From: Kaiparowitsia implicata GSE-PSE-MK54-09C
GTDB taxonomy: Bacteria > Cyanobacteriota > Cyanobacteriia > Elainellales > Elainellaceae
Direction: 5' to 3'
Length of the DNA: 41,803 nt
NCBI GenBank assembly: GCA_019359435.1
Contig: JAHHHI010000013.1
Location: 1 to 41,803, forward strand
Under the pieces are notes generated by a model. The model was not told where the DNA came from. It did not search any database and worked only from the letters and a program-made list of their open reading frames with translations. Below, piece after piece: positions 1 to 41,803 of the stretch; the first letter of the stretch is position 1, and every line of letters starts with the position of its first letter. Both the position numbers and the translations under genes were made by a program.

Positions 1-159
1 CAGAAGATTTGGGTCAAGTCGAGGCGCGCTAGACTCAAAGACATGGCTGAGGTGCTTAGAATTCAATACTTTGAGCGTAACCCTCAGCCTTTCTTTCAGC
101 ACTTCACTCGTTGTCGAACTCAGGTTGGCATAAGAAATGTTGACATAAGAAAGGGATGA
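1..159 (+). CDS. possible 3' end of a gene cut by the window edge
   Basis: Frame 1 is open from the first base to a TGA at 157-159, about 52 codons, with a basic and aromatic composition (Arg, Lys, Phe-rich). No start lies in the window and I recognise no family. An open stretch of this length can occur by chance, so this is only a candidate for the tail of a truncated upstream gene. Confidence 0.2.
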   Translation, partial: QKIWVKSRRARLKDMAEVLRIQYFERNPQPFFQHFTRCRTQVGIRNVDIRKG

Positions 160-276
160 AGAGCGATCGCCCCTCATCCCCTACTGACACGGACTACAAA
201 AATCAATCCTCTGAACAGTGCCTCTAGAAAAACGGTCTTACCTTGATCTCAGACTTACTGAATCTCAGGTTTAACG

Positions 277-1059
277 TTAAGAAACCTGCTGCTGAGACTG
301 CATTTGAAGGAAGCTCACCATCTGCTCCATGCCCCGCTGAATGCGACGGGTCACCGTCATGGGGCTAACTCCAATGCGCTCGGCGACTTCTTTCCGCGAC
401 ATGTCGTTGAAAAAGACAAATTCGATCGCGATTCGGGTCTTGTCTTCCAACTGGCTCAAGGCTCGCTGCAATTGCTGCCGGTCTTCATCCAGTCGCTGCA
501 GCATTTGGTAGTGAACGTCGGGTAGCGTCTCCCCTAACGTGATAGAAGAATCCACCTGCTGCACCGTAGCGTCTAGGCTTAGCAGCATGCGGTTCTTCAC
601 CGCCATCTTGATCTCACGCCATTCGTGAACCGTAATGTTTAACCGCTCGGCAATCTCTTGATCCATGGGCTGCCGCCCTAGCTCTTCTGCTAAATCGGTG
701 CGAGCCCGCTGGCCTTCTTTCTGCAAGTCTTGCCAACGACGGGGAACCTTGAGGGCACTGCCTCGATCGCGCAAGAAGTGCAGCATCTCACCGCGAATGT
801 AAGGCACAGCAAACGAGCTAAATGCACAACCCTGGCTGGGGTTAAACCGCTCAATCGCGCGAATCAAACCGAGATAGCCAATTTGCTCAAGATCTTCATA
901 GGGCTCGGCACACTGGTGGCTCACCCGGTGGGCTATCTTGCGAACTAGCCCTGTGTTTAACCTCACCAGCTGGTTCCGAATACCGACAGATGGGTTCTGC
1001 TGGTATGCCATCAACAATTCCATGCTGCGAGAACGGAGAGAAGATTGAGTAGCCGTCAT
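277..1059 (-). CDS. sigF: SigF-like group 3 RNA polymerase sigma factor
   Basis: Alternative sigma-70 family factor of the SigF/SigB type. In cyanobacteria SigF is linked to type IV pilus and motility genes (known for Synechocystis). The 260-residue protein shows region 2 (DLEQIGYLGLIRAIERFNP, then AFSSFAVPYIRGEMLHFLRD), region 3 with the VPRRWQDLQKEG segment typical of SigF types, and a C-terminal region 4 helix-turn-helix (MSRKEVAERIGVSPMTVTRR). There is no region 1.1 and no group 1/2 signature. The frame is open upstream to 1233, but the ATG at 1059 (MTATQSSLRS) starts just before conserved region 2, and the upstream residues look unlike protein, so I use 1059. It is divergent from the Ycf37-like gene. 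Family assignment is firm; the exact subgroup rests on motif memory. Confidence 0.9.
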   Translation of the reverse strand: MTATQSSLRSRSMELLMAYQQNPSVGIRNQLVRLNTGLVRKIAHRVSHQCAEPYEDLEQIGYLGLIRAIERFNPSQGCAFSSFAVPYIRGEMLHFLRDRGSALKVPRRWQDLQKEGQRARTDLAEELGRQPMDQEIAERLNITVHEWREIKMAVKNRMLLSLDATVQQVDSSITLGETLPDVHYQMLQRLDEDRQQLQRALSQLEDKTRIAIEFVFFNDMSRKEVAERIGVSPMTVTRRIQRGMEQMVSFLQMQSQQQVS

Positions 1060-1530
1060 CTGGAGATACCTGTGCGTCAGATTTAGGCTTATTCTCGTCA
1101 GAGATGGGGGGTGATACCATCGTTGATCTACTGGAATGCGTAAGTACCCCTCTCGACAGTTCAGCAATAACACGGACTGCTCACTGAGATCGCTCCGTAT
1201 CCACCGACAGCGTACCTGCTGAGTTGGCCGCAATCCCTAGAGTCATCTGGGGCACTGGTCAGGCCAAAGCGCGATCGCCCAATCCCTATCAGCGTCGTAA
1301 AAATCCGGCGTTACTATAGTCTTCCCAAAAAATGAGGCCGAATAATCGAGCGCAAAGATAAGGGAGAAGGCAGATAACCGAGCCATTACGTTTTGTAGCA
1401 GCAGGGTTATCTCAACACCAGGCAGAATGAGTCTGCTGTATCTATCTGTTGCAATAGGGTTGCGTCGTTAACCGGGGTCTCGGTTGTGGTGTAGTCTGGA
1501 GGAAAGAAGACTAAATGCCTTGCGGAATCT
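1060..1530. other. divergent intergenic region between sigF-like and ycf37-like genes
   Basis: About 470 bp that should hold both divergent promoters. A GGAGGAAAG ribosome-binding stretch at 1498-1506 lies 24 bases ahead of the ycf37-like ATG; a closer out-of-frame ATG at 1514 lies between them. A HIP1 site is at 1271-1278. No confident operator or RNA gene is seen. Confidence 0.4.
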
Positions 1531-2064
1531 ATGAACGAGCTATCGTTTCCAGTTCTTTATCTCAGTTTGTTGGTGGCGTTGCTCACGACTGCCGCCTTTT
1601 TTCTGGTGCGGCAAGTACTGAAAACCCGGCGCGTAGAAACACGGCTTAACGAATTGCAATCCAAATTGAGCAAAGAAAAAGGCGCTGCTCAAGATCACTA
1701 CGAATTGGGCAGCATTTTGTTAGAAAAGCGGCTCTATTCTCAGGCGATCGCCCGCTTTCAAAAAGCACTCAAAAGCAAAGACTTAGCTGGAGAAGACAAC
1801 ACCGCGCTGATCTATAACGCACTAGGCTACGCCTATGCGGCCCAAGAGCAATTTGATCTAGCGATTCGATACTATAAAGATGCGCTAGATCAACAGCCCG
1901 GCTATGTGGTCGCGCTTAATAATTTGGGTTTTTCCTATGAGAAGAAGCAGCTGATTACTCAGGCTATTGAGTCCTACGATAAGGTGCTCGCCGTAGAGCC
2001 CAATAACACGGTAGCCAAACGTCGCGTTGAATCGTTGCGCAAGCGTATGGTTCCGTCTAGTTAA
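1531..2064 (+). CDS. ycf37: Ycf37-like TPR protein, photosystem I assembly
   Basis: 177 residues. An N-terminal membrane anchor (about residues 7-27, LYLSLLVALLTTAAFFLV) is followed by a short charged linker (VETRLNELQSKLSKEKG) and three tetratricopeptide repeats (about 55-165: HYELGSILLEKRLYSQAIARF; NALGYAYAAQEQFDLAIRYY; NNLGFSYEKKQLITQAIESY). The length and the one-TM-plus-three-TPR layout match Ycf37, a thylakoid protein that helps assemble or stabilise photosystem I in cyanobacteria and red-lineage plastids. The TPR fold is certain. The Ycf37 assignment is inferred from architecture and could be confused with other anchored TPR proteins. The gene stands alone, divergent from sigF and convergent with the polysaccharide export gene. 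Confidence 0.7.
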   Translation: MNELSFPVLYLSLLVALLTTAAFFLVRQVLKTRRVETRLNELQSKLSKEKGAAQDHYELGSILLEKRLYSQAIARFQKALKSKDLAGEDNTALIYNALGYAYAAQEQFDLAIRYYKDALDQQPGYVVALNNLGFSYEKKQLITQAIESYDKVLAVEPNNTVAKRRVESLRKRMVPSS

Positions 2065-2179
2065 CATTAGGTTGCTCAGAGCGACTGCGGATATGCCCGT
2101 TTATTAAACGCTAGGACATTGACTGATGCTCGCTGTCTTAAAGTTTTGGGACGTTTTGGGCTTTGACTGAGCATTACGC

Positions 2180-3352
2180 CTAATCTGTCGCTCGATCTAG
2201 CGCATCAAAGAACAGCAGAAATCCAACCACGTCGCGGAATGGTTGGGCAAAGGTGTTGAGCCCAGATAGCACCCGTCCTACAAAGTTGCGCCCCACGATA
2301 ATGACGTCGTTGTGCTGCAAGAGCGGATTTTGGGAGGTATCGCCGCGCAGGGCATCTCTGGCATTGAGTCGAAGTGCGATCGCCCGCTCATCCCCTGGGT
2401 CAAAGCGGATCAGCGCCACACTGCGGAAGCTAGCCGTATCAGGATTGGGAGAAATGGTGGCGATCGCATCTATGAACGTGCTGCCGCTGGGCAGCGTCAC
2501 AAGCGACATGGCCTCCCCCCGCACATCGCCCCCGCCCCGACTCGCCGAATAATCCAACACACGAACATTAATTTCTGGCTGCGCCAGGTTAGACCGCGCC
2601 ACTAGCGCGGCATTGTAGTCGCTGCGGGTCTCCGACGTGAGAGCCGGAACGACCAATGTATCGCCATCCTCTAGTCGCAGGTCGGGTAATCCAGAGGCAC
2701 TCACCAGTGGCGAAAATAGGTCAATGGTTCGTTCTGCCGCACCCGCCGTCGCCGTGCGTCGCACCCGCACCCGCCGCAGGTCAGCACTGCCGGTCGTACC
2801 GCCTGCTGTAATCAACGCGGTAGAGAGTTGTGCAGTATCCAATGCGTAAGCACCAGGACTGGCGACCTCACCCAGCACCGTGACCCGCACGGGCCGTGCC
2901 GCCACCAAAATCACATCGACTTCGGGATTAATGATAAAGCGATCGAGCGCTACCTGAATCCGATTTCGGGCCTCGGGAATCGTAGCTCCCTGAAGATTGA
3001 CAGCGCCGACTAGCGGGATAAATAAATTGCCTTCGACATCGAGCGTGCCTTGCAGGCTCACATCTGGGAATCGCAGCACGTTCACAAATACAGTATCGCC
3101 TGCGCCCAGTCGATAGCGGCCAAATTCTGCAGGGGCTATAGGTCGCTCAAACTGGGGGATAGGCGGTGGCGGTGGCAGGGGTTCTAGGGGCTCTATCGGG
3201 ATTGTCTCAGGGGGGGGCGGCACGGTTTGAGCAAGCGACACTGTCTGAGCAAGCAAGGGCAATATTCCTGCCAGACTGCACACGCCCAAGGCACTTCCTA
3301 GTGTGCGGGCTAGTGCAGGAGCCAAAATGCGGGCGATCGCACGGTGCCCCAT
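2180..3352 (-). CDS. Wza/GumB-like polysaccharide export protein (SLBB domains)
   Basis: Secreted or outer-membrane polysaccharide export protein. A signal peptide (about residues 1-43, ending SLAQ) is followed by a proline-rich segment, the Poly_export domain starting YRLGAGDTVFVNVLRFPDVS with DVEGNLFIPLVGAV, and soluble-ligand-binding beta-grasp repeats (VRVTVLGEVASPGAYALD; DGDTLVVPAL; later NDVIIVGRNFVGRVLSG). Proteins of this family form the export channel for capsule or exopolysaccharide. The frame extends to a GTG at 3415 and an ATG at 3403. I chose the ATG at 3352 because GGGGAAGGGA lies directly upstream and the resulting N-terminus is a clean signal peptide. The DegT-family gene follows the same direction upstream of it and a GT9 gene lies nearby, suggesting an envelope-polysaccharide locus. 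Confidence 0.85.
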   Translation of the reverse strand: MGHRAIARILAPALARTLGSALGVCSLAGILPLLAQTVSLAQTVPPPPETIPIEPLEPLPPPPPIPQFERPIAPAEFGRYRLGAGDTVFVNVLRFPDVSLQGTLDVEGNLFIPLVGAVNLQGATIPEARNRIQVALDRFIINPEVDVILVAARPVRVTVLGEVASPGAYALDTAQLSTALITAGGTTGSADLRRVRVRRTATAGAAERTIDLFSPLVSASGLPDLRLEDGDTLVVPALTSETRSDYNAALVARSNLAQPEINVRVLDYSASRGGGDVRGEAMSLVTLPSGSTFIDAIATISPNPDTASFRSVALIRFDPGDERAIALRLNARDALRGDTSQNPLLQHNDVIIVGRNFVGRVLSGLNTFAQPFRDVVGFLLFFDALDRATD

Positions 3353-3638
3353 TCCCTTCCCCGGTTGTCCCGTTCTGCTGATGTCGGTTCTGATTCTATC
3401 CATTCGCCCAATCACTCTAGTACCGTAGCCATCTGTTCCAGAATGCTAGCGCCTATCTTAACCCCCTTCGTGATGCCGCGCTAAACGGATCGAGGAGACG
3501 CACTGCGCTGATCCCCTCGACTGCCCAGGACGCTCTCAGCAAGGCATCAGTTCCGCTATTGGTCTAAGTGGGTCTAAGTGGAATTTGGATAGGTTGGCCT
3601 GGGTTGGATTGGATGGCCCAGCGAGCTTGATTAACCCG

Positions 3639-4874
3639 CTATCCACAGGGATGCCCCGGTGAGTAGAGCCGGGTTGAAGTTTGGCAGGCAGATTGAAGAG
3701 CTTGGACAACCCGCCGCTGTTGCTCAGCACTGAGACTGGGATAGAGCGGCAGTGAGAGGGCTTGCTGACTCAGGAGGTCGGTGTTGGGGCAGTGGCTGGG
3801 GTGGTAGGGCTGAAACGCTGGCTGACGGTAGCAGGGCTTGCCCCAGGGCATTTCGGTTTGAATCCCTTGATTGGCCAGCATCGCTTGGAGGAGGAAGGCG
3901 TTGACGACTGCCTGGTCGCTGACGCGAATGGTGTAGCGCTCGTAGCTGTGCCCGCGTCCTGTTTCGTTGCGGAGGGCAGTGATCCCCGGCAAGTTAAGGT
4001 GAATCAGGGCGTGGTCGTAGTGTCGTGCAAGGCAATGGCGATCGCCATTCCAAGCTGGCAGTTGAGGCAGCTTGACCGACAGCACCGCGGCCTGAATCGA
4101 ATCGAGTCGGCTGCAGGTGCCGAGGCGAGTGTGGTGGTGTCTGCGGCTGATGCCGCTATCTCGGAGCGATCGCACACCCTGCGCGACCCCTTCATCCGCT
4201 GTGACCACCATGCCGCCATCGCCCATGCCGCCCAAATTGCGCCAGGGAAGAAAGCAAAAGGCTGCGGCCACCCCGACGGCTCCGGCTCGATAGCCTTCCC
4301 GTTCTGCGAGGTGAGCTTGGGTAGCATCTTCAAAAATGAGCAGATCAAAGGTGCTGGCTAAATCTAACAATTGCCGAGGCGACACCATTTGCCCAAACTG
4401 GTGGACGGGCACTAGCGCCCGCGTCTGCGGGGTGATGGCTTTTTCTGCGGCAACCAAATCCAATAACCCTGTGGTCAGCACCACATCGACAAAGACGGGT
4501 GTGGCTCCTGCTGCGACCACACCCATGGCTGTAGAAATGGGTGCATTGGCAGGCAAAAGCACCTCATCTCTTGGCTTAATGCCGCAGGCGATCAGCCCTA
4601 GGGCGATCGCATCTAGCCCAGAGCCCACGCCCACCCCATAGGGGCTGGTGCAGGCAGAGGCAAAGGCTAGCTCAAACTCAATCACGGCCCGCCCCAAAAT
4701 ATAGTCTCCCTGGGCCAGCACTGACTGAATCGCCTGCTGAATCTGCCCGTGCAGCGAAGATTCAAAGCCGGTTTGCTCAGATGGGGCGATCGCTCGCACA
4801 TCTACAAGCGGGATGAAGGAGGGCAGGGGCGGAGTGGTGAGGAATGATGAACAGTCTTGAGTAAAAGAATGCAT
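3639..4874 (-). CDS. DegT/DnrJ/EryC1/StrS-family protein lacking the PLP lysine
   Basis: 411 residues with the fold-type I layout of sugar-nucleotide aminotransferases: substrate/PLP loop (VGSGLDAIALGLIACGIKP), NAPISTAMGVVAAGATPVFVDV, and the Asp that contacts the PLP ring nitrogen (FEDATQAHLAE, Asp183). The motif normally holding the Schiff-base lysine (usually F-x-x-K-N-L-G-x-x-G-D-G-G) reads FLPWRNLGGMGDGG, so Arg212 (codon CGC, 4239-4241) replaces Lys. Some family members lacking this Lys, such as ColD-type 3-dehydratases, use His; an Arg variant would not form the usual internal aldimine. It is therefore probably not an ordinary aminotransferase. The rest of the sequence is intact and full length. 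It lies upstream of the export gene on the same strand. Confidence 0.85.
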   Translation of the reverse strand: MHSFTQDCSSFLTTPPLPSFIPLVDVRAIAPSEQTGFESSLHGQIQQAIQSVLAQGDYILGRAVIEFELAFASACTSPYGVGVGSGLDAIALGLIACGIKPRDEVLLPANAPISTAMGVVAAGATPVFVDVVLTTGLLDLVAAEKAITPQTRALVPVHQFGQMVSPRQLLDLASTFDLLIFEDATQAHLAEREGYRAGAVGVAAAFCFLPWRNLGGMGDGGMVVTADEGVAQGVRSLRDSGISRRHHHTRLGTCSRLDSIQAAVLSVKLPQLPAWNGDRHCLARHYDHALIHLNLPGITALRNETGRGHSYERYTIRVSDQAVVNAFLLQAMLANQGIQTEMPWGKPCYRQPAFQPYHPSHCPNTDLLSQQALSLPLYPSLSAEQQRRVVQALQSACQTSTRLYSPGHPCG

Positions 4875-5451
4875 AAAGCAACAGGCAATCTGGAGGATAA
4901 TGCAGCGACCAAGAGCGACTCATGCCGCGAAATCTGATAGGACTCCGGTCAGGATGAGTCAATGGGGCTAGGATGCCCACACTCACTCTTTACACTGACA
5001 GCGCGACAAAATCCGTGCGGTTAGCGCTGTACACTGAAATGTGCAACTGATGCAGCTTAGCCGATCGCTCCAAACGCCAAACCCTAGGGGAAAACCGTAG
5101 CGCATCTAAGTCCCATGCTTTATAGGATGTGAACGTTGAGTTGCCAGGTTGATTTCAAGCTAATGTTCCAATCCCATTTGGGAGCATCCCACTTTCGTGA
5201 GCCCTCACCCTAAATCCCTCTCCCAAGGCGGGAGAGGGACTTTGAATCCGGCTCCCCTTCTCCCTTTTTGGGAGGAGGGGTTGGGGGATGAGGGTCATGA
5301 ATTTGCAAAAGTGGGCTGCCCCCTCCCATTTCTCAAAATAGCGGCGATAGATGTGTCATCCACGTGCGTTCTAAGAACAGACTTTTCTGAAATCGAGAAA
5401 CAAGAAAGCAGAAATGACGCAGATACAATTCGAAGACTGGGTATAACTTCT
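4875..5451. other. intergenic region with one palindromic repeat
   Basis: 577 bp between two divergently oriented genes. It contains the palindromic repeat at 5180-5327. The remaining sequence shows no gene that I can support. An open frame from 5197 runs through the repeat in phase with the downstream small gene, but that stretch is repeat-derived. Confidence 0.4.
5180..5327. repeat. dispersed cyanobacterial palindromic repeat (CCCTCACCC type)
   Basis: Imperfect inverted repeat of about 148 bp. The outer arms are GGGAGCATCCCACTTT at the left and a degenerate complement (AAAGTGGGCTGCCCCCTCCC) at the right. Inner arms pair CCCTCACCC with GGATGAGGG, and an inner hairpin pairs CCCTCTCCC with GGGAGAGGG. 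Repeats of this wording are scattered between genes in many cyanobacteria. No transposase is present. It forms the start of a long open frame ahead of the 5452 gene, producing a spurious N-terminal extension. Confidence 0.75.
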
Positions 5452-5793
5452 ATGGATTATCAAACTGCGCGTGAGTTGCTGCAACAGCAGGGCAATCCAT
5501 CCAACGATGCAGATGCTTTTTTGGTGCGATTACAGCAGGGCAAAGCGCCTGTGCCCGGACAGGTGACGAATTTACTGCTGGCCCTCAAGGTCGTGTTTGA
5601 GCGGTTAAACAAGGCGGAGTTTCTGGATCGAGAGCTGGTGTATGCACTATATGTGCTGGCGATTGAAGGCCGACGCAGCTATGACAATGGGCGACAGCAG
5701 GGCGTAGCATGGCCCCCGCTGCTGGATGAGGATTTGACCCGCATGGCGATCGCCGTAAAAAGTATTTTTCTGGGCCAGTGGTTGGGATCATAG
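5452..5793 (+). CDS. small conserved-looking protein of unknown function
   Basis: 113 residues, soluble, no signal peptide. It begins MDYQTARELLQQQGNPSN and contains a helical core (VTNLLLALKVVFERLNKAEF, then LVYALYVLAIEGRRSYD) and ends near AVKSIFLGQWLGS. I do not recognise a characterised family; it resembles short cyanobacterial proteins that carry doubtful functional names in databases. The frame is open to 5197, but the upstream part is encoded by a palindromic repeat (5180-5327) and low-quality sequence, so I use the ATG at 5452. The next gene (GT9) is 142 bp downstream on the same strand; the gap holds an inverted repeat (CGGACGA, TCGTCCG). Confidence 0.65.
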   Translation: MDYQTARELLQQQGNPSNDADAFLVRLQQGKAPVPGQVTNLLLALKVVFERLNKAEFLDRELVYALYVLAIEGRRSYDNGRQQGVAWPPLLDEDLTRMAIAVKSIFLGQWLGS

Positions 5794-5935
5794 ATCAGGA
5801 CGACTGAAGCGTCGGATGCTATCTATATCTATACTTAGACAAACTTAGATAAACCTGAACAAAAACGGACGAGAGGCATGTGCTATCGTCCGTGTTCCCC
5901 TAAAATGATGAGCGACACGACGTAACAAAATCTTT

Positions 5936-6865
5936 ATGAAAATAGTGGCTCTTGTCCCCGGCACCATTGCCGATCAAATCCCGGTATTTCCCTCGTTGGA
6001 CGATTTAAAGCAGACCTATCCCAATGCCGAGATCGATGTTGTGGTTGAGCCCGGTGCGATGGGAGCCTATCGGCTATCCAAAGCGGTCAATAGCACCATT
6101 GCTTTTACCTTTGGGGGCAACAACAGCCCAGCAGACTGGGCCAACCTGCTGGGAGTGCTGCGCGATCGCTACTATGATATGGCCCTGCTCATGCGCCCGG
6201 CCTGGGGGGTCGGGTTGTTGCTGTGGCTTGCGGGCACTCCGGTACGAGCAGGCTTTGGCAAACGCAGCTTATTTTTTACTAATACTCTTCCGTTTAAAGC
6301 AGACCAATATGCCCCAGCAGCCTATCACGATTTGCTGACTGTTATAGGCGTGTCACCCGACTGCCCCGATCTGGCGATCAGCATTCCCAAGCGCGACTTA
6401 GACTGGGCCGACGGAGAGAAAAAACGACTGGGCATTGGCGGTATCGGCTATGTGCTCATGCACGATGGGAGTAATCCCGGCTATCCAGCGGAGCACTGGC
6501 GGGCGATCGCTCAAGATTTTCAGCAGAAACAGCCCGGCTTACCCTTGGTGTGGGTGCAAGATGATGCGAATAAGGTATTAGCCAGCACCTTGTCTCAGGC
6601 ATTACCTGACCTCAAGGTGACGACGCCGTCTGACTTAGGAAAGTTGGCAGCGATGATTGCGGGAGCAAACCTGTTGCTTTGTACCGAAGGAGTTGCAGTG
6701 CAGTTGGCGATCGCCCTTCAGGTTTATACACTGTGCCTATTCGATTCAGGCGATCCCAGCCACACAATGCCACCGAGTGACAAATTTTTGCCGATTCAGG
6801 CCAATACAGGCAACCTGAGCGATATTTCGCCGCAGATGGTGCTGCAAAAGGTGTGGGGCGGCTAG
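5936..6865 (+). CDS. GT9-family (heptosyltransferase-like) glycosyltransferase
   Basis: 309 residues related to glycosyltransferase family 9, the ADP-heptose:LPS heptosyltransferase fold (GT-B). The N-terminal Rossmann half reads MKIVALVPGTIADQIPVFPS with LKQTYPNAEIDVVVEPG. The C-terminal half holds the conserved nucleotide-sugar part (HDGSNPGYPAEHWRAIAQDF; then LAAMIAGANLLLCTEGVAVQLAIAL), where family members usually have PGSS-W-P and NDSGP. Here the second motif is CTEGVAVQLA, a divergent form. It probably adds a sugar to an envelope polysaccharide or lipid. Its TAG stop (6863-6865) is part of the CTAG that begins a family 1 repeat, which separates it from the convergent CRR6 gene. Confidence 0.8.
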   Translation: MKIVALVPGTIADQIPVFPSLDDLKQTYPNAEIDVVVEPGAMGAYRLSKAVNSTIAFTFGGNNSPADWANLLGVLRDRYYDMALLMRPAWGVGLLLWLAGTPVRAGFGKRSLFFTNTLPFKADQYAPAAYHDLLTVIGVSPDCPDLAISIPKRDLDWADGEKKRLGIGGIGYVLMHDGSNPGYPAEHWRAIAQDFQQKQPGLPLVWVQDDANKVLASTLSQALPDLKVTTPSDLGKLAAMIAGANLLLCTEGVAVQLAIALQVYTLCLFDSGDPSHTMPPSDKFLPIQANTGNLSDISPQMVLQKVWGG

Positions 6866-6995
6866 AAGCTGTCATCAATTAGCCTCTGATATCCTAGAAA
6901 TCAACAGTCACAGCCCCTAGCCTGGTTTTTAGGTCAGGCGTGGCAACGCTCATAGCATAAGGGCGTTTGGTTGAAATTGATAACAGGCCCTACTA
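6862..6995 (+). repeat. family 1 CTAG-bounded miniature element, copy A
   Basis: About 134 bp, matching the copies at 14622, 26452 and 38527. It starts CTAGAAGCTGTCATCAATTA and ends near GATAACAGGCCCTACTAG. It fills the gap between the convergent GT9 and CRR6 genes. The GT9 TAG stop is inside the left CTAG and the CRR6 TAG stop (minus strand, 6993-6995) is inside the right CTAG. It has an internal 59-bp palindromic unit ending at CACAGCCCCTAG. No coding capacity. Confidence 0.85.
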
Positions 6996-7490
6996 GGGCA
7001 ATCCCAAAAAATCAAAAAAGCCATCACTAAGCTCATAGCCCAATACCTGGGTCATAAACTTGAGCTTAGTGCGGCTCACAGCCTGATGCTGCATCATCCA
7101 GTCTGCCCCAGCAAACACCTTACCCATGACAAACAGCTCCAATGCCTCTGGGTTAAACTGAATGCCATCAGTCGGGCTGAATTGGTGAGGGACTAGCATC
7201 GCTGCATAGCGGGTCAGCTCACCCGATTCCCAGTCAAGCAACAGGGGCAACCAGGGATAGCGGACATCTGCTCGCACAAACCACAGCCGCACCTCCGGTA
7301 TTTCTGACAGCTCGCGTGGATCATGCTCCTCTCGAGGAATGACAACGTCAAATCGCAAGCCTCCCTCAACTAAGGAGCCATCTGCTTTGAGCAATGCCCC
7401 TTGCTGCTGTTGCGCCTCAACCGCCAACACCAAGGGGGACAGGTCTAACTGATAAACCTGGTCTGCATTTAGCACAATCATCGTAGCCAT
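6993..7490 (-). CDS. crr6: CRR6-family NdhI maturation factor
   Basis: 165 residues, soluble. The family signature is visible: ADQVYQLDLSPLVLAV near the N-terminus, DPRELSEIPEVRLWFVRAD, then YPWLPLLLDWESGELTRYAA, MLVPHQFSPTDGIQFNPEAL and the C-terminal GYELSDGFFDFLGLP. CRR6 proteins of cyanobacteria and chloroplasts are needed to mature the NdhI subunit and assemble the NDH-1 complex. The start is the ATG at 7490 (a second in-frame Met is 3 codons on). Its stop codon lies at the boundary of the family 1 repeat. Identification is by recalled similarity of these motifs. Confidence 0.8.
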   Translation of the reverse strand: MATMIVLNADQVYQLDLSPLVLAVEAQQQQGALLKADGSLVEGGLRFDVVIPREEHDPRELSEIPEVRLWFVRADVRYPWLPLLLDWESGELTRYAAMLVPHQFSPTDGIQFNPEALELFVMGKVFAGADWMMQHQAVSRTKLKFMTQVLGYELSDGFFDFLGLP

Positions 7491-7759
7491 AAGTCACACC
7501 ACTCAACATCTCACACCCATAGCAGCTATAGGGTGATCAGAGCAAGGTATTGCAGGGGCTAAGGGAAAGAAGTCCTTTAGTAGCCCTGTAATACTAGACA
7601 GCAGCATAACGGCGCGTCAGACCCCGCTGCTAAGAGCATCCCAACCTGACACAGACCTCAAAAAAAGTGACTCTAGTGATAGAGCGCGGCCACACCCTAA
7701 GAGGTGTTTGTTCTGCGCACGTTAAACGGGGTGGAGCCACCTGCCTTTGGCGGTGAAGA

Positions 7760-8791
7760 CTATTCGTCTTCCGCAAACACATAGCGATAGAGCTCGCTGG
7801 GATCTGGCTCCGGGCTATCTAGTGCAAACGTAACGGCATCCTCAATCAGGCTTTGAATGCGTTTGTCGATTTCGGTTAGCTCGTCTTGCGTCGCCAGGTT
7901 TTGCTCAATCAAATAATTGGCCAAGCGTTTGATCGGGTCGCGGGCAAACCAGAAGTCCTTTTCGGCTTTGCTGCGCAACTCATCGGGATCAGCCAAGGAG
8001 TGGCCCCGGAAGCGGTAGGTTAGCGCTTCAATGAGGGTAGGCCCTTCGCCAGCTCTAGCACGGGCAACGGCTTCTTGTGCTGCCGCACGGACTGCGAGCA
8101 CATCCATGCCGTCTACTTCTACCCCGGCCATGCCAAATACACTGGCCTTCTTATAGATTTCAGGCTGGGAGGTGGCGCGGTCATGGGCCATACCGATCGC
8201 CCATTTATTATTCTCAACCACATACAAAATGGGGAGCTTCCAGAGAGCCGCCATATTGAGACACTCAAAGAACTGCCCATTGTTGCTAGCACCGTCTCCA
8301 AAGAAACAAGCAGTCACCTGATCGGCAGATTCATCGCCCAAGGCGTCGCGACGATATTTGGATTGGAAGGCGGCTCCGGTCGCCACTGGAATACCCTCAG
8401 ATACGAAGGCATAGCCTCCTAGCAAGTTGTGCTCTGCGGAGAACAGATGCATTGAGCCACCACGGCCTTTGCTACACCCTGTGGCTTTGCCAAACAGCTC
8501 AGCCATGACCTGGCGGGCCGGAACGCCGCTGCTGAGCGCATGGACGTGGTCTCGATAGGTACTGCACACGTAGTCATCGGAGCGCATGGCTTTGATTACG
8601 CCCGACGACACGGCTTCTTGCCCGTTATAGAGGTGCACAAACCCAAACATTTTGCCGCGATAGTACATCTCGGCACACTTGTCTTCAAACTGTCGCCCTA
8701 GCACCATGTCTTCGTAAACCGTTAACCCTTCGTCGTGGGTTAGGCGGGTCTGGGCGGTCGAAAATGATGGAAGTACTCGCTCTTGAACCAT
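7760..8791 (-). CDS. pdhA: pyruvate dehydrogenase E1 component, alpha subunit
   Basis: 343 residues, the usual length for the bacterial/plastid E1 alpha subunit. With the beta subunit it carries out thiamine-diphosphate-dependent decarboxylation of pyruvate and reductive acetylation of E2, feeding acetyl-CoA synthesis. The TPP/Mg binding motif [20 protein letters not shown] ending at VVENN is intact. The N-terminal motifs [19 protein letters not shown] and [18 protein letters not shown] are typical, and the phosphorylation-loop region [17 protein letters not shown] is present. The ATG at 8791 ([11 protein letters not shown]) is the natural start. No partner E1 beta or E2 gene is in the window, as is normal for cyanobacteria where these genes are scattered. 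A gap of about 1.17 kb lies upstream. Confidence 0.97.
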
Positions 8792-9963
8792 CCGCTTTGT
8801 CTAGTCCTGCTACAACGTGCTCTATAAAAATAACCTGAAATAATCCTTTGTTAGTGTTGCGCATAAACTGACCAGCCAAAACTTGGGTCAATGTTAGGGG
8901 GGAATCAGCTTGAATTCTCAATTTGCTGTGCATGCGATGGGTGCCCCAAATGCTCTTGGTTGACTCATTAACCAGACTTGATCTGAGCTGATATCTGGTT
9001 AGGATTTTGCGTAGCGTAGAGTGGGGGCGAGGCAGAATTCTGATGCTCTCGATGCTGAAACCGACCTTTCTCATAGGTTTTAGACTATAGGGTTAATTCT
9101 CATGAGTCTCCAATGCTAGGGTAAGAAGGTGCAAAGAAACAAAAGGTCTGAATACCAAAGATTTCAGCCTTACTCATGGGATTTGGATTTGATCTAACTC
9201 CTTAGACCGTACAGCATTAGTCACGAAATCTATAGATTTTTGATGTTTGCTCTTTATTAGCTCACCATCTTAGTCAGAGATCCGTATCATAGATGGAACA
9301 TCAGCTCGGATAAACTTGCGCTTTAGCTAAGCGTTGCTTTAGTGAAAGGGGTTCTGAGTATCGGGTGCATGTTCCTTCTGATGTTGCCTTAGCGCCACGA
9401 GTGCATGTTGGTGATGAGCAAATCGGGAAGTTGATTCAAGTCAGGATTGCCATACCTATTGCAGAGCAAACGCATCAGCGTTCGTCACTAAATTTTGGCG
9501 ATGCGATTTGATGATCAGATTCAGTTGGCTTAGGAGGGCGATCGCCCCTGCCTAGGATTCAATTGAGGACAGGGTGTTGTAGAGTCGGTTGAGCATCGGC
9601 TGAGAACGACCTAACTCGCATATAGGTTGCAGCGCGCTGTTAACAGCGCGCTGCAAGTTTGACGCTTTTTTGTGTGCGGGTGGATAAATTTTTGGAAATC
9701 TGAGCCGAATGTCGAAAGTGCGACTATTCTATAGAATGCAAAGGGCATGGCCCAGAGCAGGGCCAGAGCAGGATGTGTTTATGGCCTGAGGTTTCTATCG
9801 CACCCTGTCTTATCATTGTTGTCAACTCCGTTGATGTGACCTGAGTGAGCGTTGCAAGCGCGGTGTTTTTAGGAAGCCCGCAGCCCAGCGCAGCCCATGC
9901 AATCAGCCGGAGCTGATATCCAGGATTGTTGATGACTCTCTTTCATCGTTGGGGAAGTGGACC
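8792..9963. other. 1.17 kb gene-poor region upstream of pdhA and ftn2
   Basis: No convincing gene. An open frame on the minus strand (8685-9074) overlaps the pdhA start in another frame and looks spurious. A plus-strand frame without a start codon is open from 9314 to a stop at 9509-9511 (about 65 codons, with VHVGDEQIGKLIQVRIAIP), possibly a decayed gene. A perfect 30-bp palindrome lies at 9627-9656. The region must also hold the promoters of the two divergent genes. Confidence 0.4.
9627..9656. repeat. perfect 30-bp palindrome followed by a T-run
   Basis: Arms TTGCAGCGCGCTGTT and AACAGCGCGCTGCAA meet at a GTTAAC centre without mismatch. A run of six T follows 8 bases after the right arm (9665-9670). 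It could form a terminator-like hairpin in a plus-strand transcript or a cruciform or binding site in DNA. It is about 300 bp ahead of ftn2. Confidence 0.6.
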
Positions 9964-12387
9964 GTGAGAATTCCGCTTGATTATTATCGGATTTTAGGGT
10001 TGCCGGTTCAGGCGACAGATGACCAACTGCAACAAGCCCATCGCGATCGCGCGTTGCAGCTTCCTCGACGAGAATATTCTGAGGGGGCGATCGCCTCTCG
10101 CAAGCAACTGCTAGATGAGGCTTATACCGTTCTAGCCGACACAGCGCAGCGCAGCGCTTACAATGCTAGCTTTTTGGCTAACACCTACGAAGACGCCGAG
10201 ACCACGTCCGGTGCTATGCCGCTCGACCCTGCAACCAATCCTTATGCGTCTAGCATCACCATTCAAGAGTCACAACTGGTTGGGGCGCTATTAGTTCTGC
10301 TAGAGCTAGGGGAATACGAGCTAGTGCTGAAGCTGGGGCAACCCTACCTGACCAGTCGGCCCGCCAGCAGTGAGCAAATGACGGCAGGCACCACCCGTAG
10401 CGATGTGCTGCTAACGGTAGCGCTATCGTATTTGGAATTGGGACGCGAGCAGTGGCACCAGGGTCAGTATGAAGGTGCCGCCGAGTCCCTTCAGGCTGGG
10501 CATGCACTGCTACAGCGGGATGGCCTATTTGGGAATGTTCGTAACGAGATGCAATCTGATCTGTATAAGCTACGCCCCTATCGCATTTTGGAACTGTTAG
10601 CACTGCCTGAGCAAAATCAGCTAGAGCGGCGACGTGGGCTAACGTTGCTGCAGGATATGCTGAATGACCGGGGCGGCATTGATGGCTTAGGCGATGATCA
10701 ATCAGGCCTGCAGATTGACGATTTTTTGCGGTTTATTCAGCAGCTCCGCAGCTACCTGTCTACGGCAGAACAACAAACCCTGTTTGAGTCTGAGGCACAG
10801 CGCCCTTCGGCGGTCGCTACATATCTGGCTGTCTATGCCCTGCTGGCTCGCGGATTTGCCTATCGCCAACCGGCGTTGGTGCGACGTGCGAAGAACTTGC
10901 TCCAACGGCTCAGCAGCCGTCAGGACGTGTTTTTGGAACAGGCCGTGTGCTCGCTGCTGCTAGGTCAAACCGAAGATGCTAGCTATGCTTTAGATCATAG
11001 TCAAGAGGCGGAGTCCATCCGGTTTATTCGCGAGCATTCTCACGGGTCGCCTGATTGCTTGCCGGGGCTGTGCCTCTATAGCGAGCGCTGGCTACAAAAT
11101 GAAGTGTTTCCTCATTTCTCTGACCTGGCGCAGCAAATGGCCTCATTGAAAGATTATTTTGCAGACAGCCAAGTGCAGGGCTATTTGGAAGAGTTGCCCA
11201 GTGATTCTGCTGACAGCAGCGATGCCGTAGCGCCTGCAGTCTATGGCTATTCGGGGGCGATCGCCCCCATGACAGCCCCTGCCGAAGCGCGAAATCATAC
11301 CTATGAGCAGGCTGCTGGCAGCGATGGGCCGGGCGGTCGATTTGCAACTGCGACAACCGCCACAATAGAGTCGCGCCTGCCTGCCTCTCGACCGTCTGGC
11401 CCTGCTCCGCGGGCAAATGGCACCAATGGCAGCGGCGCGATGCCCACCGCAGAACGCGTCTCCCAACTGTCTCCAGAAGGTCGGCTAACGGGGAGTGGGG
11501 GTGGGCGATCGCAGCCCTCTTCACCCGCACCATCTAGCCCTCGAAGACCCAGCCCCGCCGCCCCTATTCGCGATAACGCGTCGCCTTACTCACCCGATAG
11601 CGATTCCTCCTTTAGCCTAGCTCGGCTGTTGTTTTTGGTCGCACTGGGCATTTTGGGATTAGCAGTGGTTTGGTTCTTACTGTCAAGCATTTCGCGAGCC
11701 CTGTTCCGTGGCCCCACACTGACTGGCGATCAGTTGCAAATCAGCCTAAATGAGCCACCGATAGAAATTCCCGACCCCACTGCTGAACCGGCCACACCCG
11801 ACCCCACCGAACCTCTCTCAGTCGAGGGCGCGCGCTCAGTGATAGATGCGTGGCTTGCGGCAAAACGGGCTTCAATGGGGCCAACTAACGACATCAGCCA
11901 GTTGAGCAACGTGCTCACCGGCAGTGTGCTGGTAGAACGGCAGGGTATGGCAGAGGATGCTCGCCAAAATGGCCTTTCTTATAGCTATCGCCATTCTGTT
12001 GAAGATGTGCGGGTGTTGCCCATTAACGCGCAAACCCCAAACCAAGCGCAGGTAGACGCGGTTGTTGTAGAAGCCACGAATGATGAACCCGCCAGCCGCC
12101 TGCTAGTGCGCTATGACATGATTCGGCAGGATGGCACATGGCGGATTCAGGGCATTACTGCTCAGCCTGACGGCGCCACTACTGAGTTCACCACTCCAGA
12201 CGAGGAGACCCTTTCTGATACCGACAGCGAGTTTGAAACGCCACTAACGCCCGCGCCAAATCCGTTAGACAATGATGCGGAGGTTCCTGTGGGCGGACCG
12301 AACGGTGCAGACCCTAGCGGAATCCCGCCAACGAATACATTTCCGCAGCCTAATCCCATTAATCCGTCCACTCCGCCGACTAACTAA
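9964..12387 (+). CDS. ftn2: ARC6-like cell division protein Ftn2/ZipN
   Basis: About 807 residues. The N-terminus (RIPLDYYRILGLPVQATD) starts a degenerate J-like domain lacking the HPD motif. Then come a long helical region, a low-complexity Ser/Pro/Ala linker (about 430-545), one transmembrane segment (about 550-575, LLFLVALGILGLAVVWFLL) and a C-terminal IMS/DUF4101-type domain (about 620-740, ARSVIDAWLAAKRASMG ... YDMIRQDGTWRIQGI). This is the layout of cyanobacterial Ftn2/ZipN and plant ARC6, inner-membrane proteins that tether FtsZ and organise the divisome. The GTG at 9964 is chosen because GGGGAAG lies 6 bases upstream and the family starts with MRIPLDYYRILGLP. A TTG at 9949 is in frame but less likely. 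The tail is Pro/Thr/Asn-rich. The gene is convergent with dnaA. Confidence 0.93.
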   Translation: MRIPLDYYRILGLPVQATDDQLQQAHRDRALQLPRREYSEGAIASRKQLLDEAYTVLADTAQRSAYNASFLANTYEDAETTSGAMPLDPATNPYASSITIQESQLVGALLVLLELGEYELVLKLGQPYLTSRPASSEQMTAGTTRSDVLLTVALSYLELGREQWHQGQYEGAAESLQAGHALLQRDGLFGNVRNEMQSDLYKLRPYRILELLALPEQNQLERRRGLTLLQDMLNDRGGIDGLGDDQSGLQIDDFLRFIQQLRSYLSTAEQQTLFESEAQRPSAVATYLAVYALLARGFAYRQPALVRRAKNLLQRLSSRQDVFLEQAVCSLLLGQTEDASYALDHSQEAESIRFIREHSHGSPDCLPGLCLYSERWLQNEVFPHFSDLAQQMASLKDYFADSQVQGYLEELPSDSADSSDAVAPAVYGYSGAIAPMTAPAEARNHTYEQAAGSDGPGGRFATATTATIESRLPASRPSGPAPRANGTNGSGAMPTAERVSQLSPEGRLTGSGGGRSQPSSPAPSSPRRPSPAAPIRDNASPYSPDSDSSFSLARLLFLVALGILGLAVVWFLLSSISRALFRGPTLTGDQLQISLNEPPIEIPDPTAEPATPDPTEPLSVEGARSVIDAWLAAKRASMGPTNDISQLSNVLTGSVLVERQGMAEDARQNGLSYSYRHSVEDVRVLPINAQTPNQAQVDAVVVEATNDEPASRLLVRYDMIRQDGTWRIQGITAQPDGATTEFTTPDEETLSDTDSEFETPLTPAPNPLDNDAEVPVGGPNGADPSGIPPTNTFPQPNPINPSTPPTN

Positions 12388-12402
12388 TGACTAACTAATA
12401 CA

Positions 12403-12527
12403 GCCTGAGTTTGGGATACACTCAAACCCTGAATGTGCCGTGCGCATTGCGCACGGCACATTCAGGGTTTTGAGGCACTGTGCTATCGAGCCGCGCCCCA
12501 AGAAAGCGTCTTGACCCGAGTTTAGGT
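12403..12527 (-). repeat. family 2 double-hairpin element, degenerate reverse copy; likely bidirectional terminator
   Basis: Lies between the convergent ftn2 and dnaA genes. Read on the plus strand it begins GCCTGAGTTTGGGATAC, the inverse of the right end of the other copies, and holds a near-perfect hairpin (12421-12474) with arms around CCCTGAATGTGCCGTGCGC and its complement. The second hairpin and far end (TTGACCCGAGTTTAGGT, 12511-12527) are decayed. In the stem the variable pair is G-C, where other copies have T-A or C-G. The position suggests it now ends transcription from both sides. Confidence 0.7.
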
Positions 12528-12546
12528 CAGAGTTAGTTTATAGCGC

Positions 12547-13959
12547 TTACCGATTCCAGCGGCGTGATGAGGGAGCTTGTGCCTTGTTGTTGACTGAAAG
12601 GCGATCGCTCAACTGACGCAACGTTTTGGCCATGTCGGCATCCGTTTCCTTTAACTGTGTAATTTTTTCACAGCTATAGAGCACGGTGGTGTGGTCTTTT
12701 CCTCCAAACACTTCGCCAATTTTTGGCAGGCTCAGCCCGGTGTGATGGCGCATTAAATACATGCCGATTTGGCGAGCGACGCTAATCTCGCGGCGACGAG
12801 ACGTGCTCTTAAGGTCATCAATGGAGACACGAAATTCTTCGGCGATCGCCATCATAATGGCCTCGGGCGAGGCCTCTACCTGCTCATTCGGTGGATTGAG
12901 CACAGGAGTAATGTTTTCTACCGTCATTTGCAGGCCCGAAATTGAGATATAGGCGACAGCCCGAATCAGCGCCCCTTCCAATTCTCGAATGTTGGAGGTA
13001 TAGCTAGAGGCAATATACTCAATCACCTCACGAGGCAGACGCATGTTTTCGTATTCTGCCTTTTTCTGCAAAATTGCCATGCGGGTTTCTAAATCGGGCG
13101 GCTGAATGTCGGCAATCAGTCCCATCGAGAACCGTGAACTTAGCCGTTCCTGGAGGCGGGGAATTTGGCTGGGGGGGCGATCGCTCGCTAGCACAACCTG
13201 CTTTCCAGCCTCGTGCAGCGTATTAAAGGTATGAAAAAATTCTTCCTGCGTATATTCCTTGCCTTCAATGAACTGAATATCATCCACAATGAGCACATCC
13301 ACAGCCCGATAGAGATCGCGAAAGCTCTGCATGCTGTCTTTGCGAATGGCTGTAATCAAATCATTGGTGAATTGTTCTGTTGAGACGTAATAGACCTTGG
13401 CATCGGGGTTAATTTCTTGCCGATAGTGCCCAATGGCCTGCATGAGGTGAGTTTTGCCCAACCCAACCCCCCCGCATAGAAAAAGGGGATTGAACTCACG
13501 ACCAGGGGATTCTGCCACCGCCAACGACGCCGCGTGAGCCATGCGGTTATTAGACCCCACCACAAATCGTGAAAATATATACTTTGGGTTGAGATCTGAG
13601 GGTTTGGGGCGGTGGCCCTGGGCTGCGGGTGTCGGTGGCAGCACCTCTGGCTGTGCGTCCGGCATGGGCCACAAATCTGCATCCTCAACCGTTCCGTCTG
13701 CATCTTCACCTTGCCGTACGGTGATCACAATAGTGACGGGATGTTCTAGCAGGTCATAGACCACCTCAGTGATGGTTTTTAGGTAGTACTTTTGCAGCCA
13801 GTTACGGGCAAAGACGTTCTGGGTGCAAATGACAAGCTGCTGGTCATCCAGGTGCTCAATGGTGGCAGGCTTGATCCAGGTTTCGAAGGTGGGGCGGCTC
13901 AGTTTCAACTGCAACCGCTCCAACACTTGACTCCAGAAGGTTTCCAGGACAACGGTCAC
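12547..13959 (-). CDS. dnaA: chromosomal replication initiator DnaA
   Basis: 470 residues. Domain I starts [21 protein letters not shown] short variable domain II follows. Domain III (AAA+) shows Walker [14 protein letters not shown], Walker [11 protein letters not shown] and sensor motifs ([11 protein letters not shown]). Domain IV shows the DnaA signature [15 protein letters not shown] that binds DnaA boxes. It opens the origin for replication start. The ATG at 13959 gives the normal length. No dnaN or other replication gene adjoins it, and I saw no cluster of TTATCCACA-type DnaA boxes next to it, in line with many cyanobacteria where oriC and dnaA are not closely linked. Confidence 0.98.
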
Positions 13960-14621
13960 GCTTTTTTCCCCTACTATGCGGCTTACTCAACGGTCAAATC
14001 TCGAACCCAACACTGTGCTAGTGCGGTTTTCTGCCCCTGGGCGATCGCCCCCACTGTCGGCACTATACCGAGTAGACACCTGATTAACGAGACCCAAGAG
14101 ACAGAACAATAGCGGGCAATTGGCCCATCAGTCAACCTTGGGATAGGCTTTGTTGCCCCACCCACACAGGACGCCCTAGTGGCGATGAGCGTCGCCCCTG
14201 TTCCCCCTCTCTAGACTGATTGGGCAAGATGCCTATGGATTTGCGAGCGATCGCCCAGAGGTGGCATCCTGAGCCTAATTAAGCAGCCTACTAAACAGAT
14301 GGGTGGGGTTAAATAGCAAATGCTGGGCTGGGTCATGCAGCGCTAATGCAGCCTTGGCAAATCACCGCTTCGATTCGTTGGGCTAGGCATGAATTGAATG
14401 GGTTGGACAAGTGCCATATAGCCTCGCTGAACGTTAACTCGGCTTACTTAGAGTACTAGATATACCGCCAAATAGCTGCAACAATTCTATATATTTCCAT
14501 ATGTAGCGTTTGCCTGCAAAACGTTGTGCGCAATGGCATGTTGCACAGATCTCCCCATTGAAGCTTGTCAGCGGAACTAGATGCAGCTTGAATCTAGCTC
14601 TGCTAGCGGGTTTTCTCTAAG
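13960..14621. other. dnaA upstream region without recognisable genes
   Basis: About 660 bp. HIP1 sites occur (around 14040 and 14248). No DnaA-box cluster, tRNA or credible ORF was seen. The AT-richer part at 14455-14510 could hold promoter elements, but none is clear. Confidence 0.35.
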
Positions 14622-14752
14622 CTAGGGGCTGTCATCAATTAGCCTCTAATATTCCAGAAATCAACAGTCACAGGCCCTAGCCTGGTTTTTGGGTTGGGCG
14701 TGGCAACGCTCATAGCATCAGGCGTTTGGTTGGAATTGATGACACGCCCTAG
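14622..14752 (+). repeat. family 1 CTAG-bounded miniature element, copy B (intact reference)
   Basis: 131 bp from CTAGGGGCTGTCATCAATTA to GATGACACGCCCTAG. The ends are inverted repeats (CTAGGG, then TGTCATCAATT in both). The first 59 bp form a palindromic unit that ends in GTCACAGGCCCTAG; the remaining 72 bp include GGCAACGCTCATAGCAT. It abuts a family 3 element and shares TAG with it at 14750-14752. Confidence 0.9.
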
Positions 14753-14842
14753 GACTTACGCGATTGGATGATTTTAGGGAGGCTTAGACTCCCTAAAATC
14801 ATCCAAGATTCCCAGGACGCCGCACGAAGTGCGTAAGTCCTA
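14750..14842 (+). repeat. family 3 93-bp hairpin element, copy 1
   Basis: Bounded by the inverted repeat TAGGACTTACGC / GCGTAAGTCCTA. Inside is a perfect hairpin with 18-bp arms (TTGGATGATTTTAGGGAG at 14764-14781 and its complement at 14789-14806) and a 7-base loop. A reversed copy of the same length is at 35794. Miniature, non-coding, no transposase. Confidence 0.85.
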
Positions 14843-14892
14843 TAAGCGTTAGTCGAACAAGCGTTGACCGGACTAGCGGTTTAGCCACGGCG

Positions 14893-15174
14893 CTAGTCAA
14901 CTCGATCTAGCTGCCACAAAATCTGATTTCCTTCTCGACGCACTCGCGACACGACCCAATTGCGCCATACCCAGTTATCGCCTCGGCTAGTGACGGCGCT
15001 GGCATTCACGTCCATTAAGTCCGCCAGTTCTGAACTGGTAATCAGGTAGCCGTGGCTGGCAATGCGGTCTGCGATTTCGAGCGATTCAATGCTGGCGCGG
15101 AGTTGGGCGATGCGAACATCTTGCGGCAGATTGTCGGAGGTGTCATAAAGGCTGGCGGCATTGTCGTCTACCAT
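14893..15174 (-). CDS. small conserved-type protein, possible winged-helix
   Basis: 93 residues, soluble, ATG start at 15174. It contains a segment spaced like a helix-turn-helix (ESLEIADRIASHGYLITSSE, then LADLMDVNASAVTSRGDNW) and ends IRREG-like with VRREGNQILWQLDRVD. The composition is normal for a real gene and the TSSELADLM...SAVTSR part suggests DNA binding, but I do not recognise a named family. It stands alone between repeats and the RNase HI fusion, on the same strand as the latter and 265 bp downstream of it. Confidence 0.6.
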   Translation of the reverse strand: MVDDNAASLYDTSDNLPQDVRIAQLRASIESLEIADRIASHGYLITSSELADLMDVNASAVTSRGDNWVWRNWVVSRVRREGNQILWQLDRVD

Positions 15175-15439
15175 AATTGCGTTGGGCGACCCGTCGGCTC
15201 AGAGGTGGTTCAGATTGTATCGTTTGCGTTAGAGAAAATTAGTGATTGATACGTTAATCTTCATGGCTTTCTGCTTCTCTAGTGGTAATTTCAGCTTGGC
15301 TTAGGGCGATTTTTGCGATAGAAAATCCTGCACTACTCAGCAGTCACGCGGCAACGACACCGGGCGATTCGCCCAGCGTAGGCATGATTTTGTTGAGCAA
15401 TGGTTTAACCCTCAGGCTGCTCGATAAGGTTTGCTAGTC

Positions 15440-16312
15440 TCAAGCCGGGGGCTTAGAGGCCTGGTGGAGCGATGGGGTTTTCCCTAGGGCAAAGGCACGG
15501 GCGATCGCATCAGCGCGTTCGTTCCCCACATCCCCAGCATGGCCTTTAACATAGGTCCAACGCACGTGGGGTAGATTGAGCTGATCCATTTGCTGCCACA
15601 GGTCTTGATTGGTCACATCCTCGCCATTGGCCTTCTTCCAGCCCTTGCGCTTCCAGCCCCGCAGCCATTGCGTGATCCCTTTCTGCACATATTGACTGTC
15701 GGTATAGAGCGGAATGGGCTGGCTGGGCGATACAGTCGCCAGAAATTCTAAAGCGGCGATCGCCGCTTTTAGCTCCATTCGGTTATTCGTCGTGTGAGGA
15801 GCATAGCCCCCCAACTCCTGCACTCCGCCATCGGCAAAATAAATCACCGTGCCCCAGCCACCCGCCCCGGGATTGCCAGAGCAAGCGCCATCGGTATAGA
15901 TCGCTCGGATGGCGCCAGGCGTGGTGGAGAGCGAGAGCGGGGCTGGCGGCGGGTCGTTGGGGTGCTGGGCCAAGCCAGCCTTATCCTGAAACGTGAAGCT
16001 CGCAAAGCAATCTGACAGCAAACGTTGATTGAGCGAACTGAGCTTGCTTTGCCCATCTTTACGAAAATGAATCACGCCAGCCTCGGCTAGGGTGCGTGAA
16101 TGATGGCAAAACAAAGCCAGGCTGATGCCTACTTGATTGGCAATATCCGTGCCGCTTAGCTCTCCTTGGGCTGCCAGCAGCTCTACAATTTTGAGACGAG
16201 TGGCATCTGCCAAGGCGGCAAAAATTTTAGCGCGCTCCTCCGTCCTACTAGACGGTTCAACAGGGCTAGACGATTCAGCAGGAACGGAGTTGGCGCGAGT
16301 CATAGAATCCAT
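15440..16312 (-). CDS. ArsR-like winged-helix / RNase HI fusion protein
   Basis: 290 residues with two domains in one uninterrupted frame. Residues about 26-100 are an ArsR/SmtB-type winged helix ([35 protein letters not shown], then [20 protein letters not shown]). The metal-binding cysteines of classical ArsR sensors are absent from the ELSGTDIA helix. Residues about 135-275 are RNase HI with all active-site residues visible: Asp141 ([16 protein letters not shown]), Glu180 ([10 protein letters not shown]), Asp205 (YTDSQYV), His258 (VKGHAGD) and Asp268 (NERADAIA). RNase HI cleaves RNA in RNA-DNA hybrids. The N-terminal Ser/Pro-rich tail is likely disordered. The start is the ATG at 16312 (another at 16303). 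The gene is divergent from the Old Yellow Enzyme gene. Confidence 0.9.
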
Positions 16313-16546
16313 TAGTCGCTAGTTGTCAAAATAAATGAATAGGTTGGGAAAACCAATGCTGAACAGAATATAAACACTGCTCAGACGTTGGGGTGTGAAG
16401 GGTCGGCTCAGCGCTAGATCTGCAAGCAGACCTGCAACTCGATTGAGCAGAGGCCAATGCCGTGAATTCTTAGCTGTGAATTCTTACTGTGTTCTATTCT
16501 ATGAGTTTACGCAAATACTTAAATGGTTAAACAACTACTTGACTAT

Positions 16547-16566
16547 CCTAAGGCGGTTCCTTTAGG
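16547..16566. promoter_or_regulatory. inverted repeat in divergent promoter region, possible operator
   Basis: CCTAAGG and CCTTTAGG flank a 5-base spacer, giving a near-symmetric site 41 bases ahead of the OYE start and 234 bases ahead of the fusion gene. Whether the ArsR-like domain binds here is inference from position only. Confidence 0.3.
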
Positions 16567-16607
16567 ATTCTATTTGAATCATTGTTTTACAACTTAGCAG
16601 AGACACT

Positions 16608-17720
16608 ATGACGACTCCACAACCGCTGTTAACGTCGGTAACTGTTGGTGCTTACACCCTGCCCAATCGGGTTGTGATGGCGCCTCTCACCCGCAATCGC
16701 GCCGGCGAGGGCAATGCACCCACCGCGATGAATGCTGTCTATTACCGTCAGCGGGCGACCGCCGGGCTGATCATTTCTGAAGCAACCCAGATCTCGCCCC
16801 AGGGGATGGGGTATCCCGGCACGCCAGGCATTTATTCTGCTGAGCAAATTGCAGGGTGGAAGCAGGTGACCGATGCCGTGCATGAGCGGGGTGGACGAAT
16901 CTTCTTGCAGCTATGGCATGTGGGGCGCATTTCGCATCCCTCGCTGCAGCCCAACGGGGAGTTGCCTGTGGCCCCGAGTGCGATCGCCCCAGACGGCATG
17001 GCCGCCACCTATGACGGCATGCAGCCCTTTGTCACGCCCCGAGCGCTCGAAACGGAAGAACTGCCGGGACTGATTGCCGCCTATCGCCAAGCGGCAGAAA
17101 ACGCCCAGGCCGCTGGGTTTGACGGGGTCGAAGTTCACAGCGCGAACGGCTATCTACTCGATCAGTTTTTGCAGGATGGGTCTAACCAGCGCACCGATCA
17201 GTATGGCGGCTCTATCGAAAATCGTGCTCGCTTGCTGTTTGAGGTGTTAGATGCCGTAGTGGATGTTTGGGGGGGCGATCGCGTCGGCATTCGCCTCTCG
17301 CCCAGCGGCACGTTTAACGACATGGTGGACTCAGATCCCCAGAGCTTATTTACCTATGTGATCTCGCGGCTAAATCCCTATAACCTGGCTTATCTGCACC
17401 TGATCGAGCCCCGCACCGGCGAAGATTCACAGAATCCTGCCCATGATAAAGCGGTGATGCTCACGTCTGAGTACTTCCGCACGGTGTATACCGGTATCAT
17501 TCTGGCGGCGAGTGGCTATACGCAAGACACGGGCAATGGGGCGATCGCCCAAAACCACGCAGATCTAGTTGCCTTTGGGCGGCTCTACATCTCCAACCCC
17601 GACTTGGTAGACCGCTTTGCTCACAACGCGCCACTTAATCCCTACGATCGGGATACCTTCTACGGCGGCAACGAAGCTGGCTACATTGACTACCCAACAT
17701 TGACAGAACAAGTGGCTTAG
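16608..17720 (+). CDS. Old Yellow Enzyme family alkene reductase
   Basis: 370 residues, the standard length of the NADH:flavin oxidoreductase / OYE family (NemA, XenB, OPR-like). These FMN enzymes reduce activated C=C bonds and detoxify electrophiles such as N-ethylmaleimide or nitro compounds. Visible features: PLTRNRAGEGNAPTAMNAVYY near the flavin, WHVGRISHPSLQPNG, the substrate-activating His-Asn pair in VEVHSANGYLLDQFLQDGSN, the Arg-rich GSIENRARLLFEV, and the FMN phosphate site ADLVAFGRLYISNPDLVDR. Start ATG at 16608. It is divergent from the ArsR/RNase HI fusion, an arrangement often seen between reductases and their regulators. A family 2 hairpin element lies 78 bp after the stop. Confidence 0.93.
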   Translation: MTTPQPLLTSVTVGAYTLPNRVVMAPLTRNRAGEGNAPTAMNAVYYRQRATAGLIISEATQISPQGMGYPGTPGIYSAEQIAGWKQVTDAVHERGGRIFLQLWHVGRISHPSLQPNGELPVAPSAIAPDGMAATYDGMQPFVTPRALETEELPGLIAAYRQAAENAQAAGFDGVEVHSANGYLLDQFLQDGSNQRTDQYGGSIENRARLLFEVLDAVVDVWGGDRVGIRLSPSGTFNDMVDSDPQSLFTYVISRLNPYNLAYLHLIEPRTGEDSQNPAHDKAVMLTSEYFRTVYTGIILAASGYTQDTGNGAIAQNHADLVAFGRLYISNPDLVDRFAHNAPLNPYDRDTFYGGNEAGYIDYPTLTEQVA

Positions 17721-17798
17721 ACTGTCTGGGTGTGCACCATTGATTTGGAATGATTGATGTGAGATAGCAGATGGGGCGAAGTCTTTTGAGATCTAGAT

Positions 17799-17922
17799 AA
17801 CGTCAGTTCGGGTTAAGAGGGTTTTGGGGCATCGCGCGTCGCGCGATGCCCCAAAACCCTTAATGTGCCGTGCGCGTCGCGCACGGCACATTAAGGGTTT
17901 GAGCTTATCCCGAACTCAGGTT
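17799..17922 (+). repeat. family 2 double-hairpin element, copy 1
   Basis: 124 bp. The ends are inverted repeats, AACGTCAGTTCGGG at left and CCCGAACTCAGGTT at right. Two long hairpins follow one another: stem 1 at 17819-17859 (GGGTTTTGGGGCATCGCGCG and complement) and stem 2 at about 17854-17900 (AAACCCTTAATGTGCCGTGC and complement). The flanks repeat AGAT (17795-17798 and 17923-17926), a possible target duplication. It sits downstream of the OYE gene. Confidence 0.85.
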
Positions 17923-18238
17923 AGATAGAGCAAGGGTTTCGCCCCACCCGCTATGGGCCTATACGAAGCATCTGACTGCTGGGCAACACTGAATGGCAAT
18001 GTAATGATGGGAGGCAGCACCTGTTCTCGGAAACTATCATCTATGCCAACCCACTTCTCTCGCAACTCAGTAGCGATTAGTCCATCCAACGCTGGGAGAA
18101 AGGATTTCATCCCAACAATTAGTGTTCTAGCGGCACTAGAACCTGCCATCAACCAAATGCAAATGGGTAGTGCATTAATGTAAAGGATAAAGAAAAAAAA
18201 TAGGATATCGCCGTAGCACACTCAAGGGAGTAGGGCCC

Positions 18239-18990
18239 ATGACAATTGAGATGACCTCTGTCCAACCTGTAGGTCTCACGACATCTCCAAGAACGGTACT
18301 ACCAGGCGCGGTAAAAAAACTCCAAATGCCGAGACTGTAACCGTCAAGTCGTAGAAGACCCTCAGCGGAAGCCGAAAAATAAAGATACTCAGGTTAATAA
18401 AGATACTCAAGCTTGGGTCAATCTGCTGCCGTTAGAGAAGATTCCGTTAGTCGGCATTGCCAGAGCTACAGGGGTTTGCAATAGTTGGCTGCAAAGTGAT
18501 GTGAATGCCTGCTATGAGGCGGTGCCGAAAGCGGCAGACGTCGTCCCCCAAGGCCAAGGGCAATCTAAAAGTGCAGATGGATGGGCTCTGGTCATTTGTC
18601 TACAACAAAGGCAACCAGCCGTGGGTCTGGCTGGCAATAGATAGGGACACCCGAGAAATTATCGGCTGTCATATCACTGATTCGTCGAAGGCGACGCTTC
18701 GCGATCGCTCTAGAGAATCGGCGATCGCCTAATAGCAGTCCATCCCGGCTGTATACCGACAATGTGCCCAGGTCTACACTGATTACTGGGAGGCCTACCT
18801 CACCGTCATGCCAAACAAACGGCATGTTGCTGTTGGTAAAGACAGCGGGTTGACGAGCTACATCGAAAGACTGAACAACATGCTGAGGCAGCGGATTGCT
18901 CGGCTGGTGAGGAAGACGCTGTCCTTCTCGAAGAAGCTAGAGACTTACATCGGTGCGATCTGGATGTTCATCCACCACCACAATCGCTAG
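18239..18990 (+). pseudogene. IS1-family transposase remnant (insA/insB-like), frameshifted
   Basis: The plus strand carries pieces of an IS1 transposase spread over several frames. An N-terminal start (MTIEMTSVQ, 18239) is followed after a shift by the zinc-ribbon part CPTCRSHDISKNGTTRRGKK, then in another frame KCRDCNRQVVEDPQRKPKNK and the helix-turn-helix region (IPLVGIARATGVCNSWLQ). The catalytic part appears in a further frame (QMDGLWSFVYNKGNQPWVWL, then AIDRDTREIIGCHI), is interrupted, and resumes as HVAVGKDSGLTSYIERLNNM to the TAG at 18988-18990. Several frameshifts mean it is inactive. I saw no convincing terminal inverted repeats. Confidence 0.8.
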
Positions 18991-19064
18991 GTCAGAGAGA
19001 ATCTGGCAGAAAGGGAAGAACCCGTCTTTTCCTCTGTTCTTTAGTAAAATTCACTACCCTCGCA

Positions 19065-19520
19065 TTAAGGAACGATAGCAATACTTCCCGTCATCCCAGA
19101 TTCGGCATGGCCGGCGATGGTGCAGATGAGCGTGTAGGTGCCGGTACGCTGGGGCACAAACACCCACTCGGCCAAGGCCCCTGGCTTGAGTTCTAGCTCA
19201 TGAATCGCCCCTTTGATTTCTACATCCCCAGCTTCCACTTTCTGCGTCCAAATGCCATCAGCAAAGTCTTTGGCGGTGAAGTAGTGCTTTTGGGGACTGG
19301 GGTTGTCGAGAATTAGCTTGTAGCGCTTGCCTGCAGAAAACTCAAACTGGCTAGGCTCAAAGGTCAGTGAACCCTCTGGGGTGCCGAGATGCACAACCAC
19401 GTCGGTCGTCATGCTTTGGTTGGCGGGGCTGGCGATCGCCCCCGCCAACTGAGGATTGCCCAGCCCCCAGCCCAACAGCAATGCCAGCAGCAGCGCCAAG
19501 CTTTTTGGCAGCAACTTCAT
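19065..19520 (-). CDS. exported cupredoxin (plastocyanin-like) copper protein
   Basis: 151 residues. A signal peptide (residues 1-29, MKLLPKSLALLLALLLGW... LAGA) targets it to the periplasm or thylakoid lumen. The cupredoxin domain retains all type 1 copper ligands: His79 (QKHYF) and the C-terminal set Cys133, His138, Met143 in CTIAGHAESGMTG. It is therefore an electron-transfer blue copper protein, but the core (NPSPQKHYFTAKDFADGIWT) differs from true plastocyanin, so I do not call petE. A TTG- or ATG-started extension to 19568 is open; the ATG at 19520 is preferred because it begins the signal peptide and has AGAGTGGG upstream. Confidence 0.85.
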   Translation of the reverse strand: MKLLPKSLALLLALLLGWGLGNPQLAGAIASPANQSMTTDVVVHLGTPEGSLTFEPSQFEFSAGKRYKLILDNPSPQKHYFTAKDFADGIWTQKVEAGDVEIKGAIHELELKPGALAEWVFVPQRTGTYTLICTIAGHAESGMTGSIAIVP

Positions 19521-19756
19521 TCCCACTCTAAGTCCTGCGCTGACTTCAGCCGTCATGATGCAATTCATAGGTCTCTTCCCACAGCCTGGTTGGATGGCAC
19601 TGCTTAGTCTACCGTGAGTTCACCCCCTTACACCATAAGGCCAAAACCCGTCTCTTGATGGCCCTAAACCCGATAGGTTGAACCGCATCCAAAATCAGGA
19701 GTGCAGGATAGACCCATTCCCCCAAAACTATTCACGTCAAACCTAATAGTCCGCTC

Positions 19757-20518
19757 TTAGACAGCGAGGAAGCGCTGAATCACGTCGTTGCTGAGTTCGC
19801 TGGTGGGGCCAGAGGCAACAATGCCGCCCTTTTGCATGGCATAGTAGCGGTCGGCTTGGCGCACGAAATGCAAGTGCTGCTCAACCAGCAGCACCGAAAT
19901 GCCTTTGGCCGCAATGATGCGACGCACAGCCCGCTCAATATCGAGAATGATAGAAGGCTGAATTCCCTCTGTGGGTTCATCCAGCACCAATAATTTGGGC
20001 TCACCCATGATGGCACGGGCGATCGCCAACTGTTGCTGCTGCCCTCCCGACAAATCACCGCCCATGCGGCTTAGCATTGTCTTCAGCACGGGAAACAGCT
20101 CATAAATCTCATCAGGAATCGCCTGCGCTCTACGCTTCGCCGGGTCGGAATTCGCTTCTAGCCCCAGCAGCAGATTTTCCTTCACCGTCAAGCGGGGAAT
20201 CACTTCACGCCCCTGCGGCACATAGCCAATGCCCATCCGCGCCCGCTCATCAGTGGTGCGCGGCAGCAGCGGCGTTCCCTCAAAGGTGATCGCCCCCCGC
20301 CGCGGTTTCAGCAGCCCCATCAGGGTTTTGAGCAGGGTGGTTTTGCCCACCCCATTGCGCCCAATCAGGCACACCATCTCACCCTTCGGCACACTCAAAT
20401 CGACATCCCGCAGAATGTGACTCTCTCCGTAGTACACATTCAGATCCGCGACTTGCAAAATCAACGGTTTTGTACTGTCATTCAGGGAGGGGGCAACGGT
20501 AGAAGTGGTTTGTGTCAT
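19757..20518 (-). CDS. urtE: urea ABC transporter ATP-binding subunit UrtE
   Basis: 253 residues; LivF-type ATPase. Walker A GRNGVGKTTLLKTLMG, Q-loop GYVPQGREVIPRLTVKENL, signature LSGGQQQQLAIARAI and Walker B LLVLDEPTEGIQPS are intact. It is the second ATPase of the high-affinity urea uptake system and the last gene in the urtABCDE run. I use the ATG at 20518 (MTQTTSTVAP) instead of an upstream in-frame TTG at 20530. Identification as Urt, not a branched-chain amino acid system, rests on gene order, the UrtA and UrtB types, and the neighbouring ureG. Confidence 0.93.
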   Translation of the reverse strand: MTQTTSTVAPSLNDSTKPLILQVADLNVYYGESHILRDVDLSVPKGEMVCLIGRNGVGKTTLLKTLMGLLKPRRGAITFEGTPLLPRTTDERARMGIGYVPQGREVIPRLTVKENLLLGLEANSDPAKRRAQAIPDEIYELFPVLKTMLSRMGGDLSGGQQQQLAIARAIMGEPKLLVLDEPTEGIQPSIILDIERAVRRIIAAKGISVLLVEQHLHFVRQADRYYAMQKGGIVASGPTSELSNDVIQRFLAV

Positions 20519-20570
20519 AAATAAACTCAACGTCGCAATCTGTGAATCGAGACAACTGCATCGCCGCTAC

Positions 20571-21368
20571 CTAGCTGGCTAATTCTGCACGGATCGCATC
20601 CTGCGCTGTCCCTTCTACATGCTCTGCATCTTGACCAAGGTAAACCTCAATCACTTTAGGGTCGCGCTGCACATCGTCAAACAACCCTTCGCACAGCACC
20701 GACCCCTGGTGCAGCACCGTGACTTGCCCTTGAGCAATCTGGCGCACAAACTCCATATCATGCTCAATCACAATCACAGAATGGCTTTCGGCCAAAGACA
20801 GCAGCAAATCACCCGTGCGCTCGGTTTCTTCATCGGTTAACCCGGCCACTGGCTCATCAACCAGAAGCAGATCTGGAGATTGGGCCACCAGCATGCCGAT
20901 CTCCAACCACTGCTTCTCGCCATGCGACAGCAAATTAGCCTTCATGTCGGCTTTGTGATCGAGGCCGATGGTTTCTAACAGGCCGCCGACGGTACGCCGC
21001 TCTGCAATGGGCGATCGCCGGATCAGCGTATTCCAGACCGACTTCACCCGGTTGCAGGCCAACTCCAGATTCTCTCGGGGAGACAGATTTAGGTATACCC
21101 GAGGCGTTTGGAACTTGCGCCCCACGCCCATCTGGGAAATCTGGTGCTCAGAATAGGCTCGCAAGTTGCGCCCTTTGAACCGCACCTGACCAGCCGTCGG
21201 CTTGGTCTTACCCGTGATGATGTCCAAAAACGTGGTCTTTCCTGCACCGTTGGGGCCAATAATCACCCGCAACTCCCCTGAATCCAAACTGAAGTTGAGC
21301 TTGTTTAGGGCTTTGAACCCGTCAAAACTCACCGTCAGGTTCTCAATCTCCAAGATTTTTCCGTTCAT
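20571..21368 (-). CDS. urtD: urea ABC transporter ATP-binding subunit UrtD
   Basis: About 265 residues; LivG-type ATPase. Walker A GPNGAGKTTFLDIITGKTK, signature LLSHGEKQWLEIGMLVAQSP and Walker B LLLVDEPVAGLTDEETER are intact. The signature LSHGEKQ is the form typical of UrtD. The ATG at 21368 has GAGG upstream and overlaps the end of urtC by 26 bp, implying translational coupling; an in-frame TTG at 21410 is less likely. It is followed by urtE after 52 bp. Confidence 0.93.
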   Translation of the reverse strand: MNGKILEIENLTVSFDGFKALNKLNFSLDSGELRVIIGPNGAGKTTFLDIITGKTKPTAGQVRFKGRNLRAYSEHQISQMGVGRKFQTPRVYLNLSPRENLELACNRVKSVWNTLIRRSPIAERRTVGGLLETIGLDHKADMKANLLSHGEKQWLEIGMLVAQSPDLLLVDEPVAGLTDEETERTGDLLLSLAESHSVIVIEHDMEFVRQIAQGQVTVLHQGSVLCEGLFDDVQRDPKVIEVYLGQDAEHVEGTAQDAIRAELAS

Positions 21369-22509
21369 GCTCAACCTCAGGATCTTCTTCAAGACTGGGA
21401 TAGGTGGCAACGCGCCGCTGTCCCATCAACTGCTTATACAACTCAACGCCCTGGGTGCGACCCCAGCCCAATAACCCCGCCGGTAGCAAGAGCACCACTC
21501 CCAAGAACAAACCGCCCTGGAAAAACAGCCAGATATCTGGAAAGCGCTCACTCAACAAGCTCTTAGCAAAGTTGACAATCAGCGCCCCTAGAATTGCCCC
21601 AACCAGCGTCGCCCGTCCCCCCACCGCGACCCAGATCACCATCTCAATCGAAAAGGCAATGTTCATCGTGTTGGGCGATACAATCCCAGATTGCAGAGTG
21701 AACATGGCACCCGCAACCCCTGCCAACGCGCCAGAGATGGCAAACACCAGCACCTTAAATCCGGTGGGATTGTAGCCGGTGAATCGAGTTCGGCTTTCGT
21801 CATCGCGAATTGCAACTAACAGCCGCCCAAATCGCCCACTGGTCAGCCAGCGACACAGCGCATAGGCCACAATCAAAAACACAATGGTTAGGACGTATAA
21901 ACTGGTCTGGATGCCTGGGTTTTGAATGGGCTGACCCAGTACGGTTCTAAAGTCCGTGAGTCCGTTGGTGCCATTAAAGAGCTGCTGCTGCCCATTAAAG
22001 AAGTTGAAGAAGATGATGGTGGCTGCCTGGGTCAGGATGGAGAAATACACCCCGCGAATGCGATTGCGGAAAATCACATAGCCCAGCAGCCCCGCCATCA
22101 GCGCGGGCAGAACCACCACCGCCACTGCCGTAAAGGAAAAGGAATAAAACGGCGTCCAAAACCAAGGCAGTTCTGTCACCCCATAGAGCGACATAAAATC
22201 AGGTAGGCCACTGCCAGGGGGTTGGGGCAGCTTAAGATGCATCGCCAAAGCATAGCCGCCCAGGGTAAAGAAGATGCCATGCCCCAAGCTCAGCAAGCCG
22301 GTAAAGCCCCAAATTAGGTCAATTCCTAACGCCACAATCGCTAAGGCCAGAAACCGCCCCATCAACGTTAGGCGAAACCCCGATAGCAACGCAGGCAATA
22401 CCAAGATAAGGAATAGGGCGATCGCCCCCACAATAGCGGCTTCGATCAGCAGCGGGCGATATTTCACCCAATCAATGCCACCGCGTTCAGAGGATGCTTG
22501 AACTGTCAT
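21343..22509 (-). CDS. urtC: urea ABC transporter permease UrtC
   Basis: 388 residues, LivM-type polytopic inner-membrane permease with about ten hydrophobic segments. The permease core motifs GFTGLLSLGHGIFFTLGGYA and the cytoplasmic coupling loop region (AIRDDESRTRFTGYNPTGFK, VLVFAISGALAGVAGAMF) are present. The charged tail (SLEEDPEVEHERKNLGD) overlaps the urtD start. Start ATG at 22509, 42 bp after urtB. Confidence 0.94.
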   Translation of the reverse strand: MTVQASSERGGIDWVKYRPLLIEAAIVGAIALFLILVLPALLSGFRLTLMGRFLALAIVALGIDLIWGFTGLLSLGHGIFFTLGGYALAMHLKLPQPPGSGLPDFMSLYGVTELPWFWTPFYSFSFTAVAVVVLPALMAGLLGYVIFRNRIRGVYFSILTQAATIIFFNFFNGQQQLFNGTNGLTDFRTVLGQPIQNPGIQTSLYVLTIVFLIVAYALCRWLTSGRFGRLLVAIRDDESRTRFTGYNPTGFKVLVFAISGALAGVAGAMFTLQSGIVSPNTMNIAFSIEMVIWVAVGGRATLVGAILGALIVNFAKSLLSERFPDIWLFFQGGLFLGVVLLLPAGLLGWGRTQGVELYKQLMGQRRVATYPSLEEDPEVEHERKNLGD

Positions 22510-22550
22510 GCTGCGTCACCAACGCTCCTGAATAAATCAACAGACCAGAC

Positions 22551-23765
22551 TTAGGCATCGACACTGCGACCCTTCTGAGGGAATAGGCCCGCTGGGCGGA
22601 ACTGCAAGAACACCACAATGAGCAAAAATACCATCACTTTTGCCATGCTGGTGGTGGCAAAAAAGCGGAAGAAACCCTCTACCGCTTCATTGTTTGTCAG
22701 GTTAGCCAGCATTCCCGTACCCACCACGTAATCGGCAATGCCAATGCCTAAGGCACCCACGACCGTGCCAATCAGCTTGCCAACCCCGCCGACCACCACC
22801 ACCATAAAGGTGTTCACAATGTAGTTTTGTCCAGTGTTGGGGCCAACAGAACCCAGCAGGCTCACCCCACAGCCAGCAATGCCAGCCAAACCAGACCCCA
22901 AGGCAAAGGTGAGTGCATCGACCTTTTGAGTTGGAATGCCTAGGCAGGCACTCATATTGCGGTTCTGAGTCACCGAGCGAATTCGCATGCCCCATGTTGT
23001 GCGGTTGAGAAACAGATAAACTCCCAGCACGCACAGGATCGTCAGCGCCATGATGAAGATCCGCGTTTTGGGCAATTGGTATGCCCCCATGGGAATGCCG
23101 CCTCGCAGCCACCCAGGAGCCGTCACGTCTTGGTTTTGGGCTCCAAACCAGGGTTGGGTTACCGCTAGCCCATAGGCTCCGGCCAGAAGCCGGTTCACCA
23201 CTCGCGCCAGCACACCCGATAGAATCAGCAGTGCGGCGATCGCCCAGCCCCGAATTTGTTCAAAGTTGGTGCGCTTCTTGAGCACCCACATCCCGCCAAA
23301 AAACGAGAGGCAGAACACGATTAAGCTGGCTGTCACCACCCCGCTAACGCTGCGCACAAACTGTTGCAAAATCAGGCTAACGCCCCAGGTCGCGAGCAGA
23401 GTCTCTAGCGGTCGACCGTAGAGGAAGCGAATCACCCCCCGCTCCAGCGCTAAACCCACCAACGCCGCCACGAAGAATGCCGCGATCAGTGCGAAAAAGA
23501 TATAAAAGTCAAACAGAGGGCTGCCATCTCCAAACAGCCGAAACCCTCGCTGCACCACCGTTGTGGTATAGGCACCCAACATCATCAGCTCACCATGGGC
23601 CATGTTGATGACGCCCATCAGCCCAAACACAATGGCTAAGCCCAGCGCTGCCAGCAGCAGAATAGAGCCGATGCTCAATCCGTTAAAAATACCGTCCAAA
23701 ATACTTGCAGCCAAGGCATCGCCCCCTCTATTGCTACTTCGTCGTCGGCCACTGTTTGCAGCCAC
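22551..23765 (-). CDS. urtB: urea ABC transporter permease UrtB
   Basis: 404 residues, LivH-type permease. It shows LDGIFNGLSIGSILLLAALG, GLMGVINMAHGELMMLGAYT, the coupling loop (RIRSVTQNRNMSACLGIPTQ, then KVDALTFALGSGLAGIAGC) and a C-terminal LFPQKGRSVDA. The GTG at 23765 gives an N-terminal Arg/Ser-rich extension not typical of the family; a TTG nearer LAASILDGIF could be the real start. A hairpin separates it from urtA. Confidence 0.93.
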   Translation of the reverse strand: MAANSGRRRSSNRGGDALAASILDGIFNGLSIGSILLLAALGLAIVFGLMGVINMAHGELMMLGAYTTTVVQRGFRLFGDGSPLFDFYIFFALIAAFFVAALVGLALERGVIRFLYGRPLETLLATWGVSLILQQFVRSVSGVVTASLIVFCLSFFGGMWVLKKRTNFEQIRGWAIAALLILSGVLARVVNRLLAGAYGLAVTQPWFGAQNQDVTAPGWLRGGIPMGAYQLPKTRIFIMALTILCVLGVYLFLNRTTWGMRIRSVTQNRNMSACLGIPTQKVDALTFALGSGLAGIAGCGVSLLGSVGPNTGQNYIVNTFMVVVVGGVGKLIGTVVGALGIGIADYVVGTGMLANLTNNEAVEGFFRFFATTSMAKVMVFLLIVVFLQFRPAGLFPQKGRSVDA

Positions 23766-23909
23766 CCCATCGCTTCACCCGCCCCACTCGCTAAGGACAG
23801 ACTTTTTGGACATCTCATTAGGAGCGCAGCCGCCCTCTCACCAAGAGCGCAGCCGCATTACCGAGCCTGCTCCAGATTGCCAAACAACAGGGTGGGAGAT
23901 TGGATATAG

Positions 23910-23942
23910 AAGAGGGGCGATCGCCCTGCAACCGCCCCTCTT
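23910..23942 (-). terminator. hairpin between urtA and urtB, possible attenuator or processing site
   Basis: Arms AAGAGGGGCG and CGCCCCTCTT enclose a 13-base loop that includes HIP1 sequence. Read in the operon direction it lies 7 bases after the urtA stop. It lacks a long U-run, so partial termination or 3'-end protection of the abundant binding-protein message is more likely than full termination. Confidence 0.5.
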
Positions 23943-23949
23943 TTCAGAG

Positions 23950-25278
23950 CTAGATTTCGAACCGGCCCGGATCGGGCACATCTGTCCGGGTCCAGTCGCA
24001 AGCAAACCCCTGGGTTTCCTGCACAAACTGGTTCCAAGGCTGAGGCTCAACTGGCCCATCAGTCTCAGAGATAATCTCAAATAGACCGTCGTCTCGTACT
24101 TCGCCGATCCGCACCGTTTTCGAGATGTGGTGGTTAGGATACATTCTGACCGGCCCCTCTGGCGCATCCATCTCGGTGCCAATCACCGCAGCCCGAATGG
24201 CATCTAGATCCGTTGAAGTTCCCGCATCACCCACCTTCTCGACCGCCTGCTTCCATAGGTTCACGGCAATATAGCCTGCTTCCATGGGGTCGTTCACCAC
24301 GCGGCTGTCACCATACTCAGCCTTGAATGCATCCACAAACGCCGTATTCTCGGGTGAATCTACGGTCATGAAGTAGTTCCACGCAGCGTACTGGCCGAGC
24401 AGATACTCTTTACCAATAGCCGCAATTTCTTCTTCAGCAATGCTCACGGACATGACTGGGTAGCGGTCGGGGGTGAGTCCAGCGCCTTCCATCTCCTTGA
24501 AGAAGGCAACATTGCTGTCTCCGTTTAGGGTGTTATAGATCACACCACCATTGGGTAGATCTGAACGGATTTTGGAGATGATGGGCGACACTTCAATGTT
24601 GCCGAGGGGCAGGTAGTCTTCGCCCACCACAGTGCCACCGCTGGCTTCTACCTGAGCTTTGATAATGGTGTTTGCAGTGCGGGGGAACACATAGTCAGAC
24701 CCCACCAGAAAGAACTCATTGCCTTTGTTTTCTAGCAGCCACTCCACTGAAGGTTCAATTTGCTGATTGGGGGCAGCTCCGGTGTAAAAAATGTTTTTAG
24801 AACATTCTTGACCCTCGTACTGCACGGGGTAGAACAGCAAATGGTTTTTCTCTTCAAACACAGGCAGCACAGCCTTGCGGCTGGCCGATGTCCAGCAGCC
24901 AAAAATAGCAACCACCTGGTCTTGATCGATCAGCTTGCGCGCCTTTTCAGCAAATGTGGGCCAGTCAGACGATCCATCTTCTAGAATTGGCTCAATTTGC
25001 TTGCCTGCAACGCCACCCGCTTCGTTAATCTGCTTGATGGCAAGCAGAGTAGAATCGACCACACTCTTTTCAGAGATAGCCATTGTGCCGCTCAACGAGT
25101 GCAGCACCCCAACTTTAATGGTGTCACCACTAGCAGCGGCAGGTGCATCTCCACCCGTGGCGGCTGCATCCGTGGTTTCCGTTGTCGTTGGCGTTGCACA
25201 AGATTTCAATAAAATGCTGGTTCCCAATGCCGCAGAACCATAGACCAAAAACTTACGGCGACCTAGTTGCCTTTCCAT
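23950..25278 (-). CDS. urtA: urea ABC transporter substrate-binding protein UrtA
   Basis: About 442 residues. The N-terminus has a twin-arginine-like signal (GRRKFLVYGSAALGTS) and a lipobox-like LLKSCATP, so it is probably an exported lipoprotein. A low-complexity Thr/Ala linker leads into the type 1 periplasmic-binding fold (IKVGVLHSLSGTMAISEKSV; VAIFGCWTSASRKAVLPVFE; FYPVQYEGQECSKNIFYTGA), all hallmarks of UrtA/AmiC-type urea and amide receptors. I use the ATG at 25278 because GAGGAG lies 10 bases upstream; the frame extends to a TTG at 25296. Transcription is predicted from an NtcA-type promoter about 80 bases upstream. Confidence 0.96.
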   Translation of the reverse strand: MERQLGRRKFLVYGSAALGTSILLKSCATPTTTETTDAAATGGDAPAAASGDTIKVGVLHSLSGTMAISEKSVVDSTLLAIKQINEAGGVAGKQIEPILEDGSSDWPTFAEKARKLIDQDQVVAIFGCWTSASRKAVLPVFEEKNHLLFYPVQYEGQECSKNIFYTGAAPNQQIEPSVEWLLENKGNEFFLVGSDYVFPRTANTIIKAQVEASGGTVVGEDYLPLGNIEVSPIISKIRSDLPNGGVIYNTLNGDSNVAFFKEMEGAGLTPDRYPVMSVSIAEEEIAAIGKEYLLGQYAAWNYFMTVDSPENTAFVDAFKAEYGDSRVVNDPMEAGYIAVNLWKQAVEKVGDAGTSTDLDAIRAAVIGTEMDAPEGPVRMYPNHHISKTVRIGEVRDDGLFEIISETDGPVEPQPWNQFVQETQGFACDWTRTDVPDPGRFEI

Positions 25279-25363
25279 GTATCTCTCTCTCCTCAACTCG
25301 AGGGACTTATCTGACTGCAGCGGGTTGACAGACTGAGCTCAGCCACAACACACATGAATTGTG

Positions 25364-25405
25364 ATGGTAGGCGCGAAGAATAAAGCATTTTGTATTACTG
25401 GATAC
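25364..25405 (-). promoter_or_regulatory. NtcA-activated promoter of the urt genes
   Basis: Reading the minus strand: GTATCCAGTAATAC (25405-25392) fits GTA-N8-TAC exactly, and its flanks extend the symmetry (TTTTGTAT / ATACAAAA). Exactly 22 bases later is TACCAT (25369-25364), fitting the TAN3T -10 box. This spacing is canonical for class II NtcA promoters. Expected start of transcription is about 25356, giving a leader of roughly 80 bases. NtcA control of urtA is known in other cyanobacteria. Confidence 0.88.
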
Positions 25406-25655
25406 AAAAGCGCATGGGATCACAGTTGTATCCCGTTGTGCGCTAATGCGACTTAAACGCGAGAGGCCGTTAACGGTTTACTCTTTATCACCAAGCGGAA
25501 ACTTCTGTAGAATCAACCAGGATGCGGGATTCTTAAGTCGGAATTAGCAAAAGGGTAAGGCAGGCTGATGGGCGATCGCCCTCCACAACCAGCCAAATAC
25601 ACGACCTGGAAACTCCTTGGCGGAAATAAAACGTAACTTTTGGCCTTCCCCACCG

Positions 25656-26270
25656 CTAGACCAGTGCAGTCGGGTGCCCCATGTGGTGTTGCACAAACGC
25701 CACAATCGTAGCCAAGCCCTCCGCTGTTTTGAGGTTAGTAAACACAAATGGCTTGTCACCCCGCATCCGACGGGCATCTCGCTCCATCACAGCCAAGTCA
25801 GCACCCACATGCGGAGCCAAGTCAATTTTGTTGATAATCAGCAGGTCAGATTTAGTGATGCCTGGGCCACCCTTGCGGGGAATTTTGTCCCCTGCGGCCA
25901 CATCGATTACATAAAGCGTCAAATCTACGAGCTCAGGGCTAAAGGTAGACGCCAGATTGTCGCCCCCGCTCTCGACAAATACCAGATCTAACGGCGAGAA
26001 CTGTTGCTCTAGCTCCTCAATCGCCACCAGGTTAATGGAGGCATCTTCGCGAATAGCAGTGTGGGGGCAGCCGCCGGTTTCAACGCCTCGGATGCGATCG
26101 CCCGCTAGCGCTTGATGCCGCACCAAAAACTGTGCGTCTTCCTGGGTGTAAATGTCATTTGTTACTACGGCAAGGCTCAATCGGTCTCGCAACGCGTTGC
26201 ATAAGCAATTCACCAAAGCCGTTTTGCCCGAACCCACCGGGCCAGCAATCCCAACACGAAACGTTTGCAT
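25656..26270 (-). CDS. ureG: urease accessory GTPase UreG
   Basis: 204 residues. SIMIBI-class GTPase that delivers nickel to urease with UreD, UreF and UreE. P-loop [14 protein letters not shown], the metal-binding type motif [19 protein letters not shown], the [10 protein letters not shown] switch and base-recognition [14 protein letters not shown] are all intact. The ATG at 26270 ([10 protein letters not shown]) is the family start; an in-frame ATG at 26303 would add 11 atypical residues. It is the gene immediately before urtA on the same strand, 360 bp ahead, linking urea uptake with urea use. No other urease genes are in the window. Confidence 0.97.
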
Positions 26271-26451
26271 GGCACACCGCCCACAACATTGGATGGAACT
26301 CATCCTAGACCAAAAAATCCAAGCGAAACCACCTCTAGTGCAGTGCCAGGACTAAGAATTAGGGTGCCGTAGAGTGCATTCGCGTAGCAATGCACCACAA
26401 GGATGCCATGCCAAGAATAGTCATACCCTAAATTTCAGCTTTGACAGAGCA

Positions 26452-26710
26452 CTAGGGGCTGTCATCAATTAACGTCAGTTCGGGTTAAGAGGCTTTTGGG
26501 GCATCGCGCGACGCGCGATGCCCCAAAAGCCTTAATGTGCCGTGCGCGTCGCGCACGGCACATTAAGGCTTTGAGCCTATCCCGAACTCAGGTTCAATTA
26601 GCTTCTGATATCCCAGAAATCAACAGTCACAGCCCCTAGTCTGGCTTTTGGGTCGGACGTGGTAACGCTCATAGCATAAGACGTTTGGTTGGAATTGATG
26701 ACACGCCCTA
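26452..26710 (+). repeat. family 1 CTAG-bounded element, copy C, split by a family 2 insertion
   Basis: Starts CTAGGGGCTGTCATCAATT and resumes after the insertion as CAATTAGCTTCTGATATC, continuing to GATGACACGCCCTA. Removing the 124-bp insert and one CAATT leaves 130 bp, matching the intact 131-bp copy at 14622. The right end reads CTAA where other copies have CTAG. Confidence 0.9.
26471..26594 (+). repeat. family 2 double-hairpin element, copy 2, nested in family 1
   Basis: 124 bp, the same length as copy 1. Flanked by CAATT at 26466-26470 and 26595-26599, a clean target-site duplication inside a recognisable host repeat. Stem 1 has GGC/GCC at its base where copy 1 has GGG/CCC, a compensatory difference. 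Confidence 0.92.
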
Positions 26711-26921
26711 ATGCGATTGAAGCGCTGGTTGAAATTTTATTATTGTGAAAATCCGGCTTCGCAGAATTTACAGCAATAATTAATTGTCCAAATCAAATCA
26801 ATTCAATAGGTGCAATGATTACGGACTATCGATGTTGTGGAACCGACACAAAAACGAGCCGCAGGTTGCACCCACGACCCATCTGCCACAGCCTTTCAGC
26901 AATCTTTCAGCGACAGTGCGC

Positions 26922-28631
26922 CTAGTGTTGTCCCTTAGGTGCCAGCAGCGTTGCCATTGAGGGCAGCAGGCCCACTGCATTTTCAACCGTTAGGTTAGTA
27001 ATCGCGCCCACTGCGGCACCCAGCAACCCCTGAATCTTCAGATCATCTTTCACCAGATCCCAGAGCCGCTGCACTTCCTTCGTATGCAGGCGATCGTCTT
27101 CAATCAGCGCTAACAAAAGCTGCCGTCGGATATATTGCCCATCCTCAGAGATGAGAAATTGCAGACCAAGCTGAGCCGTCGGGATCAAGTCGAAACTATC
27201 GTCAGCGGAGGCGATCGCAATTAAATTCTCCAGCCGATGCCACTGGAAACGACCATCCTTAAATAGCAGCTCTAGCAAACGGCGACGCAGCTCTGGCGTT
27301 TCTCCCGTAAGCAATCGCTTCGCCACATAGGGATAGGCCACTTCCACAATCCGAAAATCAGTATTGAGGCTGAGAGCCAACCCCTCCTGCGTTACCAGTG
27401 AACGAATGATCAGCGCAAACTTAGCCGGAATGCGAAAGGGATACTCATACATCAAGGCCGAGAAATCGTCGGTGATGGTTTTAAAGTTAAAATCTCCTAC
27501 ATTCTTGCCAATGGCATTGCCCAGAACGCTCTCTAGGGCAGGCACAATCGGCATGATGTCAGTCTCAGGCGTGAGGAACCCTAGATTTACAAAGTCACGC
27601 GCCAAATCTGCATAATCCTTGTTGATCAAATGCACGAGCGAATCCACCAAGGCTTCCTTGGTGTGCTGCGGCAGCTGATCCATCATGCCAAAGTCAATGT
27701 AGGCCATCCGACCATCGGCCATGGCGAATAGGTTGCCCGGATGAGGGTCAGCATGAAAAAAGCCGAACTCTAGCAGCTGACGCAAACCCGTCGTGACGCC
27801 AATTTCGATTAGCGTGTTCTTATCTAGGTTAGAAGCACGAATTTTCTCGGTGTCGTTAAGCTTAAATCCGTCAATCCACTCTAGAGTCAGCACATGGTCA
27901 CTGCAATAGGGCCAGTAAATCGCGGGCACTTTGACACGTGGATCGTCTTTGAAATTTTCGGCAAATCGTTCGGCGTTGCGCCCTTCGTTTTGATAATCAA
28001 TTTCTTCAAACAGCTTGATGCCGAATTCATCAACGACTAGCGTCAAGTCATGGCCTAGGTTGAGCGGCAGCAGATCGGCCAGCCAACCGGACGACCAGCG
28101 CATCAAAAATAAATCTAGCGTTAGGACAGGGAGCAGGTTAGGACGCTGCACTTTAACCGCTACGTCTTCTCCAGAGTGCAGCCTAGCGCGATAGACCTGC
28201 CCTAGGCTAGCGGCTGCGACAGGCTGGGGCGAAATTTCGCGGTATACCTCACTGACTGAGCGATCCAGCTCGCGTTCCACAATGGCAAAGGCGATCGCAT
28301 TGGGAAAGGGCGGTAGCTGATCTTGCAGCTTTACTAGCTCGTCCAAAAAGTCTTTGCGGATCAGATCAGGCCGGGTAGACAGTGCCTGTCCTACCTTGAT
28401 GAACGTCGGCCCTAAGCGCGTCAATAGCGTGCGCAGCTGCCGAGCCCGCTTCAGTCGGCTAAGCTCACCTCGGCCAAACCAGCCGTCTGACTTGAGCCCT
28501 AGCGCAAACCAAATAAATGAAAACCCAATGTTGATGGCACGCCAGACGACCTGCCAGGGGCGATATTGATAATATTGAGCGATCGCGCCTGCATCGTAGC
28601 GTTTAAGGCGACTCAGGGGATGGGGACTCAC
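26922..28631 (-). CDS. ABC1/UbiB (AarF) family atypical kinase
   Basis: 569 residues. Diagnostic family motifs: KxGQ (FIKVGQALSTRPDLI, residues about 78-92), the ADP/ATP lysine motif VAVKVQRPNLLP, and the catalytic/metal motifs FFHADPHPGNLFAM and MAYIDFGMMDQL. Family members (UbiB/COQ8, plant ABC1K) support ubiquinone, plastoquinone or tocopherol metabolism, probably through ATPase activity. The C-terminal 200 residues are helical, and a Gly/Ala-rich segment near the end (LLGAAVGAITNLTVENAVGLL) may contact membrane. Start at 28631 (MSPHPLSRLKRYD). It is a single gene, not an operon member. Confidence 0.94.
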   Translation of the reverse strand: MSPHPLSRLKRYDAGAIAQYYQYRPWQVVWRAINIGFSFIWFALGLKSDGWFGRGELSRLKRARQLRTLLTRLGPTFIKVGQALSTRPDLIRKDFLDELVKLQDQLPPFPNAIAFAIVERELDRSVSEVYREISPQPVAAASLGQVYRARLHSGEDVAVKVQRPNLLPVLTLDLFLMRWSSGWLADLLPLNLGHDLTLVVDEFGIKLFEEIDYQNEGRNAERFAENFKDDPRVKVPAIYWPYCSDHVLTLEWIDGFKLNDTEKIRASNLDKNTLIEIGVTTGLRQLLEFGFFHADPHPGNLFAMADGRMAYIDFGMMDQLPQHTKEALVDSLVHLINKDYADLARDFVNLGFLTPETDIMPIVPALESVLGNAIGKNVGDFNFKTITDDFSALMYEYPFRIPAKFALIIRSLVTQEGLALSLNTDFRIVEVAYPYVAKRLLTGETPELRRRLLELLFKDGRFQWHRLENLIAIASADDSFDLIPTAQLGLQFLISEDGQYIRRQLLLALIEDDRLHTKEVQRLWDLVKDDLKIQGLLGAAVGAITNLTVENAVGLLPSMATLLAPKGQH

Positions 28632-29527
28632 GCAGTTACTACCCTCTCTCGAACCAGGATCTTACACAGCAGAAGATCAAACCTGCTACCGCCTGCGGAC
28701 ACCTAAATGGATAGCTCACTCCCCGGACTACTGGGCGAGAAACCATTCTGTCACTGTGCCTACATCCCTATTTCAGAAGAAATTTCAAAAAGTAGAGATG
28801 ACAGGTCTCAGCGGGTTTGAGGAACATCATCAAATCGCAATTAGCAATCCATAGATCATTCCCAACTAATACCTTCTTATTAACTAGTGTATAAGAAACT
28901 ACAACTATTGCAATAAAAAATCCGATTTATATTGAGGAATATGAATACAACCCCACACAAACGTTAACCCAACTGTCAGTTTAGGTAGATCGTAGAACGC
29001 ACGAAAAGAGACGGATTGCTGCATTCTGGATTGCATGTCGTTCAGCTTTAACTGAACGTTCGCCCAGTGTGGTGATCTGCATCCTTAGATGCCCAAATTT
29101 TTCAGACCCCAACCTAAGCGGGTTAAGGGGGTTTTGGGGCACCGCGCGTCGCGCGGTGCCCCAAAACCCTCAATGTGCCGTGCGCACCGCGCACGGCACA
29201 TTGAGGGTTTGAGCTTATTCCGAACTCAGGTTAAGCAGATGTACCAGATCGGTAGCTATCTGGGCGCTAAGCACCATGGGGCGGTGCTGAATGCGTTAGG
29301 CTATCGCTAGTTTTGTCTTTAGGTTTTTTGTCCTTAGGTTTAAGGTCATAGGCGCTGATGGCGATTGGGTCGTGGTGGTTTAGGTCATGCCATTGGGTAA
29401 CGCGGGCTGCGACCCGCACAACGGCATGATTGATCTACTAGATTGCTGGCGATCGCAGGGGCGATCGCTCCGGTGAGTTCATGGGCTTTCTACCATCTGT
29501 TCTACCGAGTTAAGGGAGGCTAAATAT
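28632..29527. other. long intergenic region, AT-rich, with one repeat
   Basis: About 900 bp between the divergent ABC1 kinase and trkA-like genes. It holds an AT-rich part (28855-28950), an inverted repeat CGTTCAG-CTTTAA-CTGAACG at 29039-29058, a family 2 element at 29111-29232 and, after it, an open end (KQMYQIGSYLGAKHHGAVLN to the stop at 29308-29310) that may be the tail of a decayed gene. The strong GGGAGG at 29513-29518 serves the trkA-like ATG. Confidence 0.4.
29111..29232 (+). repeat. family 2 double-hairpin element, copy 3
   Basis: 122 bp. The right end CCGAACTCAGGTT is conserved; the left end AACCTAAGCGGG has lost a few bases. Stem 1 has GCACCGCGCG/CGCGGTGC where copy 1 has GCATCGCGCG/CGCGATGC, and stem 2 has CCCTCAATG/CATTGAGGG where copy 1 has CCCTTAATG/CATTAAGGG. 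Both are paired changes. No target duplication is obvious. Confidence 0.85.
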
Positions 29528-30286
29528 ATGTACGTCTTAATTGGTGGTGCAGGGCTGTATGGTGTTTCGCTGGCTCAACAGTTAATCAATCTAGGGCATA
29601 CCGTCGCCATGGTTGAGATTGATGCCAATGCCTGCCGGTATGCCCGTGAGCAACTGGGTGTGATGGCTTTTGAAGGCAGCGCCGTGAGCACAGAGATCCT
29701 GTTAGAAGCAGGGATTCGCAAAGCGGATGCAGTCGCTGCTGTGTTGCGCGAAGATCCGCTGAACTTGGCGATGGCAACCCTAGCCAAATACTATGGCGTG
29801 CGGCAGATCGTTGTGCGCATGCGTCACCGCGACTTTGCGCAGCCTTACCGCATTGCTGGAGCCACCACCGTCATTAGTGCCGTAGATCTGGCAGTTTCCA
29901 CGATGGCCAACGCGATTGAGTATCCCCAAGTGGAATCAATGATGCACTTTGAGCAGGGGCAAATTGAGGTCGTTAAGCTCTCAATCCCCGATTCCTGCTC
30001 GATTGTGGGGCGAAGCGTGGCGCAAATTGCTCAAGATCGTGAGTTCCCCAACGATTCGCTGATCATCGGCTATCAGCATCATCTGCACGACAACCTGGTG
30101 ATCCCCAATGGCAACACCATTTTAGAGCCGGGGTCAACCATTTTGGTAGTGACCAAGGCCGGGTCAATTCGGCAGTTGATTGACTTTATGGGAGAAGGGG
30201 ATGAGGTCAGAATGAATCAGGGCGATCGCCCATCCTTGGCAGAAACGGTCATCCCCAATCGCTACAGCAACGGGCTTGCCCTTTAG
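29528..30286 (+). CDS. trkA: TrkA-type K+ transport regulatory NAD-binding protein (RCK domains)
   Basis: 252 residues. The N-terminal RCK_N/TrkA_N Rossmann domain has GGAGLYGVSLAQQLINLGH (glycine motif), the acidic VEIDANACRYA and the second-site motif FEGSAVSTEILLEAGI. The C-terminal RCK_C (TrkA_C) part has VVKLSIPDSCSIVGRSVAQI and LEPGSTILVVTKAGSIRQLI. Such proteins gate Trk/Ktr potassium uptake systems by binding nucleotides. No membrane subunit is adjacent, so the partner is unknown. ATG at 29528 with GGGAGG 9 bases upstream. chlD follows 58 bp later on the same strand and could share its message. Confidence 0.85.
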   Translation: MYVLIGGAGLYGVSLAQQLINLGHTVAMVEIDANACRYAREQLGVMAFEGSAVSTEILLEAGIRKADAVAAVLREDPLNLAMATLAKYYGVRQIVVRMRHRDFAQPYRIAGATTVISAVDLAVSTMANAIEYPQVESMMHFEQGQIEVVKLSIPDSCSIVGRSVAQIAQDREFPNDSLIIGYQHHLHDNLVIPNGNTILEPGSTILVVTKAGSIRQLIDFMGEGDEVRMNQGDRPSLAETVIPNRYSNGLAL

Positions 30287-30344
30287 GGAGTCAATTCCTG
30301 CTAAGCTGAATTACTGAATGGCTTACCATACTTGAGTTTCACGA

Positions 30345-32399
30345 ATGCCCATGGCTATTGCCTCTCCCCAAATTTTGTCGTTTCCACTCACTGCCGTGGT
30401 CGGGCAAGATGCGATTAAACTGGCGCTGCTGCTCACCGCAGTAGACCCAAGATTGGGGGGGGTGGTGATTGCTGGACGGCGAGGGACTGCTAAATCCGTA
30501 ATGGCACGAGCCATTCATGCCCTGTTGCCCCCCATCGAAGTCATTACGGAAACCTGCTGCAACTGCGATCCGGCCACGCCCTCTGAGTGGGACGATGAGA
30601 CACGGCAGCGGTATCAAGACCGTTCGACTCCACCAGAGACAGCGGTGATCCCTGCGCCATTTGTGCAGATCCCGCTCGGCATTACCGAAGACCGCCTGAT
30701 TGGATCAGTGGATGTCGCACAGTCCATTAAGCAAGGGGAGACGGTGTTTCAGCCTGGGCTGCTAGCTGAGGCCCACCGAGGAGTGCTGTATGTAGACGAA
30801 ATCAACCTGCTGGATGACCAAGCCGCAAATTTGCTGCTGGCCGCGTTGACCGATGGCCGCAATCAGATTGAACGGGAAGGCATCAGCATTCAGCATCCCT
30901 GCAAGCCCATGCTAGTGGCGACCTACAATCCCGATGAGGGGGAGTTGCGATCGCACCTATTGGATCGAATTGCGATCGCCCTATCTGCCGACGCTGTGCT
31001 GGGGCTAGACGAGCGCGTTGATGCAGTGGAGCGCGCCACGCAGTACGCCGAAGGCCCTCAGGCTTTTCTCGACCTCTATGCGCAGGATATAGACGACCTC
31101 CGTACACAGATTATTTTAGCGAGGGAATGGTTGAAGGATGTCGTCATCAGCACCGATCAAATTGCTTACTTAGTGAACGAGGCGATGCGTGCCGGGGTTG
31201 AGGGGCATCGGGCTGAGCTTTATGCCGTGCGCGTTGCCAAAGCCCATGCGGCGCTGGATGGCCGCACCCGGGTTTCCGCAGAAGATCTGCGCCGAGCGGT
31301 CGAGTTGGTGATTGTGCCCCGCGCCACCCTCACTGACCAACCCCCAGAAGACCAGCCGCCGCCACCGCCGCCACCGCCTGAATCTCAAGCAGACAACGAG
31401 CAGCAAGACGAACAGCAGGAGGAACCTGAGGACACCGACGAAGACGACACTGAAGACGACCAGCCCGAAGAGCCTCCCAACATCCCTGAAGAATTTGTGT
31501 TTGACCCCGAGGGGGTCATTCTCGACCCATCGGTTCTCTACTTTGCGCAGATGGCGCAACGCCGGGGCAAATCTGGGGCGCAGGGCATCATCTTTTCAGA
31601 AGAGCGGGGTCGCTATATCAAGCCCATGCTGCCACGGGGTGCAGTGCGGCGAGTAGCGGTGGATGCGACGTTGCGGGCGGCTTCACCCTATCAGCGATCG
31701 CGCCGAGAGCGTCACATTCAAGCCAATGGGGCCACTCAAAAGCGCGTGTTCATTGAACAAAGCGACATGCGTGCCAAGCGCCTAGCGCGCAAAGCCGGGT
31801 CGTTGATCGTGTTTGTGGTAGATGCCTCTGGCTCGATGGCGCTGAACCGGATGAATTCTGCAAAGGGAGCGGTGCTGCGACTGTTGACCGAAGCATATCA
31901 GAACCGCGATCAAGTTGCGCTGATTCCCTTTCGAGGAGAGCAGGCCGAGGTGCTGCTGCCGCCGACTCGCTCGATTGCGGCTGCTCGCCGCCGCCTAGAG
32001 CGCATGCCCTGCGGCGGTGGGTCTCCCCTCGCGCATGGCTTGACCCAGGCGGTGCGGGTAGGGGTAAATGCGCGACAGTCGGGCGATATTGGTCAGGTGG
32101 TGATTGTGGCCATTACGGATGGGCGGGGCAATGTGCCGCTGGCGCGATCGCTTGGCGAAACCATTGAAGAAGGCACCAAACCCGATATCAAAGGCGAGTT
32201 GCTAGAAATCGCGGCCAAAGTGCGAGCCCAAGGCATGCAGCTCCTAGTCATTGACACCGAAAGTAAGTTTATTTCTACAGGCTTTGCGAAAGAACTGGCG
32301 AAGCACGCGGGCGGTAAGTATTACCACCTGCCCAAAGCCACCGATCAGGCGATCGCCGCAGCCACAATGGGTGCTCTAAAAGACGCTAAGGGTGGCTAG
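30345..32399 (+). CDS. chlD: magnesium chelatase subunit D
   Basis: 684 residues, the usual ChlD length. With ChlI it forms the ATPase motor that, with ChlH, inserts Mg2+ into protoporphyrin IX at the start of chlorophyll synthesis. The N-terminal AAA+ domain resembles ChlI (Walker-like [16 protein letters not shown]; Walker B-like [32 protein letters not shown]). A linker of proline run then acidic residues (about 325-385) follows. The C-terminal integrin-I/von Willebrand A domain has the MIDAS motif [18 protein letters not shown] and [10 protein letters not shown]. Start ATG at 30345, with a second Met two codons on. A strong hairpin terminator follows. Confidence 0.97.
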
Positions 32400-32472
32400 C
32401 ACTCCAGCCTCGTGCAGGCATTGGTTTGGTCTAGCGCAATCTTTCGCTCGATCCACATCGCGGGCAGACAAA

Positions 32473-32506
32473 AAGAGAGGGTTGTCTTCAAGACAACCCT
32501 CTCTTT
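32473..32506. terminator. bidirectional rho-independent terminator between chlD and sigma gene
   Basis: Arms AAGAGAGGGTTGTCTT and its near-perfect complement meet directly, with A-rich sequence on the left and TTTCT on the right, so it can end transcripts from both the plus-strand chlD and the minus-strand sigma gene. Confidence 0.85.
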
Positions 32507-32556
32507 CTAGAATTCGATACTCAATAATTGAGAAGACTAAGCGAGCGCAGAACTCA

Positions 32557-33519
32557 CTAGCTAGCAAGATATTCCCGCATTTCGGCGCGGCGCTTGCGCA
32601 GCTTGGTCAACGCCTCTCGCTCAATCTGGCGCACTCGCTCTCGGCTAATGTTGAGGCGATCGCCAATTTTTGCCAGCGTTAACGACCGACCATCCTCTAG
32701 CCCAAACCGCAGGGACAACACCTCGCGCTGCTGTGGCGTCAGCTCTGACAGCAGCGACTCCAGCTCATTGCGAAGGGAGGACTGCGCCGCAAAGTCTTCA
32801 GGAGACGGCCCTGTGTCTTCTAGCAGTTCGCCAAGTTCCGTATCCTGGTTATCGCCAACTCGTAAATCAAGCGACAGGGGCTGTCGTGCTTTTTCCAGGT
32901 AGTCTCGCACTTGCTTCGAGGTTAGCTCTAGCTCTTCGGCAAGTTCAGAAACGGTAGCCGCGCGCCCGTACTTCTGAGAGAGCTGGCGCTGCGCCTTCTT
33001 AATCTTGTTAAGCTTTTCGGTGATGTGGATGGGGAGGCGAATCGTGCGGCCCTTTTCGGCGATCGCCCGAGTAATGGCCTGCCGAATCCACCAGTAAGCA
33101 TAGGTCGAAAATCGGTAGCCTTTGGTGGGGTCAAATTTCTCAACCCCGCGCTGCATGCCAATGGTGCCTTCCTGAATCAGATCCAGTAAATCAACGTTGC
33201 GCTTGATGTATTTTTTCGCCACCGAAACCACCAGACGCAAATTGGCTTCTACCATTTTGCGCTTAGCGACTTCACCCTCGGCGATCGCCCGACTAAGGTC
33301 ATCTAGCGAAATGTCGGCTCGCTCTGCCCACTCCGCTTGAGAGGGCTCGTGACCTAGCTCGTCTGCAAGCGACGCTCGCGACTCTTGCAGCAGACTCAGT
33401 CGGCGAACCTTTTTACCAAACAGAATCTCTTGTTCGTGCGTCAATAGCGGAACCCGACCAATTTCGCGAAGGTAAGTGCGTACCAGGTCAGTGGATGTTT
33501 GGGAGGTTTTCATAGCCAT
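32557..33519 (-). CDS. group 2 (SigB/SigD-type) RNA polymerase sigma factor
   Basis: 320 residues, a non-essential sigma-70 factor closely related to the primary one. Conserved regions: 1.2 ([20 protein letters not shown]), 2 ([61 protein letters not shown]), 3 ([20 protein letters not shown]) and 4.2 helix-turn-helix ([20 protein letters not shown]). Group 2 factors in cyanobacteria respond to light, heat and nitrogen state. Which one (SigB, SigC, SigD) cannot be fixed here, so no symbol is given. Start at 33519 (MAMKTSQTS), second Met at the third codon. It shares a terminator with chlD. Confidence 0.94.
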
Positions 33520-34000
33520 TAGAAATTCAGGGCGTGTGTGAGGTTAGAGAATGATGCGGACGTACTATTATGGGTCACTCCGCAGACCAGTTCTGTAAAA
33601 AAATGTTACACATCCGTTCACAAGATTAAGACATACCGCTTAGTAAATTCGAAGTGCTGAGAATATCAAGAGACGCTAGATGTTCCACTATAGTCCCCAA
33701 AACACCGCAATATCTTCTATCTATTGGGGGACTGAGGGAACGGACGAAATGTTGCGAGTTGATCTGAACGTGCGATTTATGAGTGACTGTAGTGTCTATG
33801 TTAAGAATCTTAACACTAGCCTCATGGGTTTGCATATCCCTCCAGTAGGAGGGTTTGGGCTGTTCTTCTGCCGTTGACCGTTAAATTAGGTATAACCTAC
33901 CCGCAAATGTTCGATTCGTATGCATCCTGTACGACAAATTTTAGATTTATGGGTGATGTTTCACCCCTGTGGTTCTCAGAAACAAAGTCTAGAACGAGGG
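33520..34000. other. intergenic region with two small hairpins
   Basis: About 480 bp. It holds GTTAAG-AAT-CTTAAC at 33800-33814 and CCCTCC-AGTA-GGAGGG at 33838-33853 followed by TTTGGGCTGTTCTT, which together look like the 3' part of a short plus-strand transcript. Two overlapping 65-69 codon frames on opposite strands cover it, but neither looks like a protein. Confidence 0.35.
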
Positions 34001-34059
34001 CTAGGGGCTGTGACTGTTAATTTCTGAGATATCAGAAGCTAATTGATGACAGCCCCTAG
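34001..34059 (-). repeat. family 1 element, copy D: stand-alone 59-bp module
   Basis: Perfect ends CTAGGGGCTGT and ACAGCCCCTAG. In reverse it matches only the first 59 bp of the 131-bp element (CATCAATTAGCTTCTGATAT within), showing that this part exists as a separate unit. The TAG stop of the neighbouring minus-strand gene (34062-34064) is 3 bases away. Confidence 0.85.
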
Positions 34060-34061
34060 GG

Positions 34062-35690
34062 CTATTGCCACGTCTGCGAGGTGCTGAGCCAGCCATTGAC
34101 CCAGTTCGTGACCTGATGCCGACAAGGTTTAATTATTGCCCCCATTCCCACTAGTAGCAATCCGAGCAGCCCTAACACGGCACCCATCACTAGGGGTACA
34201 GGCTGCATCGCCAGCCCCAACAGGTGCAGCCCTTGCAGGCCCAACACCAGCCCCCCCAGATACAAATAGGCGCGGATTTTGCCACACACCCCCGCCACAA
34301 GAAACCCTACGCTAAGGGCGATCGCCAGCAGCGTATAGGTCAGGCTATTGCCTGGGGCGGCCATCGCCTGATAGAAAGCCGTCAGACAGATGAGCCCCGT
34401 GGCTAAGCTCCGCAGCAGGTGGCGACGGGTGCGAGCCGAGACAGCCGTCAAGGTCGGCTCTACCTGCGCAACATATAGAAGACATCCACCGACCACACTG
34501 CTCAACCCCAAAGGCGTGAGCCAAGCTTGAATCGTGAGGAATTTGAGCACGGCCCAGACCAATAACGCTAGGCTGAGGTAGCTAAACCCCCGATGCTGAA
34601 AGCGGGATGCGATGCTGGCGTAGAATGCCGCCGTGAGTAGCAGGGTGGGGACGTTGACTTCGCTTGTCGTCAGCAGCACAACGAGAATGGGTAAAACGGA
34701 GAGGACGAGGCGCGATCGCCGCCACAGCTTTGGAGCCACACTCCACCGCGCCCAGAGCAGTCTCAACAGCATCAGACATATTCCCGAAGCGATCGCCGCT
34801 GCCCATTGCAGCAGCACAAACTGATTCACCACGTGCAGATCCAGTCTGCCCACACCCACAACGACCCAGCTCAGTTCACCGATGGCAATGGCGATCGTTA
34901 ACAGCCCTACAGCCGTAATTGCTCTCAGGCGGCGATCGCGCTGCCCCACACCCCCTGCAATGCCCCCCGCTATCAGGGTATAAATCCCTGTCATTGGGGT
35001 GAACCGAGTAGTGTGCGCTAGCGCTAAGCCTAGCCCTGCATAGAGCAAGGGCACCCCATGCCAGCTCGGCCAGTAGTCGCAGCGCTGCCAGCGGGTCCAC
35101 CCTTCTCCCAACCCATAGCTAGCTAGCCCTAGCGCCAGCGTTGCGATCTCCCACTGAGCGACGTCCGGTGGCTGCCAGATCAGTATTACGGCGCACTGAG
35201 CCGCCCAGCCCAGCGCTAAAAATCCCCCATTTGTCGGTCGCTGAACCAGATGCAGGGCGATCGCCCCTATCCCTAACGTCACCGCCGCCAAGATAGAGCC
35301 AGACGGCACATAGCCAAGCAGTATCGTCCACAAACAGGCCACTGTCAGCACCGACAGCCCGACTAGCACTCCCAAGCCCGACCAAGCCCGTGCTGCTGCG
35401 CAATAGAGGTGAAACAGCGGGCGATCGCTGCGCCCCAACAGTATGGCCATTGCCGCTAGACCCAAGACGGCGATCGCGCCCCACACCATCCAGCCCTCAC
35501 CCGATTGAGGCGAATACCATCGCTGCACCCCATGCCAGCCCGTAGCCAGCAGCAGACCCACCGACAGCAGCGCCGCCAGCATCGCCTGGGGCAAAAGCTG
35601 ATGTTGCAGAGAATAGGTGGCTCCCGCACTCAACAACAGAGCGATCGCCAGTATCACCACGCCCGGCTCGGCCCCTGTTGCTCCTGCCAT
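34062..35690 (-). CDS. polytopic membrane protein of unknown function
   Basis: 542 residues made almost wholly of hydrophobic helices, roughly 14 or more (for example VVILAIALLLSAGATYSL, GVLVGLSVLTVACLWTILLG, VLSVLPILVVLLTTSEVNV), with few charged residues and a rare Arg/Trp loop between them. I recognise no catalytic motif or transporter signature. It resembles large cyanobacterial integral membrane proteins of unknown role. The ATG at 35690 is the only plausible start. The stop lies next to the family 1 module. Codon usage and HIP1 content match the neighbours, so it looks native. Confidence 0.75.
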   Translation of the reverse strand: MAGATGAEPGVVILAIALLLSAGATYSLQHQLLPQAMLAALLSVGLLLATGWHGVQRWYSPQSGEGWMVWGAIAVLGLAAMAILLGRSDRPLFHLYCAAARAWSGLGVLVGLSVLTVACLWTILLGYVPSGSILAAVTLGIGAIALHLVQRPTNGGFLALGWAAQCAVILIWQPPDVAQWEIATLALGLASYGLGEGWTRWQRCDYWPSWHGVPLLYAGLGLALAHTTRFTPMTGIYTLIAGGIAGGVGQRDRRLRAITAVGLLTIAIAIGELSWVVVGVGRLDLHVVNQFVLLQWAAAIASGICLMLLRLLWARWSVAPKLWRRSRLVLSVLPILVVLLTTSEVNVPTLLLTAAFYASIASRFQHRGFSYLSLALLVWAVLKFLTIQAWLTPLGLSSVVGGCLLYVAQVEPTLTAVSARTRRHLLRSLATGLICLTAFYQAMAAPGNSLTYTLLAIALSVGFLVAGVCGKIRAYLYLGGLVLGLQGLHLLGLAMQPVPLVMGAVLGLLGLLLVGMGAIIKPCRHQVTNWVNGWLSTSQTWQ

Positions 35691-35793
35691 TCTCTATTCC
35701 CCACAAAATATTGTGCGCCTACAGTTTATTCATTCACAGACGTAATGTGCCGAATACCTATGCGTTTAGTCAGACTGTCTACACTAGCGATTT

Positions 35794-35886
35794 CAGGATT
35801 TACATCGTTCGTGCGACAGCTTGGGAATTTTGGGTGATTTCTGGGAGACTGAGCCTCCCAGAAATCACCCAACTGCGTAAGGCTTA
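35794..35886 (-). repeat. family 3 93-bp hairpin element, copy 2 (reverse, degenerate ends)
   Basis: Same length as the 14750 copy and matching it in reverse (CAGGATTTACATCGTTCGTG ... CTGCGTAAGGCTTA). Hairpin arms of 18 bp (TTGGGTGATTTCTGGGAG at 35830-35847 and complement at 35855-35872), 7-base loop. Three arm positions differ from copy 1, each matched by a paired change. Confidence 0.8.
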
Positions 35887-35917
35887 GAGTTATCATCCAC
35901 GGCTATAGAATGACCGG

Positions 35918-37006
35918 CTATAGAATGACCACGAGTCCGATGCCCGCGATGAGCCAGATTAAGAGCGATCGCCGCGTTAGTGCCATCGCCTGCCGCACAA
36001 TCTGAGGCGAGATGGGTCGTCCCAGATTCCCCAAGTGAGGTTTGTGCTTCACCACTCCACGATACAGATTCGATCCGCCCACCTGCACTCCCAGCGCCGC
36101 CGCATAGGCACACTCGCTCCAACCTGCATTGGGGCTAGGGTCTTGGGGGGCATCGCGGCGGCAGATCGCCCACACCCGATGAGGATGCCCCGACAGCAGC
36201 GCAATAGTCAGCACCGTCAGGCGACAAGGCACCCAGGTGAGGGCGTCTTCCACCTTGGCGCTGCACCAGCCGAGGTGAGTATAGGGCAGATCTGTGTACC
36301 CCACCATCGAGTCGAGGGTGCTTGCCGCTTTGTAAGCCAGTGCCAGCGGCACAGCGCCACCGGGCGTGAGGGCACCTACGATCGCCCAAAACAGGGGAGC
36401 CACCGCCCCATCCGTCGCATTTTCTGTCACCGTTTCGAGCACTGCCCGCAGAATTTCCGCTTCGGATAGGGTCTGGGTATCTCGCCCCACATAGCGGCTG
36501 AGACGCTGTCGGGCGATCGCCACATTCCCCTGTTCCAGCGGCTGCAACACCTCCTCCGCAGCCCAGCGCAGGCTACGCCCCGCAAAGCAGCTTGCCAGCA
36601 GCACCGTTTCCACCGCAATGCCCAAAAGGGGATGCAGGATTTTTGCAGCAGCCACCAGCGCCCACCCCACCCAGCCGCTCCCCACAATGAGGGCGATCGC
36701 CAAACCAACGCCAGCAATCCGCTGCGCGTTGGCATGTTTCAGCCACCGCAGTGTCTGATTTGTGTAGGCGGCAATCCCCCAGCCCATCACCTGCACCGGG
36801 TGCAGCCACCCCCACGGATCGCCCAGCCCATAATCTAGCCCTGCCGCTAGCACCAGCACCAGCCCCGAGACAACACGCTGGGACGTTGGAGCGATCGCTC
36901 CAACGTCCCAAGCCTGTCTATATATATCTAGATATCTAGATATATATAGAACCCTATCTGGAAACATCAGCATGGCGTAGAGGAAGGTGAACCAAGGCCT
37001 GGGCAT
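35918..37006 (-). CDS. cobD: adenosylcobinamide-phosphate synthase CobD/CbiB
   Basis: Polytopic enzyme that attaches the aminopropanol side chain to cobyric acid in B12 synthesis. Family motifs: LDYGLGDPWGWLHPVQVMGW, SEAEILRAVLETVTENATDG, GAVAPLFWAIVGALTPGGA, ALAYKAASTLDSMVGY and the C-terminal PNAGWSECAYAAALGVQVGG. From the ATG at 37006 the protein is 362 residues, some 40 longer than usual. A GTG at 36859 would give about 313 residues, the normal length, and the 49 residues so removed are encoded by two perfect DNA palindromes (36879-36950). The true start is therefore uncertain, and I give the outer limit. Confidence 0.9.
   Translation of the reverse strand: MPRPWFTFLYAMLMFPDRVLYISRYLDIYRQAWDVGAIAPTSQRVVSGLVLVLAAGLDYGLGDPWGWLHPVQVMGWGIAAYTNQTLRWLKHANAQRIAGVGLAIALIVGSGWVGWALVAAAKILHPLLGIAVETVLLASCFAGRSLRWAAEEVLQPLEQGNVAIARQRLSRYVGRDTQTLSEAEILRAVLETVTENATDGAVAPLFWAIVGALTPGGAVPLALAYKAASTLDSMVGYTDLPYTHLGWCSAKVEDALTWVPCRLTVLTIALLSGHPHRVWAICRRDAPQDPSPNAGWSECAYAAALGVQVGGSNLYRGVVKHKPHLGNLGRPISPQIVRQAMALTRRSLLIWLIAGIGLVVIL
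36879..36910. repeat. perfect 32-bp palindrome centred on HIP1
   Basis: Arms TGGGACGTTGGAGCGA and TCGCTCCAACGTCCCA meet at the centre of GCGATCGC with no mismatch. It lies 20 bases before a candidate GTG start of cobD. Confidence 0.85.
36917..36950. repeat. perfect 34-bp AT-rich palindrome
   Basis: Arms TCTATATATATCTAGAT and ATCTAGATATATATAGA meet at GATATC with no mismatch. It begins six bases after the 32-bp palindrome. It could act as a dimeric regulator site, a promoter region or a cruciform. Confidence 0.85.
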
Positions 37007-37663
37007 AGCCTTAGAGAGGGACTATTGTTGCAAAACGTTGAATAAACGGAGTCAACTCGAAAAACTTTACGATTATTCGCAATTGCGCTGGCGGGGGGGA
37101 TTGACCCCACGACCTGAGGCGAATTTAGAGGGCGATCGCCCCTCTCATTCACCTCAATCTCTCTATTCTGAACGGGTTTAACCGCCAAAACCCCCTGCAA
37201 GTCTGCAATTCACCCCAAAACCTCTAGATCAGCTTAAGCTTTGCAGCTTGGGATGAATATTTGTTTTTTGTTCTGACTTTTATTAAAAGAAAGACATAAA
37301 AAATGTCTAGATGCATTCTAAACGCTTCAGATAAGCTCTGAGCGATTCTAATCGGCTTTGAGGCTTTGGAAGGGCGATCGCTCCCAATCGCGTATTAAGT
37401 TATTTTTGCACCCCCTTTCAATCCCTGCGGTTTTGCCTCAATATGCAGTCAGTGACCGGGAAGGCTGAGAACCCATTGGTCATGCCAACGCCGAAGCGTG
37501 CCATTGCACCCTAGGCCAACACACAGGGCAACACATAGGGCAACGCTGGGAGAACACCGCGCTACCGACCCTCATCATCAGATCGGTCATCACCGGGTTA
37601 ACCCCCAGCCGCCTGCCCTGCCCCGCTCCGAGAATTCCCAATCAACGTTCAGGAGAATGAAGC
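37007..37663. other. intergenic region between cobD and chlL
   Basis: About 657 bp that should hold divergent promoters. At 37088-37122 a stretch (GGGGGGGATTGACCCCACGA) resembles the reversed T-arm end of a tRNA but no cloverleaf can be built. HIP1 sites occur at 37132 and 37375. AGGAGA at 37651-37656 is the chlL ribosome-binding site. No B12 riboswitch box was found. Confidence 0.4.
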
Positions 37664-38530
37664 GTGAAACTTGCCGTATATGGAAAAGGTGGCATTGGTA
37701 AGTCCACCACCAGTTGCAACATATCCGTGGCTCTCGCCAAACGCGGCAAAAAAGTGTTGCAAATTGGTTGCGACCCCAAGCACGACAGCACCTTTACGCT
37801 CACCGGGTTTCTAATTCCCACCATCATCGACACCCTACAAGAGAAGAATTTTCACTACGAAGACGTATGGCCTGAAGACGTGATCTACAAGGGCTATGGC
37901 GGTGTGGACTGCGTAGAAGCAGGTGGCCCCCCGGCTGGCGCAGGCTGCGGCGGCTATGTGGTGGGTGAAACCGTCAAACTGCTGAAAGAGCTCAACGCCT
38001 TCGATGAGTACGACGTGATTCTATTTGACGTGCTGGGCGACGTGGTGTGTGGAGGCTTTGCCGCCCCACTCAACTATGCTGATTACTGCATGATTGTGAC
38101 CGACAACGGCTTCGATGCCCTATTTGCCGCCAACCGAATTGCCGCCTCCGTGCGCGAAAAAGCCCGCACCCACCCCCTGCGCCTGGCAGGGCTCATCGGC
38201 AACCGCACCAGCAAGCGCGACCTAATTGACAAGTACATCGAAACAGTGCCCATGCCTGTGCTCGAAGTGCTGCCGCTGATCGAAGACATCCGCATCTCAC
38301 GCGTCAAAGGCAAAACCCTGTTCGAAATGGCCGAAACAGAGCCAGAACTGAACTATGTCTGCGATTATTACCTCAACATTGCCGACCAGGTTCTTGCACA
38401 GCCCGAAGGTGTGGTGCCCACCGACGCCCCCGACCGCGATCTGTTTAGCCTGCTATCAGACTTCTACCTCAACCCTGTGCAGCCCAAGGTTGCCCCCAGA
38501 GAAGAAGAGTTAGATCTCATGATGGTCTAG
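37664..38530 (+). CDS. chlL: light-independent protochlorophyllide reductase iron-sulfur ATP-binding protein
   Basis: 288 residues, NifH-like dimer that passes electrons to ChlN-ChlB for dark reduction of protochlorophyllide. The P-loop [14 protein letters not shown] is at the N-terminus. The two [4Fe-4S] cysteines lie in [11 protein letters not shown] and [12 protein letters not shown]. The Switch II-like DVLGDVV is intact. The GTG start at 37664 is fixed by AGGAGA seven bases upstream and by the family N-terminus [10 protein letters not shown]. The TAG stop lies in the CTAG that begins a reversed family 1 repeat. chlN follows after a DUF5331-like gene. Confidence 0.98.
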
Positions 38531-38656
38531 GGCGTGTCATCAATGCCGACCAAAAGCCCTATGCTATGAGCGTTGCCAGCTCGATCAACAGAATAGGCTA
38601 GGAGCTGTGACCGTTGATTTTTGGGCCATCAGCGGCTAATGAATGACAGTCCCTAG
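38527..38656 (-). repeat. family 1 CTAG-bounded element, copy E (reverse)
   Basis: 130 bp, CTAGGGCGTGTCATCAAT to ATGACAGTCCCTAG, reversed relative to copies A-C. The first CTAG contains the chlL stop codon. It separates chlL from the next gene. Confidence 0.88.
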
Positions 38657-38785
38657 ATCAAGCATTACGATTAGCCAGAGCAGACTCAGCAAAGGTGTGA
38701 CGAAATTCTAAAGTTTACAGGCTTCGGTGATAAGCGTTGGATGATGAGTAGAGGCAAATTCTCTCGTGGTGCTTGAACCGAACCT

Positions 38786-39229
38786 GTGAACATCCAGTAT
38801 CTTCGTCAATCCCTTAAAGCGCGCTGGCTCAATTACTATCGTGACAACCGCCCTTGGCTGACAAAGCTCGCCGTTTGGGTTGATTGTGACGGGCAGCGCC
38901 GTCCCTCGTCGGGCTTCATTATCGGTACGCTGACCACGCTCGAACCTCAGCTCATGCAGCTCTTGCCGCTGGTGGTGGACTTGAGCAATAACCCAGATCG
39001 CATTGTGGTGGCGCTGGGGCTAAACTTCAACCCTGATGACGAACTGAAGGCGGTAGAAGAGGCAGAGGAAAAAGAGGCCATGAAAATGCTGCCCGGCGGA
39101 GACCCTCCAGTCAAAGATGTGCCCGCCACTCACCGCACTAAACTCCCTTCCCTAATCGATGAAGACTGCACGGGTGCAGGCCAGGCTCGGGTGCAGCGCA
39201 AACTGCCAAGAGACGTAGAAAAAGGCTGA
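38786..39229 (+). CDS. DUF5331-like protein between chlL and chlN
   Basis: 147 residues, soluble. It starts MNIQYLRQSLKARWLNYYRD with NRPWLTKLAVWVDCDGQRRP and SSGFIIGTLTTLEPQLMQLL, then an acidic and Pro-rich tail. A gene of this type sits between chlL and chlN in many cyanobacteria, which suggests a role linked to the dark reductase, but its function is unknown. The GTG start at 38786 fits the recalled family N-terminus. It follows the family 1 repeat and precedes chlN by 133 bp. Confidence 0.75.
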   Translation: MNIQYLRQSLKARWLNYYRDNRPWLTKLAVWVDCDGQRRPSSGFIIGTLTTLEPQLMQLLPLVVDLSNNPDRIVVALGLNFNPDDELKAVEEAEEKEAMKMLPGGDPPVKDVPATHRTKLPSLIDEDCTGAGQARVQRKLPRDVEKG

Positions 39230-39359
39230 CGCACATCGAAACATTTGCAGGGTCACTATAAAACCTAGGTCGTCAACTATTCTCTAATTTCTCTAAACTC
39301 TATGCCACGCGCTCTTGCCGTGAACTTGTAGCTCCCGCTTCTTTAATTTGAGGACTTAA

Positions 39360-40772
<1,413 letters not shown>

Positions 40773-40966
40773 GGTGTCAAACTAAATTGCTCGATCGAAG
40801 AGGAGAATGGATCGCTGCTATCACATAATCCTTTTACCTGATAAGGACTTTCTCCTTTCCTTGCTCCTACACTTCCTAAACGGCATCAAACACGATTGAC
40901 AAAAGCATTTGACAATCTACAAGATTTCAGCTAAGCTTACTGTAGACATTGACATTAAGGTATCGT

Positions 40967-40997
40967 GCCTGTATTATCTTTGTACGGGCGCCTTTTT
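40967..40997 (+). terminator. probable rho-independent terminator after chlN
   Basis: GCCTGTA pairs with TACGGGC (one G-U pair) around a 9-base loop, followed after 3 bases by TTTTT. Modest stem length; the position about 200 bp past chlN and 39 bp before hicA fits. Confidence 0.5.
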
Positions 40998-41035
40998 CCA
41001 TAGGGCATCTCATAAAGTTATTGTAGAGAAGTCCT

Positions 41036-41248
41036 ATGGCGAAAACTTCAAAGATTCGTGACCTGAAGCGAGATCTTCGCAAGAGTCAGTTTCAAGAGGA
41101 TACTGGTAAGGGTAGTCATACAAGCTGGTCTCATCCGTTATATGCAGGTAAGCTGATAATTTCGGGAAAAGATGGGGATGATGCAAAGCCTTATCAAGTA
41201 AAGCTTGTTCGACAGGCTATCGCTGAGGTACAAAGAAGGCAGATTTAG
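41036..41248 (+). CDS. hicA: HicA-family mRNA interferase toxin
   Basis: 70 residues. A double-stranded RNA-binding-like fold of the HicA/YcfA family: KIRDLKRDLRKSQFQEDTGK, catalytic His in GKGSHTSWSHP, and the terminal KLIISGKDGDDAKPYQVKLV. HicA toxins cleave mRNA during stress and are neutralised by HicB. The 10-bp gap to hicB shows the toxin-first order typical of hicAB. Confidence 0.88.
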   Translation: MAKTSKIRDLKRDLRKSQFQEDTGKGSHTSWSHPLYAGKLIISGKDGDDAKPYQVKLVRQAIAEVQRRQI

Positions 41249-41257
41249 AAATTAACG

Positions 41258-41485
41258 GTGACTCAGATGGCTCAGATGAAATACCAGATGGTGATTCAGT
41301 GGTCTGAGGAAGACGAATGCTTTCTAGTTGGATTTCCAGACTTTCCAGGCCAAGAGTGGTACACGCATGGCGACACATACGAGGCAGCAGTAGCTAACGG
41401 CATGGAAGCTTTGGAGGTATTGGTATTGGCATACGAGGCCTCCGGGGAATTACTTCCGCAACCAACAGTATTTCATGCTGCTTAG
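41258..41485 (+). CDS. hicB: HicB-family antitoxin
   Basis: Up to 75 residues, with the HicB core KYQMVIQWSEEDECFLVGFP, DFPGQEWYTHGDTYEAAVA and NGMEALEVLVLAYEASGELL. It blocks HicA and usually represses the operon. The ATG at 41258 or the fourth-Met ATG at 41276 (MKYQMVIQWS) may be the start; the latter fits the family better. No C-terminal DNA-binding domain is visible in the short form. Confidence 0.85.
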   Translation: MTQMAQMKYQMVIQWSEEDECFLVGFPDFPGQEWYTHGDTYEAAVANGMEALEVLVLAYEASGELLPQPTVFHAA

Positions 41486-41519
41486 CAATTTTTCTAAAAT
41501 TTTTTAATATTGTTTGATA

Positions 41520-41669
41520 GTGCGATACGTAGTTGTCATTGAAAAGGCTTTTGAGAATTATTCAGCTTACATTCCCGATCTGCCGGGATGCGTTTCTGTT
41601 GGGGAAACCCTGGAAGAAACAGAGAAACAAATTTGAGAAGCAATTTTGTTTTACCTTGAAGGTTCGTAA
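41520..41669 (+). pseudogene. second HicB-like antitoxin gene, broken by a stop
   Basis: A GTG at 41520 opens RYVVVIEKAFENYSAYIPDL with PGCVSVGETLEETEKQI, then a TGA (41634-41636) where family members usually have Arg (EKQIREAI), and the frame resumes EAILFYLEGS to TAA. CGA to TGA by one transition explains the break. No toxin gene is beside this copy. Confidence 0.75.
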
Positions 41670-41741
41670 GAAGAAGAGAGCTGTTGGGGAATAACTGAAA
41701 GAACTACCCTCGCTGGCAGTGGTTCTGTTTTGGTGCTGGTC

Positions 41742-41803
41742 TCAAGCGGCCATCAGGTAGAAGTTCCATAATCCAGCGGCGGTGAGCATCAGGTGGTCAT
41801 CGA
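41742..41803 (-). CDS. C-terminal end of a probable transposase, cut by the window edge
   Basis: Minus strand, 19 codons to the stop at 41742-41744: DDHLMLTAAGLWNFYLMAA. The LWNFY pattern near a C-terminus is seen in several DDE transposases. Too short to name a family. Confidence 0.3.
   Translation of the reverse strand, partial: DDHLMLTAAGLWNFYLMAA

Follow-up and report, generated by a model that had tools for sequence, protein, structure and literature searches.

Double-hairpin IS982-type MITEs of cyanobacteria with covarying arms and inverted tips that are probably products of DNA template switching

The window, by which we mean the whole stretch of 41,803 nucleotides of Kaiparowitsia implicata analyzed here, carries four copies of a double-hairpin element (Table 1). 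A sequence-only reading had proposed two adjacent hairpins at 17799-17922, 26471-26594 and 29111-29232 and in a decayed reverse copy at 12403-12527. Two adjacent near-perfect palindromes were confirmed in each of the first three; the reverse copy is indeed decayed and retains a hairpin 2 with 100% complementary arms, but its first hairpin has been lost. This fourth copy lies in the gap between an ARC6-like gene (9949-12387) and the convergent dnaA gene (12547-13959), just past the end of dnaA. Copy 2 shares 96% and copy 3 shares 86% identity with copy 1; under a covariance model derived from 22 aligned copies of three genera, copies 1-3 reached 140, 135 and 124 bits and copy 4 reached 52 bits.

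Table 1. Positions of the element copies and of their parts in the window
Feature	Position	Strand	Remark
Copy 1 of the double-hairpin MITE, 122 bp	17800..17921	+	borders inferred from the target duplications
Copy 1, left target duplication TAGATA	17794..17799	+	direct reading and duplication statistics
Copy 1, right target duplication TAGATA	17922..17927	+	direct reading and duplication statistics
Copy 1, left terminal inverted repeat ACGTCAGTTCGGGTTAAG	17800..17817	+	equals one end of the IS982-type element
Copy 1, right terminal inverted repeat, minus-strand ACCTGAGTTCGGGATAAG	17904..17921	-	1 base off the other end of the IS982-type element
Copy 1, hairpin 1	17818..17860	.	tip at 17838-17840
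Copy 1, hairpin 2	17854..17900	.	tip at 17876-17878
Copy 2 of the MITE	26472..26593	+	sits in another repeat (26452-26471 plus 26594-26710)
Copy 2, left target duplication TCAATTA	26465..26471	+	direct reading; right duplication at 26594-26600
Copy 3 of the MITE	29112..29231	+	both hairpins intact
Copy 4 of the MITE, decayed	12402..12528	-	without hairpin 1; intact hairpin 2 at 12424-12470

Copy 1 is found at six further places in the genome, identical across all 124 bases. The outer arm of its hairpin 2 overlaps hairpin 1, so that the middle segment is able to pair with either side. In copy 3 the left terminal repeat is short by 2 bases, and no target duplication was seen around this copy. 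The repeat that hosts copy 2 is present in its empty form at 14622-14752 of the window, which represents an empty site. A second dispersed repeat family (CTAGGGGCTGTCATCAATTAG...) was seen at 6862-6991, 14622-14752, 26452-26710, 33999-34063 and 38527-38578, with some members partial and one carrying copy 2; it looks like another MITE.

Target duplications around the copies are 6-7 bp long, mostly of the form TN4-5A, and nearly all begin with T and end with A. Since the duplications regularly have these T...A ends, the element is most likely about 122 bp long, with the outermost A and T of the 124-base copies belonging to the duplication; counts of duplications of at least 5 bp alone fail to separate a 122- from a 123-bp element. 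Such duplications flank 67 of 93 copies from the window's own genome (G000), 27 of 77 from G013 and 78 of 96 from G003, compared with means of 1.8, 0.7 and 2.3 in shuffled-flank controls. All counted copies were gapless and matched at 85 or more of 124 positions; those of G000 contained no duplicates, four weak places there (C90:70863, C55:321571, C59:117601 and C94:138) were left out, and those of G003 and G013 were drawn largely by covariance-model score from the 150 places scored in each, an order that favours well-paired copies.

The 122-bp element has no coding capacity, is bounded by inverted ends (ACSTSAGTTCGGG) and shows the MITE features that were tested. Both of its ends are shared with a 981-bp IS982-type element of G000, including the difference between left and right end (GTTAAG vs GATAAG). 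In the 981-bp element a 170-aa open piece matches DDE_Tnp_1_3 (PF13612; E 4e-59) and NF033520 (IS982) scores 149.3 bits against a cut-off of 130; its transposase gene is broken by two TGA codons and one TAG. Altogether four places in G000 exceed the NF033520 cut-off. An IS982-type gene on contig C7 is stop-free over 250 codons (231 aa from a GTG), with a doubtful start and slightly different ends. In the least broken IS982-type copy of G000 (L294, ~1450-2145), a short palindrome seems to have been inserted in frame into the transposase. In G003 and G013 no IS982 gene scored above the cut-off. The interiors of the MITE are not more similar to the IS982-type element than shuffled sequences are (a score as high or higher in 48, 90, 99 and 56 of 100 shuffles). 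Taken together, the shared ends, the target duplications, the one empty site and the high copy number identify the double-hairpin element, at the level of sequence, as a non-autonomous MITE of IS982 type. Because the IS982-type genes of G000 are broken or doubtful and none passed the cut-off in G003 and G013, we only infer its mobilization in trans by an IS982-type DDE transposase.

In G000 (6.72 Mb, 109 contigs) the covariance model gave 147 matches at 126 or more distinct places (E<=0.001); only the best 150 of 4322 first-look candidates were scored, and weak copies may be missing from this count. The nearly palindromic hairpin-2 pattern matched 101 times forward and 98 times in reverse, and a reversed control matched nowhere. 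The number of repeats in this genome is thus far beyond chance. At least 150 matches each were obtained in G003 and G013, which represent two other genera of the same family. Within the family, 15 of 36 genomes had a match at E<=0.001, and values below 1e-30 occurred solely in G000, G003 and G013. Under stricter filters, 11 of 388 genomes drawn from the class reached 1e-8, and seven of these 11 belong to one genus of another family, including Pseudanabaena sp. ABRG5-3 (G167). The elements of this genus come in types of 147-149 bp and ~109-113 bp, both with like ends and two hairpins; the 113-bp double-hairpin type was seen in G179, a genome with the same genus code (L336, L350; ends AACGTSAGTTCGA). 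In genus g13 of the window's own family, double-hairpin repeats with other ends were observed (L054, L308). A plasmid search with a window copy matched ends only, in Nostoc, Microcystis and Cyanobacterium, and one with a G003 copy had zero matches; read by eye, the Microcystis and Cyanobacterium matches have like ends and no such hairpins.

Like-folding interiors of dissimilar sequence are accordingly present in at least two cyanobacterial families. Compared with the 147-bp Pseudanabaena-genus type, 46 of 300 (G000) and 187 of 300 (G003) shuffles scored at least as high as the 124-bp interiors. In the comparison with the 113-bp type these numbers were 210 of 300 for G000, 1 of 300 for G003 and 0 of 300 for the 147-bp type. 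The control is a weak one, as palindromes were shuffled; by sequence, the hairpin interiors of the window and the Pseudanabaena-genus elements show no clear similarity and may be distantly related.

To describe the covariation of the hairpin arms we compared aligned copies column by column. As the sequence-only reading had claimed, the hairpin 2 columns 63-95 pair as T-A, T-A, C-G and G-C in copies 1-4; in copies 1-3, either GGG/CCC or GGC/GCC stands at columns 21-23/59-61. In the 22 aligned copies of three genera 98.7% of the cells are paired, a value that falls to 28-48% when the partner columns are slid by 1-3. Changes on both sides were found in 13 of 35 hairpin pairs and in none of the 16 terminal-repeat pairs. 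For the gapless copies, the share of Watson-Crick cells in hairpin 1, hairpin 2 and the terminal repeats was 97.9, 97.9 and 89.9% in G000, 92.8, 94.6 and 77.5% in G013, and 98.2, 98.2 and 96.0% in G003. Among unpaired cells, G.T (135) and A.C (104) differ by a slight lean only.

Changes between closely related copies were counted along minimum-spanning-tree links of up to 8 differences (44, 52 and 68 links in G000, G013 and G003). In the hairpins we counted 76 compensated and 111 one-sided changes, where about 0.25 compensated changes are expected; such a tree is not a phylogeny, and shared ancestry and lost intermediates inflate these counts and make p-values for the links non-independent. 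By genome (G000, G013, G003), compensated changes numbered 18, 41 and 17 (expected 0.01, 0.19 and 0.05) and one-sided changes 15, 58 and 38; three more double changes on the same links were not pair to pair. The terminal repeats, which are equally paired in the fold, had 0 compensated and 156 one-sided changes (29, 88 and 39). On nine links one compensated pair was the sole difference outside the tips. The pattern recurred in the hairpins of Pseudanabaena sp. ABRG5-3, which share no clear similarity with those of the window (21 compensated, 10 one-sided, 0.008 expected), and, as a weaker replication, in G179 (5 compensated, 6 one-sided, 0.016 expected); these counts come from 32 and 24 gapless copies, respectively, with 27 and 9 links of up to 12 differences. 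The covariation of the hairpin arms is real.

Arithmetic on the link counts of the three genomes gave a substitution rate per arm site of 0.71-0.79 of the terminal-repeat rate, which is near the prediction for arm-to-arm copying. Arms of the two Pseudanabaena-genus genomes change more slowly than unpaired sites, at only 0.57 and 0.53 times their rate. In G003 diversity is higher in the arms than in the terminal repeats (0.068 vs 0.045), opposite to G000 and G013. At columns 23/59/99, 4 of the 67 distinct G000 copies read CGC, a three-way change that fits a middle arm templating both sides. In G003, column 98 mostly fails to follow columns 22/60, and a switch between alternative folds is therefore not claimed.

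The 3-base tips of the hairpins occur in both orientations, also among copies that are otherwise identical. The reverse complement of the commonest tip ranked second in eight of ten hairpin/genome sets (one tie) and third in the other two; among 96 copies, for example, GTT was counted 44 times and AAC 30 times, and TTT 44 times and AAA 21 times. Thirteen G003 copies that are identical outside the tips had GTT in eight, AAC in four and GAC in one case in hairpin 1, and TTT in eight and AAA in five cases in hairpin 2. On the tree links of five genomes, 39 of 50 three-base tip changes were exact reverse complements (1 in 27 would be random); in G000, G013 and G003 tip changes were scored on all links (66, 76 and 82), and the tree slightly favours agreeing tips. 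The flips of G000 are mostly GAC/GTC, which amounts to a single substitution and is weaker evidence when taken alone.

Deletion forms of ~48 bp were detected with an exact pattern at six places in G000, not all of them identical and five with GGGTTTGAGC at the join; the exact pattern occurred nowhere in G003 and G013. At L035 (243-290) and L036 (222-269) 48-bp remnants of the MITE have lost both hairpins between GGGTTT direct repeats.

We consider an IS982-type MITE with hairpins reshaped by template switching the best explanation of these data, with a probability of roughly 0.78. An IS982-type DDE transposase would recognize the ends of the MITE and move it in trans. When the region becomes single-stranded, most likely during replication, the palindromes may fold back, and the polymerase could then use one hairpin arm as template for the other. 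Such templating would copy or erase single mutations, giving compensated pairs, and would invert the 3-base tip; sometimes the hairpins would be deleted between flanking direct repeats. The two tip orientations and the matched changes of the arms are observed directly, and we infer that a template switch of the polymerase causes both. Template switching is favoured because a selected RNA fold does not predict tip inversion, whereas DNA arms that template each other do.

Covariation is a standard argument for functional RNA structure. The sequence-only reading had offered two explanations, a selected RNA or DNA hairpin or hairpin-directed repair that keeps the arms equal. The latter is much better supported, by the inverted tips, the lone compensated pairs, the terminal repeats that do not covary, and an age effect in two of three genomes: compensated pairs private to a single copy increase with copy age in G000 and G013 and show no rise in G003. 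A selected hairpin, with selection keeping compensatory changes in a portable bidirectional terminator, an RNA processing site or a transposition signal, has several observations on its side and is nevertheless unlikely. The RNA of copy 1 is predicted to fold very stably (-85.7 kcal/mol), the double-hairpin plan recurs under like ends with dissimilar sequence, which is not obviously explained by mutation alone, and the slower arms of both Pseudanabaena-genus genomes leave some room for selection. Besides the tip inversion, the outer terminal stem without any compensated change on the links counted and the A.C mismatches nearly as frequent as G.T argue against it. Most likely, the covariation is here mainly a mutational outcome of DNA hairpins and not by itself proof of a useful or selected RNA.

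The genomic setting bears on the same alternative. A crude ORF count, made with no gene caller, placed 35 of 77 classified G000 copies between convergent ORFs, 30 between tandem and 12 between divergent ones; 16 of the 93 copies were left unclassified, seven too near a contig end and nine located within an ORF of the joined flanks. Convergent intervals make up 39 of 204 in the background (binomial 2e-7). The sequence-only reading, which placed the copies between convergent genes or in noncoding DNA, is broadly right on this point. The enrichment supports a selected hairpin and is compatible with a terminator-like role, but convergent gaps may simply be the places where insertion is least harmful, and mere tolerance would also fit. 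An intrinsic terminator, that is a hairpin followed by a T-run, was absent from 17700-18000, with copy 1 the sole copy scanned, and this identity was dropped; the earlier suggestion of a portable terminator was not borne out, save for the mild version that the convergent enrichment keeps. Rfam 15 covariance models at gathering score had no match in the window, and a known Rfam family was discarded as well.

The remaining alternatives concern the origin of the matched variants and the class of element. Exchange between copies, by gene conversion or recombination among subfamilies, would spread pre-existing matched variants, and pair states common to many copies, such as C-G in 28 of 93 at columns 34-48, would agree with it; it would neither produce inverted tips nor account for the compensated pairs private to single copies (12, 20 and 5 in the three genomes), and we regard it as very improbable. 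Still less credence can be given to an assembly artefact, in which short-read assemblers confuse the arms or orientations of palindromes and thereby make the arms match and the tips flip. Drafts of ~100 to 360 contigs do account for three of the five genomes, and palindromes of ~40 to 50 bp are near-identical on both strands, but flips and compensated pairs are also present in Pseudanabaena sp. ABRG5-3 (a 4.80-Mb contig plus plasmids, one described as complete), compensated differences between genera are found at many positions of both stems, and target duplications are kept in most copies of G000 and G003. Repetitive extragenic palindromes (REP/BIME), which are tied to RAYT transposases, resemble the element in having two adjacent palindromes, intergenic location and high copy number, and 82 of 93 G000 and 57 of 77 G013 copies have CGTC in their left end. 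The element's terminal inverted repeats and target duplications speak against this class, as does the DDE IS982-type element that shares its ends, and the conserved GTAG/CGTC tag is not kept in G003, where CCTG (68 of 96) or CCTC (21) is found instead; this identity, to which we attach practically no probability, was dropped.

The element is therefore of a known kind, an IS982-type MITE, and unusual as a natural experiment: the family allows one to follow how, and how often, compensatory double changes arise. Strong covariation together with inverted tips in hundreds of paralogous copies points to DNA template switching, which calls for caution when RNAs are sought in repeats by covariance. 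More tentatively, the double hairpin may be a functional module that has arisen repeatedly within one set of IS982-type ends and might aid transposition or protect the genes around it; template switching would preserve its perfect pairing and let its sequence drift freely. We consider this possible although rather doubtful; if true, a structure would be inherited via self-templating and not via sequence.

The sequence-only reading had named cataloguing as a known MITE as an outcome that would count against it. This holds for the kind, since IS982-derived MITEs have been described, and not for the family itself: in the largely open-access literature searched, we found no description of this double-hairpin MITE family, nor of any mobile element whose tips invert so often. 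The described example, MITECca01 of Cardinium, is likewise short and non-coding, has IS982-family ends, outnumbers its parent and is mostly intergenic (PMC9769881). It differs in its length of ~240 bp, and the accessible part of that report describes no internal hairpin pair or covariation, with 'hairpin' occurring 0 times and 'palindrom' once in the text (PMC9769881). Nezha and other cyanobacterial MITEs, considered here by their description only, are also miniature and have terminal repeats (PMC10969869, PMC3733652). Mitochondrial double-hairpin elements are repeated hairpins, some of them double, that are dissimilar between lineages; their stems are conserved and their loops vary, in contrast to the MITE, and the sections consulted mention neither terminal repeats nor target duplications nor a connection to a transposase (PMC2800124). 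In small plastid hairpin loops, the loop between inverted repeats flips repeatedly at identical folding energy, as the tips do here, but these are eleven non-mobile single sites compared across plant species, and compensated arms are not a subject of the part of the study available (PMC6824564). Template switching has also been described as a process by which RNA hairpins arise and are kept intact, their loops being inverted in rare cases (Monttinen and Loytynoja, 2022; PMC8794818). The proposed process is the same, with arm templating leading to compensated stems and inverted loops. As far as the consulted text of that study goes, loop inversions are rare in RNA genes (69 loop-only, 6 with a compensatory change), whereas among the paralogues of the MITE both orientations are common.
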